Positions 1 through 64,000 of a stretch of 64,000 bases of DNA are shown here, piece by piece (position 1 is the first letter of the stretch; each line of letters opens with the position of its first letter). The position numbers were made by a program, and so were the translations under genes. The DNA is from Flavobacteriaceae bacterium LYZ1037 (GTDB lineage Bacteria > Bacteroidota > Bacteroidia > Flavobacteriales > Flavobacteriaceae). A model generated the notes under the pieces. It had not been told where the DNA came from. It made no database searches and saw only the letters and a program-made list of their open reading frames with translations. The stretch spans positions 496,001-560,000 of the forward strand of contig QFWS01000002.1 of NCBI GenBank assembly GCA_003144015.1, read 5' to 3'.

Positions 1-170
1 TTAATTTAAAATACTCAAAGAAACTCAAAATAGACATTAGTGGCTAATACATATCCTTTTTTTAAAAATAATGAATTTTTACTGAAAAATATTCAAGCAA
101 AATGCTATTTAGTATCTTGAAATCATGGAATTATATGTCTTGAAATTTTATTAATCTATCTATTTTGCAG

Positions 171-178
171 TATATTTG
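171..178 (+). promoter_or_regulatory. -7 promoter element of trkA-trkH
   Basis: TATATTTG fits the Bacteroidota primary-sigma -7 consensus TAnnTTTG and lies 24 bases before the trkA start. No convincing -33 TTG was seen at the usual spacing. The rest of bases 1-202 is AT-rich with no gene or other structure that I can support. Confidence 0.55.
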
Positions 179-202
179 CCCTACTTTATTATTTGAAAAC
201 AC

Positions 203-1552
203 ATGAAAATAATTATTGCTGGAGCTGGTGAAGTTGGATTTCATTTAGCAAAATTATTGTCTTACGAATCTCAAGAAATTACCTTAATAGATACCAATAA
301 AGAGAGTCTTACGTATGCAGACAATCATTTAGACATCAAAGTAATTAAAGGCGATGCAACATCTATTTCAGTTTTAAAAGACGCTAGAATTGAATCTAGC
401 GATCTATTAATAGCAGTTACCTCTTCTGAAACTACAAACATAACCGTTTGTGTTTTAGCAAAACAGCTTGGATCTAAAAGAACCATAGCTAGAATTTCGA
501 ATACCGAATTAATTAATCATAAAGAAGAAATAGATTTCACCAAACTAGGAATAGACGAGTTAATTTCACCTGAAGCTTTAGCTGCATCAGAAATTGAATT
601 GCTTTTAAATCAATCGGCTTTTAATGATAGTTATGAGTTTGAAGGTGGTGCTTTAACAATGGTTGGATTAAGCTTGTCTAGAACTGCTGCATTTGTTGGG
701 AAAACGGTTCAGGAAGCTGCTAAAATATTTCCAGAAATTCATTTTGTACCAATAGCTATTCAACGCTTTGGAACACAATACACGATTATTCCAAGAGGAG
801 ATACACAATTTAAGGAAGGAGATAATGTCGTTTTTATTACCTCTGAAGGTGGTGGTCAAGAACTTTGTACACTTACGGGGAAAATCAATACTGAAATTAG
901 AAATGTCATGATTCTGGGTGGAAGTAAAATTGGTTATAAAACAGCTAGAGATTTAAGTAAATTTTATTCCAATGTCAAACTTATCGAAAAAGATAGAGAT
1001 AGAGCATTCGACTTAGCCGATGAGCTATCCGATGTACTTGTAATTAATGGAGATGGTAGGAATGTCGATTTGCTCGATGAAGAAAGCCTCAAGGATATGG
1101 ATGCCTTTATTGCCGTAACAGGAAATTCTGAAACCAATATCATGTCTTGTCTGGTAGCTAAATCCAAAGGTGTTAGAAAGACCATTGCATTGGTTGAAAA
1201 TATGGATTATTTTGAATTATCTCATTCCATAGGAATAGATACTTTAATTAATAAAAAACTATTAGCAGCTAATAATATCTTTAGATATATTAGAAAAGGT
1301 GAAGTTATTGCTATGACAAAGCTTAATAACATGAATGCCGAGTTATTAGAGTTTCAAGTAAAGCCCACATCAAAAATTTGTAACAGATTAATTAAAGATG
1401 TCGATTTTCCAAGATCAGCAATTATTGGAGGTGTTATTAGAAACGGAAAAGGACATACAGCACTTGGAGATTTTAAAATTGGTGTTGCAGATAAAGTAGT
1501 TGTTTGTTGTTTGCCTAGGTCTATTAAACAAGTAGAAAAATTATTCCTATAA
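203..1552 (+). CDS. trkA: Trk potassium uptake system regulatory subunit TrkA
   Basis: This is the cytoplasmic, nucleotide-binding regulator of the Trk K+ uptake channel. The 449-residue protein has two RCK halves, each a Rossmann domain followed by a TrkA-C domain. The first begins at residue 1 with GAGEVGFHLA and the second near residue 233 with GGSKIGYKTA. An acidic position with the sequence GDAT follows the first nucleotide-binding fold. The length is normal for two-RCK TrkA proteins. It is followed after nine bases by trkH, so the pair forms an operon from the promoter at 171. The annotation is secure. Confidence 0.95.
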   Translation: MKIIIAGAGEVGFHLAKLLSYESQEITLIDTNKESLTYADNHLDIKVIKGDATSISVLKDARIESSDLLIAVTSSETTNITVCVLAKQLGSKRTIARISNTELINHKEEIDFTKLGIDELISPEALAASEIELLLNQSAFNDSYEFEGGALTMVGLSLSRTAAFVGKTVQEAAKIFPEIHFVPIAIQRFGTQYTIIPRGDTQFKEGDNVVFITSEGGGQELCTLTGKINTEIRNVMILGGSKIGYKTARDLSKFYSNVKLIEKDRDRAFDLADELSDVLVINGDGRNVDLLDEESLKDMDAFIAVTGNSETNIMSCLVAKSKGVRKTIALVENMDYFELSHSIGIDTLINKKLLAANNIFRYIRKGEVIAMTKLNNMNAELLEFQVKPTSKICNRLIKDVDFPRSAIIGGVIRNGKGHTALGDFKIGVADKVVVCCLPRSIKQVEKLFL

Positions 1553-1561
1553 TAAAAATCT

Positions 1562-3055
1562 GTGAAACTCAACTATAAAATAATATTTCATTTTTTAGGA
1601 CTGCTTTTATTATTTAATGGTGGTTTTATGTTGTTGTCCTCTTTAATAAGTTTCATTTATAAAGACGGCGTAACTTCCAAACTTTTTATTTCTGGAGGAT
1701 TAACTATATTGTTAGGTCTTACAGCCATGTACAATACCAAAGACCACAACAAAGAAATGAATAAACGTGAAGGTTATATTGTTGTAGCCTTTGGGTGGAT
1801 TGTTATGGCGTTGTCTGGTACCATTCCTTATTTATTAACTGGGAGTATAACAAGTTTTACAGATGCTTTTTTTGAAACCATGTCTGGTTATACAACTACG
1901 GGAGCCACTATTTTAAATGATATTGAAATTGTTCCAGAGGGCGTTTTATTTTGGAGAAGTTTAACCCATTGGATTGGTGGTATGGGAATTATTGTTTTAG
2001 CCATAGCCATTTTACCATTACTTGGTATTGGAGGAATGCAAATGTTTGCAGCTGAAGCACCAGGCCCAAGTGCAGATAAATTACATCCAAGAATTACTGA
2101 TACTGCAAAGCGTTTGTGGCTTATTTATTTTGGATATACTGTTGCAGAAACCATCCTGCTAAAAGTTGCAGGGATGTCTTTTTTCGATGCCATAAATCAT
2201 TCTATGTGTACGTTATCCACTGGAGGTTTTTCAACTAAAAATGCCAGTGTTGCTTATTGGAATGGGCAACCTGTTATTCAGTATATTATTATTGTCTTTA
2301 TGTTCTTGGCAGGAACTAATTTTGTGTTAAGTTATTTTGCCTTTAAAGGAAAAGTTCAAAAAATAATAAAAGATGAAGAGCTAAAACTATACTTTAAATT
2401 TATTGTAATTTTTACTGTTATAGCTTCACTAATTATTTATTTTAAAGCAGATCTATCTGAATCGTCCATCTATCATCCTATGGTTTGGGGTGAAGCAGAA
2501 AGTTCTTTTAGACATGCCTTGTTTCAAGTGCTTTCCATAGTAACAACCACTGGTTTTGTAACAGCAGATTACACCTTGTGGACACCCTTTTTAATGGTGT
2601 TCTTTTTTGGACTCATGTTTTTAGGTGGTTCTGCAGGTAGTACCTCCGGTAGTGTTAAGGTCGTTAGGCATTTGATACTTATTAAAAACGGTTTTTTAGA
2701 ATTTAAAAGAGCCTTGCATCCAAATGCTATTTTACCTGTTAGATATAATAACAAAGCAGTAACTGGAGATATTGTTTTTAATATCCTTGCTTTCTTTATA
2801 CTTTATATGCTTTCCTTTATTGTTGGTGCATTAGTGTTCTCTATGTTTAATATAGATTTTATGTCGTCTATTGGACTTTCAGCGTCAAGTTTAGGAAATG
2901 TTGGTCCAGCTCTTGGTAATTTTGGTCCCGTAAACAACTATGCAGCATTGCCACCTCTTGGTAAATTATGGGCTTCTTTTTTAATGCTTATAGGACGTTT
3001 AGAATTATTTACGGTTCTTATTTTATTAACGCCTTTCTTTTGGCGTAATCGTTAA
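1562..3055 (+). CDS. trkH: Trk potassium uptake system membrane subunit TrkH
   Basis: This is the integral inner-membrane K+ channel that works with TrkA. The 497-residue protein is strongly hydrophobic. It carries four pore-loop segments with the filter glycines, seen as TTTGATIL near residue 115, TLSTGGFST near 220, VTTTGFVTA near 325 and SSLGNVGPALGNFG near 445. The start is GTG at 1562. The first in-frame ATG lies about 21 codons inside the first membrane segment, so GTG is preferred. It lies nine bases after trkA and is co-transcribed with it. Confidence 0.95.
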   Translation: MKLNYKIIFHFLGLLLLFNGGFMLLSSLISFIYKDGVTSKLFISGGLTILLGLTAMYNTKDHNKEMNKREGYIVVAFGWIVMALSGTIPYLLTGSITSFTDAFFETMSGYTTTGATILNDIEIVPEGVLFWRSLTHWIGGMGIIVLAIAILPLLGIGGMQMFAAEAPGPSADKLHPRITDTAKRLWLIYFGYTVAETILLKVAGMSFFDAINHSMCTLSTGGFSTKNASVAYWNGQPVIQYIIIVFMFLAGTNFVLSYFAFKGKVQKIIKDEELKLYFKFIVIFTVIASLIIYFKADLSESSIYHPMVWGEAESSFRHALFQVLSIVTTTGFVTADYTLWTPFLMVFFFGLMFLGGSAGSTSGSVKVVRHLILIKNGFLEFKRALHPNAILPVRYNNKAVTGDIVFNILAFFILYMLSFIVGALVFSMFNIDFMSSIGLSASSLGNVGPALGNFGPVNNYAALPPLGKLWASFLMLIGRLELFTVLILLTPFFWRNR

Positions 3056-3248
3056 TTATTCCTCATTTAGTTGTAACATTTTGTAAGTATTTACTACTTA
3101 TATATAAAGCGCTTTTATAGATCGAAAACTGATGTTCTTTGAGTGTGACCTCAATACAAACTATCTTTTATATGTTATAGAATCAACATCGTAAACATGA
3201 TTTGATTTGTTGTACTATTTTACTCGTTTCATTTTAAAAACTATTATT

Positions 3249-3512
3249 ATGGGTGGAGAAGGATCAATGATGCAAATGATACATACTTTAAGAAATAATA
3301 AAAGTATGTTGACTAAAAGGAAAGATCGACGTGTTATTAATGGAAGTTATTCTGGTGAAAAACTTGAATTTAACAATACTTCAACTCAAGAAGATTTAAT
3401 AAGAATAAGGTTAAGACTTCAAAAAGAAAGAAAACAAATGCTATTAAAAACAACCGTTATATTTAGTGTTTTTATGTGCTTATTATTGCGTGTGATTATG
3501 TACTTTTTTTAA
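3249..3512 (+). CDS. small conserved membrane protein of unknown function
   Basis: An 87-residue protein starting MGGEGSMMQMIHTLRNN. It has a basic middle segment (KRKDRR), a charged helix rich in Arg/Lys/Glu (residues 50-68) and one C-terminal membrane helix ending in MYFF at the last residue. The frame is open upstream to a TTG at 3207. I place the start at the ATG at 3249 because the glycine-rich MGGEG start looks like the true N terminus and the upstream residues add only an uncharacteristic hydrophobic stretch. A strong hairpin follows directly. No function can be assigned. A cytoplasmic basic domain anchored at its C terminus is the likely topology. Confidence 0.7.
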   Translation: MGGEGSMMQMIHTLRNNKSMLTKRKDRRVINGSYSGEKLEFNNTSTQEDLIRIRLRLQKERKQMLLKTTVIFSVFMCLLLRVIMYFF

Positions 3513-3519
3513 TAAAAAA

Positions 3520-3543
3520 AAATCCACTAGAAATAGTGGATTT
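3520..3543. terminator. bidirectional intrinsic terminator
   Basis: A perfect 10-bp stem (AAATCCACTA / TAGTGGATTT) with a GAAA tetraloop. It has an A-tract on the left and a T-rich stretch on the right. It sits between the convergent small membrane protein gene and the aminotransferase gene, so it can serve both. Confidence 0.85.
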
Positions 3544-3569
3544 GTGTTTTTATGAAGTGTTATTGACTA

Positions 3570-4757
3570 CTAACTAACAGCTTTTTTAATGCGCTTTATA
3601 GCTTCAATAATTTGTTCTTGACTTGCAGCATAACTGATGCGAATACAATCTGGATTTCCAAAAGCTTCACCGGTAACGGTTGCAACTAGCGCTTCTTCTA
3701 AAAGATATAATGAAAAATCGGTTGCATTATTAATGGTTTTTCCTTTTAAGGTTTTCCCGAAGTAATAAGAGATGTTTGGAAACACATAAAAAGCACCTTC
3801 TGGTGTGTTGGTTTGAAAACCTTCAACTTCTGAAAGTAAATTTAATACCAAGTCTCTACGGATTTTAAATTCGTCAATCATGAATTTAACACGTGTAGGA
3901 GGTTCATTTAAAGCTGTAATAGTTGCACGCTGTGCAATACAATTGGCACCACTTGTAATTTGGCCTTGCATTTTATTGCAAGCACGAGCAATAACTTCTG
4001 GAGCTCCAATATACCCAATTCTCCAACCTGTCATAGCAAAAGCTTTCGAAACACCATTTACTGTAACAGTTCTATCGAACATATCATCAAATTGAGCCAT
4101 GCTTGCGTGACCCTCGGTTGTGAAATTGATGTGTTCGTAAATTTCATCTGAAACCACGTAGATATCTGGATACTTTTGAAGTACATCAGCCAAAGCACGT
4201 AATTCTTCAGTACTGTATAGCGACCCACTTGGATTACAAGGAGAGCTGTACCAAATCATTTTTGTCTTTGGTGTAATGGCAGCTTCCAGTTGTTCTGGAG
4301 TCATTTTGAAATCGTTGTCAATAGATGTTTTTACTTCTACTGGAACACCTTCAAAAAGTTCAACAATATCAGCATAACTTACCCAATAAGGGCAAGGCAA
4401 TATAACTTCGTCACCTTTATTTATTAATACAGAAGCCACATTTGCTAATGCTTGTTTTGCACCTGTAGAAACAACAATTTGAGGTAAGCTGTAATTTAAA
4501 TTATTATCGCGTTTAAACTTGGTAATAATGGCTTCTTTTAATTCTACATATCCATCTACAGGAGAATAGGAATTATAATTTTCGTTGATGGCTTGAATAG
4601 CCGCATTTTTAATATAATCTGGTGTGTTAAAATCTGGCTCGCCAAGACTTAACCCAATAATGTCTTTTCCTTGTGCTTTAAGTTCTCTAGTCTTTGCTGC
4701 CATAGCTAAAGTAGCAGACGTTGACATGTTTAAAACTCTCTCTGAAAGTAGGCTCAT
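3570..4757 (-). CDS. class I pyridoxal-phosphate aminotransferase, aspartate aminotransferase type
   Basis: A cytoplasmic PLP enzyme that moves amino groups between amino acids and 2-oxoacids, most likely aspartate/2-oxoglutarate. The 395-residue length fits subfamily I-beta. Visible signatures are SLGEPDFNTP near residue 37, CNPSG near residue 175 and SKAFAMTGWRIGY, in which Lys238 is the Schiff-base lysine. Substrate choice (aspartate, aromatic or prephenate) cannot be decided from sequence, so no symbol is given. Its gene ends at the terminator at 3520 and lies 31 bases after the desaturase gene on the same strand. Confidence 0.88.
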   Translation of the reverse strand: MSLLSERVLNMSTSATLAMAAKTRELKAQGKDIIGLSLGEPDFNTPDYIKNAAIQAINENYNSYSPVDGYVELKEAIITKFKRDNNLNYSLPQIVVSTGAKQALANVASVLINKGDEVILPCPYWVSYADIVELFEGVPVEVKTSIDNDFKMTPEQLEAAITPKTKMIWYSSPCNPSGSLYSTEELRALADVLQKYPDIYVVSDEIYEHINFTTEGHASMAQFDDMFDRTVTVNGVSKAFAMTGWRIGYIGAPEVIARACNKMQGQITSGANCIAQRATITALNEPPTRVKFMIDEFKIRRDLVLNLLSEVEGFQTNTPEGAFYVFPNISYYFGKTLKGKTINNATDFSLYLLEEALVATVTGEAFGNPDCIRISYAASQEQIIEAIKRIKKAVS

Positions 4758-4788
4758 GTTGGTTAGTTGTTTAATAGTGCAAATTAGT

Positions 4789-5901
4789 TTAGGCCATTGT
4801 AGGCTTTTTTCCTAATACTTTTAATTGTTGATAATGTTCAGCAATGGCTGTCCAAATAGAATTGTACTCATTGTATGGCAAGCTAAATTCATGTGCAGTC
4901 TCTTTAACAATTTTTGCTATATTTTTATAATGCACATGACTTATGTTTGAAAATAAATGATGCTCTACTTGTCTGTTTAAGCCTCCTGTATAGAATTCTA
5001 CCAACCAACTTTTAGGAGAAAAATTAGATGTAGTAAATAATTGATGAATTGCCCAAGTGTTTTTCATGTTTCCATTTTCATCGGGTAATGGCATTTCTGT
5101 ATTAGGCATCACGTGCGCTAATTGAAAAATAACACTTAGGATAATTCCAGCTGTATAATGCATGATTAGAAAGCCAATTAAAACTTGCCACCAAGCATAG
5201 CCTAACGCCAACGGTAAAACTACCCAGATAGAATAATAAACTATTTTACCAATTATTAATTTGGTCCATTGCGTAGCTGGTTTCGGAAAATCTCCATAAG
5301 ATAATTTCCTTTTTAAATACACATAGGTTTGTTTGAAATCTGTAGTAATTGCCCAATTAACAGTTAGTAATCCGTATAACAAAAAGGCATAGTATTTTTG
5401 AAATTGATGAATTTTCAACCATTTAGAATGTTTCGAAAAACGGATGATTCTTCCAGCATCAATGTCTTCGTCATGTCCTTGAATGTTTGTATATGTATGG
5501 TGTAAAACATTGTGTTGTACTTTCCAATTATAATCATTTCCAGCAAGAATATGGATGCTACTTCCCATTAATCTATTGACCCATTTTTTACTAGAAAAAG
5601 AACCATGGTTTGCATCATGCATCACATTCATGCCAACTCCAGCCATTCCAATTCCAATCACCATCATAGAGATAATTTGCAACCAAGTTGGTAAATCTAC
5701 AGTAAGTAATAAAACTAAAGGGCCAAGTAATAAGGTAAACATAACTATAGCTTTTATATATAGTTTCCAGTTACCTGTTTTTTTAATATTATTTTCTTTG
5801 AAATAGTTGTTAACACGTTTGTTTAGTGTCCTGAAAAATTTTGCAGAGTCTGTTCTAGAGAAAGTTAATGTTTGTTTTGTCATGCTATTATTTTTACTCA
5901 A
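4789..5901 (-). CDS. membrane fatty-acid (acyl-CoA) desaturase, front-end type
   Basis: A di-iron integral membrane desaturase. The 370-residue protein has the three histidine boxes of the family: HDANH at 95-99, HNVLHH at 130-135 and QVEHH at 311-315. Hydrophobic segments lie near 50-90, 170-185 and 225-262. The glutamine in the third box is typical of front-end (delta-5/6) and related desaturases. There is no fused cytochrome b5 domain, so electrons must come from a separate carrier. The likely role is membrane-lipid unsaturation. Regiospecificity cannot be read from sequence. Confidence 0.9.
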   Translation of the reverse strand: MSKNNSMTKQTLTFSRTDSAKFFRTLNKRVNNYFKENNIKKTGNWKLYIKAIVMFTLLLGPLVLLLTVDLPTWLQIISMMVIGIGMAGVGMNVMHDANHGSFSSKKWVNRLMGSSIHILAGNDYNWKVQHNVLHHTYTNIQGHDEDIDAGRIIRFSKHSKWLKIHQFQKYYAFLLYGLLTVNWAITTDFKQTYVYLKRKLSYGDFPKPATQWTKLIIGKIVYYSIWVVLPLALGYAWWQVLIGFLIMHYTAGIILSVIFQLAHVMPNTEMPLPDENGNMKNTWAIHQLFTTSNFSPKSWLVEFYTGGLNRQVEHHLFSNISHVHYKNIAKIVKETAHEFSLPYNEYNSIWTAIAEHYQQLKVLGKKPTMA

Positions 5902-5963
5902 TAATCGAGATTTAAAATTGCTCCAAGGTTTTTCACGAAATTAAATCGCTAACCTAAATAATG

Positions 5964-5983
5964 CCTCAAGAGTTTTCTTGAGG
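5964..5983. other. hairpin in the divergent desaturase/rsmG intergenic region
   Basis: A perfect 8-bp inverted repeat (CCTCAAGA / TCTTGAGG) around a GTTT loop. It lies about 60 bases upstream of the desaturase start. It is between divergent genes and lacks a T-tract, so it is not a terminator. It could be an operator or a leader hairpin of the desaturase mRNA. Confidence 0.35.
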
Positions 5984-6094
5984 AAGTTTATTATCATACA
6001 ACGTTATAAATCGAGTATCATATATGGTGCCAAAGATAAATAATAATGATGTGTATCTTAATAAAGTTTTCATAAAAATGCACAATAATTTAGC

Positions 6095-6102
6095 TATTTT
6101 TG
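6095..6102 (+). promoter_or_regulatory. -7 promoter element of rsmG
   Basis: TATTTTTG matches TAnnTTTG. Transcription would start about 6107-6109, downstream of the longest possible rsmG start (6024). This supports the ATG at 6120. Confidence 0.55.
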
Positions 6103-6119
6103 TGCAAAATTACATATTC

Positions 6120-6749
6120 ATGCAACTAATACTTAAGTATTTTCCTAACCTTACCGACGATCAAATTGATAAATTTACCAAACTAGAAGGGTTGTATCAA
6201 GACTGGAATTTGAAAATAAATGTGGTGTCTCGAAAGGATATAGATGAATTATATTTAAGACATGTGTTGCATTCTTTAGCCATTACTAAAGTTATAAACT
6301 TTAAGCCAGGATCTAAAATTATGGATGTAGGTACAGGAGGAGGATTTCCTGGAATTCCTTTAGCTATTTTGTTCCCTGAATGTTCTTTTCATTTGGTAGA
6401 TAGTATTGCAAAAAAACTAAAAGTAGTAGATGAGGTAGTTGAAGGTCTCGGTTTAGAAAATGTAAAAACTACCAATAAACGTGTTGAAGAAATAAAGGGG
6501 AACTACGATTTTATTGTAAGTAGAGCTGTTGCTGCTATGCCAACTTTTGTGCACTGGGTAAAAGGGAAAATTGCCAAAAAACAGAATCATGAGTTAAAGA
6601 ATGGTATTATATACTTAAAAGGTGGCGATTTAAGTGAAGAGCTTCAGAATTATAAAACAGCGACTATTTATAACATTACAGACTTCTTTCAGGAAGACTT
6701 TTTCGAAACAAAAAAAGTGGTGCATTTGCCTATGAAGTTTAGAGGGTAA
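6120..6749 (+). CDS. rsmG: 16S rRNA (guanine-527-N7) methyltransferase RsmG
   Basis: A SAM-dependent methyltransferase that modifies G527 of 16S rRNA. The product has 209 residues from the ATG at 6120, starting MQLILKYFPNLT as usual for the family. Motif I (MDVGTGGGFPGIPLA) and the downstream VSRAVAAM motif are visible. The frame is open upstream to 6024. That extension is rejected because it does not resemble the family and would begin before the promoter at 6095. The gene is followed by a strong bidirectional terminator. Confidence 0.93.
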   Translation: MQLILKYFPNLTDDQIDKFTKLEGLYQDWNLKINVVSRKDIDELYLRHVLHSLAITKVINFKPGSKIMDVGTGGGFPGIPLAILFPECSFHLVDSIAKKLKVVDEVVEGLGLENVKTTNKRVEEIKGNYDFIVSRAVAAMPTFVHWVKGKIAKKQNHELKNGIIYLKGGDLSEELQNYKTATIYNITDFFQEDFFETKKVVHLPMKFRG

Positions 6750-6768
6750 TCCTTAAAATAAATAGATT

Positions 6769-6809
6769 AAAAAGTAAAGCCTTCCAGTATTTGAAAGGCT
6801 TTACTTTTT
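6769..6809. terminator. bidirectional intrinsic terminator
   Basis: A 15-bp perfect stem (left arm 6769-6783, right arm 6795-6809, core AAAGCCTT/AAGGCTTT) with A/T flanks. It separates the convergent rsmG and the T9SS lipase-like gene. Confidence 0.9.
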
Positions 6810-6823
6810 TAATCGTAGTTCTT

Positions 6824-9289
6824 TTATTTTATAATCAGTTTTGTTTTTAAATTCAAATTAGTTTGGGTATCTACATTCAAGACATACATGCCAGAGGCTA
6901 AATGTATTGGTAGAGTTGTTCTGCTGCTAAGATCTGTATTCTGTTTGTAAACAAGCTTTCCTGTCATATCTACAATAGAAATACTGGCATCTTGATAATC
7001 TGTTGTACTAATTAAAGTCAGACTATTTGTAATTGGGTTTTGCTTTAGTTTAATATCGTCTTCAACAAAAGTATTATTTGAAACAGTTAAAGTATTGGTG
7101 TTTACAATTTCTTCCCAAGCAAATGTAACATTGTTTGGTGTTAGGGTAACATGACTTTCATTATTGTCTGGAATATACCAGTTTACAAAAGGTGTATTTG
7201 GGTTGGTGGTTGTTGTAGCGTCCCACGGTGTGTCTCCTGCTCCTAAATTTATATCTTGATACCAATCTGATGCTCCTCCATTAACCAATGCCATAGCGCT
7301 AACAGCAGGAATAAAATTAAAGTAATTGGTGCTTAAGCCAGCAAAAAACGCATCGATTGTTGGGTCGCCTCCAAAGTCGGCTGCTAATGCTCCTATGTCG
7401 AATAACCCCCCAGGTGCAGCATCTATGCCGTCTGAATATGCAGGGCCTCTAGCACTTTCATCCGTTTCTATGTCGCAAAAACAGATAAAAACAATGTCTA
7501 TCCATACTTCACTAATTTTTGCAGTTGTATTGCTTTTAGGCGTTAACCAAGCGTCTAAATAAGCATCAGTTAAAACTGCAACGTTTTCAATAAATACATC
7601 TAAAACTTGCTGTCCAGCTGTTACAGGAGTATTATTTTTATTTAGATATGCTGCACCAATACCACTACCATTTATCAATGAGACATTTCGTGTGTCTTCT
7701 GGGTAGCCAGAAGTTGTTAAAGCATTCATTCTATTATAGAAAATGGGATTAAATGGATGAGCTTCAGGTAGAAGTTTTGTTGGATCGAAGTCTAGGTTGT
7801 TTCCACTTGCTAAATGCGCTTCATATTGGTCAAGTAGCATTTGTCTAGCTGCTCCAGATTTTAACATGCCTTCAACAACAGGTCTTATTGCTTCAATGCT
7901 ATAATCGCCCAATGGTGTATCTAATCCATAACCTAAATAATTAAATAAATGTTGAAAACCAATTGGGACATTTGCCCCTAAATGTGGCGAGTCGAAAGAC
8001 ATCCAAAGCCTAGTTTCATGGTCTTGGTTTTGGTTTTCCATAAAGTTTAATGCATAACGAGAAATTAGACCTCCCATACTTGGGCCAATAACAACATTTT
8101 GTTCTGAGCCAATTTTTTGAGAATTGATAAGATTTATAACCTCTACTGTAGACATTGCGTTTCGTTCAATATAATCTGAGCCACCATCAATTAAAGTGCT
8201 TCCAGCATAATCTGCAGTGTCAATCACGCCATCGTTATTTACATCGGTAGAATTAGCCATAGATTGAAAAGAGCCATTAGATAAAATAAAATATTGAGGA
8301 TGATTGATAATTACAATATCAAAATTTTCTTCATTTCGAATTCTAGTTCCAAGGTTCAGAGTATCTCCGGGACTTACTACATAGTTTAATAAATCATAGA
8401 TGTCTGTCGTGTTTCTTGAATCTGCTGGGTCGAAACCGTCGATAAGAAAAATAGGTTTATCTAAAACATTGTCTGCTCCTAAAAACACTTCGTATTCTGC
8501 CATCCCAGCTGTGCTTACGGTTCCGCTATAAACACTTAAATCTGGAACATCTGTTGAGATAACTTCATTAACAATACGTTGATTATTTGCAGCATGAATA
8601 TCAGAATTGTTAGATTGTATTTTAAGATTTGATGTTCTACTTATACTACTTCCATCTGAAAATTGAATTTGAAATTGGATGTGTTTATTGCCACCACTAA
8701 TATAATTTACTTGGATTGGAGCGTTGAAATTTAGTGTTTGAAAACCTCTGCCATCATCAAAATCTGCTTTAACTTCAATAATGTTTTGTTGTGTATTGTT
8801 AAAATAAAAATCAGATTCCAGTTCAAAATTGGTTTTCAACCCCTTTTTAGTAATGCTTAAAGGAGCAATAATTGTTGAAGTGTTTTCTGTGAAAATGTAT
8901 TCAGAAGTATTTCGTAAAACGGTAAGGTCTTCAATTCTAATTTTACCTTCGTTTAAAACTTGTTTGTTTAAAGATTCATATTCAGCATGTAGTAAACCAA
9001 TTTTTATTGTTTCTGCATATGAAACCGTTTTTGTGAAATTTTGCAATTGTTTTACGGCAGAAAACCTATTTAACTCGTCGCTGTTAGATAGTTCTTTATA
9101 AGCTTGAATAAACGTGTACATGCCATTTTGTGAGTAGTTTTTTCCTATTGGTGAGAATGGTGAGGCGTTTTTAATAAATAGATCTGTTTTCATATCAGAC
9201 TTATCAAGTTTTGAATAATCTAATGTTTGCATTTTTTGTGCAAATGAAAAAGTAGAAATGAATACAAATAAAAGGGAAATTTTTTTCAT
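6824..9289 (-). CDS. secreted lipase/esterase-like alpha/beta hydrolase with T9SS type A sorting domain
   Basis: An 821-residue exported protein. The signal peptide starts MKKISLLFVFISTFSFAQ; I chose this ATG at 9289 because the signal peptide begins there, although the frame is open to 9313. A central region has an alpha/beta-hydrolase nucleophile elbow, GPSMGG, with Ser404, preceded by a segment (DGFDPADSRN) resembling the beta-strand region of lipases. The last ~80 residues form a type A T9SS sorting domain (LKQNPITNSL through a final LIIK). It would be secreted or attached to the cell surface by the type IX system. Its substrate is unknown. Confidence 0.85.
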   Translation of the reverse strand: MKKISLLFVFISTFSFAQKMQTLDYSKLDKSDMKTDLFIKNASPFSPIGKNYSQNGMYTFIQAYKELSNSDELNRFSAVKQLQNFTKTVSYAETIKIGLLHAEYESLNKQVLNEGKIRIEDLTVLRNTSEYIFTENTSTIIAPLSITKKGLKTNFELESDFYFNNTQQNIIEVKADFDDGRGFQTLNFNAPIQVNYISGGNKHIQFQIQFSDGSSISRTSNLKIQSNNSDIHAANNQRIVNEVISTDVPDLSVYSGTVSTAGMAEYEVFLGADNVLDKPIFLIDGFDPADSRNTTDIYDLLNYVVSPGDTLNLGTRIRNEENFDIVIINHPQYFILSNGSFQSMANSTDVNNDGVIDTADYAGSTLIDGGSDYIERNAMSTVEVINLINSQKIGSEQNVVIGPSMGGLISRYALNFMENQNQDHETRLWMSFDSPHLGANVPIGFQHLFNYLGYGLDTPLGDYSIEAIRPVVEGMLKSGAARQMLLDQYEAHLASGNNLDFDPTKLLPEAHPFNPIFYNRMNALTTSGYPEDTRNVSLINGSGIGAAYLNKNNTPVTAGQQVLDVFIENVAVLTDAYLDAWLTPKSNTTAKISEVWIDIVFICFCDIETDESARGPAYSDGIDAAPGGLFDIGALAADFGGDPTIDAFFAGLSTNYFNFIPAVSAMALVNGGASDWYQDINLGAGDTPWDATTTTNPNTPFVNWYIPDNNESHVTLTPNNVTFAWEEIVNTNTLTVSNNTFVEDDIKLKQNPITNSLTLISTTDYQDASISIVDMTGKLVYKQNTDLSSRTTLPIHLASGMYVLNVDTQTNLNLKTKLIIK

Positions 9290-9397
9290 TGGAATTGGAT
9301 TGATTAATAGCAAATAAAAAGACTTGTTTATACAATAAGTTCAATTTATTCTTCCAATTTAATGAAAATATAAAACCGATGAGCTAAAAGAGCAAAA

Positions 9398-9430
9398 AAA
9401 AACTCCCAAACAATGAGTTTGGGAGTTTTT
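9398..9430 (-). terminator. intrinsic terminator of pruA
   Basis: A 14-bp perfect stem (AAAAACTCCCAAAC / GTTTGGGAGTTTTT) with a 5-base loop. On the minus strand it is followed by a T-tract and lies just past the pruA stop codon. Confidence 0.9.
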
Positions 9431-9444
9431 AAATTCATATAATT

Positions 9445-11070
9445 TTAACCTAAGAAAGGATATCTGTAATCTACAGGAGTAACAAATGTTTCCTTAATCA
9501 TTCTTGGAGAAACCCAACGCATTAAGTTTTGAGCAGAACCAGCTTTATCGTTAGTTCCAGATGCTCTTGCTCCACCAAATGGTTGTTGTCCTACAACAGC
9601 TCCTGTTGGTTTGTCGTTTATGTAGAAGTTTCCAGCACTATTTTGTAACGCTTCGGTTGCCTCTATAATTGCATAACGACAAGTAGATAAAACAGCACCA
9701 GTTAATGCATATTCACTAGTTTCATCAACCAGTTTTAAAGTTTCAGAAAATTTATTTTCATCATACACATAAATAGTGATAACAGGACCGAATAATTCGG
9801 TACACATGGTATCGTATTTAGGGTTAGTAGTCACAATAACAGTTGGTTCTATAAAGTAACCTTTAGATTTGTCGTAACCTCCTCCAGCAATAACTTCAGC
9901 ATCAGTAGCTGCTTTAGCTTCGTCAATATATTTAGCTAATTTATCGAAAGAGCCTTCGTTAATAACAGCAGTAACAAAGTTGCTCAAATCTTCAGGAGAT
10001 CCCATTTTGAAAGACTTAACATCTGCAATCACGTATTTTTTTACGTCTTCCCATATGTTGTTAGGGATATAAGCTCTAGATGCAGCACTACATTTCTGTC
10101 CTTGGAATTCAAAAGCGCCTCTAGAAATTGCTGTAGCAACTTGTTTCGCATTAGCTGATTTATGAGCAATAATAAAATCTTTTCCTCCAGTTTCACCTAC
10201 AATTCTTGGGTAGGTTTTATAGTTTTCAATATTGTTTCCAATTTGTTTCCATAAATTCTGGAAAACAGGAGTCGATCCTGTGTAATGTAATCCAGAGAAG
10301 TGTGGGTTTGCCATAACAGTATCTGTAATCATTCCTGGATTTCCAAAAACAACATTAATAACACCATTTGGTACACCAGCTTCTTTAAAGACATCCATGA
10401 TAACTTTAGCTGAATAAATTTGATTGTTACTTGGTTTCCAAACAACAACATTACCCATTAGTGCCATACAAGAAGGTAAATTTCCAGCAATAGCAGTAAA
10501 GTTAAAAGGCGTTACAGCATAGGTGAAACCTTCAAGTGGTCTGTATTCTACTCTGTTCCATGCATCGCTTGTGCTCTCTGGTTGTTCCATGTATATGTCT
10601 GTCATAAACTGAACATTAAAACGCAGGAAGTCTATCAACTCACAAGCAGCATCAATTTCTGCTTGATGTACTGTTTTAGATTGTGCAATCATGGTGGCAG
10701 CATTAATTTTTGCTCTGTAAGGACCTGCAATTAATTCGGCAGCCTTTAAAAAGATACCAGCACGTTGTTCCCATGGCATTTGCGACCAAGATTTTCTTGC
10801 TTCTAAAGCTGTAGCAATGGCTTCTTCTACATGAGATTTTTCCGCTAGATGATACGTTCCAACAATATGTTTATGATCGTGTGGAGGAGACATCGTTCTA
10901 GTGTTTCCAGTAGTAACGTCTTTTCCATTAATATACATTGGTACATCAACTTGACTGTTATACATTTCTTTATAAGCTTTTAATACAGCTTCTCTTTCCG
11001 GAGATCCTGGAGCAAAACTGTTAACAGGTTCGTTAACAGCAACTGGTACATTAAAAAATCCTTTTCCCAT
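9445..11070 (-). CDS. pruA: L-glutamate gamma-semialdehyde dehydrogenase (1-pyrroline-5-carboxylate dehydrogenase)
   Basis: This enzyme oxidises glutamate semialdehyde, the product of proline or arginine breakdown, to glutamate with NAD. The 541-residue length fits the PruA group of aldehyde dehydrogenases. The catalytic region GQKCSAASR contains the nucleophile Cys327, and ETGGKDF carries the general-base glutamate. The N-terminal ~50 residues before the ALDH core are typical of this group. It is transcribed alone, with its own promoter at 11109-11116 and terminator at 9398-9430. Confidence 0.95.
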   Translation of the reverse strand: MGKGFFNVPVAVNEPVNSFAPGSPEREAVLKAYKEMYNSQVDVPMYINGKDVTTGNTRTMSPPHDHKHIVGTYHLAEKSHVEEAIATALEARKSWSQMPWEQRAGIFLKAAELIAGPYRAKINAATMIAQSKTVHQAEIDAACELIDFLRFNVQFMTDIYMEQPESTSDAWNRVEYRPLEGFTYAVTPFNFTAIAGNLPSCMALMGNVVVWKPSNNQIYSAKVIMDVFKEAGVPNGVINVVFGNPGMITDTVMANPHFSGLHYTGSTPVFQNLWKQIGNNIENYKTYPRIVGETGGKDFIIAHKSANAKQVATAISRGAFEFQGQKCSAASRAYIPNNIWEDVKKYVIADVKSFKMGSPEDLSNFVTAVINEGSFDKLAKYIDEAKAATDAEVIAGGGYDKSKGYFIEPTVIVTTNPKYDTMCTELFGPVITIYVYDENKFSETLKLVDETSEYALTGAVLSTCRYAIIEATEALQNSAGNFYINDKPTGAVVGQQPFGGARASGTNDKAGSAQNLMRWVSPRMIKETFVTPVDYRYPFLG

Positions 11071-11108
11071 GATTGTATTTGTTTTGTAATTTGTAAAAAA
11101 TTCAGGTG

Positions 11109-11116
11109 CAAAGGTA
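11109..11116 (-). promoter_or_regulatory. -7 promoter element of pruA
   Basis: On the minus strand this reads TACCTTTG, an exact TAnnTTTG match 38 bases upstream of the pruA ATG. Confidence 0.6.
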
Positions 11117-11216
11117 CAATAATTTTGCCGATTTATAATTTTTTACAATCCTAAAGAGACGTTAAATTCTAGTTATTTTTTGTAAGTTGCTATCGCATTA
11201 ACGGACTATGTTATTT

Positions 11217-11942
11217 ATGTGTACAGTAACTTTAATACCATTAGGAAAGACTGATTTCCTGCTTACTTCAAATAGAGATGAAGCACCAAATAGAGAAACT
11301 CTTGAGCCTGATTTTTACTTAGAAAGAGGTGTGGGTCTTTTATACCCTAAAGACGTGTTAGCTGGAGGGACTTGGATTGGTTTAAGTAAAAAAAACAGAT
11401 TGATTTGTTTGCTGAATGGTGGTTTCGCAGCATATAAAAGACAAGATAATTATAGGCTTAGCCGAGGTGTTGTAGTGAAAGATTTGTTGATTGCTTCTAA
11501 TTTTTTAGAATTAATAGAAAGTTATAACCTGTTAGGAATTGAGCCGTTTACTATTGTATTAGTTGATTGGCAGGAAGAGTTGCATTTTTATGAGTTGGTT
11601 TGGGATGGCGTTGCAAAGCATATTAAAAAATTGCCTTTAGAACCTAACATATGGTCTTCGTCAACTTTGTATTCAAAAAACATGAAGCAAGCTCGGGTGG
11701 ATTGGTTTGAAGCATTTAGAAATCAGTATGTGCTTAATTCAGAGTCTATTTGGGATTTTCATAACACTGCTGGAACTGGAAATCAAGATTTTGGGGTTAT
11801 AATGAATAGAGGATTTGTAAAAACCACTAGTATTACACAGGTTGAAAAACAAGGGGGTAATTTAGAAATGCGATTTTTAAATCTTCAGAAAAATAAAATG
11901 TCTTCTACCACTTTTACTTCAGAAAAAACCAGCCATGATTAA
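11217..11942 (+). CDS. NRDE (TANGO2-like) family protein
   Basis: A 241-residue protein of the NRDE/TANGO2 family. The family resembles Ntn-type hydrolases but has no settled biochemical role. The start MCTVTLIPLGKT with Cys2, followed by the NRDEAPNR segment, is diagnostic. I therefore start at the ATG at 11217 and not the upstream ATG at 11208, because Cys2 is the conserved residue that could become N-terminal. GGTWIG near residue 45 is also typical. It overlaps the next gene by eight bases, so the two are translationally coupled. Confidence 0.88.
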   Translation: MCTVTLIPLGKTDFLLTSNRDEAPNRETLEPDFYLERGVGLLYPKDVLAGGTWIGLSKKNRLICLLNGGFAAYKRQDNYRLSRGVVVKDLLIASNFLELIESYNLLGIEPFTIVLVDWQEELHFYELVWDGVAKHIKKLPLEPNIWSSSTLYSKNMKQARVDWFEAFRNQYVLNSESIWDFHNTAGTGNQDFGVIMNRGFVKTTSITQVEKQGGNLEMRFLNLQKNKMSSTTFTSEKTSHD

Positions 11943-12930
11943 TTCAGGAATTATTATCACATTGGCATATCCAGAAACGGTTGTTAGGATTTCAGATGAA
12001 TGGTATTTAAGGTATTTACATTATTTAGGAATTGGGAAAAAAAACTATGTTAGAGCTGGACATGCTGCCTTGGTTTTAATAGATAAAGAAACGGGAGTTT
12101 TGGAATATTATGATTTTGGTCGATATATTACATCTCAACCAAATGGACGTGTTAGAAGTAAAGTTACTGATTCCGAATTAGAGTTTCATTTGGTTGCAAA
12201 AATTAAAGAAGCGGCGATTGTAAATTTACATGAGATTTTAGAATACTTAGCTACCAATCCTAAACTGACTCATGGCAAAGGAACCATGTATGCTTCGGTT
12301 TGTAACTTAGTAGATTATAGATTGGCTAAAAATTATATTACTAACATGCAGGAAAAACAGTTTGTTAGATATGCTGTTTTTAAAAATGAAGCTAGTAATT
12401 GTGCTCGTTTTGTTACAGAAGTATTAATTGCTTCAGTTACCAATAGCTCCATTGTAAAAAGATTGCGTCGTTCTAAGTGGTTCACACCAAGTACTATTGG
12501 TAATGTGGTTATTTCAGCTTCAAATAAGAAAGTGTATCAATTAAGTGAGACAGGAAAGTTTATAAATAATAAAGTTTCGGTTAATAGAATTAATCGAGCT
12601 TGTTTTTTAGATACATTAAGGCAGCATGTGCCTAATTTAGAAGGAAACTTGTATCCCAAGCCTTTTGATCATGTTAAAGAATTTGCTCAATGGTTACCTG
12701 GAATAGGAGCAGGAGCTTGGTTTGAATTACGCGAGTCTCAAATAAAACAAGAATTTGTTTTTAGGCGTATTTCAGCTTTTGGACAAGTAGATGTTGAAAC
12801 CATTTTTAAAGTGGAAAATAAGTCATTTAAATATAATAAAGACTTTGAATTTTTGCATCATTCTAATTGTAAGACTCTTTATATTAAACAAGAGGATGAC
12901 ATATTTAAATTTAATAGAATCTTAGAATAA
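11935..12930 (+). CDS. DUF6695 family protein, possibly a permuted papain-like (NlpC/P60-like) fold
   Basis: A 331-residue protein that I recognise as the Bacteroidota DUF6695 family. Two short conserved blocks stand out: AGHAALVLI with His43 and SNCARFV with Cys156. A His block preceding an N-C block is the order seen in circularly permuted NlpC/P60 and YiiX-type amidases, so a cysteine hydrolase or acyltransferase fold is possible. That is inference. No signal peptide is seen. It overlaps the NRDE gene by eight bases and ends three bases before the convergent apaG. Confidence 0.75.
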   Translation: MINSGIIITLAYPETVVRISDEWYLRYLHYLGIGKKNYVRAGHAALVLIDKETGVLEYYDFGRYITSQPNGRVRSKVTDSELEFHLVAKIKEAAIVNLHEILEYLATNPKLTHGKGTMYASVCNLVDYRLAKNYITNMQEKQFVRYAVFKNEASNCARFVTEVLIASVTNSSIVKRLRRSKWFTPSTIGNVVISASNKKVYQLSETGKFINNKVSVNRINRACFLDTLRQHVPNLEGNLYPKPFDHVKEFAQWLPGIGAGAWFELRESQIKQEFVFRRISAFGQVDVETIFKVENKSFKYNKDFEFLHHSNCKTLYIKQEDDIFKFNRILE

Positions 12931-12933
12931 ATA

Positions 12934-13320
12934 TTAATTAAGGGCAAATGGTGCGCTTAATTTAAAAGCAGGTATGGCAACATTAAACTTTTTAGAAGTT
13001 GTAAAATTTATCATGTTGTAATGTCCATACATGGCTCCAAAAGGAGAGGTTAACAAACAGCCAGAAGAATAAGTATGAGATTCGCCAGGTTCTAATACAG
13101 GTTTTTTACCTATAACACCTTCACCTGTTACAACTTCAACATTGTTTAAGGCATCTAAAATAGTCCATTCTCTAGCATGAAGTTGTACAGAGTCTTTACT
13201 TTGGTTTTCAATAGTTATTTTATATTCAAAAGCGAATTGTATTTTATAATTTTTATAAAATGTGCCTTCGAAAGAAGTTTCTACCGAAATTTTAATCCCT
13301 TTTGTTACTTGTTGAATCAT
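12934..13320 (-). CDS. apaG: ApaG domain protein
   Basis: A 128-residue single-domain ApaG (DUF525) protein with an immunoglobulin-like beta fold, linked in enterobacteria to Co2+/Mg2+ resistance. The signature GEGVIGKKPVLEPGE followed by YSSGCLLTSPFGAMYGHY is clear. It is transcribed from the promoter at 13354-13361 and converges on the DUF6695 gene with almost no spacer. The molecular function of ApaG remains uncertain in general. Confidence 0.93.
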   Translation of the reverse strand: MIQQVTKGIKISVETSFEGTFYKNYKIQFAFEYKITIENQSKDSVQLHAREWTILDALNNVEVVTGEGVIGKKPVLEPGESHTYSSGCLLTSPFGAMYGHYNMINFTTSKKFNVAIPAFKLSAPFALN

Positions 13321-13353
13321 TTACTAATAAGGTTTCAATGCATTGTAATATAG

Positions 13354-13361
13354 CAAAATTA
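13354..13361 (-). promoter_or_regulatory. -7 promoter element of apaG
   Basis: The minus strand reads TAATTTTG, a TAnnTTTG match 34 bases upstream of the apaG ATG. Confidence 0.55.
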
Positions 13362-13417
13362 TAAAATAATTGTGTTAATAAAACAAATATTAAGATGATT
13401 GTTACTTAAAACAGGCT

Positions 13418-14668
13418 CTAATTCATAATATTTATGGAATTAGCCTCACCAATTCCAATAAGTCTATCATATCTAGCACCTAAATCTCTATAGTAAACCA
13501 ACACTTTATAATTATTGTCAGTTTCGTGAAAATTACCACTAATAGCCCCCTCGTCCAGGTGGTTCTTTTCGTCTACTAAAACATACTTATAGCTATAAAA
13601 CCCTTGTTTTAATAAAATTTGTGCTTCGTATACACCACGATCACTATTAAAATGCATTTTATTAGTTTCTGTTAATTCATAATTATTAAAATTACCATAG
13701 ACATAAATGTTTTTATTCATTATAGATTCATTTGGTAATAAAGAAAAATGTATCCATGCATAATCTGCTTCAATCCAAGGTTTTTCTGTATCTAAAGCTG
13801 TAATTACAAAATTCCCATTAATGTCTGGATTAAATGTGTAAGGTCTGTTAGCTCTAACTATATCTGTAAACAAAAAGTTGTTGTACAGGTCTTCTAAATC
13901 TATATACTGTATGGCAACATTGGCTCCACGAATATCTTTATTTTCGAAATTTAAATATTCATTCCCAGCCCAAAAACTAGATTCACTAATGTATTTATAG
14001 ATTAATTCGTTTCCTAATGTGTATTGTGGTTTTAGATTTGAAATAGCAGTATTTAAATTGTTATTTTGAATAATTAGGGTCTTAACTGTTTCTGTAGGAT
14101 TATTAAATAAAATACTTGAAGAAGATATATTGAGGTCTATGGTGTGTTTCTCATCGTAATATTTAACATCTCTAGATCTTCTAACTATAACCCCTACATC
14201 TGCTTGGTTTTCGTGAATCATGAATTTTCTTGAAAACACTAATTCGTCATAGTCATTATAGATTTCAAGCATATAATTACCGGATTTTTTTAAACCTCGA
14301 GTTCTATCGTTTGGTATGGTAAGATTATAATGTGAATATATTTGATAGGTATTAAACGAGTTTTCATAATGTCTAATCCGGTTGTTATCGTATCCAATCA
14401 TAAACTCAGCTTTACTAAGATTGGATGGTTTCCAGTCGAAATCAAAATGAGCAATTTTATAATAAAAATCATCTTCACTCCCATTTAAAGCATCAAATTC
14501 TAAGACAATTCTGTCTCCTAGCTTTAAAATTGGTAATTGACTTTCTGGAGTTTTTCCACTAAAGATTACCGTTTTAATATAGTCGGGTGGAATTACTTCT
14601 TCGGCTTGACCATAAATTAAAAAAGGGAGTAAGAGTAATAAAATAGATTGTTTAATGCTTTGTGTCAT
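13418..14668 (-). CDS. type IX secretion system plug-domain protein (DUF5103)
   Basis: A 416-residue exported protein of the DUF5103 family. In Flavobacterium a member of this family plugs the SprA translocon of the T9SS when it is not engaged with PorV. The signal peptide begins MTQSIKQSILLLLL and ends near YGQA. In-frame ATGs at 14680 and 14701 are less likely starts. The family pattern FDALNGSEDDFYYKIAHFD, in which an extracytoplasmic beta-rich domain follows, is visible. Two T9SS cargo proteins occur in this window, which fits a working system. Confidence 0.85.
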   Translation of the reverse strand: MTQSIKQSILLLLLPFLIYGQAEEVIPPDYIKTVIFSGKTPESQLPILKLGDRIVLEFDALNGSEDDFYYKIAHFDFDWKPSNLSKAEFMIGYDNNRIRHYENSFNTYQIYSHYNLTIPNDRTRGLKKSGNYMLEIYNDYDELVFSRKFMIHENQADVGVIVRRSRDVKYYDEKHTIDLNISSSSILFNNPTETVKTLIIQNNNLNTAISNLKPQYTLGNELIYKYISESSFWAGNEYLNFENKDIRGANVAIQYIDLEDLYNNFLFTDIVRANRPYTFNPDINGNFVITALDTEKPWIEADYAWIHFSLLPNESIMNKNIYVYGNFNNYELTETNKMHFNSDRGVYEAQILLKQGFYSYKYVLVDEKNHLDEGAISGNFHETDNNYKVLVYYRDLGARYDRLIGIGEANSINIMN

Positions 14669-14789
14669 TTTGAGTCTCATTAGTTGGGTAAAGATAAACA
14701 ATTTTTGTGCCTAACTAATTTAAACTATTTAGAATAGATATAAATAACAAACTTCATAAAACTCTAGTATAAATTCATATAGAATTTAG

Positions 14790-14797
14790 TAAATTTG
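14790..14797 (+). promoter_or_regulatory. -7 promoter element of the nqr operon
   Basis: TAAATTTG matches TAnnTTTG and lies 66 bases upstream of the nqrA ATG. The resulting leader would be about 55-60 bases. Confidence 0.6.
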
Positions 14798-14862
14798 CAC
14801 CGATTTTTAAGTCGATTAAAAATTATTAATCACATTTACTATTAACAAATAGATTTATAAAT

Positions 14863-16218
14863 ATGTCAAACGACATTAAGATTAAAAAAGGTCTGGACAT
14901 TAAACTTAAGGGTGAAGCTGAAAAAGCAACAGAAAACGCTATAATTAGCAACTTCTGCACTTTGAGACCTGAGGACTTCCATGGAGTAATTCCAAAACTA
15001 TTAGTGAAAGTTGGAGCTAAAGTAAAAGCAGGTGAACCTGTATTTTACGATAAATCTAATGAAGCTGTAAAATTTGTTTCACCAGTTTCTGGTGAAATAT
15101 TAGATATTCCTCGTGGAGAAAAAAGAAGAATATTAGCTATAAAAATTCAAGCTGATAAAGTACAATCGTTCCAAGATCATGGGAAATTTGATGTTAATTC
15201 TGCAAATGCAAATAGCGTTAAAGCTCATTTGTTAGCAACTGGATGTTGGCCATTTGTAAAACAACGTCCTTATGATGTTATTGCAAACCCAAATAAATCT
15301 CCTAAAGCGATTTTTATTTCAGGTTATGCAAGTGCACCATTAGCTGCAGATTTAGACTATACTTTAAAAGGTAAAGAAGCAGAACTTCAAGCTGCAATTA
15401 CAGCATTAGGAAAATTAACAGAAGGTAAAGTGCATGTGTCTGTTGCAAAAAACGGGAACTCCCCTTTTTCTGGATTAACAGGTGTAACTTTACATACGGT
15501 TTCTGGACCACACCCTTCTGGGAATGTAGGAACACAGATTAATAAAATTGACCCAGTAAATAAAGGAGAAGTAGTTTGGACTATAAATGCCCAAGACCTT
15601 GTTATTATTGGTGAATTATTATTAACTGGAAAATTCAATGCAGAGCGTATTGTTGCTTTAGTTGGATCTTCAATTAAGAAACCAAGATATTTTAGAACCA
15701 AAATTGGTAGTGAGATTGCGACGATGGTTTATGATAATGGCGTTGAAAAAGATGGTAACGACCGTATTATTTCTGGAAACGTCTTATCAGGAAAACAAGT
15801 AAAACCTGATGGTAATTTAGATTATTACAGCAATGTAATTACCGTTATCCCTGAAGGAGATGATTATGAGTTTTTTGGTTGGAACAAACCAGTTTTTAAT
15901 AAAATATCACAATCAAGAGCGCTTACATTTTCATGGTTAACACCAAATAAAAAATTCGATTTAAATACCAATACAAATGGTGAACATAGAGCTTTTGTTT
16001 TAACTGGTAATTACGAAGAAGTTTTTCCTTTAGATATTTATCCATTGCAAATATTAAAAGCTTGTATGTATAGCGATTTAGATGAAATGGAAGCTTTAGG
16101 AATGTACGAAGTTGCACCAGAAGATTTTGCTTTAACAGAATTTGTTTGTGTGTCTAAGCAACCTCATCAAGAAATTATTAGAAAAGGATTAGACGTAATG
16201 ATTAAAGAAATTGGATAA
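14863..16218 (+). CDS. nqrA: Na+-translocating NADH:quinone reductase subunit A
   Basis: This is the peripheral cytoplasmic subunit of the Na+-pumping NADH dehydrogenase. The 451-residue length is normal. The N terminus (IKIKKGLDIKLKGEAEKA) and the biotinyl-like segment around residues 45-80 (KVGAKVKAGEPVFYDKS) are typical of NqrA. It is the first gene of the six-gene nqr operon, driven from the promoter at 14790. The 86-base gap to nqrB contains a duplicated segment and a short hairpin. Confidence 0.96.
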   Translation: MSNDIKIKKGLDIKLKGEAEKATENAIISNFCTLRPEDFHGVIPKLLVKVGAKVKAGEPVFYDKSNEAVKFVSPVSGEILDIPRGEKRRILAIKIQADKVQSFQDHGKFDVNSANANSVKAHLLATGCWPFVKQRPYDVIANPNKSPKAIFISGYASAPLAADLDYTLKGKEAELQAAITALGKLTEGKVHVSVAKNGNSPFSGLTGVTLHTVSGPHPSGNVGTQINKIDPVNKGEVVWTINAQDLVIIGELLLTGKFNAERIVALVGSSIKKPRYFRTKIGSEIATMVYDNGVEKDGNDRIISGNVLSGKQVKPDGNLDYYSNVITVIPEGDDYEFFGWNKPVFNKISQSRALTFSWLTPNKKFDLNTNTNGEHRAFVLTGNYEEVFPLDIYPLQILKACMYSDLDEMEALGMYEVAPEDFALTEFVCVSKQPHQEIIRKGLDVMIKEIG

Positions 16219-16288
16219 TTATTCATTTTGTGAAGAGAAATGAAAAATAACATGTTATTCATTTTTTTCTTTTTAGAAGAAATGAAAA
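16219..16288 (+). repeat. imperfect tandem duplication with hairpin between nqrA and nqrB
   Basis: TTATTCATTTT occurs at 16219-16229 and again at 16255-16265. AGAAATGAAAA occurs at 16236-16246 and again at 16278-16288. A ~36-42 base unit has therefore duplicated. The junction forms a 7-bp palindrome (AATAACA/TGTTATT, 16246-16259) followed by a T-rich stretch, which could act as a weak attenuator. Confidence 0.55.
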
Positions 16289-16304
16289 TATTAAAAAAAG
16301 AACC

Positions 16305-17504
16305 ATGGGTTTAAAAAGCACATTACATAATTTAAAAGAAAAGTATAAAGGAACCAAAATGGCTCCTGCGTTTAACGCACTTCATACTTTTTTATACTTA
16401 CCAAATGAGACCACACATAATGGAACTCATATTAAAGTAGCAGACGATTTAAAACGTACCATGAACATAGTTATTATGGCTATGGTACCATGTTTAATCT
16501 TTGGGATGTTTAATGCTGGTTATCAGCATTTTGCAGCCTTCGGTACACCAGTAGAATTTTTGTCTTGGGATGCCTTCTACGTTGGATTGATAAAAATATT
16601 ACCTCTAGTAATCGTTTCTTATGGTGTAGGTTTAGCCATCGAATTTTTATTCGCTGTTATAAACAAACATGAAGTTGAAGAAGGATACTTAGTTACTGGA
16701 ATGTTAGTGCCTCTTATTGTACCAATCGATACACCACTTTGGATGCTTGCTGTTGCAATTGCCTTTGGTGTTGTTATTGGAAAAGAAGTTTTTGGAGGAA
16801 CAGGAATGAATATCTTAAATCCTGCTTTAACCATACGTGCCTTTCTATTCTTTGCATATCCAACTTGGATGTCAGGAGATAAAGTATGGGTGCATGGAGC
16901 AGTAGAAAGAGATCAATTAATTGCAGCAGGAGAAAAACTGGACGCCATCTCTGGTGAAACAATACTAGGTTCTTTAGCTCAAGGGAAAGAAGTTGTCTAT
17001 TCAATATCAGACATGTTCTACGGTTTTATACCTGGTTCGGTTGGAGAAACTTCCACGTTATTGATACTATTAGGAGGTTTGTTCTTAATATTCACAAAAA
17101 TAGGAAGTTGGAGAATCATGTTATCCTCTGTTGTTGGAGCTTTAATAATGGGCTTAATATTTAATGGACTTGTTAATGCAGATATTATTTCAGAAGGAAG
17201 CAAATTTTATGGATTAATGAGTACACCATTTTGGGAGCATTTATTAATTGGAGGTTTTGCATTTGGAACCGTCTTTATGGCTACAGATCCTGTAACAGGT
17301 TCACAAACAAATAAAGGGAAATGGATTTATGGATTCTTAATTGGGTTTTTATCCATCATGATTCGTGTATTCAACCCTGCATATCCAGAAGGTGTTATGT
17401 TAGCTATATTGTTAATGAACGTATTTGCACCTACAATCGATCATTATGTGGTTCAAGGTAATGTGAAACAAAGAATGAAACGTCTTAAAGTTAAAAACGC
17501 ATAA
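16305..17504 (+). CDS. nqrB: Na+-translocating NADH:quinone reductase subunit B
   Basis: This integral membrane subunit carries covalently bound FMN and forms part of the Na+ path. The 399-residue protein has about ten hydrophobic segments. The flavinylation motif reads DAISGET, where Thr219 is the expected FMN acceptor. The usual SGAT is changed to SGET here. GGTGMNILNPALT and the C-terminal DPVTGSQT segment are also typical. It is two bases from nqrC, and its partner enzyme ApbE is encoded at 28365. Confidence 0.96.
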   Translation: MGLKSTLHNLKEKYKGTKMAPAFNALHTFLYLPNETTHNGTHIKVADDLKRTMNIVIMAMVPCLIFGMFNAGYQHFAAFGTPVEFLSWDAFYVGLIKILPLVIVSYGVGLAIEFLFAVINKHEVEEGYLVTGMLVPLIVPIDTPLWMLAVAIAFGVVIGKEVFGGTGMNILNPALTIRAFLFFAYPTWMSGDKVWVHGAVERDQLIAAGEKLDAISGETILGSLAQGKEVVYSISDMFYGFIPGSVGETSTLLILLGGLFLIFTKIGSWRIMLSSVVGALIMGLIFNGLVNADIISEGSKFYGLMSTPFWEHLLIGGFAFGTVFMATDPVTGSQTNKGKWIYGFLIGFLSIMIRVFNPAYPEGVMLAILLMNVFAPTIDHYVVQGNVKQRMKRLKVKNA

Positions 17505-17506
17505 TA

Positions 17507-18253
17507 ATGGAAAAGAGAACAGATAAAAATTCATACACCATCATTTTTGCCATAGGTATGGTATTGGTTGTTGGTTCATTATTAGCTTATGCATCCTCAT
17601 CACTAAAAGATAGGATTACAACTAATAGAGAATTAGAAAAGCAACAAAACATTTTGTATGCTATGGGAATCAATGAAAACGATGATAGCAATGCTATTTT
17701 TGTTTCAACTAAAGAAGCTCCAAAATTATTTTCAGAATACATTAAAAAGCAAATAGTTATTCAAGGTGATAATGTTACTGAAGATAACGAGGCTTATTTA
17801 ATTGATGTTAAGAAAGAACAAACCAATGCAAAAGCAGGTAAAGAAAGAAGGTTACCGTTATTTATAGGTGAAAAAGAAGGGCTTACTTATTATATTGCTC
17901 CAATTAGAGGAAAAGGTCTTTGGGATGCAATATGGGCTTACATAGCTATGGATGAAAACATGGTTATACAAGGTGCTTTTTTCGACCATAAAGGGGAAAC
18001 GGCTGGTCTAGGAGCTAACATCAATAAACGTTTCTTTATGGACGATTTTATTGGTGAAGATTTAATGCATAATGGAAAATTTAAAGGAATAGCAGTTGCA
18101 AAAGGTAATGCAGACCCTTTAAACATAGATAAAACAGATAACGAGGTTGATGCAATAGCTGGAGCAACAATAACTGGAGATGGTGTTTCTGCCATGCTTA
18201 GAAGCGAGTTAAAATTGTATGTGCCTTATTTTGAAAACTTAAAAAACAAATAA
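17507..18253 (+). CDS. nqrC: Na+-translocating NADH:quinone reductase subunit C
   Basis: This subunit has one N-terminal membrane helix (residues ~10-30) and a periplasmic FMN-binding domain. The product is 248 residues. The ApbE-type flavinylation motif DAIAGATITG places the FMN acceptor at Thr221, with alanine where serine is usual. GLWDAIWAYIA and GETAGLGANI are typical of the FMN-binding domain. It starts two bases after nqrB and is followed after three bases by nqrD. Confidence 0.96.
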   Translation: MEKRTDKNSYTIIFAIGMVLVVGSLLAYASSSLKDRITTNRELEKQQNILYAMGINENDDSNAIFVSTKEAPKLFSEYIKKQIVIQGDNVTEDNEAYLIDVKKEQTNAKAGKERRLPLFIGEKEGLTYYIAPIRGKGLWDAIWAYIAMDENMVIQGAFFDHKGETAGLGANINKRFFMDDFIGEDLMHNGKFKGIAVAKGNADPLNIDKTDNEVDAIAGATITGDGVSAMLRSELKLYVPYFENLKNK

Positions 18254-18256
18254 TTT

Positions 18257-18901
18257 ATGGGACTTTTATCTAAAAAAGATGCCAAACTAATATTAGATCC
18301 TTTAGCAGATGATAATCCAATTACTATTCAAGTACTTGGTATCTGTTCTGCTTTAGCAATTACTGCAGAACTTCAAGCTTCTCTAGTAATGGCAATTTCA
18401 GTAATATTCGTACTTGGAGTCGGTAACGTTGTTATTTCTTTAATGCGAAATATTATTCCGTCTAAAATTAGAATTATCGTGCAACTAATCGTAGTGGCTA
18501 CTTTAGTAATTATTGTAGATTTAGTATTAAAAGCTTTTGCATACGAATTAAGTAAAACCTTATCTGTGTTTGTAGGTTTAATAATTACCAACTGTATCAT
18601 TATGGGACGTTTTGAAGCATTTGCTTTAGGAAATGGTCCTTGGCGTGCTTTTCTTGATGGTATTGGAAATGCTTTAGGATATGGTGTAATTTTGATTATT
18701 GTTGGATTCTTTAGAGAACTATTAGGTTCTGGAACATTATTTGGAATTCCAGTTTTAGGAGATCCAATTGCAAAAACAGGCTTATATGCAACTGGTTACG
18801 AAAATAACGGATTTATGATTATGCCTCCAATGGCGTTAATAGTTGTGGGAATTATTATTTGGGTACAACGTAGTAAAAACAAAGCATTAATAGAAGACTA
18901 A
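18257..18901 (+). CDS. nqrD: Na+-translocating NADH:quinone reductase subunit D
   Basis: A 214-residue membrane subunit with six predicted helices. Cys30 (LGICSAL) and Cys113 (ITNCIIMGR) match the cysteines that, with the pair in NqrE, hold the buried 2Fe-2S cluster of Na+-NQR. The C-terminal helix ends in positively charged residues. The 74-base gap to nqrE is occupied by a repeat sequence. Confidence 0.96.
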   Translation: MGLLSKKDAKLILDPLADDNPITIQVLGICSALAITAELQASLVMAISVIFVLGVGNVVISLMRNIIPSKIRIIVQLIVVATLVIIVDLVLKAFAYELSKTLSVFVGLIITNCIIMGRFEAFALGNGPWRAFLDGIGNALGYGVILIIVGFFRELLGSGTLFGIPVLGDPIAKTGLYATGYENNGFMIMPPMALIVVGIIIWVQRSKNKALIED

Positions 18902-18936
18902 AATTAGTAATCAGTTGGCAGTCGCAGTAAGTAGTT

Positions 18937-18967
18937 ACTGAACACTGAACACTGAATACTGAACACT
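18937..18967 (+). repeat. 7-bp tandem repeat inside the nqr operon
   Basis: The unit ACTGAAC/T occurs 4.4 times (starting 18937, 18944, 18951, 18958, then a partial ACT), preceded by CAGTTGGCAGTCGCAGTAAG. It fills most of the nqrD-nqrE gap. Sequences of this style are familiar as dispersed intergenic repeats in flavobacteria. It lies nine bases upstream of the nqrE start codon. Confidence 0.8.
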
Positions 18968-18975
18968 AGAAAAAA

Positions 18976-19704
18976 ATGGAACATATAGAATTATTTTTCA
19001 AATCAATATTTATAGATAACATGGTATTTTCAGTATTCCTGGGAATGTGTTCTTACCTTGCTGTATCCAAAAAAGTAGCTACTGCAGTTGGATTAGGAGC
19101 AGCAGTTATCTTTGTATTAGCTATTACAGTACCATTAAACTGGTTACTAGATCAATATTTATTACAACCAGGAGCTTTAAAATGGTTAGGTGCAGAATAT
19201 GCAGATTACGATTTAAGCTTCCTTTCGTTTATTATGTTTATTGCTACCATCGCTACTATGGTGCAATTAGTAGAGATAATTGTTGAGAAATTTTCTCCTT
19301 CATTATATAACTCTCTAGGTATTTTCTTACCATTAATTGCTGTAAACTGTGCCATCTTAGGTGGTTCATTATTTATGCAATCAAGAGAGATAGCTACTTT
19401 AGGATTAGCAACAACTTACGGTATTGGTTCTGGAATTGGATGGTTTTTAGCAATTCTTGCAATTGCAGCGATTCGTGAAAAAATTAGATACTCAAATGTG
19501 CCAGCTCCATTAAGAGGATTAGGAATCACATTTATAATTACAGGTTTAATGGCTATTGGTTTTATGAGCTTTGGAGGCATGCTAACTGGAGGTGACGAAG
19601 AAGTAGAAACTGAAGTGAAAACAGCCGTTGTAAAGCCTGTTGTTGAACAAGAAGAAAATAAAACAGAAGCATTAGCTGATAACACACTAAAAGTAATTGA
19701 ATAG
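18976..19704 (+). CDS. nqrE: Na+-translocating NADH:quinone reductase subunit E
   Basis: A 242-residue membrane subunit, homologous to NqrD in inverted topology. Cys25 (LGMCSYLAV) and Cys125 (VNCAILGG) are the partners for the intramembrane 2Fe-2S cluster. The last ~40 residues after the final helix are rich in Glu, Val and Thr, an acidic tail beyond the core. The gene follows the 7-bp repeat and stops one base before the nqrF start. Confidence 0.95.
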
Positions 19705-19705
19705 C

Positions 19706-21016
19706 ATGATAGTATTAGCAGCAAGTACATTAGGAACAATCATAATAACCGTAATCGCTTTCTTAATAATTACATTGTTATTAGTTACATTATTATTGGT
19801 TGTAAAACAAAAATTATCACCTTCAGGTCCCGTAAAGATCTTAATAAATGGTGAAAGAGAAATTGAGGTTGGCTCTGGAGATAGTTTGTTATCTACATTA
19901 GGGTCTCAAAAAATATTCTTACCATCGGCTTGTGGTGGTGGTGGAACATGTATTCAATGTGAATGTCATGTGCTTTCAGGTGGAGGCGAAGCACTTCCTA
20001 CTGAAACCCCTCATTTTACACGTAAAGAATTACAACATGGAGCACGTTTGTCCTGTCAGGTAAAAGTGAAACAAGACATGGAAATTACCATTCCTGAAGA
20101 AGTTTTCGGGATTAAAAAATGGGAAGCAACCGTAGTTCGTAATTATAACGTAGCCTCATTTATTAAGGAATTTGTAGTTGAAATCCCTGAAGATATGGGT
20201 TATAAAGCTGGTGGTTATATTCAAATTGAAATTCCTCCTTGCGAGATTAAGTTTCAAGATATGGATATTACTGCCCATCCTGAAGAACACGAAACTCCAG
20301 ATAAATTTCAAGCTGAATGGGATAAATTTAAACTTTGGCCATTAGTAATGAAAAACACTGAGACTGTTGAAAGAGCTTATTCCATGGCTTCTTATCCTGC
20401 CGAAGGACGAGAAATTATGTTAAACGTTCGTATTGCAACTCCTCCTTTCGATCGTGCTAAAGGTGGATGGATGGATGTCAATCCTGGGATTGCATCTTCA
20501 TATATATTTAACCAAAAACCAGGAGACAAAGTAACTATTTCCGGTCCTTATGGTGAGTTCTTTATCAATGAGTCTGAAAGCGAGATGCTTTATGTTGGAG
20601 GTGGAGCAGGAATGGCACCTATGCGTTCGCATTTATACCACTTATTCAAAACCTTAAAAACAGGTAGGAAAGTAACGTATTGGTATGGTGGACGTTCGAA
20701 ACGCGAGTTATTCTACTTAGAACACTTTGCTGAATTAGAGAGAGACTTCCCTAACTTTAAGTTCTATTTAGCATTATCTGAGCCAATGCCAGAAGACAAC
20801 TGGAAAGTTAAAGAAAATATTGATGCTCCAGGAGATGGGTTTGTAGGGTTTATTCATAACTGTGTAATTGAAAACTATTTAAATCATCATGAAACTCCAG
20901 AGGATATCGAATTGTATTTCTGTGGACCACCATTAATGAACCAGGCTGTTCAGAAAATGGGTGAAGATTTTGGCATTCCAGATGAGCATATTCGATTTGA
21001 TGACTTTGGTGGCTAG
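19706..21016 (+). CDS. nqrF: Na+-translocating NADH:quinone reductase subunit F
   Basis: This is the NADH-oxidising entry subunit. One N-terminal membrane helix (residues 8-35) is followed by a 2Fe-2S ferredoxin domain ([10 protein letters not shown] near residue 73 and a fourth Cys near 114). A FAD domain follows (RAYSMASYP), then an NADH domain ([14 protein letters not shown], with FCGPPLMNQ near the C terminus). The product is 436 residues from the ATG at 19706. An open frame to 19697 would overlap nqrE and begin before the usual MIVLA start. A terminator follows at 21084. Confidence 0.96.
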
Positions 21017-21044
21017 GCGATAATCACTATTTATATTATAAATA

Positions 21045-21068
21045 TCATTCTGAGCTTGTGCGAAGAAT
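21045..21068 (+). repeat. dispersed 'CTGAGC' intergenic repeat, copy 1
   Basis: The segment TCATTCTGAGCTTGTGCGAA plus GAAT resembles copies at 21194, 43459 and 52028. The shared core is CTGAGC, about five bases, then a GTCGAAG-like block. Short intergenic elements of this style are common in flavobacteria. Confidence 0.5.
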
Positions 21069-21083
21069 ATATAATACAAAAAT

Positions 21084-21109
21084 AAACCCAACACGAAAGT
21101 GTTGGGTTT
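21084..21109 (+). terminator. intrinsic terminator of the nqr operon
   Basis: A perfect 11-bp stem (AAACCCAACAC / GTGTTGGGTTT) with a GAAA tetraloop and trailing T residues, 68 bases past the nqrF stop. Confidence 0.92.
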
Positions 21110-21193
21110 TTATTTTAACATACTTTAGTTAGATGTTTTGTTATTTCTATTTTGTCAAGTTATCCCATAATGAGATTCTTCGTTGCTTATAGC

Positions 21194-21216
21194 TTATCTT
21201 GAGCGACAGTAGAATG
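21194..21216 (+). repeat. dispersed 'CTGAGC' intergenic repeat, copy 2 (degenerate)
   Basis: TTATCTTGAGCGACAGTAGA followed by ATGG is a diverged relative of the copy at 43459. An ATGAGATTCTTCG block lies just before it. No gene is seen between 21017 and 21285; the gap holds the terminator and these repeat remnants. Confidence 0.4.
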
Positions 21217-21285
21217 GCTATGTCGGAATAACAAGTTGTTTTTTATATGTTCAAAAGAGATTGTATATTTTTATAATGAAATTGA

Positions 21286-22038
21286 TTATTGTTTATCAAC
21301 ATTAATTTCTAGATTAATCAATTTAAGTATTGTTACATTTTGTGCTCTTACTTGGTTTAGTTCTATAACAGCTTCTCTAATTCGAGCATATCTGTTAGAG
21401 ATATAATCTTCAAAAAGAGGGTCTTGTATAAGACTTTTATAATCCGATTGAAATTTACTTTTTCCTAATTCTGCTCTGTCAGCACTTCTATAATCTACAT
21501 TTCTAATGTGTTTTTCTAATACTTTCTCATTCCACCTAGTATTATGTGCACGATTTTCATTTTCTTTAGCATCAGCTACAACGTCTTGCCAATTGTAAAT
21601 TAATATTTTTAAACTATCATTATGGATTAAATTAATATCTCCAGAAGACACACCAGATCTTAAGGCACCGTTTAAGGGGTCAAAAGTCCAAGTCCAACTT
21701 GAGTTTTGAATTAATATTCTCAATGAGTCTCTATGCCAATTTTTTATTTTTGATGCATCAAGATGTAATAATTTTAATGAATTTTTAACAGCTAAATTGT
21801 CATAGTAAAGTACAGAATCTAGTTGCAATAAGTTAAGTTTAAACTCCGATTGTAAAGATTTAAGTAAGGCATTTTTTCTATGAAATGCCTTTCTGTTTTC
21901 ATTCCAATCATTAACTTGAAGCGCAATCAAAATTCCAATCACTACAAGAATAATTTCGCCTATGGCGTATTTAAGATACTTGCCTGTTTTCCCTTTTTGC
22001 ATTAGGTTGTATCGTATTTTTCTAAAAAATTTAATCAT
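21286..22038 (-). CDS. DUF6090-type membrane-anchored protein (paralogue 1)
   Basis: A 250-residue protein that is the last gene of the minus-strand DUF6090 array. Residues 1-47 are the shared module: a basic start (MIKFFRKIRYNLM), one membrane helix near 25-42 (YAIGEIILVVIGIL) and the VNDWNE end. The rest is variable and helical, rich in Asn, Asp and Lys. It still has the second shared signature, here SGVSSGDINLIHNDSLKIL. Topology suggests a small cytoplasmic basic tip and a large extracytoplasmic domain. The function is unknown. It follows ggt after 23 bases. Confidence 0.8.
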   Translation of the reverse strand: MIKFFRKIRYNLMQKGKTGKYLKYAIGEIILVVIGILIALQVNDWNENRKAFHRKNALLKSLQSEFKLNLLQLDSVLYYDNLAVKNSLKLLHLDASKIKNWHRDSLRILIQNSSWTWTFDPLNGALRSGVSSGDINLIHNDSLKILIYNWQDVVADAKENENRAHNTRWNEKVLEKHIRNVDYRSADRAELGKSKFQSDYKSLIQDPLFEDYISNRYARIREAVIELNQVRAQNVTILKLINLEINVDKQ

Positions 22039-22061
22039 TAGAAATTGTTATTAATTTTATT

Positions 22062-23759
22062 TTAATACCCAATGGCTCCACCTTCTGGACGAGAAGAATC
22101 CGAAGCTCCAGTAATTATATTGTTTTCTGGATTTATTGTAATTCCCATTAAGGCGCCTAAATAGCTTGTTGCTTTTAATGAATGTCCCATAGCTTCTAAT
22201 GCCTTTCTTGTATCTGGAGACATTAAATCAACTTCATAAGTAAGAACATCTGGTAACCATTGATGATGAATTTTCATAACTTCAATAGCTTTATCAATAG
22301 GCATATTAAATTCTAAAACATTTAGAGTGGTTTGAAAAACCGTATTGATAATGGTTCGTCCTCCAGGACTTCCAATAATTAAATATGGTTTGCTATCTTT
22401 TGCAACAATAGTAGGAGTCATACTGGAAAGCATACGTTTTTCTGGAGCTATTAAATTAGGTTTTGTACCAATTAACCAGCCTGAGTCTGTAAAACCAGGA
22501 ATTGGATTAAAGTCTCCCATTTCATTATTAAATATAAAGCCAAGATCTTTGGAACCCATTTTAACACCATACCAATTTTCTAGTGTGTAAGTAAGTGAAA
22601 CAGCATTTCCGTCTTTATCGATTACCGAAAGATGGGTGGTGTTTTTGCCATCATAAATTTGTCCAAATTTAGTAGAGTCGCTAACTGAAGCTTTTGCCAT
22701 ATTTATATTTTCAAACCTATTTTTAGCATGTTCTTTAGATGTTAATCTATCTAAAGGCATATCGAGATTAAAATCTGGATCACCTAAAAATTCAGCTCTA
22801 TCTGCAAAAGTTCTACGCATGGCTTCAGCAAGTATGTGAACATATTCGGTTGAATTAAATTCAATATTATTCCAATTAACTAACTCCATAAGGTTCATCA
22901 TTTCAATAAGTGCTACACCTCCAGAACTTGGTGGAGGCATACCATAAATATCATAACCTTTGTAAGTACCTTTTATGGGTTCACGCTCTATAGCATCATA
23001 CTTAGCTAAATCCTCTCTTGTAATAACACCTCCATTAGCAGCCATGTAATCTTCAATTTTCTTTGCGACTTCACCTTTATAGAATCCATCTCGTCCATGG
23101 TCTCTAATTTGTTTTAAAGTATTGGCTAAAGCAGGTTGCTTCCATATGTCTCCTGGTTGAGATATTTCCCCCTTTTCGTTATTAAAATAGGTTGTCATAA
23201 AAGGGAATTCATCTGCTTTACTTCTAAAATATAATGCTTCACCATACAAAGTCCAATTGAATTCAAATCCGTTTTCGGCTAATTTAATAGCAGGTTGTAC
23301 TAAGTCCTTCCAGGGCAATTTCCCATATTTCTGATGTGCTAAATACAAGCCAGCAACTGTGCCAGGAACACCTACGGCTAATAATCCTTTATGGTTACTA
23401 TCGTCTTTAATTTTGCCGTTTTCATCTAAAAACATGGTTTCTGTAGCAGCTAAAGGTGCTTTCTCTCTAAAGTCGATGGTTGTTGTTTTTCCTTCAGAAT
23501 TCATAAAAACTATAAAGCCACCACCACCTATATTTCCAGCTGTTGGATGCGTAACAGCCAAAGTAAATGCCGTTGTAATACTTGCATCAACAGCATTGCC
23601 TCCTTGTTTTAAGATATCAACTCCTGTTTGAGAAGCTATTTTACTTGCAGTAACCACCATGCCGTTTTTGGCATAGGATTGTGCAAATGAAATGGATGAA
23701 TTGATAAAAAGAGAAAGACCTAAAAGGATAGTAAAAAGGGGATTCAGAGTTGTTTTCAT
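22062..23759 (-). CDS. ggt: gamma-glutamyltransferase (glutathione hydrolase) proenzyme
   Basis: A periplasmic Ntn-hydrolase that cleaves gamma-glutamyl bonds, for example in glutathione. The product is 565 residues from the ATG at 23759, where a signal peptide starts (MKTTLNPLFTILLGLSLF). The open frame to 23786 is not needed. The self-cleavage site is N|TTHLSVID, so Thr374 becomes the nucleophile of the small subunit. PSSGGVALIEMMN and GSPGGRTIINT are also family blocks. It lies between DUF6090 genes with spacers of 23 and 53 bases on the same strand and is probably co-transcribed with them. Confidence 0.94.
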   Translation of the reverse strand: MKTTLNPLFTILLGLSLFINSSISFAQSYAKNGMVVTASKIASQTGVDILKQGGNAVDASITTAFTLAVTHPTAGNIGGGGFIVFMNSEGKTTTIDFREKAPLAATETMFLDENGKIKDDSNHKGLLAVGVPGTVAGLYLAHQKYGKLPWKDLVQPAIKLAENGFEFNWTLYGEALYFRSKADEFPFMTTYFNNEKGEISQPGDIWKQPALANTLKQIRDHGRDGFYKGEVAKKIEDYMAANGGVITREDLAKYDAIEREPIKGTYKGYDIYGMPPPSSGGVALIEMMNLMELVNWNNIEFNSTEYVHILAEAMRRTFADRAEFLGDPDFNLDMPLDRLTSKEHAKNRFENINMAKASVSDSTKFGQIYDGKNTTHLSVIDKDGNAVSLTYTLENWYGVKMGSKDLGFIFNNEMGDFNPIPGFTDSGWLIGTKPNLIAPEKRMLSSMTPTIVAKDSKPYLIIGSPGGRTIINTVFQTTLNVLEFNMPIDKAIEVMKIHHQWLPDVLTYEVDLMSPDTRKALEAMGHSLKATSYLGALMGITINPENNIITGASDSSRPEGGAIGY

Positions 23760-23812
23760 TGGTAATGTTTTTGTTGATATGTGCATTAGTTGTGAAGTGC
23801 GAATTTATTTAA

Positions 23813-24532
23813 TTATTTTATTTTCGTTTTAATAGCTTCAATTAACACGAGTGCTTCTTCTTTATATTGCCTTAAATACCATAAATAACCATTGTAATAT
23901 ATGTCGTAAAATGAAATTATACGATTTCTATAATCTATAGATGTAAGTACGTATATGGTAAGTTCTTTATTAAACTTTTTATTTTTAAAATCTTCATACC
24001 AAGGCATTTTTTTAAAATAGAAATAATTTTCATAGAAATCTTTAGCAACCTCTTGCAATGCGACATCGATTTCAGTGTTAAAATAAGCGTAAAAATCTAT
24101 AACGCTAAACGAAAGACTATCTTGATTTGAGTTTAAGAAGGCACTATTTTCCTCTAATAATTTTAGTCCTCTTGTATTAAGTCTTATATCTGGAAAGCCA
24201 CCTAAAATAGATGTACAAGGACTACAGTTCACGTAATCATCGTAGGTCATCTCTTTATTAATAACACGCTTAAATAAACTATCCTGTTTTTTTTCTATAG
24301 TGAGTAGCCAATCAATTGTTTTAACGTCAGCTTCTAAGTCACTTTTTATAATGGTATAAATGCCATTAATAGTGTCATTAGTTTTACGTTTTTCATTCCA
24401 ATTATTTATTTGAAGCGCAATAAGAATTCCAATAACTACTAATATGATTTCTCCAATGGCATATTTGAAATATTTGGATGTTTTGTTTTCCATAAGAAGG
24501 TTTTGACGGATTTTTCGAAAGAATTTAATCAT
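23813..24532 (-). CDS. DUF6090-type membrane-anchored protein (paralogue 2)
   Basis: A 239-residue protein with the shared N-terminal module (MIKFFRKIRQNLLMENKTSK, then the YAIGEIILVVIGIL helix and INNWNE). The C-terminal part has a CSPC pair at about residues 103-106 and a divergent version of the second array signature around LNTRGLKLLEENSAFL. The many aromatic residues near the end (YYNGYLWYLRQY) suggest a packed helical domain outside the membrane. It lies 25 bases after the TPR paralogue. The function is unknown. Confidence 0.8.
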   Translation of the reverse strand: MIKFFRKIRQNLLMENKTSKYFKYAIGEIILVVIGILIALQINNWNEKRKTNDTINGIYTIIKSDLEADVKTIDWLLTIEKKQDSLFKRVINKEMTYDDYVNCSPCTSILGGFPDIRLNTRGLKLLEENSAFLNSNQDSLSFSVIDFYAYFNTEIDVALQEVAKDFYENYFYFKKMPWYEDFKNKKFNKELTIYVLTSIDYRNRIISFYDIYYNGYLWYLRQYKEEALVLIEAIKTKIK

Positions 24533-24557
24533 TTATTATTTGTCTTGGTATCTGTTT

Positions 24558-25703
24558 TTATTTCAATTCTGAAAGTGCTTTTATTGCAGATTCATTACTA
24601 GGATTTAACTCTAAAGATTTTTGGTATGCCTTTATGGCATTTTCCTTGTCTCCTATAAGTAATAAGCACTCGCCATAACTATCATATGTATTAAAAGCAT
24701 CTGGATATAAATCTATATTTAGTTTAAAAAGCTTTAAGGCTTCATTATTTTGCTTCATGGTATTCATAACAAAATAACCCAATGCGTTGATGTAATTTTC
24801 AGAAATATCATATTCTGGTGCTCCTCTGTCTTGGTTTTTAGCCACAACAATAATTTCATCAATGCTCTTGCCTTCTTCTAAAAGCGTTTCCAGTTTTTTG
24901 AGACGTTTAATAACAGTTTCAATATTCTCGTACGGATTGCCTAACTCTTTATTAATTAGCGTGAATAACGTGTTAATGTTCTCGATTATGGCTTGAAATC
25001 CTTTTAATTGGTCACGCTCTGTAAAATCTTTCAAGCCATACGCTGCATTGAGAATTAGAGCGATTTCAGAGAAGTTATTGGCAACTTTTAAATCTGTGTA
25101 AAGTTGATTTGATTGTGGGCTTGCACCTTTTAGTAATAACGTATTGGGGGAGTATCCTAGTTTTATTGCGCTTAAAAATTCCTTTATAAAATTATCATTA
25201 TTACCATAGGCTTGGGCTATAGTATTGTTTTGCATATTTTTTAAATCAATCAATTTATTTCTGATTTCCGAGGGTAGTAATTTAATGTCACCAGTAGTTT
25301 GTAGCGTTTCAATAGTATTTGAATTGAATTGTAGATAGGCAAATGTATAATTAAGTTTAGCTGCGCTCATAACAAGTGCTTCTGGGGTTTTTTGATTTGG
25401 AAAGGCTGCTACAAATTCATTATACAAAGCTATATTAGAATTAAGCGTATTAATTTGGTTATTAATAGACTTATAGTCCTTGGCTAAATCTTGTAAAACT
25501 TGCTTGTAATAGTTGTTTCTAATGTCTTCACTTTTTCTAGCTTCATTCCAATTATTAATTTGTAAAGCAATTAGAATCCCAATAACCACGAGAATGATTT
25601 CGCCTATGGCGTATTTTAGGTACCTGCCTGTCGGCAAGGCAGGCTTGTTTGTTTTATTTTGATTCAAGAGGTCGTATCTTATTTTTCTAAATAACTTAAT
25701 CAT
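24558..25703 (-). CDS. DUF6090-type protein fused to C-terminal TPR repeats (paralogue 3)
   Basis: This is the longest array member at 381 residues. The usual N-terminal module (MIKLFRKIRYDLLNQNKT, helix, INNWNE) is interrupted at residues 20-26 by KPALPTG. That insert is encoded by a palindromic element at 25623-25643. A variable helical domain with the array signature (TIETLQTTGDIKLLPSEIR) follows. From about residue 300 come two tetratricopeptide-like helices pairs (ALGYFVMNTMKQNNEALKLF, then YGECLLLIGDKENAIKAYQ). This suggests the extracytoplasmic domain binds a partner. The function is unknown. Confidence 0.8.
   Translation of the reverse strand: MIKLFRKIRYDLLNQNKTNKPALPTGRYLKYAIGEIILVVIGILIALQINNWNEARKSEDIRNNYYKQVLQDLAKDYKSINNQINTLNSNIALYNEFVAAFPNQKTPEALVMSAAKLNYTFAYLQFNSNTIETLQTTGDIKLLPSEIRNKLIDLKNMQNNTIAQAYGNNDNFIKEFLSAIKLGYSPNTLLLKGASPQSNQLYTDLKVANNFSEIALILNAAYGLKDFTERDQLKGFQAIIENINTLFTLINKELGNPYENIETVIKRLKKLETLLEEGKSIDEIIVVAKNQDRGAPEYDISENYINALGYFVMNTMKQNNEALKLFKLNIDLYPDAFNTYDSYGECLLLIGDKENAIKAYQKSLELNPSNESAIKALSELK
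25623..25643. repeat. palindromic element inserted in frame in a DUF6090 gene
   Basis: CCTGCCT (25623-25629), loop GTCGGCA, AGGCAGG (25637-25643) form a perfect 7-bp GC-rich stem in an otherwise AT-rich gene. The paralogues lack it. It accounts for a 7-residue insertion (KPALPTG) just before the membrane helix. Confidence 0.75.
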
Positions 25704-25746
25704 AATTTATAGGTTTTAATACCATAGTAGTAAGCTGTCTTCTTTA

Positions 25747-26490
25747 CTAAAAATGGCTTATTTCATTTTCTATTGCTATAACAAGAGATTCACATTCCTT
25801 AATAGCGATTTCGTAATAAGAAATCTCAAACTTACGCAGTGCAATGGTTTCAGCTAGTAAATTTTTATATTCGTCATTGTCAAATAGTTCTGTATAATTT
25901 ATTGGCAAGGCGTATTCATCATCGCTAGGAGACCAAGATTCAGGAAATATTTTACGAAATAGTTTTATATGAATCGGTAATGTGGTATTTATAAATGCAA
26001 TATTCCACTGATTATTTTCTGTGTGAAGTAATTGGAATCGCTTTTCAAATATTTTCACAATTTCTTTGCGCAAACTATCATTGGATATCAAGTCTAACCC
26101 TGTTGATTTCAATTGCTCAAAAGTAGAAAATTCTATTTCTGGCCGTGAAAACCAAAAATAACTTCCAAAGCAAACCTCTAATTGAGGGTCATAAGGTTTT
26201 TTGTTTTCTATATAATCCAAAATGGTTTCATTATAATGCATCCATCTGATGTCGTCAATTCGTGCTTCTTGTATGTTTTCTTTGGTTTGTTTTAAAGAAT
26301 GTGCAATTTCTTTAAGCTTTATAACTTCTTGTTTGGATAACTTGTTGTCTTCGTTCCAGTTATTAATAGAAAGGGCAATAAGAATCCCAATAACGACTAG
26401 GACGATTTCACCAATGGCATATTTAAAGTACTTGCCTGTTTTTCCTGTTTCCATGAGGTTGTAGCGTATTTTTCTAAAGAATTTGATCAT
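25747..26490 (-). CDS. DUF6090-type membrane-anchored protein (paralogue 4)
   Basis: A 247-residue protein with the shared module (MIKFFRKIRYNLMETGKTGK, the helix YAIGEIVLVVIGIL, then INNWNE). The second signature is well kept as STFEQLKSTGLDLISNDSLR. The region between is rich in charged helix (KLKEIAHSLKQTKENIQEAR). It is eight bases after paralogue 5 and 43 bases before paralogue 3, so operon membership is clear. The function is unknown. Confidence 0.8.
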   Translation of the reverse strand: MIKFFRKIRYNLMETGKTGKYFKYAIGEIVLVVIGILIALSINNWNEDNKLSKQEVIKLKEIAHSLKQTKENIQEARIDDIRWMHYNETILDYIENKKPYDPQLEVCFGSYFWFSRPEIEFSTFEQLKSTGLDLISNDSLRKEIVKIFEKRFQLLHTENNQWNIAFINTTLPIHIKLFRKIFPESWSPSDDEYALPINYTELFDNDEYKNLLAETIALRKFEISYYEIAIKECESLVIAIENEISHF

Positions 26491-26498
26491 ACAAATAA

Positions 26499-27287
26499 TT
26501 ATTTGTTTTGAATTTTATTAATTTCATCTAGCATAAGTTGGCACAGTTTACGTTGTTCAATTATAGTTGTCAACCCAACTTTAATTCCTGACATATAATA
26601 CCGAAGTTCTTCTAATAAAACGGAGTTGCTTGTTAAATGATCTAAGATGAGCTTACTTTCTATTTCATTAATAAAAGGTTCACAATCTTTAAGAATTTGT
26701 GTGTCACCTTCTGTTACATGACAATGTTCCCACATATAATTTTGAACTTTTGTTGGAATGAGTCCACGTACCATTTTGCGATATGGAGGCTTAATGCCAA
26801 CTGTATGGTTGTATCTTTGAAGACCACCTCCATGATAATAAGAGAGGTTATTTCTTAAATCTACGCTTTGAATAAGTAAGAGTTCTCCCGAACTTTTTAA
26901 TTCTTCATATGTTGATGTAGTAGCTATAAAAGGCCAAATTTGACTTGCATGAAAAAAGGAAACTAAAATTTCCCATTGACTCTTTGGTTTTACATCATCT
27001 CCTTCAGCATAGGCAAGTGCTAAATTTCCATAGTCGAAAACTTTAGTGTAAAAAGCGATGTTTAAGTCAAGTTGTATTAAATCAGAAGTAATGTTTTCTT
27101 GCAATCTTTCAATATAGACTTGTTCCTTTTTTTGTTCTTTTCTACTCTCATTCCAATTATTTACTTGAAGTGCAAGTAAAATACCTATCATTACCAATAC
27201 AATTTCTCCAATGGCGTACTTAAAGTATTTTCCTGTTTTATTTTCCATTAGGAGGTTTTGACGGATTTTTCTAAAGAATTTAATCAT
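26499..27287 (-). CDS. DUF6090-type membrane-anchored protein (paralogue 5)
   Basis: A 262-residue protein with the shared module (MIKFFRKIRQNLLMENKTGK, the helix YAIGEIVLVMIGIL, then VNNWNE). It has the clearest copy of the second signature, STYEELKSSGELLLIQSVDLR. A Cys-containing segment WEHCHVTEGDTQILKDC is unusual within the array. Its start codon overlaps the stop of a 38-codon upstream gene (27280-27396) by eight bases, so the two are translationally coupled. The function is unknown. Confidence 0.82.
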   Translation of the reverse strand: MIKFFRKIRQNLLMENKTGKYFKYAIGEIVLVMIGILLALQVNNWNESRKEQKKEQVYIERLQENITSDLIQLDLNIAFYTKVFDYGNLALAYAEGDDVKPKSQWEILVSFFHASQIWPFIATTSTYEELKSSGELLLIQSVDLRNNLSYYHGGGLQRYNHTVGIKPPYRKMVRGLIPTKVQNYMWEHCHVTEGDTQILKDCEPFINEIESKLILDHLTSNSVLLEELRYYMSGIKVGLTTIIEQRKLCQLMLDEINKIQNK

Positions 27288-27396
27288 TGCTTTCTTCTGT
27301 ATTTTTTTGATCTTTTCTATATCTAGAAATTAACCGAAATACGATGCGTAAAATAAGAGCAAATGCTATTATATTGATGATGGTTTTAGTATCCAT
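27280..27396 (-). CDS. 38-residue single-helix membrane microprotein
   Basis: A short frame read by hand: start ATG at 27396 (MDTKTIINIIAFALILRIVF), then RLISRYRKDQKN and an acidic end (TEESND), stop at 27280-27282. Residues ~5-22 form one membrane helix followed by a basic stretch. The last eight bases (ATGATTAA) overlap the start of the next DUF6090 gene, which is strong evidence that it is translated. It belongs to the DUF6090 array. No family is known to me. Confidence 0.65.
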   Translation of the reverse strand: MDTKTIINIIAFALILRIVFRLISRYRKDQKNTEESND

Positions 27397-27445
27397 ATGT
27401 TTTGTTTTTTATAATAATTACTGTTCTTATTAAGTAGTTTAATAT

Positions 27446-27637
27446 TTAACCTGCTTTCCCATCGCCATCAATATCTTTTACTAAATGTGTTTCTAAGGCA
27501 ATTAATGTTTTTTTAAGTAAGACTTTTGTGTTGGCTAATTCTTCTTCTAAATGTTTTACACGATCTTCGACGCTATCAGCCTGATTTTTTTGCTTTTCTA
27601 ATTCATCTTGTTGTAATAAGTCCCAAAATATTCCCAT
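27446..27637 (-). CDS. 63-residue coiled-coil microprotein with acidic DxDGDG tail
   Basis: It starts MGIFWDLLQQDELEKQ, continues as a heptad-rich helix (residues ~12-48, VEDRVKHLEEELANTKVLL) and ends KDIDGDGKAG, which resembles a half EF-hand or dockerin calcium loop. There is no membrane helix. It lies in the DUF6090 array, 37 bases after the short DUF6090 gene and 49 bases before the microprotein at 27396. The amphipathic helix suggests it oligomerises or binds a neighbour. The function is unknown. Confidence 0.72.
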   Translation of the reverse strand: MGIFWDLLQQDELEKQKNQADSVEDRVKHLEEELANTKVLLKKTLIALETHLVKDIDGDGKAG

Positions 27638-27674
27638 GGTTTATATGTTTATTTACTATTTAAATCTGTATCTA

Positions 27675-27869
27675 TTAATTCAATAAATTTTTTAGATAAT
27701 TTCGTTCAATACTTCTATGTTGTTTGGCAGTATTCCAATTGCTTACTTGTAGTGCTAAAAGAATGCCTACCATTACAAGAAGGATTTCTCCAGCCGCATA
27801 CAAAAGGTATTTACTAAATTTATTTTCCGCCAAAAGGTGTTGACGAATTTTTCTAAAAAATTTTATCAT
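27675..27869 (-). CDS. truncated DUF6090 protein (N-terminal module only)
   Basis: A 64-residue product containing just the shared basic start (MIKFFRKIRQHLLAENKFSK), the membrane helix (AGEILLVMVGILLALQV) and SNWN, then 20 residues and a stop. The other members have 210-380 residues. No continuing frame was found after the stop, so this is a true short form or an old truncation and not a simple frameshift. It heads the minus-strand array. It may be a decayed gene or a functional anchor-only variant. Confidence 0.65.
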   Translation of the reverse strand: MIKFFRKIRQHLLAENKFSKYLLYAAGEILLVMVGILLALQVSNWNTAKQHRSIERNYLKNLLN

Positions 27870-27872
27870 TCA

Positions 27873-27889
27873 CTTACAAGGGTTGTAAG
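27873..27889. other. hairpin just upstream of the DUF6090 array
   Basis: CTTACAA, GGG, TTGTAAG form a perfect 7-bp stem that ends four bases before the first array start codon. It would cover the translation-initiation region of the leading gene, or it could be an operator. Confidence 0.35.
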
Positions 27890-27975
27890 AAGGTGAAAAT
27901 GTATTGATAGCTTTGGTTGGTTTAGCATTTAAAGTTAAACATTTTTTAATTCTAGTACAGACAAATAAATAATAT

Positions 27976-27983
27976 TAATTTTG
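27976..27983 (+). promoter_or_regulatory. -7 promoter element of the 28 kb gene and apbE
   Basis: TAATTTTG matches TAnnTTTG and ends only four bases before the ATG at 27988. Transcription would begin at or within a few bases of the start codon, implying a leaderless mRNA. Confidence 0.55.
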
Positions 27984-27987
27984 CACC

Positions 27988-28365
27988 ATGAGCAAAGCAC
28001 TTACAGAACAAGAACTTCACAATTTAGCAATGAATCATGTTGGGAAAGATTTAAAACAACGGGGTTTTGAATTTATTGCTATCAATAGCAAGTTGAAGAA
28101 GCATCCACAATTTGTATGTATCGATAAAAAAAGTCAATATTTTTTTGTTATTGTTAGAGCAGTCATACTTCCCGAAAACCCAAACAATTATGATATTGTT
28201 TGGATGGAGTCTTTTAAGAAACATGCTACAGAAAAAGATGCTAAAGTACTATATGCAGGAGTTGGTCTTGGGAATCCCGAAGGCGAAGATTTACCTATTT
28301 ATTTAAACGAAGAATATTTAATTGAATACAATGGCATTCAGGTCATTGAAACTAATTTAAATTAA
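27988..28365 (+). CDS. conserved protein of unknown function coupled to apbE
   Basis: A 125-residue soluble protein beginning MSKALTEQELHNLAMNHVG. It has an alternating beta pattern around residues 30-60 (FEFIAINSKLKKHPQFVCID, then SQYFFVIVRA) and a C-terminal NPEGEDLPIYL segment. Close homologues in databases are, as I recall, often named as Nqr subunit F. It has none of the ferredoxin, FAD or NADH motifs of NqrF, which is encoded at 19706. Its stop overlaps the apbE start (TAATG), so a role in flavinylation or Nqr assembly is a reasonable inference. Confidence 0.7.
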   Translation: MSKALTEQELHNLAMNHVGKDLKQRGFEFIAINSKLKKHPQFVCIDKKSQYFFVIVRAVILPENPNNYDIVWMESFKKHATEKDAKVLYAGVGLGNPEGEDLPIYLNEEYLIEYNGIQVIETNLN

Positions 28366-29339
28366 TGATAAGAGTATTAATAATTTTATTTATTTCATGT
28401 TTGTTCTCTTGCAAACAAGAGCCTAAAAACACAAAGTTGAATGGTGAAGTTTTTGGAACTAGTTATTCTGTGATTTACGATTCTGATACTAATTACCAAA
28501 AGCAATTTGATAGCTTGTTTTATGTTATTAATAAATCCATGTCAACCTATCAAGCCAATTCAGACATCTCCAAAATAAATAGTAATGAAGCGTTTGATAT
28601 CGATACCCATTTTGCTCATGTTTTTGATGCATCAAAAGAAATCTACAAACAAACTCAAGGTGTTTTCGATCCAACCATTGGTGCTGTTGTAAATGCTTGG
28701 GATTTTGGTCCAGAAGGAAAAATTGCACGTTTAGATAGCTTAAAAATTGATAGTTTGATGCTTGGTGTTGGGTTGGATAAAGTAACTCGGAATCATTTTA
28801 AAATTGAAAAACAACATCCTCAAACATTTATAGATTTTAATGCCATTGCCAAAGGATATGGTGTGGATGTAATTGGCTTGTTTCTAGAAAGCAAAAATAT
28901 CCAAAATTACTTGGTTGAAATTGGTGGGGAAATTAGAGCTAGAGGGAAAAACATAGAAAAACAAGCTGCATGGAAAGTAGGTGTCGAAGAACCACATTTT
29001 GATGGCACACAATCTATTTTAAAAGCCATATCTATTCACGATGAATCTATGGCAACATCAGGAACCTATAGAAAATTTAAAACAGATAGTTTAGGGAATA
29101 GGTATTCACACATTATTGATACAAAAACAGGTTACCCTAGTAAAACCAATTTACTAAGTATTTCTGTTATTGCACAAGACTGTATGACTGCAGACGCTTA
29201 TGCAACAGCTTTTAAAGCAATGGGTTTAGAAAAAACAAAAGCTTTTTTAATCAAGCACCCAGAACTTAAAGTCTTTTTGATTTTTGAGAATGATATGAAA
29301 GAATTTGAAACCTTGTCTTTAAATAACTTTCCAGGATAG
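28365..29339 (+). CDS. apbE: FAD:protein FMN transferase
   Basis: This enzyme attaches FMN from FAD to threonines of flavoproteins such as NqrB and NqrC. The 324-residue product is an exported lipoprotein, with lipobox LFSC at residues 13-16. Family blocks are MSTYQANSDISKIN, GVFDPTIGAVVNAWDFG, AKGYGVDVIG and the C-terminal HIIDTKTGYP followed by TADAYATAFKAMG. It overlaps the upstream gene by one base. Its last ~20 codons are duplicated in decayed form at 35918. Confidence 0.95.
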   Translation: MIRVLIILFISCLFSCKQEPKNTKLNGEVFGTSYSVIYDSDTNYQKQFDSLFYVINKSMSTYQANSDISKINSNEAFDIDTHFAHVFDASKEIYKQTQGVFDPTIGAVVNAWDFGPEGKIARLDSLKIDSLMLGVGLDKVTRNHFKIEKQHPQTFIDFNAIAKGYGVDVIGLFLESKNIQNYLVEIGGEIRARGKNIEKQAAWKVGVEEPHFDGTQSILKAISIHDESMATSGTYRKFKTDSLGNRYSHIIDTKTGYPSKTNLLSISVIAQDCMTADAYATAFKAMGLEKTKAFLIKHPELKVFLIFENDMKEFETLSLNNFPG

Positions 29340-29353
29340 AAAAACTATTTTCA

Positions 29354-29420
29354 GCAGTTAAAAACCCACTTTTAAAAGCTAATAGGCTTGTAAATGGTAT
29401 TTTATTGTAGTTTTAACTGC
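29354..29420. repeat. spaced inverted repeat before the sensor kinase gene
   Basis: GCAGTTAAAA (29354-29363) and TTTTAACTGC (29411-29420) are perfect inverted copies 47 bases apart. The second ends six bases before the kinase start codon. It may be an operator or a leader stem. Confidence 0.4.
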
Positions 29421-29426
29421 AATATT

Positions 29427-32363
29427 ATGATGCTGAAGAAAATTCTCGTTTTTGTTTTATTTCAATTGTGCTTAAGTTATACGCAAGCACAAGAGCCCGT
29501 GTCTGTACACCTCACTGAAAAGGATGGCTTGCCCGACAAAGAATTCTATAATATTATTGAAGACAGTAAAGGATTTATTTGGTTAGCTGCAGATAAAGGG
29601 CTTTTTAGATATGATGGAAAAGTCTTTAAAAACTACAGCAATCAAGAAAAAAGAGGCTTATCTGTTTTTGAACCTGTTGAAGACCATTTAGGACGTATTT
29701 GGTGTACTAATATTTCAGGTCAGTTTTTTTATGTAGAAAATGACCAACTTAAAACGTTTATAGACCTCAGGAAAGAACTTAAAGGTGAACTTTCAGATTT
29801 TATAGTTACTACAAAAAACCTCATTGTTTTTACCAAATATAAGATTTATTCTGTCGATTTATTGAGTAAGGAAGTCACCACACAGCATAAGACTAATCTT
29901 GCTTTTGGACAGCCTTTTGAGTACAATAATGATATCCTTTTTGGGTCGTTAGATTATGTATGTAAACTAAGTAAAGGTTTTAAAAAAGAAAATCTTATTA
30001 AGTTCCAATTACCAAAATCTAACAAGAACGGCAAGTATGCTGTAAATCAAAAATCAGAACTCTTTAAATTAGGGGCCACGTTATTCTTTAGAAGGGAGCG
30101 CAGTGAAAACAATCGTTTTTTTAAGCTCGATATAAACAAGAAAGAATACACTGAAATTTATGATTTTGAGGCACTAGTCAATAAGAGGTATCTCTCATAT
30201 TTTGAGAATGAGGGGCAATTATGGGTCGCTACAAATAAGGGTGTTTTAGTGTATTCGTATAACAATGAAACATTCAAATTAGAAAAGCAATTTTTACAAG
30301 CTTATCACATTACCAAAATAATAAAAGATAAGGATGGTAATTTTTGGTTTACGACGCTTAATAATGGTGTTTTTGTAATTCCTAATATTCATATAGAACA
30401 ATTAAATATATCGGATGGTAATAGTAATATAAGTTGTTTAGAAAAGATAGATGATCATACCTTACTTTTTGGTACCAATAGCGGAGATGTTGGTTTTTAT
30501 GATGTTATAAATCATATCCAAGAGATTATAGATCTGCCATCAACAGCGCGAGTTTCAGCCATAAAATACCATGCAAAAGAACAGTTAACTTTTATAAGTA
30601 AAGATGATGCGGGTTTTTTATTAGATAACAAAACAAAACAGGTTGAAGCCTTTAATAATTTTCATGCGGCAAAAAGCTTATCAATTATAAATAATGACAA
30701 CCTATTATTTACAAATTATGCGGATGTGCGTTTATTAGATAGTAAGAATTTTAATAAAGTAGGACAGGATATTTCTTCAGATAAAAGGACGTTTACCTCA
30801 TTTTATGATGCAGAAAACAAAAACACTTATATTGGTTTTATAGACGATTTAATGATTTACGATCGTGATTGGAAACCAAAGCCTATTAGGCATAATGAGC
30901 AATCCATTTTTGCAACGACGCTAACCAAAACCGATAATGGGATGGTTTGGGTATCTACATTTAAAGATGGGATATATGGTATAAAGGAAGCTAAAGTGGA
31001 GTCTCATTATACAACCGATAATGGTTTAGTATCTAACAGAATTGAAAAAATAAAAGCAGATCAAAATAAGCTTTGGATTGCGACTGATAATGGTATACAG
31101 TTATTAGATATAGCAACTAAAAAAATTAAAACGCTAAAGAAGCGAGATGGTATTATATCTTATGACATATCTGGTATAGAACTGTTAGATGACAAGGTCT
31201 ATTTTTCTAGTAATTTAGGGGTGTTTGCTGTAGATAAAGGGAAAGGGTTTAAAGCATCAATACAATACCATGTGTATTTTAGTAATGTTGAAGTGAATGA
31301 AGAAGTTGTAGAGATGACCTCTAATTATCAGTTAGATTACAACCAAAATGCTATAAAAATTGAATTTAATGTCAACGGGTTTCAATTTAATCAAAAAGGA
31401 AAATATACGTATCGATTACTTGGTTTAAATAGCGATTGGATCACTACAGCGACAGGTGTTAATTCGGTTAAATATAATAGTTTACCTGCCGGGAATTACA
31501 CTTTTCAGGTGAAGCCGGTGTTAGGTGTTGATAGTGACGATAACGCTGTTGAAGAACTCAAATTTTCAATACAAAGACCATTCTGGAAAACGTGGTGGTT
31601 TATCTCAGGACTTTCGATTTTAGTATTAGGATCAACGGTTTTGTATTACCGAAGAAAAATAAGACAGAAAGAACAACAACGTCAATTAGAGATAAAGCAA
31701 TTATCATTAGATAATGAGCTTATCAATTTGAAATTAGAAAATTTACGTTCGCAAATGAATCCGCATTTTATATTTAATGCGCTTAATTCTATTCAAGAAT
31801 ATATCGTTTTAAACCAAAAAATATTAGCAAGTATATACTTGGGTAAATTTGCAGATTTAATCAGAACATACCTAAACCATAGTAGTAAAGGTCGCATTAC
31901 ACTTCAAGAGGAAATAGATTGTCTTGACATGTATTTAGAATTAGAGAAATTACGCTTTGAAGATAAACTAGAGTATACTATTCATAGTTCTGGTAGTTTA
32001 ACCACAGGCGAGGTTTATATACCAACAATGCTCATTCAGCCCTATGTAGAAAATGCACTAAAACACGGTTTGTTGCATCGCAATACAGACCGCGTATTGA
32101 AGATTGATTTTTTTATTAATGACAAAGCAAAAACAGTTAAATGCACTATTGTAGATAATGGTGTTGGTAGAGCTAAGGCTGAAGCGTTTAAAGCCCGAAA
32201 AAATAAGAAACATAAATCGTTTGCTACAAAAGCAACACAAGATCGATTGGCATTATTAAATTATGGTAAACAAAAGCATGTAGGAGTCACTATAATAGAT
32301 TTGTTTGAAGATGACAAACCGTCCGGAACACAAGTAGAAATTAATATTCCTTTTACAACCTAA
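29427..32363 (+). CDS. ligand-binding propeller-type sensor histidine kinase (LytS-like His_kinase core)
   Basis: A 978-residue inner-membrane sensor. In order: signal peptide (MMLKKILVFVLFQL, cleaved near TQAQ), two-component regulator propeller repeats with DSKGFIWLAADKGLF-type blades up to ~residue 600, a Y_Y_Y domain (~620-700), one membrane helix (~722-742), a coiled coil, then the kinase core. That core has LRSQMNPHFIFNALNSI, with His780 as the phospho-acceptor, and an ATPase region (YVENALKHGL, DNGVGR). An upstream in-frame start at 29394 would precede the signal peptide. The next gene is its LytTR partner. Confidence 0.9.
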   Translation: MMLKKILVFVLFQLCLSYTQAQEPVSVHLTEKDGLPDKEFYNIIEDSKGFIWLAADKGLFRYDGKVFKNYSNQEKRGLSVFEPVEDHLGRIWCTNISGQFFYVENDQLKTFIDLRKELKGELSDFIVTTKNLIVFTKYKIYSVDLLSKEVTTQHKTNLAFGQPFEYNNDILFGSLDYVCKLSKGFKKENLIKFQLPKSNKNGKYAVNQKSELFKLGATLFFRRERSENNRFFKLDINKKEYTEIYDFEALVNKRYLSYFENEGQLWVATNKGVLVYSYNNETFKLEKQFLQAYHITKIIKDKDGNFWFTTLNNGVFVIPNIHIEQLNISDGNSNISCLEKIDDHTLLFGTNSGDVGFYDVINHIQEIIDLPSTARVSAIKYHAKEQLTFISKDDAGFLLDNKTKQVEAFNNFHAAKSLSIINNDNLLFTNYADVRLLDSKNFNKVGQDISSDKRTFTSFYDAENKNTYIGFIDDLMIYDRDWKPKPIRHNEQSIFATTLTKTDNGMVWVSTFKDGIYGIKEAKVESHYTTDNGLVSNRIEKIKADQNKLWIATDNGIQLLDIATKKIKTLKKRDGIISYDISGIELLDDKVYFSSNLGVFAVDKGKGFKASIQYHVYFSNVEVNEEVVEMTSNYQLDYNQNAIKIEFNVNGFQFNQKGKYTYRLLGLNSDWITTATGVNSVKYNSLPAGNYTFQVKPVLGVDSDDNAVEELKFSIQRPFWKTWWFISGLSILVLGSTVLYYRRKIRQKEQQRQLEIKQLSLDNELINLKLENLRSQMNPHFIFNALNSIQEYIVLNQKILASIYLGKFADLIRTYLNHSSKGRITLQEEIDCLDMYLELEKLRFEDKLEYTIHSSGSLTTGEVYIPTMLIQPYVENALKHGLLHRNTDRVLKIDFFINDKAKTVKCTIVDNGVGRAKAEAFKARKNKKHKSFATKATQDRLALLNYGKQKHVGVTIIDLFEDDKPSGTQVEINIPFTT

Positions 32364-32373
32364 ACCTAGAATT

Positions 32374-33126
32374 ATGAACGTAGTAATTATAGACGATGAG
32401 CCAAAGGCTAGAAAATTACTTGAAATTTTAATAAGAGAAAACTGCTCTAAAATTACATCTGTTTTTACAGCTGAAGATTTATTAAGTGGTGTAGAAATTA
32501 TTAAAAAGGAACAACCTCAAATTGTATTTTTAGATATTGAAATGCCAGAGCATTCGGGTTTAGAAATCTTTGATTTTATTGATAGTACAACGGCTAATTT
32601 TGAAATCATTTTCACAACCGCTTATAGCGAATATGCCATTAAAGCCTTTGAACTTTCGGCTGTAGATTATTTATTAAAACCATTGCGAGCAGATAAATTA
32701 GTCGACGCTATTGAAAAAGCGATATCTAATATTGGTAAATCTCATATTAACTTAAAGCTAGAAGAACTTCAGAATAGTCTAAAATCTTCTAACTTCAAAA
32801 AAATAGGGCTTCCTGTTGCAGATGGCATAAAATTTATCAATTTTGAAGATATTATTCTTTTAAAAGCAGATGGCATGTACACTAAGGTAAGTATTCATGA
32901 GGCTTCAGAAATATTAATTAGTAAGCCTTTGAAGCATTTTGAAGGGTTGTTAGCGTCTATTCCAACGTTTTATAGACCACACCGTTCTTATCTCATTAAC
33001 CTAAAGTACATTCAAGAATATTCCAAAAGAGATGGTGGCTATATTATTATGGACAATAATGAAAGTGTGTCTATATCAAAAGAAAAGAAAGATGAGTTTT
33101 TAATGATTGTTCAAAATATTGGCTAG
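32374..33126 (+). CDS. LytTR-family response regulator
   Basis: A 250-residue DNA-binding regulator. The receiver domain (residues 1-120) has the acidic pair DDEP, the phospho-acceptor Asp54 in FLDIEMPE, a conserved TTAYSEYAIKAF and Lys in YLLKP. The C-terminal LytTR domain (from ~145) includes LPVADGIKFINFEDI and FYRPHRSYLINLKYI. It starts ten bases after the kinase gene and surely works with it. The T9SS cargo gene downstream is a candidate target. Confidence 0.93.
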   Translation: MNVVIIDDEPKARKLLEILIRENCSKITSVFTAEDLLSGVEIIKKEQPQIVFLDIEMPEHSGLEIFDFIDSTTANFEIIFTTAYSEYAIKAFELSAVDYLLKPLRADKLVDAIEKAISNIGKSHINLKLEELQNSLKSSNFKKIGLPVADGIKFINFEDIILLKADGMYTKVSIHEASEILISKPLKHFEGLLASIPTFYRPHRSYLINLKYIQEYSKRDGGYIIMDNNESVSISKEKKDEFLMIVQNIG

Positions 33127-33230
33127 AATTTTTTAGAAGTCGAAACGGACATTTCAGAAATTACCCCATATTTTTTTAAGCTTCATATTAGATATTTGGT
33201 TCATTAACAACAATTAAAACCAAATTTATT

Positions 33231-35777
33231 ATGAGAAAAATTACACTTTTTCACGAACAGTTAATCCATAAATGTCTCGTGAGTCAAACAAGATTACTTG
33301 TTATACTACTTTTAATTAGTAGTTATAGTTTTGCTCAAACATGGAATCAAGTTGGAGCAGCTCAATTTACTAATGATGGTGCAGGTGTCGCATTCGCATT
33401 AAATGCTACAAATGTGCCTTATGTTGCTTATTCTGACACGGCTGTAGATGGAATGGTGCATGTAGAAATGTTTGATGGTACCAATTGGGTTGAAGTTGGA
33501 ACTAATGTGTCTCCAGCTATTGTTCCAATACAATTAGCAATTGCTATTCATCCAATAACGGGATACCCTTGGGTGTCTTATAAAGATACAAGCACCAATA
33601 GACAGGTTGTGAAAAAATTTGACGGCACAAACTGGTTGCTTGATACAGCTGATGTATTTGGTTACGAACCTTTAAGTAAAGTACAATTAAAATTTGATGC
33701 CAATGGAGATGCTACTATTGCGGCAACTTTTGCACACTCATTACAATACAGAGAAACACTACGTGTAAAGAGAAAAAATAATGGTGAAACGAGTTGGGCT
33801 AATGATTTTTCAATAGTTGTAACAAGTAGAAGTTTTGATTTAGTAACTGCAAATAAAATTGCAGCAGGAGAAACTGGTGTTGTAAGTGCAAGCGAGAAAA
33901 GATATATCTATGAATATATTGCTAATGCATGGACGAACACTTATAATACAGTTACTGCAACCGCTTTTAATGATGGTGTTATGGCAAGTGATGACAATAA
34001 AGTTATTTACAATGCACATAATGGAGGGAATCCATTATTAACAGGTGAAAATGGTATTTCTACTCCACCAGATAACCAAAATACTAAAGAACGTGTTCAT
34101 CAATTAATTTATAATCCTTTTAGTTATAATCACTATGCATTTTATATTCAGTCAAATTATGCATTACGTGTTGTAGAAAATAATTTTTATACAGACACTT
34201 GGACAGATATAAGCCCTGGATTAACTATGCAAGCAAACTCATCTGCTAAAATAGAACTAAGCCAAGATGGCACAACATTATTTATCGCTTATATGGAGGC
34301 TAATAAAGTATCAGTAAAAAGCTATGATATTAATTTGCCATTAGCGACCATTTATGTAGATGCAAATGCAACGGGATTGAACGATGGTAGTTCTTGGGCT
34401 AATGCTTTAACAGATATTCAAACTGCAATTGATATAACGACACCTGGTCTGTCTGAAATTTGGGTGGCTCAAGGTACTTATACCACTGGATCAAGTAGAA
34501 CGGATACTTTTCTAATTACAGATCTTGTTAAATTATATGGTGGTTTTGATGGCACTGAAACTGATATTGCACAAAGAGACCCAGCAACAAATGTAACAGT
34601 TTTATCAGGAGATTTAAATGGTGACGATAATGCAATAATTACAGATGCTGAAGTTACAAGGCAAGACAATGCCTATCATGTGGTCACCTTAAAAGGAGAT
34701 TTTAATTCAGGAACTATAATAGATGGTTTTACTATAAGTGGAGCAAATGCTAATGGTGCATTAAGTAATAGTTGTTCAACACCAGGCCCACAGCAATATG
34801 CACATGATAGAGCAGGTGCTATTTATGCAAATCCAGATAATGCCAATCGTTCGGTAAGCGCATTGTTTAATAATTGTATCATAGAAAAAAATACATCTTC
34901 TAAAGTAGCTGTATTTTCTACATTTAGTCCATGTGGAGCAAGTGGAACGTTTTCTGATGTGGACTTTGAAAATTGTATTTTAAGAGATAATTATTCAGTA
35001 GGGAATCAAAACTTAGATTATGGTGCGTCAGGAACTTATAGTAATTCTAGATATGGTAGTTTTATAAACTGTGTGATTTATAATAATGAAAGTGTAAATG
35101 CTGCATCGGTAATTAGGTTGTCTGCTGCAGGTGGTAATGGTTCTGTATGTAGAGTTGATGTTATTAATACTACAATTACTAAAAATATTTCGGGCATTAA
35201 TAAAGCAATTTCTTTAAGTAATGTATCGTATTGTAAAATTCAAAATAGTATTATTTATGATAATGGCGGATTTCAACCCATAGAACAATCAGGAAATACT
35301 CCAACTTCAAATAATAACATTATACAAGGTGCTCAATTGAGTGGTAACCCAAGTGATCCATTATTTGTCAATACAACTAATAATGATTTTACGTTGCAAT
35401 CAACCTCTCCAGCAATAGATGCAGGAAATATGAATTACTTACCAAGTCATATTACAACAGATGTGTTAAATCATGTAAGAGTGTATAATACAGATGTAGA
35501 TATGGGAGCTTATGAGTATAACCCGACTTTAGGAATTAATGATGTGGTGTTAAATGAAAATGACATAAAATTATATCCTAATCCAACCTCATCAATTTTA
35601 AATATAGGAATGACTCAAAACTTAAAACACGTGTCTATTTATTCTATTTTAGGTGCTGAAGTGTTAAGAACTCAAGATAAAACTATTGATGTTTCTGGTT
35701 TATCAAATGGTGTATTCTTAATTAAAATTGAAGACGAAAACGGAAACGTTTCAACCAAACGATTTGTGAAAAAATAA
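33231..35777 (+). CDS. secreted right-handed beta-helix protein with T9SS type A sorting domain
   Basis: An 848-residue exported protein. A long signal peptide ends near YSFAQ (residue 36). The first ~340 residues contain repeated FDGTNW-type blades. Then IYVDANATGLNDGSSWANAL introduces a parallel beta-helix region of Asn/Gly-rich turns (residues ~370-750). The last ~75 residues are a type A sorting domain (IKLYPNPTSSILN to RFVKK). It is probably a surface polysaccharide-binding or adhesion protein; no catalytic residues are evident. It follows the two-component genes on the same strand. Confidence 0.82.
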   Translation: MRKITLFHEQLIHKCLVSQTRLLVILLLISSYSFAQTWNQVGAAQFTNDGAGVAFALNATNVPYVAYSDTAVDGMVHVEMFDGTNWVEVGTNVSPAIVPIQLAIAIHPITGYPWVSYKDTSTNRQVVKKFDGTNWLLDTADVFGYEPLSKVQLKFDANGDATIAATFAHSLQYRETLRVKRKNNGETSWANDFSIVVTSRSFDLVTANKIAAGETGVVSASEKRYIYEYIANAWTNTYNTVTATAFNDGVMASDDNKVIYNAHNGGNPLLTGENGISTPPDNQNTKERVHQLIYNPFSYNHYAFYIQSNYALRVVENNFYTDTWTDISPGLTMQANSSAKIELSQDGTTLFIAYMEANKVSVKSYDINLPLATIYVDANATGLNDGSSWANALTDIQTAIDITTPGLSEIWVAQGTYTTGSSRTDTFLITDLVKLYGGFDGTETDIAQRDPATNVTVLSGDLNGDDNAIITDAEVTRQDNAYHVVTLKGDFNSGTIIDGFTISGANANGALSNSCSTPGPQQYAHDRAGAIYANPDNANRSVSALFNNCIIEKNTSSKVAVFSTFSPCGASGTFSDVDFENCILRDNYSVGNQNLDYGASGTYSNSRYGSFINCVIYNNESVNAASVIRLSAAGGNGSVCRVDVINTTITKNISGINKAISLSNVSYCKIQNSIIYDNGGFQPIEQSGNTPTSNNNIIQGAQLSGNPSDPLFVNTTNNDFTLQSTSPAIDAGNMNYLPSHITTDVLNHVRVYNTDVDMGAYEYNPTLGINDVVLNENDIKLYPNPTSSILNIGMTQNLKHVSIYSILGAEVLRTQDKTIDVSGLSNGVFLIKIEDENGNVSTKRFVKK

Positions 35778-35802
35778 AGGTGCTATTAATCATTTTTTTT
35801 TA

Positions 35803-35830
35803 AAGTTGGGCTACATATGTAGTCCAGCTT
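35803..35830 (+). terminator. intrinsic terminator of the T9SS cargo gene
   Basis: A fully paired 14-bp stem including two G-U pairs, centred on CTACATATGTAG, followed by a run of six T residues. Confidence 0.7.
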
Positions 35831-35917
35831 ATTTTTTAAAATATTATGAATTATTTAAAACGGAATAAATAAGAACTTTTTCTAATACTATTTTATGAGT
35901 TAGTAAGTGTATTTATA

Positions 35918-35989
35918 GTTTTCTTAATTTTCGAGAATAATATTAACGAATTTGAAACGTTGTCATTAAATGGTTTTCCTGAGAACTAA
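35918..35989 (+). pseudogene. relic of the apbE 3' end
   Basis: Read in frame, these bases give VFLIFENNINEFETLSLNGF followed by PEN and a stop. ApbE at 28365-29339 ends VFLIFENDMKEFETLSLNNF followed by PG and a stop. The match is 19 of 22 residues up to the final proline, and it ends at the same point. No apbE sequence is recognisable upstream, so this is a 3' fragment only. It lies on the far side of the kinase/regulator/T9SS block, which is therefore bracketed by two apbE 3' ends. Confidence 0.85.
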
Positions 35990-36282
35990 TTTGTGCCTCC
36001 AATTTTTTGAATATTTTGATGCGTAGATTTATAATGTGCTTGGCTCTTATTCTTTAAGTTATATAAGTTATAATAGTTTCATCATCAATTTTAAGTGTTT
36101 ATCTTAAAAAAAAAGCAAGAAGGCTTTGTGAAATTGGTATTTAAAAGAAATAATTTAACATTTCAGCGAAAAGTTAATAATTATTGTTTTTTCCTACAGA
36201 ACTTTTATATTTTAGTTATTAACTGGTTGATATGTTGTTGTTAAGCGCATATCAATTTCTTTTCTAAACTAAATTTATAAAA
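35990..36282. other. AT-rich intergenic region without a recognisable gene
   Basis: Together with 35831-35917 this makes up the rest of a ~500-base gap around the apbE relic. Apart from the terminator at 35803 and the relic I see no frame, RNA gene or clear promoter. Homopolymer runs and weak inverted AT stretches are the only features. Confidence 0.5.
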
Positions 36283-37569
36283 ATGAAATCCCTCATACTC
36301 ACTTTTTCTCTTCTCCTTGGTGTTTTCTCGCTTCATGCACAAACAGATCAAGAAATTGGTTCAATCTATATTAATAAAGCTGAAGAAAGCTTTAAAGAAG
36401 ATGATATGGATGCTGCAAGAGACTATTTTAGAAAGGCAAGATTATATATTAAAGAAATAGACGATAGCAAAGTTGCCAGAATAGGTGCGCTTTTAAGTGA
36501 TAATATTGGCGACTACCAAAAAGCTCAAATTCTAACCAAAAGATATTTCGATTTAGAACCTGATAAGTCAAGCGATGAATATCTTGAAATGCTAGAATTA
36601 TATGTAAGTATCGAGGAAGCCTTAGAAGCTAAAAAAATAGCCTATGTTGAAGCACAAGAAGAATTACTTCGAGTTGAAAATGAAAAAAGACGAATAGATT
36701 CAATAACGAACCTTTGGACTCAAAAATCGGAAGCTTTTTTTATAGAGATAGACAGCATTGGAACTTTTAATAAATATAATCTAGCAGTTTATAAAGTGAA
36801 TGATAACCTTGGACTTATGGATCATTTTGGGAATGTGATTATAGAGGCAAATACCTATAAAAATGCTATAGATTATGATGGTTATGTGTTGCTGATGGAT
36901 AATAAAGAAAAACCAACCCGATTGTTTTGCTACAATGCTACAACCAAAGAAGGGTATCAGTTACCAAGTGTTACACAGTTTAACCCTCAAGCTTACCACT
37001 ATGGAAAAGTGATGCTTCCTAGAACTAATGGTTTGTTGGTGGCATATCCTAATAATGTGTCAAATGTGCTTGTTTTCGACTTAAATACTCAGAAATTTCA
37101 AGAAGGTTTCGATAAAAAAGAATACTTGAAAACATTGAAGAAAAACGATATTATTGAAAAATATAATAGCGATTTTCAAATTAAAATAGATAAAAACTGG
37201 TATGAATTAGGCGATGCTCTTGGAGGTGGAATTCACCCATTATTTCATAATAATAAAATTTATGGCTTTTTAAATACCTTTAATGGAAACATTTACACAT
37301 CTGATTACTACAGCCATTTTGGAGCTTTTTGTAGTGGAAAATTTCAAATTATTGAAAATGAAAATCACCTTTGGATGGATGTTGATGGTTTAAAATTTGA
37401 AGAAAACTCGAACGAAAGTGGTAGTTACACAGGAAACTCAAATTTTGTAAAAGACAGCAACGGAAAATATAAAATTTTACAGGAAGTTAATGGGAAAAAT
37501 GTTTTAGTTTATAGAGATCAGCAACTACCTTTGTTAAACGACTATTTAGCAAAATATTCAAATAAATAA
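36283..37569 (+). CDS. exported protein with TPR-like helices, function unknown
   Basis: A 428-residue protein with a signal peptide (MKSLILTFSLLLGVFSLHAQ). Residues ~25-110 form helix pairs of TPR character (INKAEESFKEDDMDAARDYF, LSDNIGDYQKAQILTKRYF), then a charged coiled coil (~115-150). The C-terminal ~270 residues are beta-rich with WG/KWG-like repeats of a scaffold type (VNDNLGLMDHFGNVI). I do not recognise a family. It may sense or bind a partner in the periplasm. It stands alone, convergent with the methyltransferase gene. Confidence 0.7.
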   Translation: MKSLILTFSLLLGVFSLHAQTDQEIGSIYINKAEESFKEDDMDAARDYFRKARLYIKEIDDSKVARIGALLSDNIGDYQKAQILTKRYFDLEPDKSSDEYLEMLELYVSIEEALEAKKIAYVEAQEELLRVENEKRRIDSITNLWTQKSEAFFIEIDSIGTFNKYNLAVYKVNDNLGLMDHFGNVIIEANTYKNAIDYDGYVLLMDNKEKPTRLFCYNATTKEGYQLPSVTQFNPQAYHYGKVMLPRTNGLLVAYPNNVSNVLVFDLNTQKFQEGFDKKEYLKTLKKNDIIEKYNSDFQIKIDKNWYELGDALGGGIHPLFHNNKIYGFLNTFNGNIYTSDYYSHFGAFCSGKFQIIENENHLWMDVDGLKFEENSNESGSYTGNSNFVKDSNGKYKILQEVNGKNVLVYRDQQLPLLNDYLAKYSNK

Positions 37570-37589
37570 AAATAGCTTGCACAGATTTA

Positions 37590-38354
37590 TTATTTATAAA
37601 CCACAGGAATTATTTCACCTTTAGCTAAACAGTATTTAGTAATGTCTTCTTCGGAAAGAGTAGAGGTGTAATCAACTTCATCTACTTTAAAACCAATACT
37701 TCTTAACTTATCAAAATAGTCACGTCCATAAATACGTACGTGGTCGTACTGCCCAAAAATGGCAGCACGTTCTTTTTTATCAGTTATGCTATCGTCTTCA
37801 AACGTTTTTTCTCGTGATATATCCTGTGGAATTTGAAATATGCCATATCCTCCAGGTTTCAATACTCGATATAATTCTTGCATAGCTTTAGTATCATCAG
37901 GAATATGTTCTAAAACATGATTGCATAAAATAATATCATAACTATTATCTTTAAATGGAAGGTTGCAAATATCTGCCTTTACATCAGCAATAGGAGATAA
38001 TAAGTCTGTTGTGGTATAATCTAAGTTTTTTAATTTTTTGAAGCGATTTAAAAAACATTGTTCTGGTGCAAAATGCAGTACACTTTTTTCTGCTGAAAAG
38101 AAGTCAGTTTCATTTTGTAAATACAGCCACAATAATCTGTGACGCTCTAAACTAAGTGTAGAAGGTGATAAAACATTATTTCGTTGTATGCCATAACCAT
38201 AAGGTAGAAAAGATTTGAAACTTTTACCGTCTATTGGATCTGTAAAAGTATTTCCTTTTAAATAGAAAGCTAAAACAGGACGTACAAGATAGCTTAACCT
38301 AATTAATATAGGTCTAGGAATAACGTTAAGAATTGTTTTAAAAAGTCGCTTCAT
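37590..38354 (-). CDS. class I SAM-dependent methyltransferase
   Basis: A 254-residue methyltransferase (Methyltransf_11 type). VLHFAPEQCFLNRF near residue 90 replaces the usual glycine-rich motif I. DICNLPFKDNSYDIILCNHV and ELYRVLKPGGYGIFQIP are the post-I and motif IV-VI regions. The hydrophobic and basic N terminus (MKRLFKTILNVIPRPILIR) suggests membrane association. The substrate is unknown. It is two bases downstream of map on the same strand. Confidence 0.82.
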   Translation of the reverse strand: MKRLFKTILNVIPRPILIRLSYLVRPVLAFYLKGNTFTDPIDGKSFKSFLPYGYGIQRNNVLSPSTLSLERHRLLWLYLQNETDFFSAEKSVLHFAPEQCFLNRFKKLKNLDYTTTDLLSPIADVKADICNLPFKDNSYDIILCNHVLEHIPDDTKAMQELYRVLKPGGYGIFQIPQDISREKTFEDDSITDKKERAAIFGQYDHVRIYGRDYFDKLRSIGFKVDEVDYTSTLSEEDITKYCLAKGEIIPVVYK

Positions 38355-38356
38355 TT

Positions 38357-39175
38357 TTAAAGCACTAACGCTTTCTGTCTAAACGCATCTTCTTCATTGG
38401 AAACAATTCCCAAAGCTTCATAAATATAGGCAAATGTAGATAGTAGTTCGGGTTTACCATCTAAAATAGCCACATCGTGTTCAAAATGCGCACTAGGTTT
38501 ATTATCAAGAGTTGTAATGGTCCAACCATCTCTATGTTGCTTAATGCGATGCGTTCCCATATTTATCATAGGTTCTATTGCTACAACCATGCCTTCAATA
38601 AATTTTTTACCTCGACCACGTTTTCCATAGTTTGGCATTTCAGGGTCTTCATGCATTTTTTTTCCTAAACCATGACCAACAAGTTCCCTAACAACGCCAT
38701 AACCATGATCTTCGCAGTATTTTTGAATAGCATAACCAACATCTCCAACTCGATTACCAATTTTAAATTCGCGAATTCCAACATAAAGAGATTCTTTAGT
38801 AACGTCTAACAGTTTTTGGGTTTCAGGAGCAATTTCGCCTACTGCAAAAGTATAGGCATGATCGCCATAGAAATCATTTTTAATAGCACCACAATCAATG
38901 GAGATAATGTCTCCTTCTTTTAAAGGTTCGTTTGTTGGAAACCCATGTACTACTTGAGAATTCGGACTCATACAAAGTGTGTTAGGAAAATCGTATAAAC
39001 CTAAAAAACCAGGAATGGCTCCTTGTTCTCGAATATATTCTTCAGCTAATTTATCTAATTGTAACGTGGTTACACCAGGCTTTACTTCTTTAGCAAGCAT
39101 GCCTAATGTTCTTGATACTACCAAGGCACTTTCACGCATTAATTCAATCTCTTCTCTTGTTTTTACTATAATCAT
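38357..39175 (-). CDS. map: type I methionine aminopeptidase
   Basis: This enzyme removes the initiator methionine from nascent proteins. The product is 272 residues from the ATG at 39175 (MIIVKTREEIELMRESALVV). The frame is open to 39361, but the added residues are not family-like, would run across the promoter at 39193 and overlap the divergent gene. Metal ligands are visible in SIDCGAIKNDFYGDHAYTF, GHGLGKKMHEDP, AIEPMIN and FEHDVAI. This is a housekeeping gene. Confidence 0.95.
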   Translation of the reverse strand: MIIVKTREEIELMRESALVVSRTLGMLAKEVKPGVTTLQLDKLAEEYIREQGAIPGFLGLYDFPNTLCMSPNSQVVHGFPTNEPLKEGDIISIDCGAIKNDFYGDHAYTFAVGEIAPETQKLLDVTKESLYVGIREFKIGNRVGDVGYAIQKYCEDHGYGVVRELVGHGLGKKMHEDPEMPNYGKRGRGKKFIEGMVVAIEPMINMGTHRIKQHRDGWTITTLDNKPSAHFEHDVAILDGKPELLSTFAYIYEALGIVSNEEDAFRQKALVL

Positions 39176-39192
39176 TCTTAAAAAAATATGTG

Positions 39193-39200
39193 CAAAGATA
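39193..39200 (-). promoter_or_regulatory. -7 promoter element of map
   Basis: The minus strand reads TATCTTTG, a TAnnTTTG match 17 bases upstream of the map ATG at 39175. This supports the shorter start. Confidence 0.6.
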
Positions 39201-39270
39201 AATAAAATTAAAATGGGAATCTTTTTTATGAAACATGACTTTCGACATGTTTTAGTTTGAGTATATTCAA

Positions 39271-39278
39271 TAATTTTG
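39271..39278 (+). promoter_or_regulatory. -7 promoter element of the CoA-transferase gene
   Basis: TAATTTTG matches TAnnTTTG and lies 18 bases upstream of the ATG at 39297. Confidence 0.55.
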
Positions 39279-39296
39279 TGGTCTAAATGAAACATT

Positions 39297-40568
39297 ATGT
39301 ATAAATCGGTTAGTGCAGAAGAGGCAGTAAAAATCATTAAGTCTAATAATAAGGTATACATTCAAGCAGCAGCTGCAGCACCACAGGTGTTAATTAATGC
39401 CATGACTGCAAGACACGAAGAATTAAGAAATGTGCAAATTTGCCAATTACATACTGAAGGGGAAGCGCCTTATGCTAATCCAGAATTTAAAGATAGTTTT
39501 CATGTGAATTCTTTTTTTATAGGAAAGAATGTTAGACACACTTTAAAAGCCGGAAATGGTTCTTATACTCCAGTTTTTTTAAGTGAAGTGCCTTTGCTTT
39601 TCAAAAGAAATATTGTCGATTTGCAAGTTGCTTTAATACATGTTTCTGTGCCAGACAAGCATGGGTATTGTTCTTTGGGAGTATCGGTAGAAGCAACGCT
39701 CGCAGCTATAGACAATGCAGATTATGTGATTGCTCAAGTTAATAAGCAAATGCCTAGAACTCATGGAGCTGGAATTATCCATTCTTCAGAGATTAATGCT
39801 TTTGTTGAATGCGATGTGTCATTGCCAGTTCACGGTGTTACTGAACCTACAGAGATTGAAAGTAAAATTGGAAATCATGTTGCAGGTTTAATTGAGGATA
39901 GAAGCACCTTACAAATGGGTATTGGTAATATTCCAAATGCAGTATTGTCAAGGCTTACAAATCATAAAGATTTAGGATTGCATACCGAAATGTTTTCTGA
40001 TGGTGTTATCGATTTAATATTAAAAGATGTTATTAATGGAAATTATAAAGGCATCAATAGAGGGAGAGCTTTAGCAACTTTTTTAATGGGTTCTAAACGT
40101 TTATACGACTATGTTGATGATAATCCGTTTATAGAAATGAGAGCTTCAAATTACACCAACGATGTTTCAATTATAAAATTAAACCCTAAAATGGTTGCTA
40201 TAAACTCTGCTATTGAAGTAGATGTTACTGGACAAGTTTGTGCAGACTCTATAGGAGCAAATATGTACTCTGGAGTTGGTGGGCAAATGGATTTTATTAG
40301 AGGAGCTTCTTTAAGTGAAGGAGGAAAAGCTATTATAGCTTTGCCATCAACCACAAAATCTGGAATTAGTAGAATTGTGCCAACTTTGAAACCTGGAGCT
40401 GGAGTTGTAACAACGCGTTCTCATGTACATTATGTCGTGACGGAATATGGGATTGCAAATTTATATGGTAAAACTATAAAAGAGCGTGTAAAAGCATTGG
40501 TAAACATTGCACATCCAGATCATCAAGAAGCTATTGATAAGCAATATTTTGAAATGATAGGGTATTAA
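39297..40568 (+). CDS. acetyl-CoA hydrolase/CoA-transferase family protein
   Basis: A 423-residue family I-type CoA transferase (acetyl-CoA hydrolase/transferase or 4-hydroxybutyrate CoA-transferase group). GIGNIPNAVLSRL and HTEMFSDGVIDL, with the likely catalytic Glu in HTEMFSDG, are clear. The C terminus has ALPSTTKSGISRIVP and VTEYGIANLYGKTIKER. It moves CoA between acyl donors and carboxylates such as acetate or succinate; the exact pair is not readable. It is a single gene with its own promoter, divergent from map. Confidence 0.88.
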   Translation: MYKSVSAEEAVKIIKSNNKVYIQAAAAAPQVLINAMTARHEELRNVQICQLHTEGEAPYANPEFKDSFHVNSFFIGKNVRHTLKAGNGSYTPVFLSEVPLLFKRNIVDLQVALIHVSVPDKHGYCSLGVSVEATLAAIDNADYVIAQVNKQMPRTHGAGIIHSSEINAFVECDVSLPVHGVTEPTEIESKIGNHVAGLIEDRSTLQMGIGNIPNAVLSRLTNHKDLGLHTEMFSDGVIDLILKDVINGNYKGINRGRALATFLMGSKRLYDYVDDNPFIEMRASNYTNDVSIIKLNPKMVAINSAIEVDVTGQVCADSIGANMYSGVGGQMDFIRGASLSEGGKAIIALPSTTKSGISRIVPTLKPGAGVVTTRSHVHYVVTEYGIANLYGKTIKERVKALVNIAHPDHQEAIDKQYFEMIGY

Positions 40569-40588
40569 TTAAAATATGAGACCGGTTA

Positions 40589-41002
40589 TTATTTTCTAAA
40601 AAACGAAAAGAAACCTTTCTTTTTCTCTTGTTTTAGAGGATTGTAATTTGGGTTTGAAAGTCGTTGATAGACTTCTCCCCAACCAATAAAACCACCAATA
40701 TTTCTGTCGTCTATAAATAAATCTGCATGGATTTTTCTGCTTTTAGAATAATCAAATTGTTCTTCAGGAAAACTTTTATTAACTGCATAAAATGTTAAAC
40801 CGTTGTTTTTACAGAAATCAACGGCTTCTTGAAGTTTGACATCACTTCGGTAAGTCCATAGAATAAGTCTATGTCCATCTTTTTGTAATCGTTTTAAAGT
40901 TTCAAAAGCAAAAAGTTTTGGTTTCCCTATTTTTGGATAAGCATCATCAACGATGGTTCCATCGAAATCGATTGCTAGAATAAGTTTGTCGTTAAAATTC
41001 AT
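40589..41002 (-). CDS. HAD-like hydrolase
   Basis: A 137-residue small HAD phosphatase of the BT0820-like type. The nucleophile motif is IDFDGTIV near residue 11, motif II is LILWTYRSD and motif III/IV is LFIDDRNIGGF. There is no cap domain of any size, so it may act on a macromolecular or large substrate. It has its own promoter at 41021 and lies 38 bases beyond gpmI. Confidence 0.8.
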   Translation of the reverse strand: MNFNDKLILAIDFDGTIVDDAYPKIGKPKLFAFETLKRLQKDGHRLILWTYRSDVKLQEAVDFCKNNGLTFYAVNKSFPEEQFDYSKSRKIHADLFIDDRNIGGFIGWGEVYQRLSNPNYNPLKQEKKKGFFSFFRK

Positions 41003-41020
41003 ACTTGATTATTGATTTCA

Positions 41021-41028
41021 AAAATACG
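41021..41028 (-). promoter_or_regulatory. -7 promoter element of the HAD hydrolase gene
   Basis: The minus strand reads TATTTTTG (TAnnTTTG), 18 bases upstream of the ATG at 41002. Confidence 0.5.
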
Positions 41029-41040
41029 TAATTTATTATG

Positions 41041-42558
41041 TTAGATTAACGAATGTTGCGTCATTTTTTCAGGTTGATCAATTCCTATAAGCTTTAAAAT
41101 GGTAGGAGCAATGTCTCCTAAAACGCCATCTTTTATAGCTATTAAATCGTTATCAATTAAAATAATAGGAACAGGGTTAGTAGTATGAGCTGTATTTGGT
41201 GAACCATCAGGATTTATCATGGTTTCGCAATTTCCATGATCTGCAATCAGGATGGTTGTATAATTGTTTTCTAATGCAGTTGTTACCACATTTTTTACAC
41301 ATACATCTACAGCTTCACAGGCTTTTATGGCAGCTTCCATAACTCCTGTATGTCCTACCATATCGCCATTTGCAAAGTTTAAACACACAAAATCGACATC
41401 TCCTTTCTTTAATTCAGGTATTAAAGCATCGGCCAATTCAAAAGCACTCATTTCGGGCTTCAAATCGTAAGTAGCTACTTTTGGCGAATGACGTAAAATA
41501 CGTGTTTCGCCATTAAAAACGGTTTCTCGACCTCCCGAAAAGAAAAAAGTAACATGAGGATATTTCTCTGTTTCAGCAATCCTGATTTGTTTTTTATGAT
41601 GTTTTTCTAAAACTTCGCCTAAAGTATCTGTAAGGTTATCTTTATTATATACAACTTGGATGTTTTTATAAGTGTCGTCGTAATTGGTCATGGTAACATA
41701 ATACAAGTTCAATTTGTGCATGTTTTGCTCATGAAAATCTGTTTGTGTTAAGGCTTCAGTAAGTTGTCTTCCTCTATCTGTTCTAAAGTTGAAAAAGATT
41801 ACAACATCACCATCCTTGATTTTTGCTACAGGTTGATTGTTGTCATCAACCATAACAATGGGTTTGATAAATTCGTCAGTTACCTCATTTTCGTAACTTC
41901 TTTCAATGGATTTTAAAGCATTTTTAGAAAACTCACCAACACCATTTACCAATGCATTATAAGCTAATTTAACGCGTTCCCAGCGTTTATCTCTATCCAT
42001 GGCGTAATATCTACCAGTTATAGTTGCTATTTTGGTTGGTGTGTTTACTATAAATTCTTCCAAAAGTGTTATAAAACCATAACCCGATTTAGGGTCCACA
42101 TCACGACCATCTGTAAAAGCATGAATGTAAGATTCCGTTACACCTGATGCTTCTGCTGCAGAAATTAATCCTTTTAAATGATTGATATGTGAGTGTACAC
42201 CACCATCACTAACCAAACCTAAAAAATGAATGGGTTTTTTATTGGTTTTTGCATAATGAAATGCTTCAAGTAACACAGTTTCCTGACATAAAGTGTTATT
42301 TTCTACAGCCAAATTTATTTTAACCAAATCTTGATAAACAATACGTCCTGCGCCTAAATTCATATGTCCCACCTCACTGTTTCCCATTTGTCCTTCCGGA
42401 AGGCCAACATGCAAACCATCGGTTCTTAAACTAGCATTTGGGTATTTTGAATAGAGGGAATCTATAAAAGGTGTGTTGGCATGATCTATAGCTGAGACTT
42501 TAGGGTCTGGAGATTTCCCCCAGCCATCAAGAATCATTAAAATAACTTTTTTATTCAT
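41041..42558 (-). CDS. gpmI: 2,3-bisphosphoglycerate-independent phosphoglycerate mutase
   Basis: This glycolytic enzyme interconverts 3- and 2-phosphoglycerate and uses two Mn ions. The 505-residue length is normal. The start MILDGWGKSPDP and the phospho-acceptor Ser61 in QMGNSEVGH are diagnostic. FTDGRDVDPKSG, TGRYYAMDRDKRW and the C-terminal LIADHGNCETM with HTTNPVP are further family blocks. It is transcribed from the promoter at 42578. Confidence 0.97.
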   Translation of the reverse strand: MNKKVILMILDGWGKSPDPKVSAIDHANTPFIDSLYSKYPNASLRTDGLHVGLPEGQMGNSEVGHMNLGAGRIVYQDLVKINLAVENNTLCQETVLLEAFHYAKTNKKPIHFLGLVSDGGVHSHINHLKGLISAAEASGVTESYIHAFTDGRDVDPKSGYGFITLLEEFIVNTPTKIATITGRYYAMDRDKRWERVKLAYNALVNGVGEFSKNALKSIERSYENEVTDEFIKPIVMVDDNNQPVAKIKDGDVVIFFNFRTDRGRQLTEALTQTDFHEQNMHKLNLYYVTMTNYDDTYKNIQVVYNKDNLTDTLGEVLEKHHKKQIRIAETEKYPHVTFFFSGGRETVFNGETRILRHSPKVATYDLKPEMSAFELADALIPELKKGDVDFVCLNFANGDMVGHTGVMEAAIKACEAVDVCVKNVVTTALENNYTTILIADHGNCETMINPDGSPNTAHTTNPVPIILIDNDLIAIKDGVLGDIAPTILKLIGIDQPEKMTQHSLI

Positions 42559-42577
42559 GGTAAATAACTTTGTAAGT

Positions 42578-42585
42578 CAAAGATA
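42578..42585 (-). promoter_or_regulatory. -7 promoter element of gpmI
   Basis: The minus strand reads TATCTTTG (TAnnTTTG), 19 bases upstream of the gpmI ATG. Confidence 0.6.
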
Positions 42586-42734
42586 AAAGTTTAAAAATGC
42601 TTTACGTTTGAAATGAATAAAAAAATATAGATGACTTCCAAGATTGAAGAGAGCCATCTTCAATAAGGATTCACTCTCATGAAACAAAATGTCTAGTATA
42701 AATCGTTTTTTTAGATAAAACTTATTTTTATAAC

Positions 42735-43241
42735 TTAAAGAGGGTTTTCAATTTTATAAAGTTTTGCAGGCATACCATCGTAAATGGCTTCATGAATAAA
42801 ATGCAAACCACATTTCTCTATAACTTTATGGGACGGGATGTTTTTAATATGTGCATGTGCATAAATCTCTTTCAGTTTTAAGGTTTCAAAACCATAAGTT
42901 ATGGAAGCTTTAGCACTTTCTGTTGCATAGCCTTTATTCCAATTTTCTTTATAAAAACGATACCCAACTTCAACAAGTTTTTCGTTTGGATGATATTTTA
43001 ATCCACACCAACCCAAAAAACAATCGTTTTCTTTTAGGCAAACGGCCCATCTTCCCATATTATGAAGCTTGTAATCTTTATATTGAGATAAGAAAATTTT
43101 TGCATCGGCTAAGGAGCTAAACGCAGTATCTCCAGTGTATTTTATAACTTCAGGATCGTCATTCATTTTATAAAAATGTATGGCATCTTGAATATTAAAT
43201 TCCCTCAAATAGAGGCGTTTAGTTTTAAAGATGACTTTCAT
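42735..43241 (-). CDS. GNAT-family N-acetyltransferase (RimJ/RimL type)
   Basis: A 168-residue acetyl-CoA dependent acetyltransferase. TKRLYLREFNIQDAIHFYKM is the usual N terminus of the RimJ/RimL group. CLGWCGLKYHP and the acetyl-CoA binding region around KENWNKGYATESAKA (in place of the usual Q/RxxGxG/A) are visible. The target could be a ribosomal protein, amino acid or antibiotic; sequence alone does not tell. Confidence 0.85.
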   Translation of the reverse strand: MKVIFKTKRLYLREFNIQDAIHFYKMNDDPEVIKYTGDTAFSSLADAKIFLSQYKDYKLHNMGRWAVCLKENDCFLGWCGLKYHPNEKLVEVGYRFYKENWNKGYATESAKASITYGFETLKLKEIYAHAHIKNIPSHKVIEKCGLHFIHEAIYDGMPAKLYKIENPL

Positions 43242-43287
43242 GAAGTAAACTTATAATTTTTTTCTTTTATTAGATGAAATACTTATT

Positions 43288-43295
43288 TATATTTG
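43288..43295 (+). promoter_or_regulatory. -7 promoter element of the tRNA-Gly gene
   Basis: TATATTTG matches TAnnTTTG. It ends ten bases before the mature tRNA 5' end, giving a very short leader. Confidence 0.65.
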
Positions 43296-43305
43296 CACCG
43301 GAAAT

Positions 43306-43378
43306 GCGAGAGTAGCTCAGTTGGTAGAGCGTCAGCCTTCCAAGCTGAATGTCGCCGGTTCGAACCCGGTCTCTCGCT
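43306..43378 (+). tRNA. tRNA-Gly (anticodon TCC)
   Basis: A complete cloverleaf. The acceptor stem is GCGAGAG/CTCTCGC (43306-43312 with 43371-43377) with discriminator T. The D-arm is GCTC...GAGC, the anticodon stem TCAGC/GCTGA with loop CTTCCAA (anticodon TCC at 43339-43341), and the T-arm CCGGTTCGAACCCGG. CCA is not encoded. It reads GGA glycine codons (and probably GGG). It has a promoter at 43288 and a terminator at 43381. Confidence 0.97.
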
Positions 43379-43380
43379 CT

Positions 43381-43411
43381 AAAAAGCCTTGTCTTAATGA
43401 TGAGGCTTTTT
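43381..43411 (+). terminator. intrinsic terminator of tRNA-Gly
   Basis: AAAAAGCCT (43381-43389) pairs with AGGCTTTTT (43403-43411) and is followed by more T residues, directly after the tRNA. Confidence 0.8.
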
Positions 43412-43458
43412 TTATTTAATTCAAGTTTAGTATTAAGCAAAAGTTAGGGTGAGAAGTT

Positions 43459-43480
43459 TATCCTGAGCGCAGTCGAAGGG
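43459..43480 (+). repeat. dispersed 'CTGAGC' intergenic repeat, copy 3
   Basis: It reads TATCCTGAGCGCAGTCGAAG then GG and shares the CTGAGC...GTCGAAG core with the copy at 52028. It abuts the tRNA relic that follows. Confidence 0.6.
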
Positions 43481-43536
43481 AACCCAGTCTCTCGCTCTAA
43501 AAGCGTCATCATTACGATGGAGCTTTCTTTATTTTA
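43480..43536 (+). pseudogene. relic of a second tRNA-Gly 3' end plus its terminator
   Basis: GAACCCAGTCTCTCGCT (43480-43496) repeats the T-arm/acceptor end of the tRNA-Gly gene with one change (G to A). The next ~38 bases (CTAAAAGCGTC...GAGCTTTCTTT) resemble the tRNA terminator. The 5' half of the tRNA is missing and is replaced by the repeat at 43459. It is either a decayed tandem tRNA gene or a duplicated integration-site-like end. Confidence 0.7.
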
Positions 43537-44236
43537 TATGGTTTAGTTCTGTACTTGTCTTTACTTCAAAAGGTGTTTTATTATATTCAAAAACTCTAGC
43601 CGTTAAATCGCCTTTTAAGACAATAGAATTTCCTGTCACTCTTAACCAGCTCCCTTCTCTAAGTCCAATAACAGGTTGTGTGTTAAATTCATGGAACTCT
43701 TTAATTCTAGTTTCTCTGGTTTCTCCCATGTGTTTATTATTTGAAATAGGATCCAAATAATGCGGATTGATATTAAAAGGTATCAACCCCAAGGCTTTAA
43801 AACTGGGTGGGTAGACAATAGGCATGTCGTTAGTTGTATTGATGGTTAAACCACAAATATTACTTCCAGCACTGGTGCCTAAATAAGGAGTCCCATTTTG
43901 AATTGCCTTTTGTAAAGGAGCTAGAAGACGATTTTTATACAAAGCATTTAATAATACAAATGTATTTCCTCCACCAGTAAATAAGGCTTCAGCTTCTTCA
44001 ATTGCTTTTATAGGGTTTTCAAATTCATGAATTCCTTTTAGATTTTTGTTTATTGTATGAAAGGCTTTTTTTGCTTTTGCTGTGTATTCGTCATACGATA
44101 TGCCACTTGGTCTTGCATAAGGAATAAAAAGGATGGTTTTTGCATCTTTAAAAAACAACGATAATTCGTCTAATAAATAATCCAAATAACCACTTGCATG
44201 AATGGTCGAAGTACTAGCAATAATTAAGTTTTTCAT
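43529..44236 (-). CDS. pepE: peptidase E (alpha-aspartyl dipeptidase, family S51)
   Basis: A 235-residue cytoplasmic serine peptidase that cleaves Asp-Xaa dipeptides. The nucleophile elbow LGTSAGSNICG contains Ser122, close to the position in Salmonella PepE. FTGGGNTF near residue 87 and INPHYLDP near residue 177 are typical of the family. It overlaps the end of the tRNA-terminator relic by a few bases. No other genes share its transcript. Confidence 0.93.
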   Translation of the reverse strand: MKNLIIASTSTIHASGYLDYLLDELSLFFKDAKTILFIPYARPSGISYDEYTAKAKKAFHTINKNLKGIHEFENPIKAIEEAEALFTGGGNTFVLLNALYKNRLLAPLQKAIQNGTPYLGTSAGSNICGLTINTTNDMPIVYPPSFKALGLIPFNINPHYLDPISNNKHMGETRETRIKEFHEFNTQPVIGLREGSWLRVTGNSIVLKGDLTARVFEYNKTPFEVKTSTELNHIK

Positions 44237-44330
44237 TTACATTATTTTGTTGTAAATTTAAGTAAATACAACTTGTAACAAAAGTATATAAGCTTTTGAG
44301 TTGTAAATATTAACCTCAAATACGACTTCT

Positions 44331-45134
44331 ATGAAAAATGTATTACCATTTATTTTCTTTTTAATTCTGTCCTTCGCAACAGCCCAAACTGAGGAGAGAA
44401 TTCAAATATCAGGAAAAGTAATTGTTGATTCTAACGATGTAGAAGGACTTACCGTTAATAATCTAACATCAAACAGAATCGCTGTTACAGATTTGGACGG
44501 AAAGTTTGATCTTTATGTTGCATTAAATGATCAGGTTAAAATATCAGCATTGCAATTTGATACTATTCTAATTATTGTAACTCAAGATATTTTGGATTCA
44601 AAACAGATAACGGTTTTTTTAGATGAAAGATTAACTACTTTAGATGAAATTGTCATCTTGCCCTTTAATTTAACTGGAGATTTAGAAGCAGACTTAAGTA
44701 AAGTGAGAGACTTTAACCCAAAATTTGAGTCTATTTATTTTGGTGATATTGATTTTGAACACAACCCAAATGCAGATATATATTACCAAAAAGTTGAAAA
44801 CACCATTTTAAACCAAGACAAATTTTACAATGGTGTAGATTTTGTTAAAATTACTAATTGGTTAATAAAACCTTTATTTGCCTCTAAATCTACTTCTATA
44901 GATACTAGTAATGCAGAAAATTCTAATTTTGATATTTTAAGAGATACCTATACCAAAGATTTTATAAGCTCCAATTTTAATATTCCTGAAGATAATGTAA
45001 CCGATTTTATTGCTTTCGCAGAAGCCAATAATAAAGATGTGTCAATTTATAATAATGGAAAAGATATAGAACTAATTCAATACTTAGTGGATCAGAGCAA
45101 ATTGTATTTAGAGACGGAAGTTGGTAAGAATTAA
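44331..45134 (+). CDS. exported protein with carboxypeptidase-like regulatory domain (paralogue A)
   Basis: A 267-residue protein with signal peptide (MKNVLPFIFFLILSFATAQ). Residues ~22-105 form the beta-sandwich domain used by SusC/TonB receptors and carboxypeptidases (ISGKVIVDSNDVEGLTVNN, with TTLDEIVI at the end). The C-terminal half is acidic, polar and unassigned. A similar protein is encoded just downstream at 45251. Together with the DUF6702 and M1 genes it forms a plus-strand cluster of exported proteins. The function is unknown. Confidence 0.8.
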   Translation: MKNVLPFIFFLILSFATAQTEERIQISGKVIVDSNDVEGLTVNNLTSNRIAVTDLDGKFDLYVALNDQVKISALQFDTILIIVTQDILDSKQITVFLDERLTTLDEIVILPFNLTGDLEADLSKVRDFNPKFESIYFGDIDFEHNPNADIYYQKVENTILNQDKFYNGVDFVKITNWLIKPLFASKSTSIDTSNAENSNFDILRDTYTKDFISSNFNIPEDNVTDFIAFAEANNKDVSIYNNGKDIELIQYLVDQSKLYLETEVGKN

Positions 45135-45250
45135 TGTTCTAAAACGGCCAGGTTTTTTTTACGTTATTCTGTTTTAACATAAGTTTAGTTTGATATTGTA
45201 TTAATTTTAAGATTTGAAATAGTTTCTTTATCAAACCAAACCAAACCAAT

Positions 45251-46015
45251 TTGAAATACTTTATTTTCCTTTCTTTCTGTTGTTTGTATCTTCAGACAGC
45301 ATTTTCACAAGCTGTTGAAATTACAGGAAAAGTAACAGCGTCTTCAGATGTTGAAAATATTCATGTTATTAATAAAACAGCACAAGTGTTTACAACAACT
45401 AATGCTTTTGGTGGGTTTAAAATTACAGCTTCATTAAACGATACATTACAATTCTCATCCATTCAACATCAATTAAAAGAGGTTGTAGTGGATGTTAGTA
45501 TTCTTATTCAGAAAGAGATAGATGTTCAATTAGAAGAACTTATCTACGCTTTAGACGAGGTGGTAGTTGGACGCATACTTACAGGAGATTTACTTAAAGA
45601 CGTTGGAAATGTTGAGGGGCAATCTATTACAGCCAAACAGTTAGGCATACCAAGCTATCAAGGAAAACTAAAAACACAAAGTGAAAGAAAGCTAAACGAA
45701 GCGACAACAGGAGGAGGCTTTATTCCGTTGTTTCCTATTATTAATGCTATAACAGGGAGGACAAAAAAATTAAAAAATCAAATTAAATTAGAACAACAAG
45801 ACGATTTATTATACGATATTAGAAAGAGATTAGAACCTATTTTGTTCTCAGATGCAACACTTACAGAAAATTTGAGAACCGAATTTTTTTATTTCTGTTC
45901 CGAAGATCCGAGTTTTGAAAACCGTTGTAAAGGGAAAAGTGACCTTGAAATATTAGAATTTTTAAAAGATAAGTTGGTGCAGTATAAGTTGAATTCAAAA
46001 ATTGAAACGAATTAA
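45251..46015 (+). CDS. exported protein with carboxypeptidase-like regulatory domain (paralogue B)
   Basis: A 254-residue protein that begins at a TTG codon (45251). The signal peptide starts exactly there (MKYFIFLSFCCLYLQTAFSQ), so this start is favoured. The regulatory beta-sandwich spans ~22-100 (ITGKVTASSDVENIHVINKT through ALDEVVVGR). The C-terminal part is basic then acidic, with GGFIPLFPIINAITGRTKK. It is a diverged relative of the gene at 44331. Three CAAAC units lie directly before the start. Confidence 0.78.
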   Translation: MKYFIFLSFCCLYLQTAFSQAVEITGKVTASSDVENIHVINKTAQVFTTTNAFGGFKITASLNDTLQFSSIQHQLKEVVVDVSILIQKEIDVQLEELIYALDEVVVGRILTGDLLKDVGNVEGQSITAKQLGIPSYQGKLKTQSERKLNEATTGGGFIPLFPIINAITGRTKKLKNQIKLEQQDDLLYDIRKRLEPILFSDATLTENLRTEFFYFCSEDPSFENRCKGKSDLEILEFLKDKLVQYKLNSKIETN

Positions 46016-46050
46016 TGGATTATGGAATGTTTTTTGAACATTCAAATTAT

Positions 46051-46058
46051 TAGATTTG
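46051..46058 (+). promoter_or_regulatory. -7 promoter element of the DUF6702 gene
   Basis: TAGATTTG matches TAnnTTTG and lies 17 bases upstream of the ATG at 46076. Confidence 0.5.
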
Positions 46059-46075
46059 CTTAATTATATAGAATT

Positions 46076-46579
46076 ATGAAAGTTTTTAAAATTGTTTGTT
46101 TAGTTTTTATCTTACCCTTATTAGCATTCACAACGCTTCATAAATATTATGTAAGTGTCACGCAAATAGATTTTATTCAAGAAAAGAAATCTGTTCAAAT
46201 TACATCTCGGATTTTTATTGATGATTTAGAAGACGTACTTCAACTTCGTTATAGTGATGATTTAATAATTAAAAAGGAAAATGAAGCTCCTGAAGTGAAT
46301 CTTTATATTGAAAAATATTTAAAAGGAAAGCTCAGAATTTCTATTAATGGCGAAGAAAAAGAAATAAATTATCTTGGAAAAAAAATAGATAATGATATAG
46401 TAGTTTGTTATTTAGAAATTGAAGGTGTAAAAGAAATTAGCACTTTTGAAGTTGAAAACGCCGTTCTTTTCGATTTATATGCTGAACAACAAAACATTGT
46501 AAGAACTAAAATGAATTCAAAAAACAAGAGCTTTATCTTGATAAAAGAAAATGATAAAGGTTTGTTAAACTTTAAATAA
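46076..46579 (+). CDS. DUF6702 family protein
   Basis: A 167-residue exported protein that I recognise as DUF6702. A signal peptide (MKVFKIVCLVFILPLLAFTT) is followed by the family start HKYYVSVTQIDFI and a beta-rich domain including QITSRIFIDDLEDVL. A second block, INYLGKKIDNDIVVCYLEIE, is typical. The family often neighbours M1 peptidase genes in flavobacteria, as here. The role is unknown. Confidence 0.8.
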   Translation: MKVFKIVCLVFILPLLAFTTLHKYYVSVTQIDFIQEKKSVQITSRIFIDDLEDVLQLRYSDDLIIKKENEAPEVNLYIEKYLKGKLRISINGEEKEINYLGKKIDNDIVVCYLEIEGVKEISTFEVENAVLFDLYAEQQNIVRTKMNSKNKSFILIKENDKGLLNFK

Positions 46580-46732
46580 AATGAATTAAAATCTTAAAAA
46601 TTCGTTAATTTCCCCTACAATTTTTTGTAACTAAACCAATCATAAAAACATCCGTTGTTTAAGTTATATTCTTTTTCAGAATAAATATTTAGGATGTTTA
46701 ATTGACCAAATTAAAACATTAACTATCAACAC

Positions 46733-49039
46733 ATGAAAACACTAAAGTATCTTTTTCTTACTGTTTTGTTTATTTCAGCTAATTCTTTTGCTCAAGAACA
46801 AGACCAGCCAGAACGCAAACCTGGTCATACCAACAACAACAAGTTTAAACAACTTTACGACGAATTTTCAACTCCAAACATGTACAGAACGGCTTCTGGA
46901 GCTCCTGGGCCAGCTTATTATCAGCAACAAGCAGATTATAAAATGGACCTTGTTTTAGACGATAAGAATGCTAAAATATCTGGTTTTGAAACAATTACAT
47001 ACACTAATAACTCGCCAGATCCTTTAAAATATCTTTGGGTACAATTAGATCAAAACATGCGTGCTAAAGATTCTCAAACACCTTTAATAGAAGGTGGAGG
47101 CGTAGCCGAAGCACAACAAGCAGGAAAATTTGCATCTTCTTATATGACAGATGGTTTTGATGGTGGGTTTAAAATTGAAGCTGTTAAAGATTTAAGTGGA
47201 AAAGATTTACCCCACATGATTAATCGTACCATGATGCGTGTTGAATTACCTAAAGCTTTAGTAAAAGGAGAAAAATTCTCTTTTTCAATTAAATGGTGGT
47301 ATAATATTAACGACTATGTTAATATGGGTGGACGCTCAGGATATGAGTTTTTTCCAGAAGATGGAAACAGAAATTATATTATTGCACAATTCTTTCCAAG
47401 AATGGCTGTCTATAACGATGTAGAAGGTTGGCAAAATTCCCAATTCTGGGGACGTGATGAGTTTGCTTTGCCATTTGGGAACTATGAAGTAAATATTACA
47501 GTGCCATCAGACCATATTATGGATGCAACTGGTAAGTTGATGAATCGTAAAGAAGTGTTTACTAAAGACATGATGAATCGTTACGAACAAGCAAAAAAAT
47601 CTTACGATAAACCCGTTTTAATTGTAACTCAGGCTGAAGCTGAAATAGCTGAAAAAGGCCATGCTACAGATACTAAAACATGGAAATTCCATGCAGAAAA
47701 TGTACGTGATTTTGCTTTTGCAACTTCAAGAAAGTATATCTGGGATATGATGGCTGTTAAAATAGGAGATAAAGATGTTATGGCAGTGTCTATGTATCCT
47801 AAGGAAGGAAATCCTTTATGGGAAGAATGGTCAACTTATGCAGTAGCTAGTACATTAAAATCATACTCACGTATGACGTTTGATTATCCATACCACAAGG
47901 CCATTTCGGTTCATGCAAAACAACAAGGGATGGAATACCCAATGATTTGCTTTAATTATGGTAGACCAGATGAAAACGGAAAATATACTGATAGAACTAA
48001 ATACGGAATGATAAGTGTTATTATCCACGAAGTAGGTCACAACTATTTCCCTATGATTGTAAATAGTGATGAGCGTCAGTGGACATGGATGGACGAAGGT
48101 TTAAATACATTTGTACAATATGTAGCCGAACAAGATTTTGGCGAGTGGTATCCAGCTGCTTTGTCTCCAGGACATGATAAGTATCCTTCTCGTCGTGGTC
48201 CAGCTGCAAATATAGTTCCTTATATGGGAGGCGATCAAGATTTTATAGCTCCTATTATGACCAAAGGATTAAACACTTACCAATTTGGAAACAATGCCTA
48301 CGGAAAGCCAGGTACTGCACTAAACATTTTACGTGAAACAGTTATGGGTCGTGAGTTATTTGACTATGCCTTTAAAGAGTATTCTCATCGTTGGATGTTT
48401 AAACACCCAACACCAGAAGATTTCTTTAGAACCATGGAAGATGCTTCAGCATTTGATTTAGATTGGTTTTGGAGAGGTTGGTTCTATACCACAGACTATG
48501 TGGATATGGGAGTAAAAGAGGTAAAGAAATATTATGTATCTTCTGAACCTAATGCATACGCAAAAATGATGGCTAAACGTTATGGTATGGAATTGTCAGA
48601 TTTACCACCTTTAGTCTATATGGTTGAAGAAGGAAGCGATGAGTTTAACGAAAACATGAAGAATGGAACGTTATTAGAAAACTCAACACCTCTTAAAGAG
48701 TATGTCATGGATAATTTTTCAGAAGCAGAACGTAAAGCAATGAAAGAACCTAAATACTTTTATAGTGTGACTTTCGAGAAGCCAGGTGGATTGGTTATGC
48801 CAATTATCGTGGAATACACCTATGCAGATGGCACGTCTAAAACAGAGAAATATCCAGCACAAATATGGAGATTAAACGATAAAGAAGTTAGCAAAGCAGT
48901 TGCGTCAGATAAAGAGATTGTTAAAATTACAGTCGATCCTAATTTAGAAACAGCAGATGTAGATACGTCTAACAACTCTTGGCCTAGAGAAGTTAAACAA
49001 AGTGACTTTGATAAATTTAAGGAAGACGTTAAAGATTAA
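46733..49039 (+). CDS. exported M1-family zinc metallopeptidase
   Basis: A 768-residue protein with signal peptide (MKTLKYLFLTVLFISANSFA). The N-terminal half is the beta-saddle of M1 aminopeptidases. The zinc site is HEVGHN with His432, Glu433 and His436, and Glu455 lies 18 residues after His436 (MDEGLNTF), as required. The usual GAMEN substrate motif is not evident (a GMEYPMICF segment occupies the position). It should cleave peptides in the periplasm or outer layer. A terminator follows at 49059. Confidence 0.92.
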   Translation: MKTLKYLFLTVLFISANSFAQEQDQPERKPGHTNNNKFKQLYDEFSTPNMYRTASGAPGPAYYQQQADYKMDLVLDDKNAKISGFETITYTNNSPDPLKYLWVQLDQNMRAKDSQTPLIEGGGVAEAQQAGKFASSYMTDGFDGGFKIEAVKDLSGKDLPHMINRTMMRVELPKALVKGEKFSFSIKWWYNINDYVNMGGRSGYEFFPEDGNRNYIIAQFFPRMAVYNDVEGWQNSQFWGRDEFALPFGNYEVNITVPSDHIMDATGKLMNRKEVFTKDMMNRYEQAKKSYDKPVLIVTQAEAEIAEKGHATDTKTWKFHAENVRDFAFATSRKYIWDMMAVKIGDKDVMAVSMYPKEGNPLWEEWSTYAVASTLKSYSRMTFDYPYHKAISVHAKQQGMEYPMICFNYGRPDENGKYTDRTKYGMISVIIHEVGHNYFPMIVNSDERQWTWMDEGLNTFVQYVAEQDFGEWYPAALSPGHDKYPSRRGPAANIVPYMGGDQDFIAPIMTKGLNTYQFGNNAYGKPGTALNILRETVMGRELFDYAFKEYSHRWMFKHPTPEDFFRTMEDASAFDLDWFWRGWFYTTDYVDMGVKEVKKYYVSSEPNAYAKMMAKRYGMELSDLPPLVYMVEEGSDEFNENMKNGTLLENSTPLKEYVMDNFSEAERKAMKEPKYFYSVTFEKPGGLVMPIIVEYTYADGTSKTEKYPAQIWRLNDKEVSKAVASDKEIVKITVDPNLETADVDTSNNSWPREVKQSDFDKFKEDVKD

Positions 49040-49058
49040 TCTGAAACGTTAAATATTT

Positions 49059-49089
49059 AAAAGCCGACCATAAAAATGAGTCGGCTTTT
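49059..49089 (+). terminator. intrinsic terminator of the M1 peptidase gene
   Basis: AAAAGCCGAC (49059-49068) pairs with GTCGGCTTTT (49080-49089), with an 11-base loop and trailing T residues, 20 bases after the stop codon. Confidence 0.9.
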
Positions 49090-49112
49090 TTTATTCTCAA
49101 GAATCAACTCAC

Positions 49113-49120
49113 TATATTTG
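49113..49120 (+). promoter_or_regulatory. -7 promoter element of tatA
   Basis: TATATTTG matches TAnnTTTG and ends four bases before the GTG start at 49125, implying a leaderless or nearly leaderless mRNA. Confidence 0.55.
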
Positions 49121-49124
49121 CATT

Positions 49125-49412
49125 GTGATACAAGCAAGCATTATTTTATTTATAGGCACTACCGAGGTCATGTTCATCCTATTTATAGTGGTCATGGTTT
49201 TTGGTGCAGATAAAATTCCTGAAATCGCTAGAGGATTAGGAAAAGGCATGCGTATGCTTAAAGATGCCACCAACGATGTCAAGTCTGAAATTGCAAAAAG
49301 TGCCGAAAAGAATGGCATTGATACCAGCATAACTAAAGATGTTCAAGACGAACTCAATAAAGTAAAAGACGAATTAGAAGATTTTACGGGCTCTGTTAGA
49401 CGAAAAATGTAA
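49125..49412 (+). CDS. tatA: Sec-independent (Tat) translocase subunit TatA/B
   Basis: A 95-residue component of the twin-arginine export channel. It has an N-terminal membrane helix (VMFILFIVVMVFGADKIPEI), then the amphipathic helix ARGLGKGMRMLKDATNDVKS and a charged tail. The FGADKIPEIARGLGKG block is diagnostic. The start is GTG at 49125, five bases from the promoter element. No tatC gene is visible nearby. Confidence 0.9.
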   Translation: MIQASIILFIGTTEVMFILFIVVMVFGADKIPEIARGLGKGMRMLKDATNDVKSEIAKSAEKNGIDTSITKDVQDELNKVKDELEDFTGSVRRKM

Positions 49413-49419
49413 AAATTAG

Positions 49420-49564
49420 TTTCGTTTACGGTTATGTATAAGGAAAGTTGCGTGTTTGTGTGCGAGGATTTTCCGAAGGAAAATCAGAAGCTAGCAAACG
49501 AGCTACTAACTTTGGTTTAGCTAAAACTAGCAATTTTTTTTATACGATGTTACCTACTTGCTGG
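49420..49564. repeat. left boundary repeat of the cassette-like gene, with a long imperfect hairpin
   Basis: TTTCGTTTAC (49420-49429) is repeated inverted at 50257-50266. GTTACCTACTTGCTG (49549-49563) is repeated inverted with 12 of 15 matches at 50204-50218. Between them, 49443-49515 folds as a long imperfect hairpin with a perfect 8-bp tip (GATTTTCC, GAA, GGAAAATC) and AAAGTT/AACTTT at the base. The stop codon of the membrane-protein gene lies inside the inner repeat. Confidence 0.65.
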
Positions 49565-50194
49565 CTTTTTACTTTTTTTTATTAATAAATATATTCCATA
49601 TACGATAAAACCAACTGCCATTAAAACAGTAATTATTTTTTCGTTAGTATTATCTTTACTTGCTTTCCAAAACCAATAACCAACTAATATTCCAAATGAA
49701 ATAAATCCAATTCCCCATAAAATCAAATTTTTTTTATTCCATTTGTTTTCAGCTTGTTTATTGCGTTTCAATCCCTTAATTAATTCTTTTCTCAATTCGT
49801 AGTAATTGCTATAAGAAGTTGATGATATTTTATAACTGAAATTTTCGCTTATCAAAGTCAAATCTTTCCATTTCATATAACCAACTTCATAAGAGTATTT
49901 TGCATTTTCCTTTTCAATTTCGGTATATGATTTGAATTCGGATAAAGCAATGGTCTTTTTAGTAAAACCAGTTATTGATTTAAAAATCAATTTTCCGTTT
50001 GTGATTTGTAAAGTGTCATAATTTAAAATCCAATATAAAGAGTATAATCCTAAAGCTAGAAATGGAGTTCCAATTAACCAATTTCCTTTAATAATCAATA
50101 TTGATCCGAATATTGTAGCCAAAAATCCACCAATAATCAGTATTAAAACTGATGATAATTTTGGTTTTGATGTTATTTCAATATGTTTTTTCAA
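49550..50194 (-). CDS. four-helix membrane protein in a cassette-like setting
   Basis: A 214-residue protein with two membrane helices near the N terminus (VLILIIGGFLATIFGSILII and LIGTPFLALGLYSLYWIL). A central ~75-residue soluble domain follows that looks like a bacterial PH-like or stress-sensor beta domain (LQITNGKLIFKSITGFTK...). Two helices come near the C terminus. The start is TTG at 50194, nine bases from the right inner repeat. The stop codon sits inside the left inner repeat. No family is firmly recognised. The packing between inverted repeats suggests it moved as a unit. Confidence 0.6.
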   Translation of the reverse strand: MKKHIEITSKPKLSSVLILIIGGFLATIFGSILIIKGNWLIGTPFLALGLYSLYWILNYDTLQITNGKLIFKSITGFTKKTIALSEFKSYTEIEKENAKYSYEVGYMKWKDLTLISENFSYKISSTSYSNYYELRKELIKGLKRNKQAENKWNKKNLILWGIGFISFGILVGYWFWKASKDNTNEKIITVLMAVGFIVYGIYLLIKKSKKPASR

Positions 50195-50203
50195 TTTTCT
50201 TTT

Positions 50204-50266
50204 CAGCTTGCAGGTAACGGACTGATATGGTATCGTTTTAATGTTTTATATCAGTTGTAAACGAAA
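50204..50266. repeat. right boundary repeat of the cassette-like gene
   Basis: CAGCTTGCAGGTAAC (50204-50218) and GTAAACGAAA (50257-50266) are the inverted partners of the left boundary. They lie between the TTG start of the membrane-protein gene and the kynurenine operon. Confidence 0.6.
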
Positions 50267-50295
50267 TTAGGTTATTATTTTGTGAAAGTCCAACG

Positions 50296-50937
50296 CTATT
50301 TCTTCCTGCTAATCGTCAAACCATCTCTTATTGGCAACATCACCGTTTCTATTCGATTGTCATTTTTTAAAAGCGTATTATAATCTAAAACAGCCTTTGT
50401 AGACACATCTTTTGGATCCAGTTTTTCAATCACTTTTCCATGCCATAGCACATTGTCTGAAATGATAATACCTCCAGGATTTAGTTTGTCTATAATGGCG
50501 TGAAAATACTTGGAGTAATTGGGTTTATCAGCATCAATAAACACTAAGTCAAAGGTTTTGTCTAAAGTTGGAATTACATCTAAAGCGTTTCCTAAATGTT
50601 GATGAATTTGGTTTTTATAATCCGACTTATCAAAATACTTGCGTTGAAAATCTACTAGTTCTTCATTGACATCAATAGTATGGATTTCTCCTGAAGCTTG
50701 TAAGCCTTCAGCCAAACATAAAGTGGCATAGCCTGTAAAGGTTCCTAATTCAAGGATGGTTTTTGGGTTTATTAATTTTGAAATCATGCTTAATACGCGT
50801 CCTTGATAAGGACCACTAAGCATGATAGGTTGTAATATTTTCTGATAGGTTTCTCGAGTTAATTGCTGTAATAATTCTGGTTCAGTTTCAGAATGAGCAA
50901 CTATGTATTCGTCAAGTTTTTCTGGTAGAAAGTGCAT
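50296..50937 (-). CDS. O-methyltransferase (Methyltransf_3 / catechol-COMT type)
   Basis: A 213-residue SAM-dependent methyltransferase. Motif I is ELGTFTGYATLCLAEGL (~residue 65), the acidic ribose-binding residue is in HTIDVNEE, and FIDADKPNYSKYF plus GGIIISDNVLWHG form the metal-binding/catalytic region typical of catechol O-methyltransferases. It starts in a TAATG overlap with the ACMSD stop, so it belongs to the kynurenine operon, and may methylate a catechol- or aminophenol-type intermediate. Confidence 0.85.
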   Translation of the reverse strand: MHFLPEKLDEYIVAHSETEPELLQQLTRETYQKILQPIMLSGPYQGRVLSMISKLINPKTILELGTFTGYATLCLAEGLQASGEIHTIDVNEELVDFQRKYFDKSDYKNQIHQHLGNALDVIPTLDKTFDLVFIDADKPNYSKYFHAIIDKLNPGGIIISDNVLWHGKVIEKLDPKDVSTKAVLDYNTLLKNDNRIETVMLPIRDGLTISRKK

Positions 50938-52025
50938 TACCCTAAAATTCTATTTACTAATTTTTGTTTGGCAGCTTCATCTTCTCCACATAGCCATTGA
51001 ATGACATTGTCTTCCCAAATAGCATCACGTTCAACTTCATTTATAATTTTTCGCTCTACAGCTAAATCTAAAATTTTTCCAGGATAAGAAGACTGTTTCG
51101 TGCTTTCCATTTCGCCTAAAGGATATGGATCATCTAATCCCATCAATACTTGTTTTGAACCTTGATTTTTTATAAGCAACTCCAAGCCTCCAGTGTCATG
51201 AACCAAAGTGTCGAAAAAGATGTTTTTATGTCCAACAGCTTTTCTAGGGTGGCTTTTACCTTCAAATAAATCGGGTCTGCCATCAAATCCTTGGATACGT
51301 CTTCCTAAGTTGATTTGTGCCAATTGTCCTCCATGAGCAAAGCAAGTTCTCATGTTTGGATATTTGTCTTGATATCCGTTTAAAGTTAAGAAATGGTAAG
51401 CATCTGCACATTGAGCTAACATCCATATTAAATGGAAACGCCAAGAAATATTTTCTAATTTGATAAATTTTTCACCATCATAAGGATGAATTTCTACGGC
51501 AAGATTATACTTGTTTGCCAATTCGAAAATAGGCTCGTTTTCTTCGTCAAAAATACAACGCCAAGTTCCAATAGTATCCATGTAGTGGGTAGGCAAACAA
51601 AGTAATTGCATGCCTAATTCTTCTACACAACGTTCTATTTCCCAGCAAGCGCCACGAACAAATCCAGGATGAACCACAAAACCACAGGTAAATCTGCTTG
51701 GGTTTTCACGTTGTACTTTGGCATTAAAATCGTTTTGAAAGCGCAAAGCTTGTTTCATTTCCTCTACACGCAAACCATTTCCATACAATTGAGATAAGTT
51801 TAACACCACAGCATGGTCAATCTTAAATCGATCCATCCAAGCTAATTTGTCATCTAAAAAGAAACTTGAATCCGTTACAGGACGACTCCAATCTTTTTGA
51901 AGCATATATTTTCTGTCTTTATCAACCCAAAATATCCCTTTGTCTTTCATGAACTGAGGAATTTCTTCAGGATAAGGAAGAAGGTGAGAGTGACCGTTAA
52001 TACGTAATTTGCGTTTTTCTTTCAT
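50937..52025 (-). CDS. 2-amino-3-carboxymuconate-6-semialdehyde decarboxylase
   Basis: An amidohydrolase-type zinc decarboxylase that converts ACMS to 2-aminomuconate semialdehyde and so diverts the pathway from quinolinate/NAD. In 362 residues, the metal motif HSH (His12, His14) opens the barrel. FAHGGQL and GLDDPYPLGE carry further metal-site His and Asp residues. Its position between HAO and AMSDH-type genes in the operon supports the assignment. It overlaps the downstream methyltransferase gene by one base. Confidence 0.88.
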   Translation of the reverse strand: MKEKRKLRINGHSHLLPYPEEIPQFMKDKGIFWVDKDRKYMLQKDWSRPVTDSSFFLDDKLAWMDRFKIDHAVVLNLSQLYGNGLRVEEMKQALRFQNDFNAKVQRENPSRFTCGFVVHPGFVRGACWEIERCVEELGMQLLCLPTHYMDTIGTWRCIFDEENEPIFELANKYNLAVEIHPYDGEKFIKLENISWRFHLIWMLAQCADAYHFLTLNGYQDKYPNMRTCFAHGGQLAQINLGRRIQGFDGRPDLFEGKSHPRKAVGHKNIFFDTLVHDTGGLELLIKNQGSKQVLMGLDDPYPLGEMESTKQSSYPGKILDLAVERKIINEVERDAIWEDNVIQWLCGEDEAAKQKLVNRILG

Positions 52026-52027
52026 AT

Positions 52028-52053
52028 GTCATGCTGAGCCTGTCGAAGCATCT
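52028..52053 (+). repeat. dispersed 'CTGAGC' intergenic repeat, copy 4
   Basis: GTCATGCTGAGCCTGTCGAA then GCATCT, in the 121-base gap between the HAO and ACMSD genes. The far edge of the gap reads GAATGAC, so the element may have inverted GTCAT/ATGAC ends (52028-52032 and 52138-52142). Confidence 0.55.
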
Positions 52054-52146
52054 TATTTTTAATTTGTTTTTTGTCAAGTATAACTAGTCGAAGTGTTTTT
52101 TAGCTTCTTCAACTCTAATATTAGTCGGAATGTTTTGAATGACAGT

Positions 52147-52683
52147 CTAATCTTCAATCTGAACTTTCTTTGGAGGTTGCATCACTTCGCCACAATTAGG
52201 GCAGCTTCTTTTGTCTTTATCTCCATAATACTTGTCGAAAATTTTAGGCATATCTGTTTCAATATTTTCAACCGTAAAATCTTCTTCATAAAGTTTGGTG
52301 GTGCAATTTTCACAAAACCAAAGCAAAGCATCTTGAACGCCTTTTTCTCTAGGATATTCTATAACCAATCCAACAGTGTTGGCTCCACGTTGTGGAGAAT
52401 GTGGCACCTTAGGAGGTAATAAAAAAATGTCTCCTTCTTTAATATGAATGTCTTTAGGTTTGCCTTCATCAATGACTTTTAGAACCATATCTCCTTCTAT
52501 TTGATAGAAAAATTCAGGAGTTTCGTTGTAATGATAATCTTTTCTGCTATTTGGACCACCAACAACCATGACAATAAAATCGCCATCTTTCCAAACCACT
52601 TTATTGCCAACAGGTGGCTTTAATAAATGTCTGTTTTCTTCAATCCAAGCTTTGAAATTTATGGGTGATACTAGTTTGCTCAT
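52147..52683 (-). CDS. nbaC: 3-hydroxyanthranilate 3,4-dioxygenase
   Basis: A ring-opening non-haem Fe(II) dioxygenase making 2-amino-3-carboxymuconate semialdehyde. The 178-residue cupin has the catalytic ligands His51, Glu57 and His95 and substrate-binding Arg47 and Arg99 at the same numbers as the Cupriavidus enzyme. The bacterial-type second iron site is present as Cys124/Cys127 (FCENC) and Cys161/Cys164 (SCPNC). It lies in the kynurenine operon. The annotation is secure. Confidence 0.95.
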   Translation of the reverse strand: MSKLVSPINFKAWIEENRHLLKPPVGNKVVWKDGDFIVMVVGGPNSRKDYHYNETPEFFYQIEGDMVLKVIDEGKPKDIHIKEGDIFLLPPKVPHSPQRGANTVGLVIEYPREKGVQDALLWFCENCTTKLYEEDFTVENIETDMPKIFDKYYGDKDKRSCPNCGEVMQPPKKVQIED

Positions 52684-52717
52684 GATTTTATGTTGTTAAT
52701 TGAATAATGATATAAAG

Positions 52718-53500
52718 TTACAAAGATTTTGTTCTACCACCATCAACAGGAAGGTTTATTCCGTTAATGTAGCTTGCGCATTCGCTCGCTAAAAAAGTAA
52801 CAGCATATGCCAATTCTTCAGGTTTAGCAAAACGTTTAGCAGGTACTGCATTTTTCATGGCATTAGCAGCCTCTTCTTCTGAACTTCCAGTTTTAGCTGA
52901 TTTGTTCTTTATAATTTCTGTTAAGCGTTCGGTTCCTGTTGCTCCAGGAAGGACGTTGTTTACAGTAATTCCAAAAGAGCCCAATTCGTTAGCTAATGTC
53001 TTACTCCAGTTTGCTACAGCACCACGAATGGTATTACTAACGCCTAAACCATCTAGAGGCTGTTTGACAGAGGTTGAAATAATATTGATAATACGACCAT
53101 ACTCTGCTTCTTTCATAAAAGGTACGACTGCTTGTGCCAAAACGTGATTGCATTTTAAATGCTGTGTGAATGCATTTTCAAATTCTTCTAATTCAGCCGA
53201 AAAAACAGGACCACCTTTTGGTCCTCCTGTATTATTAACTAAAATATGAAAGCCGTGATTTTTAGAAATATAGTCAGACACTTTTGCTTTTAATTCTTCA
53301 GGGTTTGAAAAATCAGCGATAATGTAGTCGTGATTTCTTTGTTGAGGTAATTCGGCTAAAACAGCTTTTAGTTTGTCTTCGTTTCTAGCAATTAAGGTAA
53401 CTGTTGCTCCTTCGGCAGCTAAAGACATAGCTGTTGCTTTCCCTATTCCTGCTGTGCTGCCACAAACTAAGGTGTATTTGTTGTTTAAGTTTAGATTCAT
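52718..53500 (-). CDS. SDR-family oxidoreductase with altered catalytic site
   Basis: A 260-residue Rossmann protein in the kynurenine operon. The nucleotide-binding start is CGSTAGIG (residues 13-20) and NNTGG replaces NNAG at 89-93. The catalytic serine is Ser142. The expected Tyr 13 residues later is Ser155 (GLGVSNTIRG), and the expected Lys four further on is Arg159. The classical YxxxK pair is therefore missing while the fold seems intact. It may bind NAD(P) and act by another mechanism. Its substrate is unknown. Confidence 0.85.
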   Translation of the reverse strand: MNLNLNNKYTLVCGSTAGIGKATAMSLAAEGATVTLIARNEDKLKAVLAELPQQRNHDYIIADFSNPEELKAKVSDYISKNHGFHILVNNTGGPKGGPVFSAELEEFENAFTQHLKCNHVLAQAVVPFMKEAEYGRIINIISTSVKQPLDGLGVSNTIRGAVANWSKTLANELGSFGITVNNVLPGATGTERLTEIIKNKSAKTGSSEEEAANAMKNAVPAKRFAKPEELAYAVTFLASECASYINGINLPVDGGRTKSL

Positions 53501-53513
53501 TTTTAATTTATTG

Positions 53514-53607
53514 CGTCAGTTCGAGTGAAAATTTATTTTTAAATTTTTGTATCGAGAACGAATGACATCTCGATACTATTTTCTTTGAAAAATCACTCGA
53601 TGTGACG
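53514..53607. repeat. 94-bp imperfect palindrome inside the kynurenine operon
   Basis: The outer arms are CGTCAGTTCGAGTGA (53514-53528) and TCACTCGATGTGACG (53593-53607), which pair at 13 of 15 positions. The inner arms are GTATCGAGA (53549-53557) and TCTCGATAC (53568-53576), a perfect 9 bp. AT-rich stretches lie between. It sits directly after the aldehyde dehydrogenase stop codon and could fold in the operon mRNA. It looks like a dispersed MITE/REP-type element. Confidence 0.8.
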
Positions 53608-53608
53608 A

Positions 53609-55048
53609 TTAGTATTTTATACAAACATTCTTTGCTTCAGTAAAAAAGCGTAAAGCTTCAAAACCACCTTCACGTCCTACACCAGAAGCTTTTACACCAC
53701 CAAATGGTGTTCTTAAATCACGCATCATCCATGTGTTTACCCAAACGATTCCTGCTTGAAGTTGGTTGCTCATTCGCATGGTTCGTTTTAAGTCGTTTGT
53801 CCAAAGCGTGGCCGATAAACCGTATTTTACTTTGTTTGCCATTTGTAAGACTTCGTCTTCTTTATTAAATGGCATGATGGTTACCACTGGTCCAAAAATT
53901 TCTTCTTGATTAACTCTACAGTCATCATTAAGAACTTCAATGACAGTTGGTTCTAAATAATAGCCATTTTCAAAACCTTTTACTGTGACTTTATTGCCAC
54001 CACAAAGAATTTTTCCGTTTTCTTCTTTAGCAATATTAATATATTCAATCACTTTTTCAAGATGAGATTTTGAAACCAAAGCACCAATATTTGTTGAAGC
54101 TTCGGATGGATGCCCAACTTTAAGAGCTTTTATTTTTTTAACAAAATCAGTTTTGAATTTCTCATAGATGGATGCTTCTACAAAAATTCGGCTACCACAT
54201 AAACAAATCTGACCTTGATTAGCGAATGATGATCGAACTGTTGTTTCTAACATGTCGTCATAATCACAATCAGCGAAAATGATGTTTGGGTTTTTCCCAC
54301 CCAATTCCAAAGATAATTTTTTAAACATGGGAGCAGCTACTTTGGCAATATGAGCTCCTGTGGCTGTTCCTCCAGTAAAGGAAATAGCTTTAATATCTGG
54401 ATGTTCTATGATGGCTTGACCAGTTGTACCACCAAGTCCATGAACAATATTTAAAACGCCTTTAGGGAGCCCGGCTTCATTGCAAATCTCACTTAATAAA
54501 TAGGCTGTCATAGGAGTGACTTCGCTAGGTTTGGCAACCACACAATTTCCGGCTGCAAGAGCTGGAGCAATTTTCCATGTAAATAAATAGAGAGGCAGGT
54601 TCCAAGGCGAAATACATCCAACCACACCTATAGGTTGGCGTAAGGTATAGTTAATAGCATCTTGACCAACACTCTCGTGACTCTCGCTAGAGAATTGCGT
54701 AATCGCATTTCCAAAGAATCTAAAATTGCTTGCTGCTCTTGGAATATCAACAGCCTTTGCTAAAGAAACGGGTTTGCCATTGTCTTTACTTTCTGCTTCT
54801 GCTAAACGTTGTAGATTTGATTCCAATAATTCTGAAATCTTAATCAGAATTCTGCTACGTTCTTCTAATGTGGTTTGAGACCAACTTGGAAAAGCAGATC
54901 TTGCTGAGATATAGGCATTTTCAACATCTTCTTTTGATGAGTTTGGTATTTGTCCATATATCTCACCATTCGATGGATTATAGTTGTCTATCCAGTTATC
55001 ATGAATTGGATTATGAAAGTTGCCGTTTATGTAGTTTTGAATGTTCAC
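53609..55048 (-). CDS. 2-aminomuconate semialdehyde dehydrogenase (aldehyde dehydrogenase family)
   Basis: This oxidises 2-aminomuconate semialdehyde to 2-aminomuconate with NAD. The 479-residue length matches the ALDH8-type group. The nucleophile lies in GQICLCGSR and the general-base Glu in LELGGKNPN. The frame is open to 55093. I start at the GTG at 55048 because the family start reads VNIQNYINGNFHNP and because GTGA overlaps the stop of the upstream gene, as in coupled genes. A 94-bp palindrome follows its stop. The operon position fits AMSDH; a betaine-type ALDH is less likely. Confidence 0.88.
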   Translation of the reverse strand: MNIQNYINGNFHNPIHDNWIDNYNPSNGEIYGQIPNSSKEDVENAYISARSAFPSWSQTTLEERSRILIKISELLESNLQRLAEAESKDNGKPVSLAKAVDIPRAASNFRFFGNAITQFSSESHESVGQDAINYTLRQPIGVVGCISPWNLPLYLFTWKIAPALAAGNCVVAKPSEVTPMTAYLLSEICNEAGLPKGVLNIVHGLGGTTGQAIIEHPDIKAISFTGGTATGAHIAKVAAPMFKKLSLELGGKNPNIIFADCDYDDMLETTVRSSFANQGQICLCGSRIFVEASIYEKFKTDFVKKIKALKVGHPSEASTNIGALVSKSHLEKVIEYINIAKEENGKILCGGNKVTVKGFENGYYLEPTVIEVLNDDCRVNQEEIFGPVVTIMPFNKEDEVLQMANKVKYGLSATLWTNDLKRTMRMSNQLQAGIVWVNTWMMRDLRTPFGGVKASGVGREGGFEALRFFTEAKNVCIKY

Positions 55049-55683
55049 TTTAATGTTTTTAATGGATACAATGAATCTGTTATTTTTAGACAATAATCGA
55101 AAGATTCGGTTAATCCTTTTTCATAATAATAAAGATCACTCATGGTCATTTTCACCAAAGTTAAAGTTCTTTCAATGCTTTTTTTATCAGTAAAATCAGC
55201 ATTAAAAAATATTTGGGTTGATTGAGATGTAAAATTATTATAGCTATCTTGGTAGGTATAAAGGTTGTTTAAAGCTTGTAATAGTTTTGGATTTAATTCT
55301 TTACTAACACCAGTTTGAATGCTAGTTTGAAAAGCAGCATCTTGTAATCTAGGTGTTCGTACGCCTTTCCAAAAACCAAACCTTTTAGAAATTTCTATTT
55401 CACTTTTTGTAAAATCAAATTTTTGTAATGTATCTCGAACCATAATATGATAGTCTTTTACATTGTCTATCTTAGTTCGATTTGTAACAATTTCATCCTT
55501 TAACAAACGAATAGAAGTTTGAACAGTTTCTTGAATTTTAGCATCTTCATTTTTATTTTGAAGATATAGAGCTAACCAGATACCTATAACTATTAGTGAG
55601 ATTTCACCTATAGCGTAAAGTATATAATTTATGATTTTCTTTTTTTGAATCATGTCTGCTCTAATTTTACGAAATAATTTCAT
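55045..55683 (-). CDS. DUF6090-like membrane-anchored protein inside the kynurenine operon
   Basis: A 212-residue distant relative of the 21-28 kb array. The basic start MKLFRKIRADMIQKKK and the helix YAIGEISLIVIGIWLALYL are shared, but NNWNE is replaced by QNKNE. The second array signature is seen as FQTSIQTGVSKELNPKLL. It is placed between RidA and the aldehyde dehydrogenase gene, seven bases after the former and overlapping the latter in GTGA. Its synthesis is therefore coupled to the operon. The role is unknown. Confidence 0.72.
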   Translation of the reverse strand: MKLFRKIRADMIQKKKIINYILYAIGEISLIVIGIWLALYLQNKNEDAKIQETVQTSIRLLKDEIVTNRTKIDNVKDYHIMVRDTLQKFDFTKSEIEISKRFGFWKGVRTPRLQDAAFQTSIQTGVSKELNPKLLQALNNLYTYQDSYNNFTSQSTQIFFNADFTDKKSIERTLTLVKMTMSDLYYYEKGLTESFDYCLKITDSLYPLKTLK

Positions 55684-55689
55684 GGTGAT

Positions 55690-56094
55690 TTACAATTTCT
55701 TATAAGCCATCACTTTAATCTCTACTACTAAATCTGGATGTGGTAGTTGGTGCACAGCTACCGTTGTTCTTGTTGGGCCGGTTTCTTTATCAAAAAACTC
55801 TGCATAAGCTTTATTATAGCCTGCAAAATCATTCATATTAACTAGAAAGGAGGTGACATCTACAACGTCTTTTAAACTAGCTCCTTCTTTGGCTAAATTC
55901 TTTTCAATATTTAAGATGACTTCTCGCGTTTGTACTTCTGCATTTAAATGTTTGGTTCCCATCTCATCAATAATGTCGACACCTGCAATGGTGTTATCTG
56001 CTCTTCTAGAACTCGTGCCAGATACAAAAATAAAATCTCCAACACGCTTAGTGTGTGGATAGGCTCCTCTTGGTGTTACAATTTTTTCGCTCAT
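55690..56094 (-). CDS. RidA-family protein, candidate 2-aminomuconate deaminase
   Basis: A 134-residue YjgF/YER057c/UK114 protein. Conserved features are FVSGTSSRR near residue 23, [16 protein letters not shown] with the conserved Arg, and VVEIKVMAY at the end. In this operon the natural reaction is deamination of 2-aminomuconate to 4-oxalocrotonate, as known for RidA-type AmnD proteins; generic imine-detoxification is the alternative. It follows KMO after six bases. Confidence 0.85.
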
Positions 56095-56100
56095 AATATG

Positions 56101-57513
56101 TTATTTTAAGCCTGCAATTCTATCATCTTCTAAAATAGCTTCTGTTGCAGTTTTTACTTTATCTAAAGTGTTCCTTAATTGATCGTTTGTTAGATTATTA
56201 ACAGTGGTGATATCTCCATCAGATAACATATTCAAAATAGCTTTGTCTTGAGCACGTCCACGTAACATGGCGTCTCTATAGCTAACGTCTTCATTAAAGG
56301 TTACCAACGAATATTTTGAGGAATACTCATTAGGAAAGTTTTTTTCAAAAGCCATTTCCAAGGTGCGTTTTTCTCTGAAATTTGCATGGTTGACATGTCC
56401 TTTCATTTCATGAAAATTGTCGATTGCTAAATCGGCAATAGCATCTGTATCTTTTTTTCTAGATTTTTCATAGGCTTTAAATACAGTTTCCCAATCAGGA
56501 TGCCCTTGGTCTAAAATTTTGTCAAATTCTGTAACATCTTCAAATGAGGCATTCATGCCTTGACCATAAAATGGCACGATAGCGTGTGCTGCATCTCCCA
56601 TTAAAAGGGTGTTGCCTTTGTAATGCCAAGGCGAACACTTTACGGTTCCTAGTGGAGAAGTTGGATTTTCGAAAAAGTCATCAACCAGATTTGGCATGAG
56701 TTCTAGTGCATCTTTAAAGTATTTGCTGAAAAATTCTAGAACACGTTCTTTGGTTGTTAAGTTATTGAAATTATATTCTCCTTCATCGAAACTTAAAAAT
56801 AATGTAACTGTAAAGCTACCATCCAAATTGGGTAAAGCTATTAGCATAAAAGCTTCTCGTCCCCAGATATGAAGTGCGTTTTTGTAAGTTTTATAATCTC
56901 CATTTTCGTTAGGAAGAAAACAAAGTTCTTTATAACCATGGGACAGCCAGTCTTGAGAAAAACTAAATAAGAATTTTTTTCCTAAATAATAACTATTTCG
57001 CATAGCAGAACCAGCACCATCAGTAGCAATAATAATATCGGCATCTTCTACAAAAGGCTTATTAGTTTCTGTATCTGTAAATAATGCTGTGGTGCTTTCA
57101 AAATCCACCGATTCACATTTTTTATTGAAATGAATGGCGACATTGTCGTGTTTTTCAGCTTCATCTAATAATAATCCATTTAATAATCCACGTGAAATAG
57201 AATTGATATATTCATGTTCACGACCACTATAAGGGGCTAAAACAGTATTGCCTTCTAAGTCATGAAGCATACGTCCATTCATAGGAATACATAAAGGTTT
57301 TACCTTTTCTTCAAGCCCAACCAATTGCATAGTTTTAATACCACGATCTGAGAGAGCCAAGTTAATGGAGCGTCCAACGCTAATGTCTACTTTTCGTAAA
57401 TCTGGACGCATTTCCATAAGCGTTACGTTGTACCCTCTCTGACCTAATCTTAAGGCCAGTAAGCTACCACAAAGTCCAGCTCCAATGATGAGTATGTTTT
57501 GTTGTTTATTCAC
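56101..57513 (-). CDS. kmo: kynurenine 3-monooxygenase
   Basis: A FAD-dependent aromatic hydroxylase converting kynurenine to 3-hydroxykynurenine. The 470-residue product has the FAD fold (LIIGAGLCGSLLALRLG), the DG motif region (IIATDGAGSAMRN) and the GD motif (LMGDAAHAIVPFYGQGMNA). The C-terminal helix region of eukaryotic KMO is replaced by a soluble-looking end. The GTG start at 57513 overlaps the kynureninase stop by eight bases (GTGAATAA), so the two are coupled. Confidence 0.95.
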   Translation of the reverse strand: MNKQQNILIIGAGLCGSLLALRLGQRGYNVTLMEMRPDLRKVDISVGRSINLALSDRGIKTMQLVGLEEKVKPLCIPMNGRMLHDLEGNTVLAPYSGREHEYINSISRGLLNGLLLDEAEKHDNVAIHFNKKCESVDFESTTALFTDTETNKPFVEDADIIIATDGAGSAMRNSYYLGKKFLFSFSQDWLSHGYKELCFLPNENGDYKTYKNALHIWGREAFMLIALPNLDGSFTVTLFLSFDEGEYNFNNLTTKERVLEFFSKYFKDALELMPNLVDDFFENPTSPLGTVKCSPWHYKGNTLLMGDAAHAIVPFYGQGMNASFEDVTEFDKILDQGHPDWETVFKAYEKSRKKDTDAIADLAIDNFHEMKGHVNHANFREKRTLEMAFEKNFPNEYSSKYSLVTFNEDVSYRDAMLRGRAQDKAILNMLSDGDITTVNNLTNDQLRNTLDKVKTATEAILEDDRIAGLK

Positions 57514-58777
57514 TTAAAATCTTTTTTAATTTGTCAACCATTCTATACACATCTTCAAACGTGTTGTATAAAGGTACAGGGGCACAACGTATAACATCTG
57601 GTTCTCTCCAGTCTGTAATAATATGTGCGTCTGTTAATTTTTTATGCAATGTTTTGTCGGCATCTTTTACCTGAATAGAAAGTTGACAACCTCTTTCCTT
57701 CGGATTAGATGGTGTGATAATTTTAATTTTGTCGTTGTTCAATTCGTTTAAAAGAAATTCGAAATAGCCTGTGAGCTTTTCAGATTTCTTACGAAGTGCA
57801 TCCATACCAACTTCATTAAACATGTCTAATGAGGCTTTAATGGCTGCCATAGATAGAATAGGTGGATTGCTTAATTGCCAACCTTCGGCTCCTGGAATCA
57901 CATCTAATGGCTGGCGCATATTAAATCGCGTGGATTTATTATGACTCCACCAACCTGCAAAACGCTTAAGTTTTTTATTGTGTGCATGTTTTTCATGTAC
58001 AAACAAACCTCCTAAACTTCCAGGTCCTGAATTTAAGTATTTATAAGTGCACCAAGCTGCAAAATCTACTCCAGAAGCGTGAAGTTCTGGGTTGATGTTT
58101 CCAGCTCCATGTGCTAAATCAATGCCAACCATACAGTTTTTTGCATGCCCTAATTCAGCTATTTTTTTAATGTCTAAATATTGTCCTGTATAATAATTAA
58201 CTCCTCCAATAAGTAGCAAAGCAATCTCATCCCCTTGTTCTTCAAGGATGCTTTCTAAGTCATCTATATTTAATAATTCTTCGCCTGGTCTTGGTTTCCA
58301 TTCAATTAAACCTTCATTTACATTATATCCATGAAATTCTAATTGCGTTTGAACAGCATATCTATCTGAAGGAAAGGCATCACTTTCAATAACAATTTTG
58401 TATTTGGTTTTTGTCGGTTGATAAAACGATACCATTAACAAATGTAAATTGGTTGTTAAGGTATTCATTGTTACCACTTCTATAGGTTTTGCTCCAACTA
58501 TTTTTGCCATAGATTCTGTTAAGAATTCGTGATATGGCATCCATGGATTTTTAGCTTCAAAATGTCCTTCTACACCAAAATTTGCCCAATCGTCTAATTC
58601 TTGTTGGATGTATTTCTGTGTGCTTTTTGGTTGTAAACCAAGCGAATTTCCCGTAAAATACAACCAATCGGTTCCTTGCTTGTCTTTTGGAATGTGAAAC
58701 TGATTTCTATAGTGCGATATGGTATCGTTTTTGTCTTGTTCTTTAGCGAATTCAAGACCTAATTTATAGTTGGACAA
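57506..58777 (-). CDS. kynU: kynureninase
   Basis: A PLP enzyme that cleaves 3-hydroxykynurenine to 3-hydroxyanthranilate and alanine. The PLP lysine lies in TYKYLNSGPGSLGG; GIDLAHGAGNI holds the cofactor Asp. I place the start at the TTG at 58777, giving 423 residues (M followed by SNYKLGLEFAKEQD), which suits the family. The longer TTG at 58804 lies inside the promoter element at 58802 and so would not be transcribed. This is the first gene of the kynurenine operon. The start is moderately certain, the function secure. Confidence 0.93.
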   Translation of the reverse strand: MSNYKLGLEFAKEQDKNDTISHYRNQFHIPKDKQGTDWLYFTGNSLGLQPKSTQKYIQQELDDWANFGVEGHFEAKNPWMPYHEFLTESMAKIVGAKPIEVVTMNTLTTNLHLLMVSFYQPTKTKYKIVIESDAFPSDRYAVQTQLEFHGYNVNEGLIEWKPRPGEELLNIDDLESILEEQGDEIALLLIGGVNYYTGQYLDIKKIAELGHAKNCMVGIDLAHGAGNINPELHASGVDFAAWCTYKYLNSGPGSLGGLFVHEKHAHNKKLKRFAGWWSHNKSTRFNMRQPLDVIPGAEGWQLSNPPILSMAAIKASLDMFNEVGMDALRKKSEKLTGYFEFLLNELNNDKIKIITPSNPKERGCQLSIQVKDADKTLHKKLTDAHIITDWREPDVIRCAPVPLYNTFEDVYRMVDKLKKILSE

Positions 58778-58801
58778 AGTGAGTTGTTTTACGGTTTCCA
58801 A

Positions 58802-58809
58802 CAAAAATA
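58802..58809 (-). promoter_or_regulatory. -7 promoter element of the kynurenine operon
   Basis: The minus strand reads TATTTTTG (TAnnTTTG). Transcription would begin about 58795-58798, some 20 bases before the TTG at 58777. Confidence 0.5.
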
Positions 58810-58892
58810 AGAATTATAATTTTAGGAAGGAAGTCTTAAGGAAGAGATAATTTAAATCTGTATTTTTTGTATATTTATTAAAATATCAGGTT

Positions 58893-59312
58893 ATGGGTAA
58901 AACTAAAAATTATACAAATGATGAGGTTACTATTGTTTGGGAGCCAGAAAAATGCATTCATTCTGGGATTTGTGTGAAAGGTTTGGGAGACGTTTTTAAA
59001 CCAAAAGAAAAACCTTGGATTAAAATTGATGCAGCTTCAACTGATGCATTAGTGAAGCAAGTAAAAGCCTGTCCTTCTGGAGCCTTAAGTTATTTTATGA
59101 ATGATGCTAAAGATAATTCTGCTGAAGTTCTAGAAACTCAAGTTGAGGTTATGGAAAATGGTCCTTTGTTAGTCTATGGCACATTAAAAATTACTCATAA
59201 AAATGGTGATCTAGAAGTCAAAAATAAAACAACTGCTTTCTGTAGATGTGGAGCCTCACATAATAAACCATATTGTGATGGCACTCACGTTAAACAAAAT
59301 TTTATAGGATAA
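58893..59312 (+). CDS. two-domain iron-sulfur protein: ferredoxin-like plus CDGSH
   Basis: A 139-residue soluble protein. Residues ~10-66 are a divergent single-cluster ferredoxin-like domain (Fer4_19) with WEPEKCIHSGICVKGL and ACPSGAL, giving three clustered cysteines. Residues ~105-135 are a CDGSH domain (FCRCGASHNKPYCDGTH), which binds a 2Fe-2S cluster through 3 Cys and 1 His. It could transfer electrons or clusters. It is divergent from the kynurenine operon with under 120 bases between, so a functional link is possible but unproven. Confidence 0.88.
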   Translation: MGKTKNYTNDEVTIVWEPEKCIHSGICVKGLGDVFKPKEKPWIKIDAASTDALVKQVKACPSGALSYFMNDAKDNSAEVLETQVEVMENGPLLVYGTLKITHKNGDLEVKNKTTAFCRCGASHNKPYCDGTHVKQNFIG

Positions 59313-59316
59313 AGAA

Positions 59317-59349
59317 AAAGCGCTTCAACTTTTTAAGATGAAGCGCTTT
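59317..59349. terminator. hairpin terminator, likely bidirectional
   Basis: AAAGCGCTTCA (59317-59327) pairs perfectly with TGAAGCGCTTT (59339-59349). The minus strand has the better T-tract, so it fits the lipoprotein gene at 59421 as well as the iron-sulfur gene. Confidence 0.75.
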
Positions 59350-59420
59350 GAATATATATAGGCGCATATAGCGGGATATTTACACTATATATACGTTTCA
59401 AAGAATGGTTTTGGATGTTT

Positions 59421-60095
59421 CTATTCTAATTTTATTGACACATTGGTAAAAAACAACTCCCAATTAGCGTCTGACTTTTTATGATTTAAAGAAAGAGTGA
59501 TATTGTTGAATTTGGTATTATTTTCCCAAGTAGTAATCAAAGTTGGAATCTTAGCATTTTCTTTCCTATAAGCCCATTCTTCAATTATATAATTGTTGTT
59601 GTAATAAAAATCGTAAGCGTCACCAGGTGTGTATCCAACTTCATTTGAATATGTAAGCGTTATTTTATTTAATATTTTATTGCTTATCGGGCTCATTTCT
59701 TCCGTTGGGTTAGAAATGGTTGTTCCTTCGTCCCAAAGCAAATTAAATGGAGCTAATAGCCAATATTTGTCGTTTATAAAAGCTTTGTCTGCATTTATAT
59801 TGGTACTATCTAATTGAGTTCTGTTGTATTGTATGGTGTCCTTATTCGAAATTAATGTAACTTGGTTTGCCTTTGGATTCCAAATCCAAGAGCGTTTAAA
59901 ATGCATACTATCACTTTTAACATTAAAAGTAAAAGCAATTTCATTTACATTGTTCCAATTTAAAATTCCATAAGCTTGAGCTATTTTTTCAGCAGTTGTA
60001 AGCATGGTTTTGGAATCCAAAGTCCTCTTCTTTTGATCACTTTTACAGGCTGAAAGTAGGAGTAGAATACCAAAGATGACACTTATTTTATTCAT
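59421..60095 (-). CDS. lipoprotein, DUF6503-like
   Basis: A 224-residue protein with a lipoprotein signal (MNKISVIFGILLLLSACKSD, acylated Cys at residue 17). The mature part contains ITLTYSNEVGYTPGDAYDFY and SWIWNPKANQVTLIS, which recall DUF6503 proteins that I associate with Bacteroidota. This family call is from memory. The protein should face the periplasm and may bind a lipid or peptide, but no function is assigned. Confidence 0.65.
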   Translation of the reverse strand: MNKISVIFGILLLLSACKSDQKKRTLDSKTMLTTAEKIAQAYGILNWNNVNEIAFTFNVKSDSMHFKRSWIWNPKANQVTLISNKDTIQYNRTQLDSTNINADKAFINDKYWLLAPFNLLWDEGTTISNPTEEMSPISNKILNKITLTYSNEVGYTPGDAYDFYYNNNYIIEEWAYRKENAKIPTLITTWENNTKFNNITLSLNHKKSDANWELFFTNVSIKLE

Positions 60096-60179
60096 GATTT
60101 TTAATGGCTAAGTTAATAAAAACAAATTAGTGCTAATTCCTTAAATAATTATATAATATCTTCGGTTTTTAATATTTTA

Positions 60180-60983
60180 ATGATGAGTAAATTCGATTCG
60201 TATTTTAAAACCAATAAAGCCACTTGGAATAATAAAGTGAAGATTCACTCTAAAAGTGATATGTATCAACTCGAAGCTTTTAAGAAAGGAAAGTCTTCAT
60301 TAATGCCTTACGAATTAAAAGCTTTGGGAGATGTTTCTGGAAAATCGCTATTGCATTTACAATGTCATTTTGGACAAGATACGTTGAGTTGGAGTAGGCT
60401 AGGGGCAAGCTGTGTAGGTGTTGATTTAAGCGATGAGGGTATTAAGCTTGCTAAAGCTTTGAATGAAGAATTAAAGCTTGATGCAGAGTTTGTATGTTGT
60501 AATGTTTTAGATACTTCTAAGCATGTTAAAAGCACATTTGATGTAGTTTTTACTAGCTATGGCGTGATAGGTTGGTTGCCAGATTTAAAACCTTGGGGAC
60601 AAATGATTGCTGAGCGACTAAAACCTGGTGGATCGTTTTATATGGTAGAGTTTCATCCCATAGTTTGGATGTTTGATTATTTAGAAGGAAAACCAGTTAT
60701 GACGTATGGTTATATGCAAGATGAAGCCATATACGAAGAATACGAAGGTACTTATGCAGATACAGGTTCAAAAATGGTAAGCAAAGAGTATGGTTGGAAT
60801 CATGGATTAAGTGAAGTTATTAATGCGTTAGTTGAAGCTGGATTGCAAATTGAATTCTTAAATGAATATGATGAAAGTCCGTATAATGTGTTGCCAGAAT
60901 TGGTTGAAAATGAATCAGGCATGTTTACTACAAAAGATAAATTATATCCATTGATTTTTGAGATAAAAGCCACAAAAGCTTAG
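60180..60983 (+). CDS. class I SAM-dependent methyltransferase
   Basis: A 267-residue methyltransferase. Motif I is SLLHLQCHFGQDTLSWSRLG, with GVDLSDEGIKLAK following. VFTSYGVIGWLPDLKPWGQM and LKPGGSFYMVEFHPIV mark the substrate side. The family usually acts on small molecules, but no substrate is evident. The start is ATG at 60180 (a second ATG follows at 60183). It is convergent with msrA. Confidence 0.82.
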   Translation: MMSKFDSYFKTNKATWNNKVKIHSKSDMYQLEAFKKGKSSLMPYELKALGDVSGKSLLHLQCHFGQDTLSWSRLGASCVGVDLSDEGIKLAKALNEELKLDAEFVCCNVLDTSKHVKSTFDVVFTSYGVIGWLPDLKPWGQMIAERLKPGGSFYMVEFHPIVWMFDYLEGKPVMTYGYMQDEAIYEEYEGTYADTGSKMVSKEYGWNHGLSEVINALVEAGLQIEFLNEYDESPYNVLPELVENESGMFTTKDKLYPLIFEIKATKA

Positions 60984-61023
60984 TTCTCTATACAATTTTA
61001 AAATACTAAAATTGAAGAGACTT

Positions 61024-61692
61024 TTATTGCTTATTTTCTTTTAATAACTCCGGAAATTTCGCTTTAAATTTGTTAAGCCTAGGAATAGATACACTCTGTA
61101 TATATGAGTTTTTTGGATGAAGTTTCTCGTAGTTTTGATGATAGTCTTCTGCTATCCAAAATCTCGTAAAAGGATATACTTCTGCCGCAATAGTAGCGTT
61201 AAGTTTTTTTGCTAATGCTACTTTTTTTGAGTCTATAATTTGTTTTTGCTCCATGTTCTGATAAAAAATAATAGAACGATATTGAGAGCCTGTATCTGGG
61301 CCTTGGCCATTTAACTGTGTTGGATTTTGAGATCCAAAATACACATCTACTAAAGTTGAAAAACTTATAATATCTGGATTGTATATAACTTCAACAGCTT
61401 CTGCATGTCCAGTGCTTCCAGTGTTGCTTGACGCGTAGGTTGGGTTTTTAGTATGCCCTCCTGCATAACCAGAAATTACGTCTTCTACGCCAATAACACT
61501 TTCATAAACAGCTTCTACACACCAAAAGCAACCACTAGCAAAATAAGCTTTGGCAAGTCCATTCTGTATTGGTACTTCAACAGGTTCAGCATTTATAACC
61601 GACTGCTGTTTTGGCTTTTCTTGAGCCATGTTATTACAGCTAAATAATAACACAATAACGAAAGTGGTGAATATTGATTTTGTAATAGTCAT
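61024..61692 (-). CDS. msrA: exported peptide-methionine (S)-S-oxide reductase
   Basis: This repairs oxidised methionine in proteins. In 222 residues the catalytic GCFWC has Cys55 as nucleophile and Cys58 next to it. The N terminus is a lipoprotein signal (MTITKSIFTTFVIVLLFSC, lipid-modified Cys19), so this copy acts in the periplasm or on the outer membrane and not in the cytoplasm. GYAGGHTKNP, HAEAVEVIYNP and GSQYRSIIFY are family blocks. Confidence 0.94.
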   Translation of the reverse strand: MTITKSIFTTFVIVLLFSCNNMAQEKPKQQSVINAEPVEVPIQNGLAKAYFASGCFWCVEAVYESVIGVEDVISGYAGGHTKNPTYASSNTGSTGHAEAVEVIYNPDIISFSTLVDVYFGSQNPTQLNGQGPDTGSQYRSIIFYQNMEQKQIIDSKKVALAKKLNATIAAEVYPFTRFWIAEDYHQNYEKLHPKNSYIQSVSIPRLNKFKAKFPELLKENKQ

Positions 61693-61758
61693 ATATGTTT
61701 TATTTGTGTTCTAAGTCGGTCAAGAATGGAATTCCTATCAAAAAAGGTACAAAAAAAA

Positions 61759-61776
61759 CCTTCATAAAAATGAAGG
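61759..61776 (-). terminator. intrinsic terminator of the 61802 gene
   Basis: CCTTCAT/ATGAAGG stem with a 4-base loop (AAAA on the + strand). On the minus strand it is followed by eight T residues, about 25 bases beyond the stop codon at 61802. Confidence 0.85.
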
Positions 61777-61801
61777 CTTTTTTTATATAGTTTGAATGGA
61801 T

Positions 61802-62581
61802 TTATAGTTTTGCAAACATTTTTTCCATTTTTGTTTTTTCTTCTTCAGCTAATGCTGCATCAACAAGTATACGTCCACTATGCTCATCTGTAATGATTTT
61901 TTTACGAGAAGCAATTTCCATTTGTACTTGTGGTGGAATAGTAAAGAAAGAACCGCCAGACGCACCTCTTTCAATAGCAACTACTGCAAGACCGTTTTTT
62001 ACATTGGTTCTAATTCTTGTATATGCCTTTACTAATCTTTCTTCAATTTTAGCTTTATAATCTTCAGATTTCTTTATTAAAGCAGCTTCTTCTTTTTCAG
62101 TTTCAGCTAAAATAGCATCTAATTCACTTTTCTTATGCTTTAAATGAGATTGACGAGCTTTTAAACGTTCTTTGGTTTCAGAAATAACTACTTTTTTCTG
62201 CTCAATTTGAACTTTAAATTCTTTAATGTGCTTGTCTGCTAATTCAATCTCTAATTCTTGGAATTCAACTTCTTTTGTAATTGAGTTGTATTCTCTGTTA
62301 TTTCTAACATTTTTTTGTTGTTCGCTGTATTTTTTAATTAACGCTTTAGATTCTTCAATAAGATTCTTTTTGTCGCCAATTTGATTGTCAATAGAGTCTA
62401 AACTTGATTCAAGTTTCTCTAATCTGGTGCTTAATCCAGCAACTTCATCTTCTAAATCACGAACTTCTAAAGGAAGTTCTCCACGAACATTTCTAATTTC
62501 ATCGATACGAGAATCGACAAGTTGTAAGTCGTATAAATCTCTTAAACGCTCTTCTACAGTTGCTTCTTTCTTTTTTGCCAT
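61802..62581 (-). CDS. coiled-coil protein of the C4-type zinc-ribbon family, zinc ligands lost
   Basis: A 259-residue protein. Residues 20-185 form a long antiparallel coiled coil rich in Lys/Glu. Residues 195-245 align with the C-terminal zinc ribbon of this family, but its four cysteine positions are Ser208, Ser211, Asp232 and Ser235 (ERGASGGSFFTIPPQ and TDEHSGRILVD). The protein has no cysteine at all. It therefore cannot bind zinc in the usual way. It is followed by a terminator and preceded by the Nif3-like gene with three bases between, so the two are co-transcribed. Confidence 0.85.
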   Translation of the reverse strand: MAKKKEATVEERLRDLYDLQLVDSRIDEIRNVRGELPLEVRDLEDEVAGLSTRLEKLESSLDSIDNQIGDKKNLIEESKALIKKYSEQQKNVRNNREYNSITKEVEFQELEIELADKHIKEFKVQIEQKKVVISETKERLKARQSHLKHKKSELDAILAETEKEEAALIKKSEDYKAKIEERLVKAYTRIRTNVKNGLAVVAIERGASGGSFFTIPPQVQMEIASRKKIITDEHSGRILVDAALAEEEKTKMEKMFAKL

Positions 62582-62584
62582 AGT

Positions 62585-63679
62585 TTAAAAATACTTAACA
62601 GGATTGGTGTTAGTCCTTGATAAAACGATTGCAAAATTAGTAATTTTTTTTGTAAGATATGCAACTAAAAGGTTTTTTGTGAATTGTTCGCTTTCATAAT
62701 GTCCAATATCTGCTAAAAGAATCTGATTATCAGCCATAAAAAAGTCATGATATTTTAAATCTGCAGTAATAAATATATCGGCATTTGCTGCTTTTGCAGC
62801 AGCTATAGCAAAACTTCCAGAGCCCCCTAAGACAGCTACTTTTTTTATGTTTTTATGTAATAATTTAGAATGTCTAATGCATTCAGTATTCATGTGGTTT
62901 TTTAAAAAGTTAAGAAACTCATTTTCAGACATGTCGTTTTCAAGTTCACCTATCATTCCCATACCAATGTGTTGGTTCGTGTTTTCAAGTGTTGTAACTT
63001 CATATGCTACTTCTTCGTAGGAATGTGTGTTAAAAAGTGTTTTTATGATGTTTGACTCTAAATGTTTTGGGAAAATAACCGAAATTTGCGTTTCGTTTTC
63101 AAAGTGTGTTTCCCCTTTTTTGCCTTTAGTTGGGGTGGAATCATCATTCCCGTTATAAGTGCCAATGCCTTCAGTATTAAAGCTGCAATGACTGTAGTTT
63201 CCTATACTTCCTGCACCAGCTTCAAATAAAGCGTTTCTAAGCGTTTCAGCTTCATTTTTGGGTACAAATGTGATGAGTTTTTTTATAGTTTGAGGTTGAG
63301 GTATCAATATTTTTCTGTTTGTTAAACCTAGTTTTTCACAAATCATAGCATTTACTCCTAAAAAGGAATTGTCTAAAGCAGTATGCATAGCATAAATGGC
63401 GACATCGTTTTTTAGAGCTTTAATAACAACACGTTCTACATAAGTTTTACCGGTGAGTTTTTTTAAACCTTTAAAAATTATAGGATGAAAACTAACAATT
63501 AGATTGCAATTGGATTCTATGGCTTCATCGACTACTGTTTCTAATGTGTCTAATGTTACCAAAACTCCTGTTAGCTTACTGTTTTTATCTCCAACTAACA
63601 GACCAACATTGTCAAAGTCTTCTGCATAAGCTAAAGGTGAAAGTGCTTCAATATGATTTATGACATCTTGAACAATCAT
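62585..63679 (-). CDS. Nif3-like dinuclear metal centre protein (DUF34/GTP cyclohydrolase 1 type 2 fold)
   Basis: A 364-residue Nif3 family protein, which forms hexamers with a dinuclear metal site. SFHPIIFKGL, AMHTALDNSF and the C-terminal GGSGSFAIAAAKAAN, DLKYHDFF and IGHYESEQF carry the conserved His, Asp and Glu ligands. A middle PII-like insert (residues ~125-240) is present, as in the longer members. The role of the family is debated. It is transcribed from the promoter at 63704 together with the gene at 61802. Confidence 0.9.
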   Translation of the reverse strand: MIVQDVINHIEALSPLAYAEDFDNVGLLVGDKNSKLTGVLVTLDTLETVVDEAIESNCNLIVSFHPIIFKGLKKLTGKTYVERVVIKALKNDVAIYAMHTALDNSFLGVNAMICEKLGLTNRKILIPQPQTIKKLITFVPKNEAETLRNALFEAGAGSIGNYSHCSFNTEGIGTYNGNDDSTPTKGKKGETHFENETQISVIFPKHLESNIIKTLFNTHSYEEVAYEVTTLENTNQHIGMGMIGELENDMSENEFLNFLKNHMNTECIRHSKLLHKNIKKVAVLGGSGSFAIAAAKAANADIFITADLKYHDFFMADNQILLADIGHYESEQFTKNLLVAYLTKKITNFAIVLSRTNTNPVKYF

Positions 63680-63703
63680 AATTTTATGTTATTAAGTTTC
63701 TAA

Positions 63704-63711
63704 CAAAGATA
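63704..63711 (-). promoter_or_regulatory. -7 promoter element of the Nif3-like operon
   Basis: The minus strand reads TATCTTTG (TAnnTTTG), 24 bases upstream of the ATG at 63679. Confidence 0.6.
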
Positions 63712-63731
63712 AAATTTTTAAATTCGCTTTA

Positions 63732-64000
63732 ATGAAATTCTTACGTTACATCTTGCTTCCTATTGTTCCAATCTACTTTTTAGTGACTTGGGCAAGAAAT
63801 AAATTATACGATTTTGGCTGGAAAAAAAGTAAATCTTATAAGATTCCTGTTATTTGTGTTGGGAACCTGAGCGTTGGTGGTACTGGAAAATCGCCAATGA
63901 TTGAGTATTTAATACGCATATTAAAAATGGATTATAAATTGGCCACTTTAAGTAGAGGTTATAAAAGAGAAACAAGTGGTTTTAAGTTGGCTGATGCAAG
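63732..64000 (+). CDS. lpxK: tetraacyldisaccharide 4'-kinase, N-terminal part (cut by window end)
   Basis: The first 89 codons of LpxK, which phosphorylates the lipid A disaccharide at the inner membrane. It begins MKFLRYILLPIVPIYFLVTW with an N-terminal membrane-associated helix. VGNLSVGGTGKSP is the Walker A motif and SRGYKR the following conserved block. The frame is open to the last base of the window. It is divergent from the Nif3-like gene. Confidence 0.93.
   Translation, partial: MKFLRYILLPIVPIYFLVTWARNKLYDFGWKKSKSYKIPVICVGNLSVGGTGKSPMIEYLIRILKMDYKLATLSRGYKRETSGFKLADA

Follow-up and report, generated by a model that had tools for sequence, protein, structure and literature searches.

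Arrays of DUF6090 genes in Flavobacteriaceae combine a constant membrane anchor with divergent outer domains

Nine ORFs between nqrF and apbE

The window, by which we mean the whole 64,000-nucleotide stretch of DNA analysed, carries nine minus-strand ORFs between nqrF and apbE. Five are full-length members of the DUF6090 family (PF19578), one is a truncated member, one is ggt, and two are small:

21286..22038, minus strand: DUF6090 protein, 250 aa (PF19578, 55.5 bits; AlphaFold model m5f684cb0fa79)
22062..23786, minus strand: ggt, gamma-glutamyltransferase (PF01019, E 5e-160; TIGR00066)
23813..24532, minus strand: DUF6090 protein, 239 aa, with the most divergent outer domain (PF19578, 35.8 bits; model m1dd74c679c65)
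24558..25703, minus strand: DUF6090 protein, 381 aa, carrying a TPR at the C-terminus and an in-frame insert
25747..26490, minus strand: DUF6090 protein, 247 aa (PF19578, 36.1 bits)
26499..27287, minus strand: DUF6090 protein, 262 aa (PF19578, 46.4 bits)
27280..27396, minus strand: tm38, 38 aa, one hydrophobic stretch
27446..27637, minus strand: cc63, 63 aa, coiled coil by sequence, with an MGxFWDLxQQ start and a DIDGDG-like end
27675..27869, minus strand: apparent N-terminal remnant of a DUF6090 gene, 64 aa (19.1 bits)

The initial annotation had described nine same-strand genes with short or overlapping spacers and an embedded gamma-glutamyltransferase. All nine ORFs were found, with spacers of 8 to 49 nt apart from the 8-nt overlap of tm38 with the next DUF6090 gene, and the ggt assignment is confirmed by its PF01019 and TIGR00066 matches. 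The five long ORFs score 32.2 to 55.5 bits, above the curated Pfam cut-off of 23.5 bits for DUF6090, which the 64-aa ORF fails. Its top match at this locus in the genus, at 69% over 62 aa, is L104:8768-9556, a full-length DUF6090 gene that adjoins a 125-aa ORF in G003, which suggests that a once full-length gene has been reduced to the 64-aa ORF. For the product of 26499..27287, the nearest outer domain that we found is 61% identical, on a metagenome-assembled contig (L034). The in-frame insert in 24558..25703, NKPALPTGR, has a palindromic look and lies in the linker ahead of the membrane helix.

By score the five long genes belong to a family that the Pfam entry lists as one of unknown function. 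A search of one literature library for DUF6090, PF19578 or IPR045749 (which we take to be the number of the same family) found no paper. The Pfam description does not cover the single-gene turnover or the small companions described below.

Copy number, packing and neighbours

DUF6090 copy number varies widely among close relatives. The eight genomes of the genus have 38, 18, 2, 51, 1, 0, 0 and 18 copies, the single copy being in a 75%-complete genome. DUF6090 was found in 119 of 199 genomes sampled from the window's own family and in 56 of 395 genomes drawn from the phylum; in the family draw the first-look candidates of a single genome reached 93, of which 16 were scored. Since at most 16 matches were scored per genome, copy numbers in the family draw are to be read as "at least", and first-look candidates were used to rank genomes by DUF6090 richness. 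The set L023-L101 comprises 79 distinct loci, taken from the top 80 of 557 confirmed matches after these had been ordered by similarity to the first gene of the window.

DUF6090 genes show operon-like packing: neighbours less than 400 nt apart are co-directional in 259 of 259 pairs and overlap in 113. Members were detected by regular expressions, which recovered 30 in the loci of the window's own genome as against 38 by Pfam. The resulting 421 ORFs include two from another family (window 55045 and L053 8513); without them there are 419 ORFs, and the neighbour pairs change from 260 to 259.

Relatives of ggt, 86-93% identical, occur at the same locus in G003, G004 and G007. In G004 the gene is present although the search found no DUF6090 at the locus, and from these comparisons ggt seems to belong to the locus and not to the system. 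Elsewhere the arrays are flanked by mixed cargo: 96 sampled proteins represent 116 Pfam families and include beta-lactamase-type, glyoxalase, RidA and amidohydrolase proteins. No dominant enzyme partner emerged, with at most 4 of the 96 sampled proteins having a common family, and neighbour clustering gave no family present at more than 6 loci.

The anchor is constant at the protein level

The near-identity of the first ~47 residues among the window members had been pointed out in the initial annotation; it is not due to chance, and the genome has 38 DUF6090 matches. In an alignment of 292 relatives, Y21, Y24, A25, G27, E28, L31, G35, I36 and A39 all round to 100%, though the ORF filter behind this alignment required G35, limited A39 to A/S and partly required R9. 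Because the filter itself required some of the conserved positions, we repeated the count with a second, looser filter, which requires the two Tyr and the LV and sets no condition on G27, E28, G35 or A39. All four residues are present together in 393 of the 393 ORFs so obtained.

We compared synonymous codon identity with the codon-usage expectation among 30 paralogues over anchor codons 1-47. Observed and expected values are 0.54 and 0.56 for codons 1-10, 0.54 and 0.53 for codons 11-20, 0.52 and 0.53 for codons 21-30, 0.42 and 0.38 for codons 31-40, and 0.68 and 0.58 for codons 41-47. As synonymous identity lies near the codon-usage level, these sequences indicate that protein-level selection maintains the constant anchor. 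The same values rule out gene conversion that homogenises the anchor as a general cause of its constancy, a rejection to be read alongside the occasional local exchange found in anchors.

Each of the six window members has one hydrophobic segment, with 19-residue windows starting at 20-34 and none later. Type IV prepilins have a cleavage Gly at -1 and a Glu at +5. A prepilin-like N-terminus was considered for the DUF6090 proteins and rejected, as Gly27 immediately precedes Glu28 and the spacing of the cleavage site does not fit.

Outer domains form one divergent family

The C-terminal domains had been called unrelated-looking, a description that did not hold. They are homologous and make up one very divergent family: 292 of 313 (a set that includes at least one false ORF, window 55045) fall in one BLAST cluster, and the window outlier, 23813, joins the DUF6090 family by iterative search. 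The second, loose signature noticed in the variable domains corresponds to a real column preference across the whole family. Among aligned relatives its columns run F/Y, P (50%), L (52%), S/N, S/T and G (73%) in the first half, and L/I, I/L, N (64%), L/I (95%), R/K and L/I in the rest.

AlphaFold predicts 21286..22038 with a mean pLDDT of 94.3 and main helices at 2-14, 18-91, 141-168 and 207-249; the model of 23813..24532 (mean pLDDT 91.8) has the same helix layout. In both confident models a short helix is followed by a membrane helix that continues into a long stalk, with a helical bundle outside. The initial annotation had named the lack of a common extracytoplasmic core as grounds for refuting it; two distant members share a predicted layout, and its picture of a constant anchor with a diversified outer domain is supported by the conserved anchor and the divergent but homologous outer domains. 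Conservation, the one hydrophobic segment and the two predicted models give the members a single-pass layout, in which the positive-inside rule would place the tip in the cytosol and the bundle in the periplasm.

Searches for known relatives of the DUF6090 members in the window returned little. Pfam gave DUF6090 and TPR only, and no NCBIfam model passed. A sequence search of solved structures reached E 0.054 at best, which is chance level, and Foldseek with the predicted bundle gave nothing at E <= 0.001 and generic helical likeness only. Defence-system models gave nothing convincing, the best being an unnamed candidate over 27 residues (E 4e-4). The periplasmic four-helix sensors MCP2201, PcaY_PP, Vc1313, PilJ and Adeh_2942 likewise place an antiparallel bundle on a membrane helix. 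Against PDB sensor domains the bundle scores Z 8.6-9.7, and designed bundles reach 12.2, so this is the range of unrelated bundles. Chemoreceptor-type sensors cross the membrane twice and signal through a domain in the cytoplasm, whereas the window members have one hydrophobic segment and no signalling domain in Pfam.

The median dN/dS of outer domains is 0.18 over 45 pairs, and no gene-wide positive selection was seen in DUF6090 genes in this analysis, whose 147 compared pairs possibly include a false one from the window 55045 family. These ratios indicate that purifying selection acts on the outer domains, with no sign of an arms race.

DUF6090 genes appear to turn over singly

In 69 of 72 pairs of related members, the DNA homology does not extend beyond a single gene. 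None of 52 comparisons showed orthologous adjacent DUF6090 neighbours, whereas ordinary genes had orthologous neighbours in 275 of 404. The initial annotation had held that homologues scattered singly without conserved order would count against a system; order is indeed not conserved, but the arrays themselves persist.

In 7 of 74 pairs the anchor has diverged further than the outer domain (nominal p < 0.01, from about 148 tests); four of the seven pass on synonymous sites only, and the seven share sequences. Identity of the anchor falls below that of the outer domain in 10 of the 74 pairs at the protein level and in 54 at synonymous sites. The 74 pairs include one false pair (window 55045 family), which was removed for the block analysis to leave 73, and a few of the compared pairs fall inside one genome. 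In the pair L054/L066, nt 1-169 have an 85% match in the other genome, to the paralogue upstream there. Anchor DNA at least 90% identical combined with unrelated-looking outer domains was seen in 5 of 156 adjacent pairs and in 10 of 65023 between-genome pairs (Fisher p 2e-10). Because pairs are not independent, all of these p-values are only rough. On such sequence comparisons, the anchor stretch appears to be a place of recombination, and DUF6090 genes look as if they are reshuffled singly between genomes.

Mobility borne by phages or plasmids was considered and rejected: the window gene at 21286 has no match in phage and plasmid collections, and none of the 95 pattern matches that the window alignment gave in viral contigs was confirmed. 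The ORFs of the window's array include no recombinase-like gene.

Two small proteins accompany DUF6090 in some genomes

A link between the arrays and both microproteins, as proposed in the initial annotation, is supported. The searches detected cc63 in 26 genomes, which belong to three families and have one copy each (12 of 199 in the family draw and 14 of 395 in the phylum draw), and DUF6090 is present in all 26. Of the 10 family genomes with the most DUF6090 candidates, 8 have cc63, as do 4 of the 189 others. Most DUF6090 genomes are without it (107 of 119 in the family draw and 42 of 56 in the phylum draw; G001 has 18 DUF6090 copies and no cc63), and cc63 is therefore not required for DUF6090. 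For 12 further loci of the phylum draw, 14.5-19.5 kb of DNA around cc63 was examined, and in 7 of them DUF6090 was not found there; in six of these seven, cc63 adjoins asnS/pnp-like housekeeping genes (named by eye). Common ancestry may explain part of the link between cc63 and DUF6090.

Across 18 aligned copies, cc63 begins with MGxFWDLxQQ and ends with a DIDGDG-like motif, and 17 copies are 57-97% identical to that of the window. Copies outside this alignment start with MGIFFDL (L126-L130), MGLFFDL (L131), MGLFWNL (L121) or MGIFWEL (L124). In the phylum search, 4 of 18 genomes were set aside as noise (21-28 bits, within open frames of 425-911 aa); none of the four is among the DUF6090 genomes. 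Of the 199 family genomes, 5 have strong profile matches to tm38 (>= 58 bits), and each of these also has cc63; the other 8 of the 13 genomes matched, at 17-20 bits, were treated as noise. tm38 also lies directly downstream of cc63 in L104, L108, L109, L113 and L119, and Arg17 is present in all four aligned copies.

Possible functions of the arrays

The reading that we favour, tentatively and with somewhat less than even confidence, is that the arrays encode a repertoire of periplasmic recognition proteins that recombines, is built on one membrane module and has small partners in common. Each member would be a single-pass inner-membrane protein in which a short helix, basic and amphipathic, precedes a membrane helix that extends into a ~45-residue stalk and then an antiparallel helical bundle. 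The constraint on the tip and membrane helix suggests that they may form a shared docking or assembly module, while the ~140-nt anchor stretch could supply homology for the exchange, gain and loss of single-gene cassettes. Homologous recombination would then be the cause of the block edges, the lost neighbourhoods and some of the swapped anchors. By analogy with sensor bundles, the variable bundles may recognise different periplasmic ligands or proteins. cc63 and tm38 co-occur with DUF6090 and are frequently adjacent; cc63, and sometimes tm38, may serve the constant module as common partners in large-repertoire genomes, where we infer their location, contact with the module and output. The role is likely to be one in envelope recognition or protection that gains from a large, fast-changing repertoire. 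A more specific version, possible but on the unlikely side, has one hub serving many receptors: dozens of interchangeable periplasmic bundles sit on the invariant module, single-copy cc63, with tm38 as a helper, reads them out, and recombination takes place within the sequence that encodes the module, so that the repertoire keeps changing. Here Glu28, which lies early in the membrane helix, might form a pair with tm38 Arg17 if the two lie at equal membrane depth.

We think it rather unlikely that the arrays are a periplasmic immunity repertoire, with one bundle for each toxin that competitors deliver and that it neutralises. Their size, fast turnover and variability would suit this, as would proteins that probably face the periplasm, and a precedent exists in the rAID orphan-immunity arrays of Bacteroidales (PMC12247911), which are likewise arrays of rapidly evolving orphan genes. 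Arrays of the rAID type are reported to carry an associated recombinase gene and SUKH or other immunity domains, whereas the window array has no such gene among its ORFs and its DUF6090 members have no known immunity domain in Pfam or NCBIfam. The window array also differs in its constant membrane anchor and in the lack of a type VI secretion link in the 199-genome family draw, where DUF6090 is present in 13 of 22 TssC-positive and 106 of 177 TssC-negative genomes, although orphan immunity may sit apart from the secretion system. Purifying selection on the outer domains speaks against this explanation too, and independent immunity proteins would not be expected to have an identical membrane helix. 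Alternatively, the anchor could be a mere signal-anchor; the arrays would then have expanded within lineages and would share no partner, and cc63 and tm38 would be clade markers. This is unlikely: a buried Glu and Gly, Ala and Tyr positions at ~100% despite near-saturated synonymous sites would be unexpected, and cc63 was not seen without DUF6090 in its 26 genomes, even though the many DUF6090 genomes that lack cc63, and the cc63 loci with no DUF6090 nearby, fit this account.

Rhs/CDI-type polymorphic proteins and integron cassette arrays resemble the DUF6090 arrays in having a constant part beside exchangeable variable modules and single-gene cassettes; they differ in that no toxin domain was found in the window members, whose common stretch encodes protein and is conserved at that level. 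As another alternative, gene-cassette traffic might be the main point, with the arrays as acquisition platforms and the DUF6090 genes and adjoining enzymes as passengers. Single-gene blocks, unconserved neighbours and varied cargo are in keeping with such traffic. Against this stand the purifying selection on DUF6090 genes, the negative phage, plasmid and viral-contig searches and the array without a recombinase-like gene, and we regard the idea as very unlikely. Scarcely credible is a fixed multi-subunit envelope complex of the nine gene products, along the lines of the multi-component system suggested in the initial annotation. Its operon-like packing aside, composition is not conserved, and the proposal is thereby mostly refuted: members differ widely between close relatives, copies range from 0 to 51 in the genus, neighbour order is lost, and G004 keeps ggt without DUF6090.

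If the recombining recognition repertoire is the correct reading, the Bacteroidota would have a large, unnamed class of variable envelope proteins whose diversity comes from the shuffling of single genes over a conserved membrane anchor. The microproteins would then predict a common partner site, and the function of the family could be tested through them.

DUF6090 genes occupy a variable site beside the nqr operon

Nine ORFs lie on the minus strand of the window at 21286-27869 (genome size 3.19 Mb), with spacers of 8-49 nt and one 8-nt overlap.

Minus strand, five of the nine ORFs: DUF6090 (PF19578) membrane-anchored proteins, above the Pfam cut-off
27675-27869, minus strand: sixth DUF6090 ORF, a 64-residue stump (19.1 bits)
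Minus strand: ggt (PF01019, 5e-160)
27446-27637, minus strand: cc63, 63 residues, a coiled coil judging from its sequence
27280-27396, minus strand: tm38, 38 residues with a single hydrophobic stretch

The array is flanked on one side by the nqr operon (plus strand, ending at 21016) and on the other by a 125-residue ORF followed by apbE. Both nqrF and the 125-residue ORF were found in 8/8 genomes of the genus, and the contents of the gap between them vary (window 21017-27987; L102-L108). In the window's genome (G000) and in G003 and G007, the gap holds DUF6090 genes, ggt, cc63 and tm38; in G004, ggt and a large exported-looking protein; and in G001, G002, G005 and G006, other cargo. The cargo of G002, G005 and G006 includes a module with a gene that looked sigma-factor-like by eye, a gene of ~245 residues and an exported-looking protein of ~1080. 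Conservation is high for ggt (86-93% identity to the window copy), cc63 (92-97%) and tm38 (71-87%) wherever they occur at the site. The window's DUF6090 outer domains, their variable C-terminal parts, are at most 37% identical to any member in the G000 loci or at the same site in sister genomes; the closest outer domain among the matches listed is 61% identical (window 26499 versus L034:3042-3836). Other genera also carry DUF6090 genes beside nqrF (L023, L039, L048, L085 and L086). Among the best 80 of 557 matches, relatives come for the most part from Flavobacteriaceae; the L089 contig, which also has DUF6090 genes, is assigned to a Gammaproteobacteria MAG, an assignment that may reflect wrong binning.

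DUF6090 proteins share a predicted layout and a constrained anchor

One BLAST cluster took in 292 of the 313 outer domains from 79 public loci (among the best 80 of 557 matches) and the genome of the window, and the window's outlier enters the family through iterative search. Two members whose outer domains differ strongly gave AlphaFold models (mean pLDDT 94.3 and 91.8) that follow a common plan: a helix at residues 2-14, a single helix at 18-91, and then a bundle. In both models the final helix of the bundle has the length needed to run back along the stalk. Because each DUF6090 member in the window has one hydrophobic segment, near its start, the long helix is expected to traverse the membrane in its first part, leaving the remainder as the stalk. 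Structural matches of the bundle in the PDB (designed bundles, FAT domains, OspC and chemoreceptor sensor bundles) reached Z 8.5-12.2, no higher than any helical bundle yields. Some members carry extra C-terminal modules, namely TPR (window 24558), ankyrin repeats (L026) or DUF6197 (L059). In L120, a distant relative, the DUF6090 array also contains members of a parallel family whose tip differs (KEKWPEYILEILVITIGILGA), at 14579-15346, 16088-16816 and 16813-17493; the one such protein scored gave 16.6 bits for DUF6090, under the cut-off.

The anchor comprises the constant first ~47 residues. Among 30 paralogues in the window's genome, the chance that the same residue uses the same codon was 0.54 at codons 1-10 (0.56 expected from codon usage), 0.54 at 11-20 (0.53), 0.52 at 21-30 (0.53), 0.42 at 31-40 (0.38) and, somewhat above expectation, 0.68 at 41-47 (0.58). 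As codon identity is near the codon-usage expectation, the anchor copies are old over most of their length, with selection acting on the protein sequence itself. G27, E28, G35 and A39 occur in 393/393 ORFs, in a count imposing no requirement at those positions. Conservation of this kind in a membrane helix that buries a Glu suggests that the anchor helix touches a common partner or itself.

By eye, ~23/421 ORFs have palindromic-looking in-frame inserts (KPALPAGR, LSAGQAG, PNDSGGRAG) between cytosolic tip and membrane helix, nearly always at the identical position (window 24558-25703, L015, L073, L081, L084, L113). Anchor-only ORFs of 46-64 residues (window 27675-27869, L016:7567-7734, L023:13074-13256, L061:9243-9383) could be either recombination remnants or microproteins.

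Arrays appear to turn over one gene at a time

We compared 73 member pairs with outer domains at least 60% identical, and 72 matched collinearly in DNA. At the 5' side the match began no more than 150 nt from the start codon in 70/72; at the 3' side it ended at -30 to +200 nt relative to the stop codon in 62/72 (earlier in 9, later in 1). In 69/72 the match did not extend past those limits into either neighbour. The 3' edges are bimodal: 35 fall no further than 30 nt from the stop and 26 at +100 to +200, where the constant part of the next gene ends. Orthologous adjacent DUF6090 genes were found in 0/52 comparisons, whereas 275/404 ordinary genes at the same loci had an orthologous neighbour (Fisher p 8e-24, with comparisons that are not independent). 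The anchor was more diverged than the outer domain in 7/74 pairs (p < 0.01, uncorrected), and in L054/L066 it matches the other genome's upstream paralogue at 85%. Pairs combining anchor DNA at least 90% identical with unrelated-looking outer domains made up 5/156 of adjacent pairs, 2/794 of non-adjacent pairs in one locus, 0/445 of pairs between loci of the window's genome and 10/65023 of pairs between genomes. The simplest reading of this pattern is homologous recombination via the constant stretch. Purifying selection nevertheless acts on the outer domains (median dN/dS 0.18, 45 pairs).

DUF6090 neighbours less than 400 nt apart are co-directional in 259/259 cases and overlap in 113, most commonly by 8 or 4 nt (8 nt leads, with 54/259 pairs). 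A start common to the array genes (MIK, ATGATTAA) would allow the 8-nt overlap (e.g., window 27280-27287), the beginning of the next gene then supplying the stop codon.

cc63 and tm38 co-occur with DUF6090

In the family draw, cc63 is present in 12/199 genomes, in single copy, and 12/12 are within the 119 with DUF6090. It occurs in 8/10 genomes with at least 30 DUF6090 candidates, compared with 4/189 of the rest (Fisher p 4e-10); within the set of DUF6090 genomes, its presence tracks a high candidate number (Mann-Whitney p 2e-6). Strong cc63 matches in the phylum draw (14/395 genomes) likewise fall 14/14 within the 56 with DUF6090. The draws overlap in two cc63 genomes; with two sister genomes added, cc63 always accompanies DUF6090 (26/26 genomes, three families). 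Within the genus, cc63 is found in genomes with 38, 51 and 18 DUF6090 copies and is absent from those with 18, 2, 1, 0 and 0. A DUF6090 gene lies within 2.5 kb of cc63 in 10/11 fetched family loci (~150 nt or less in 7) and within 1.9 kb in 5/12 phylum-draw loci; none was found near cc63 in the other 7/12 (14.5-19.5 kb fetched). Since 107/119 DUF6090 genomes of the family draw have no cc63, it is dispensable for DUF6090 presence, and common ancestry can partly explain the pattern. The cc63 copies of two sister genomes are 92-97% identical to the window's; 26 positions are invariant across 18 aligned copies, some of which vary in more distant ones. At L034:1185-1376, directly before a DUF6090-like start, a cc63 copy has a stop codon replacing the Trp of all 18 aligned copies, reflecting either a broken gene or an assembly error.

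Strong tm38 matches occur in 5/199 family genomes, all with cc63 (5/5). tm38 directly follows cc63 in the window, L104, L108, L109, L113 and L119; one gene separates them in L048, and 80 kb in G160, a family-draw genome. Near arrays or cc63, four loci encode an exported-looking protein of ~125 residues with an LPDPLEAGW-type motif and a stretch that looked cupin-like by eye (L104:1690-2076, L039:6753-7154, L112:2703-3077, L116:7221-7601); the L104 copy has a DUF6090-like start, MIKFFRHI.

Possible role of the arrays

In the open-licence PubMed Central literature, we found no paper naming DUF6090, PF19578 or IPR045749, and text searches for such arrays found none. The main alternative for the role of the bundles is immunity against toxins of rivals. 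Against it, a link to type VI secretion is absent, with DUF6090 in 13/22 TssC-positive genomes of the family draw versus 106/177 of the rest. We favour a reading in which the anchor docks on a common partner, which in DUF6090-rich genomes may be cc63/tm38. The bundles would point into the periplasm, each binding different ligands, and turnover of the genes would be favoured because those ligands vary.
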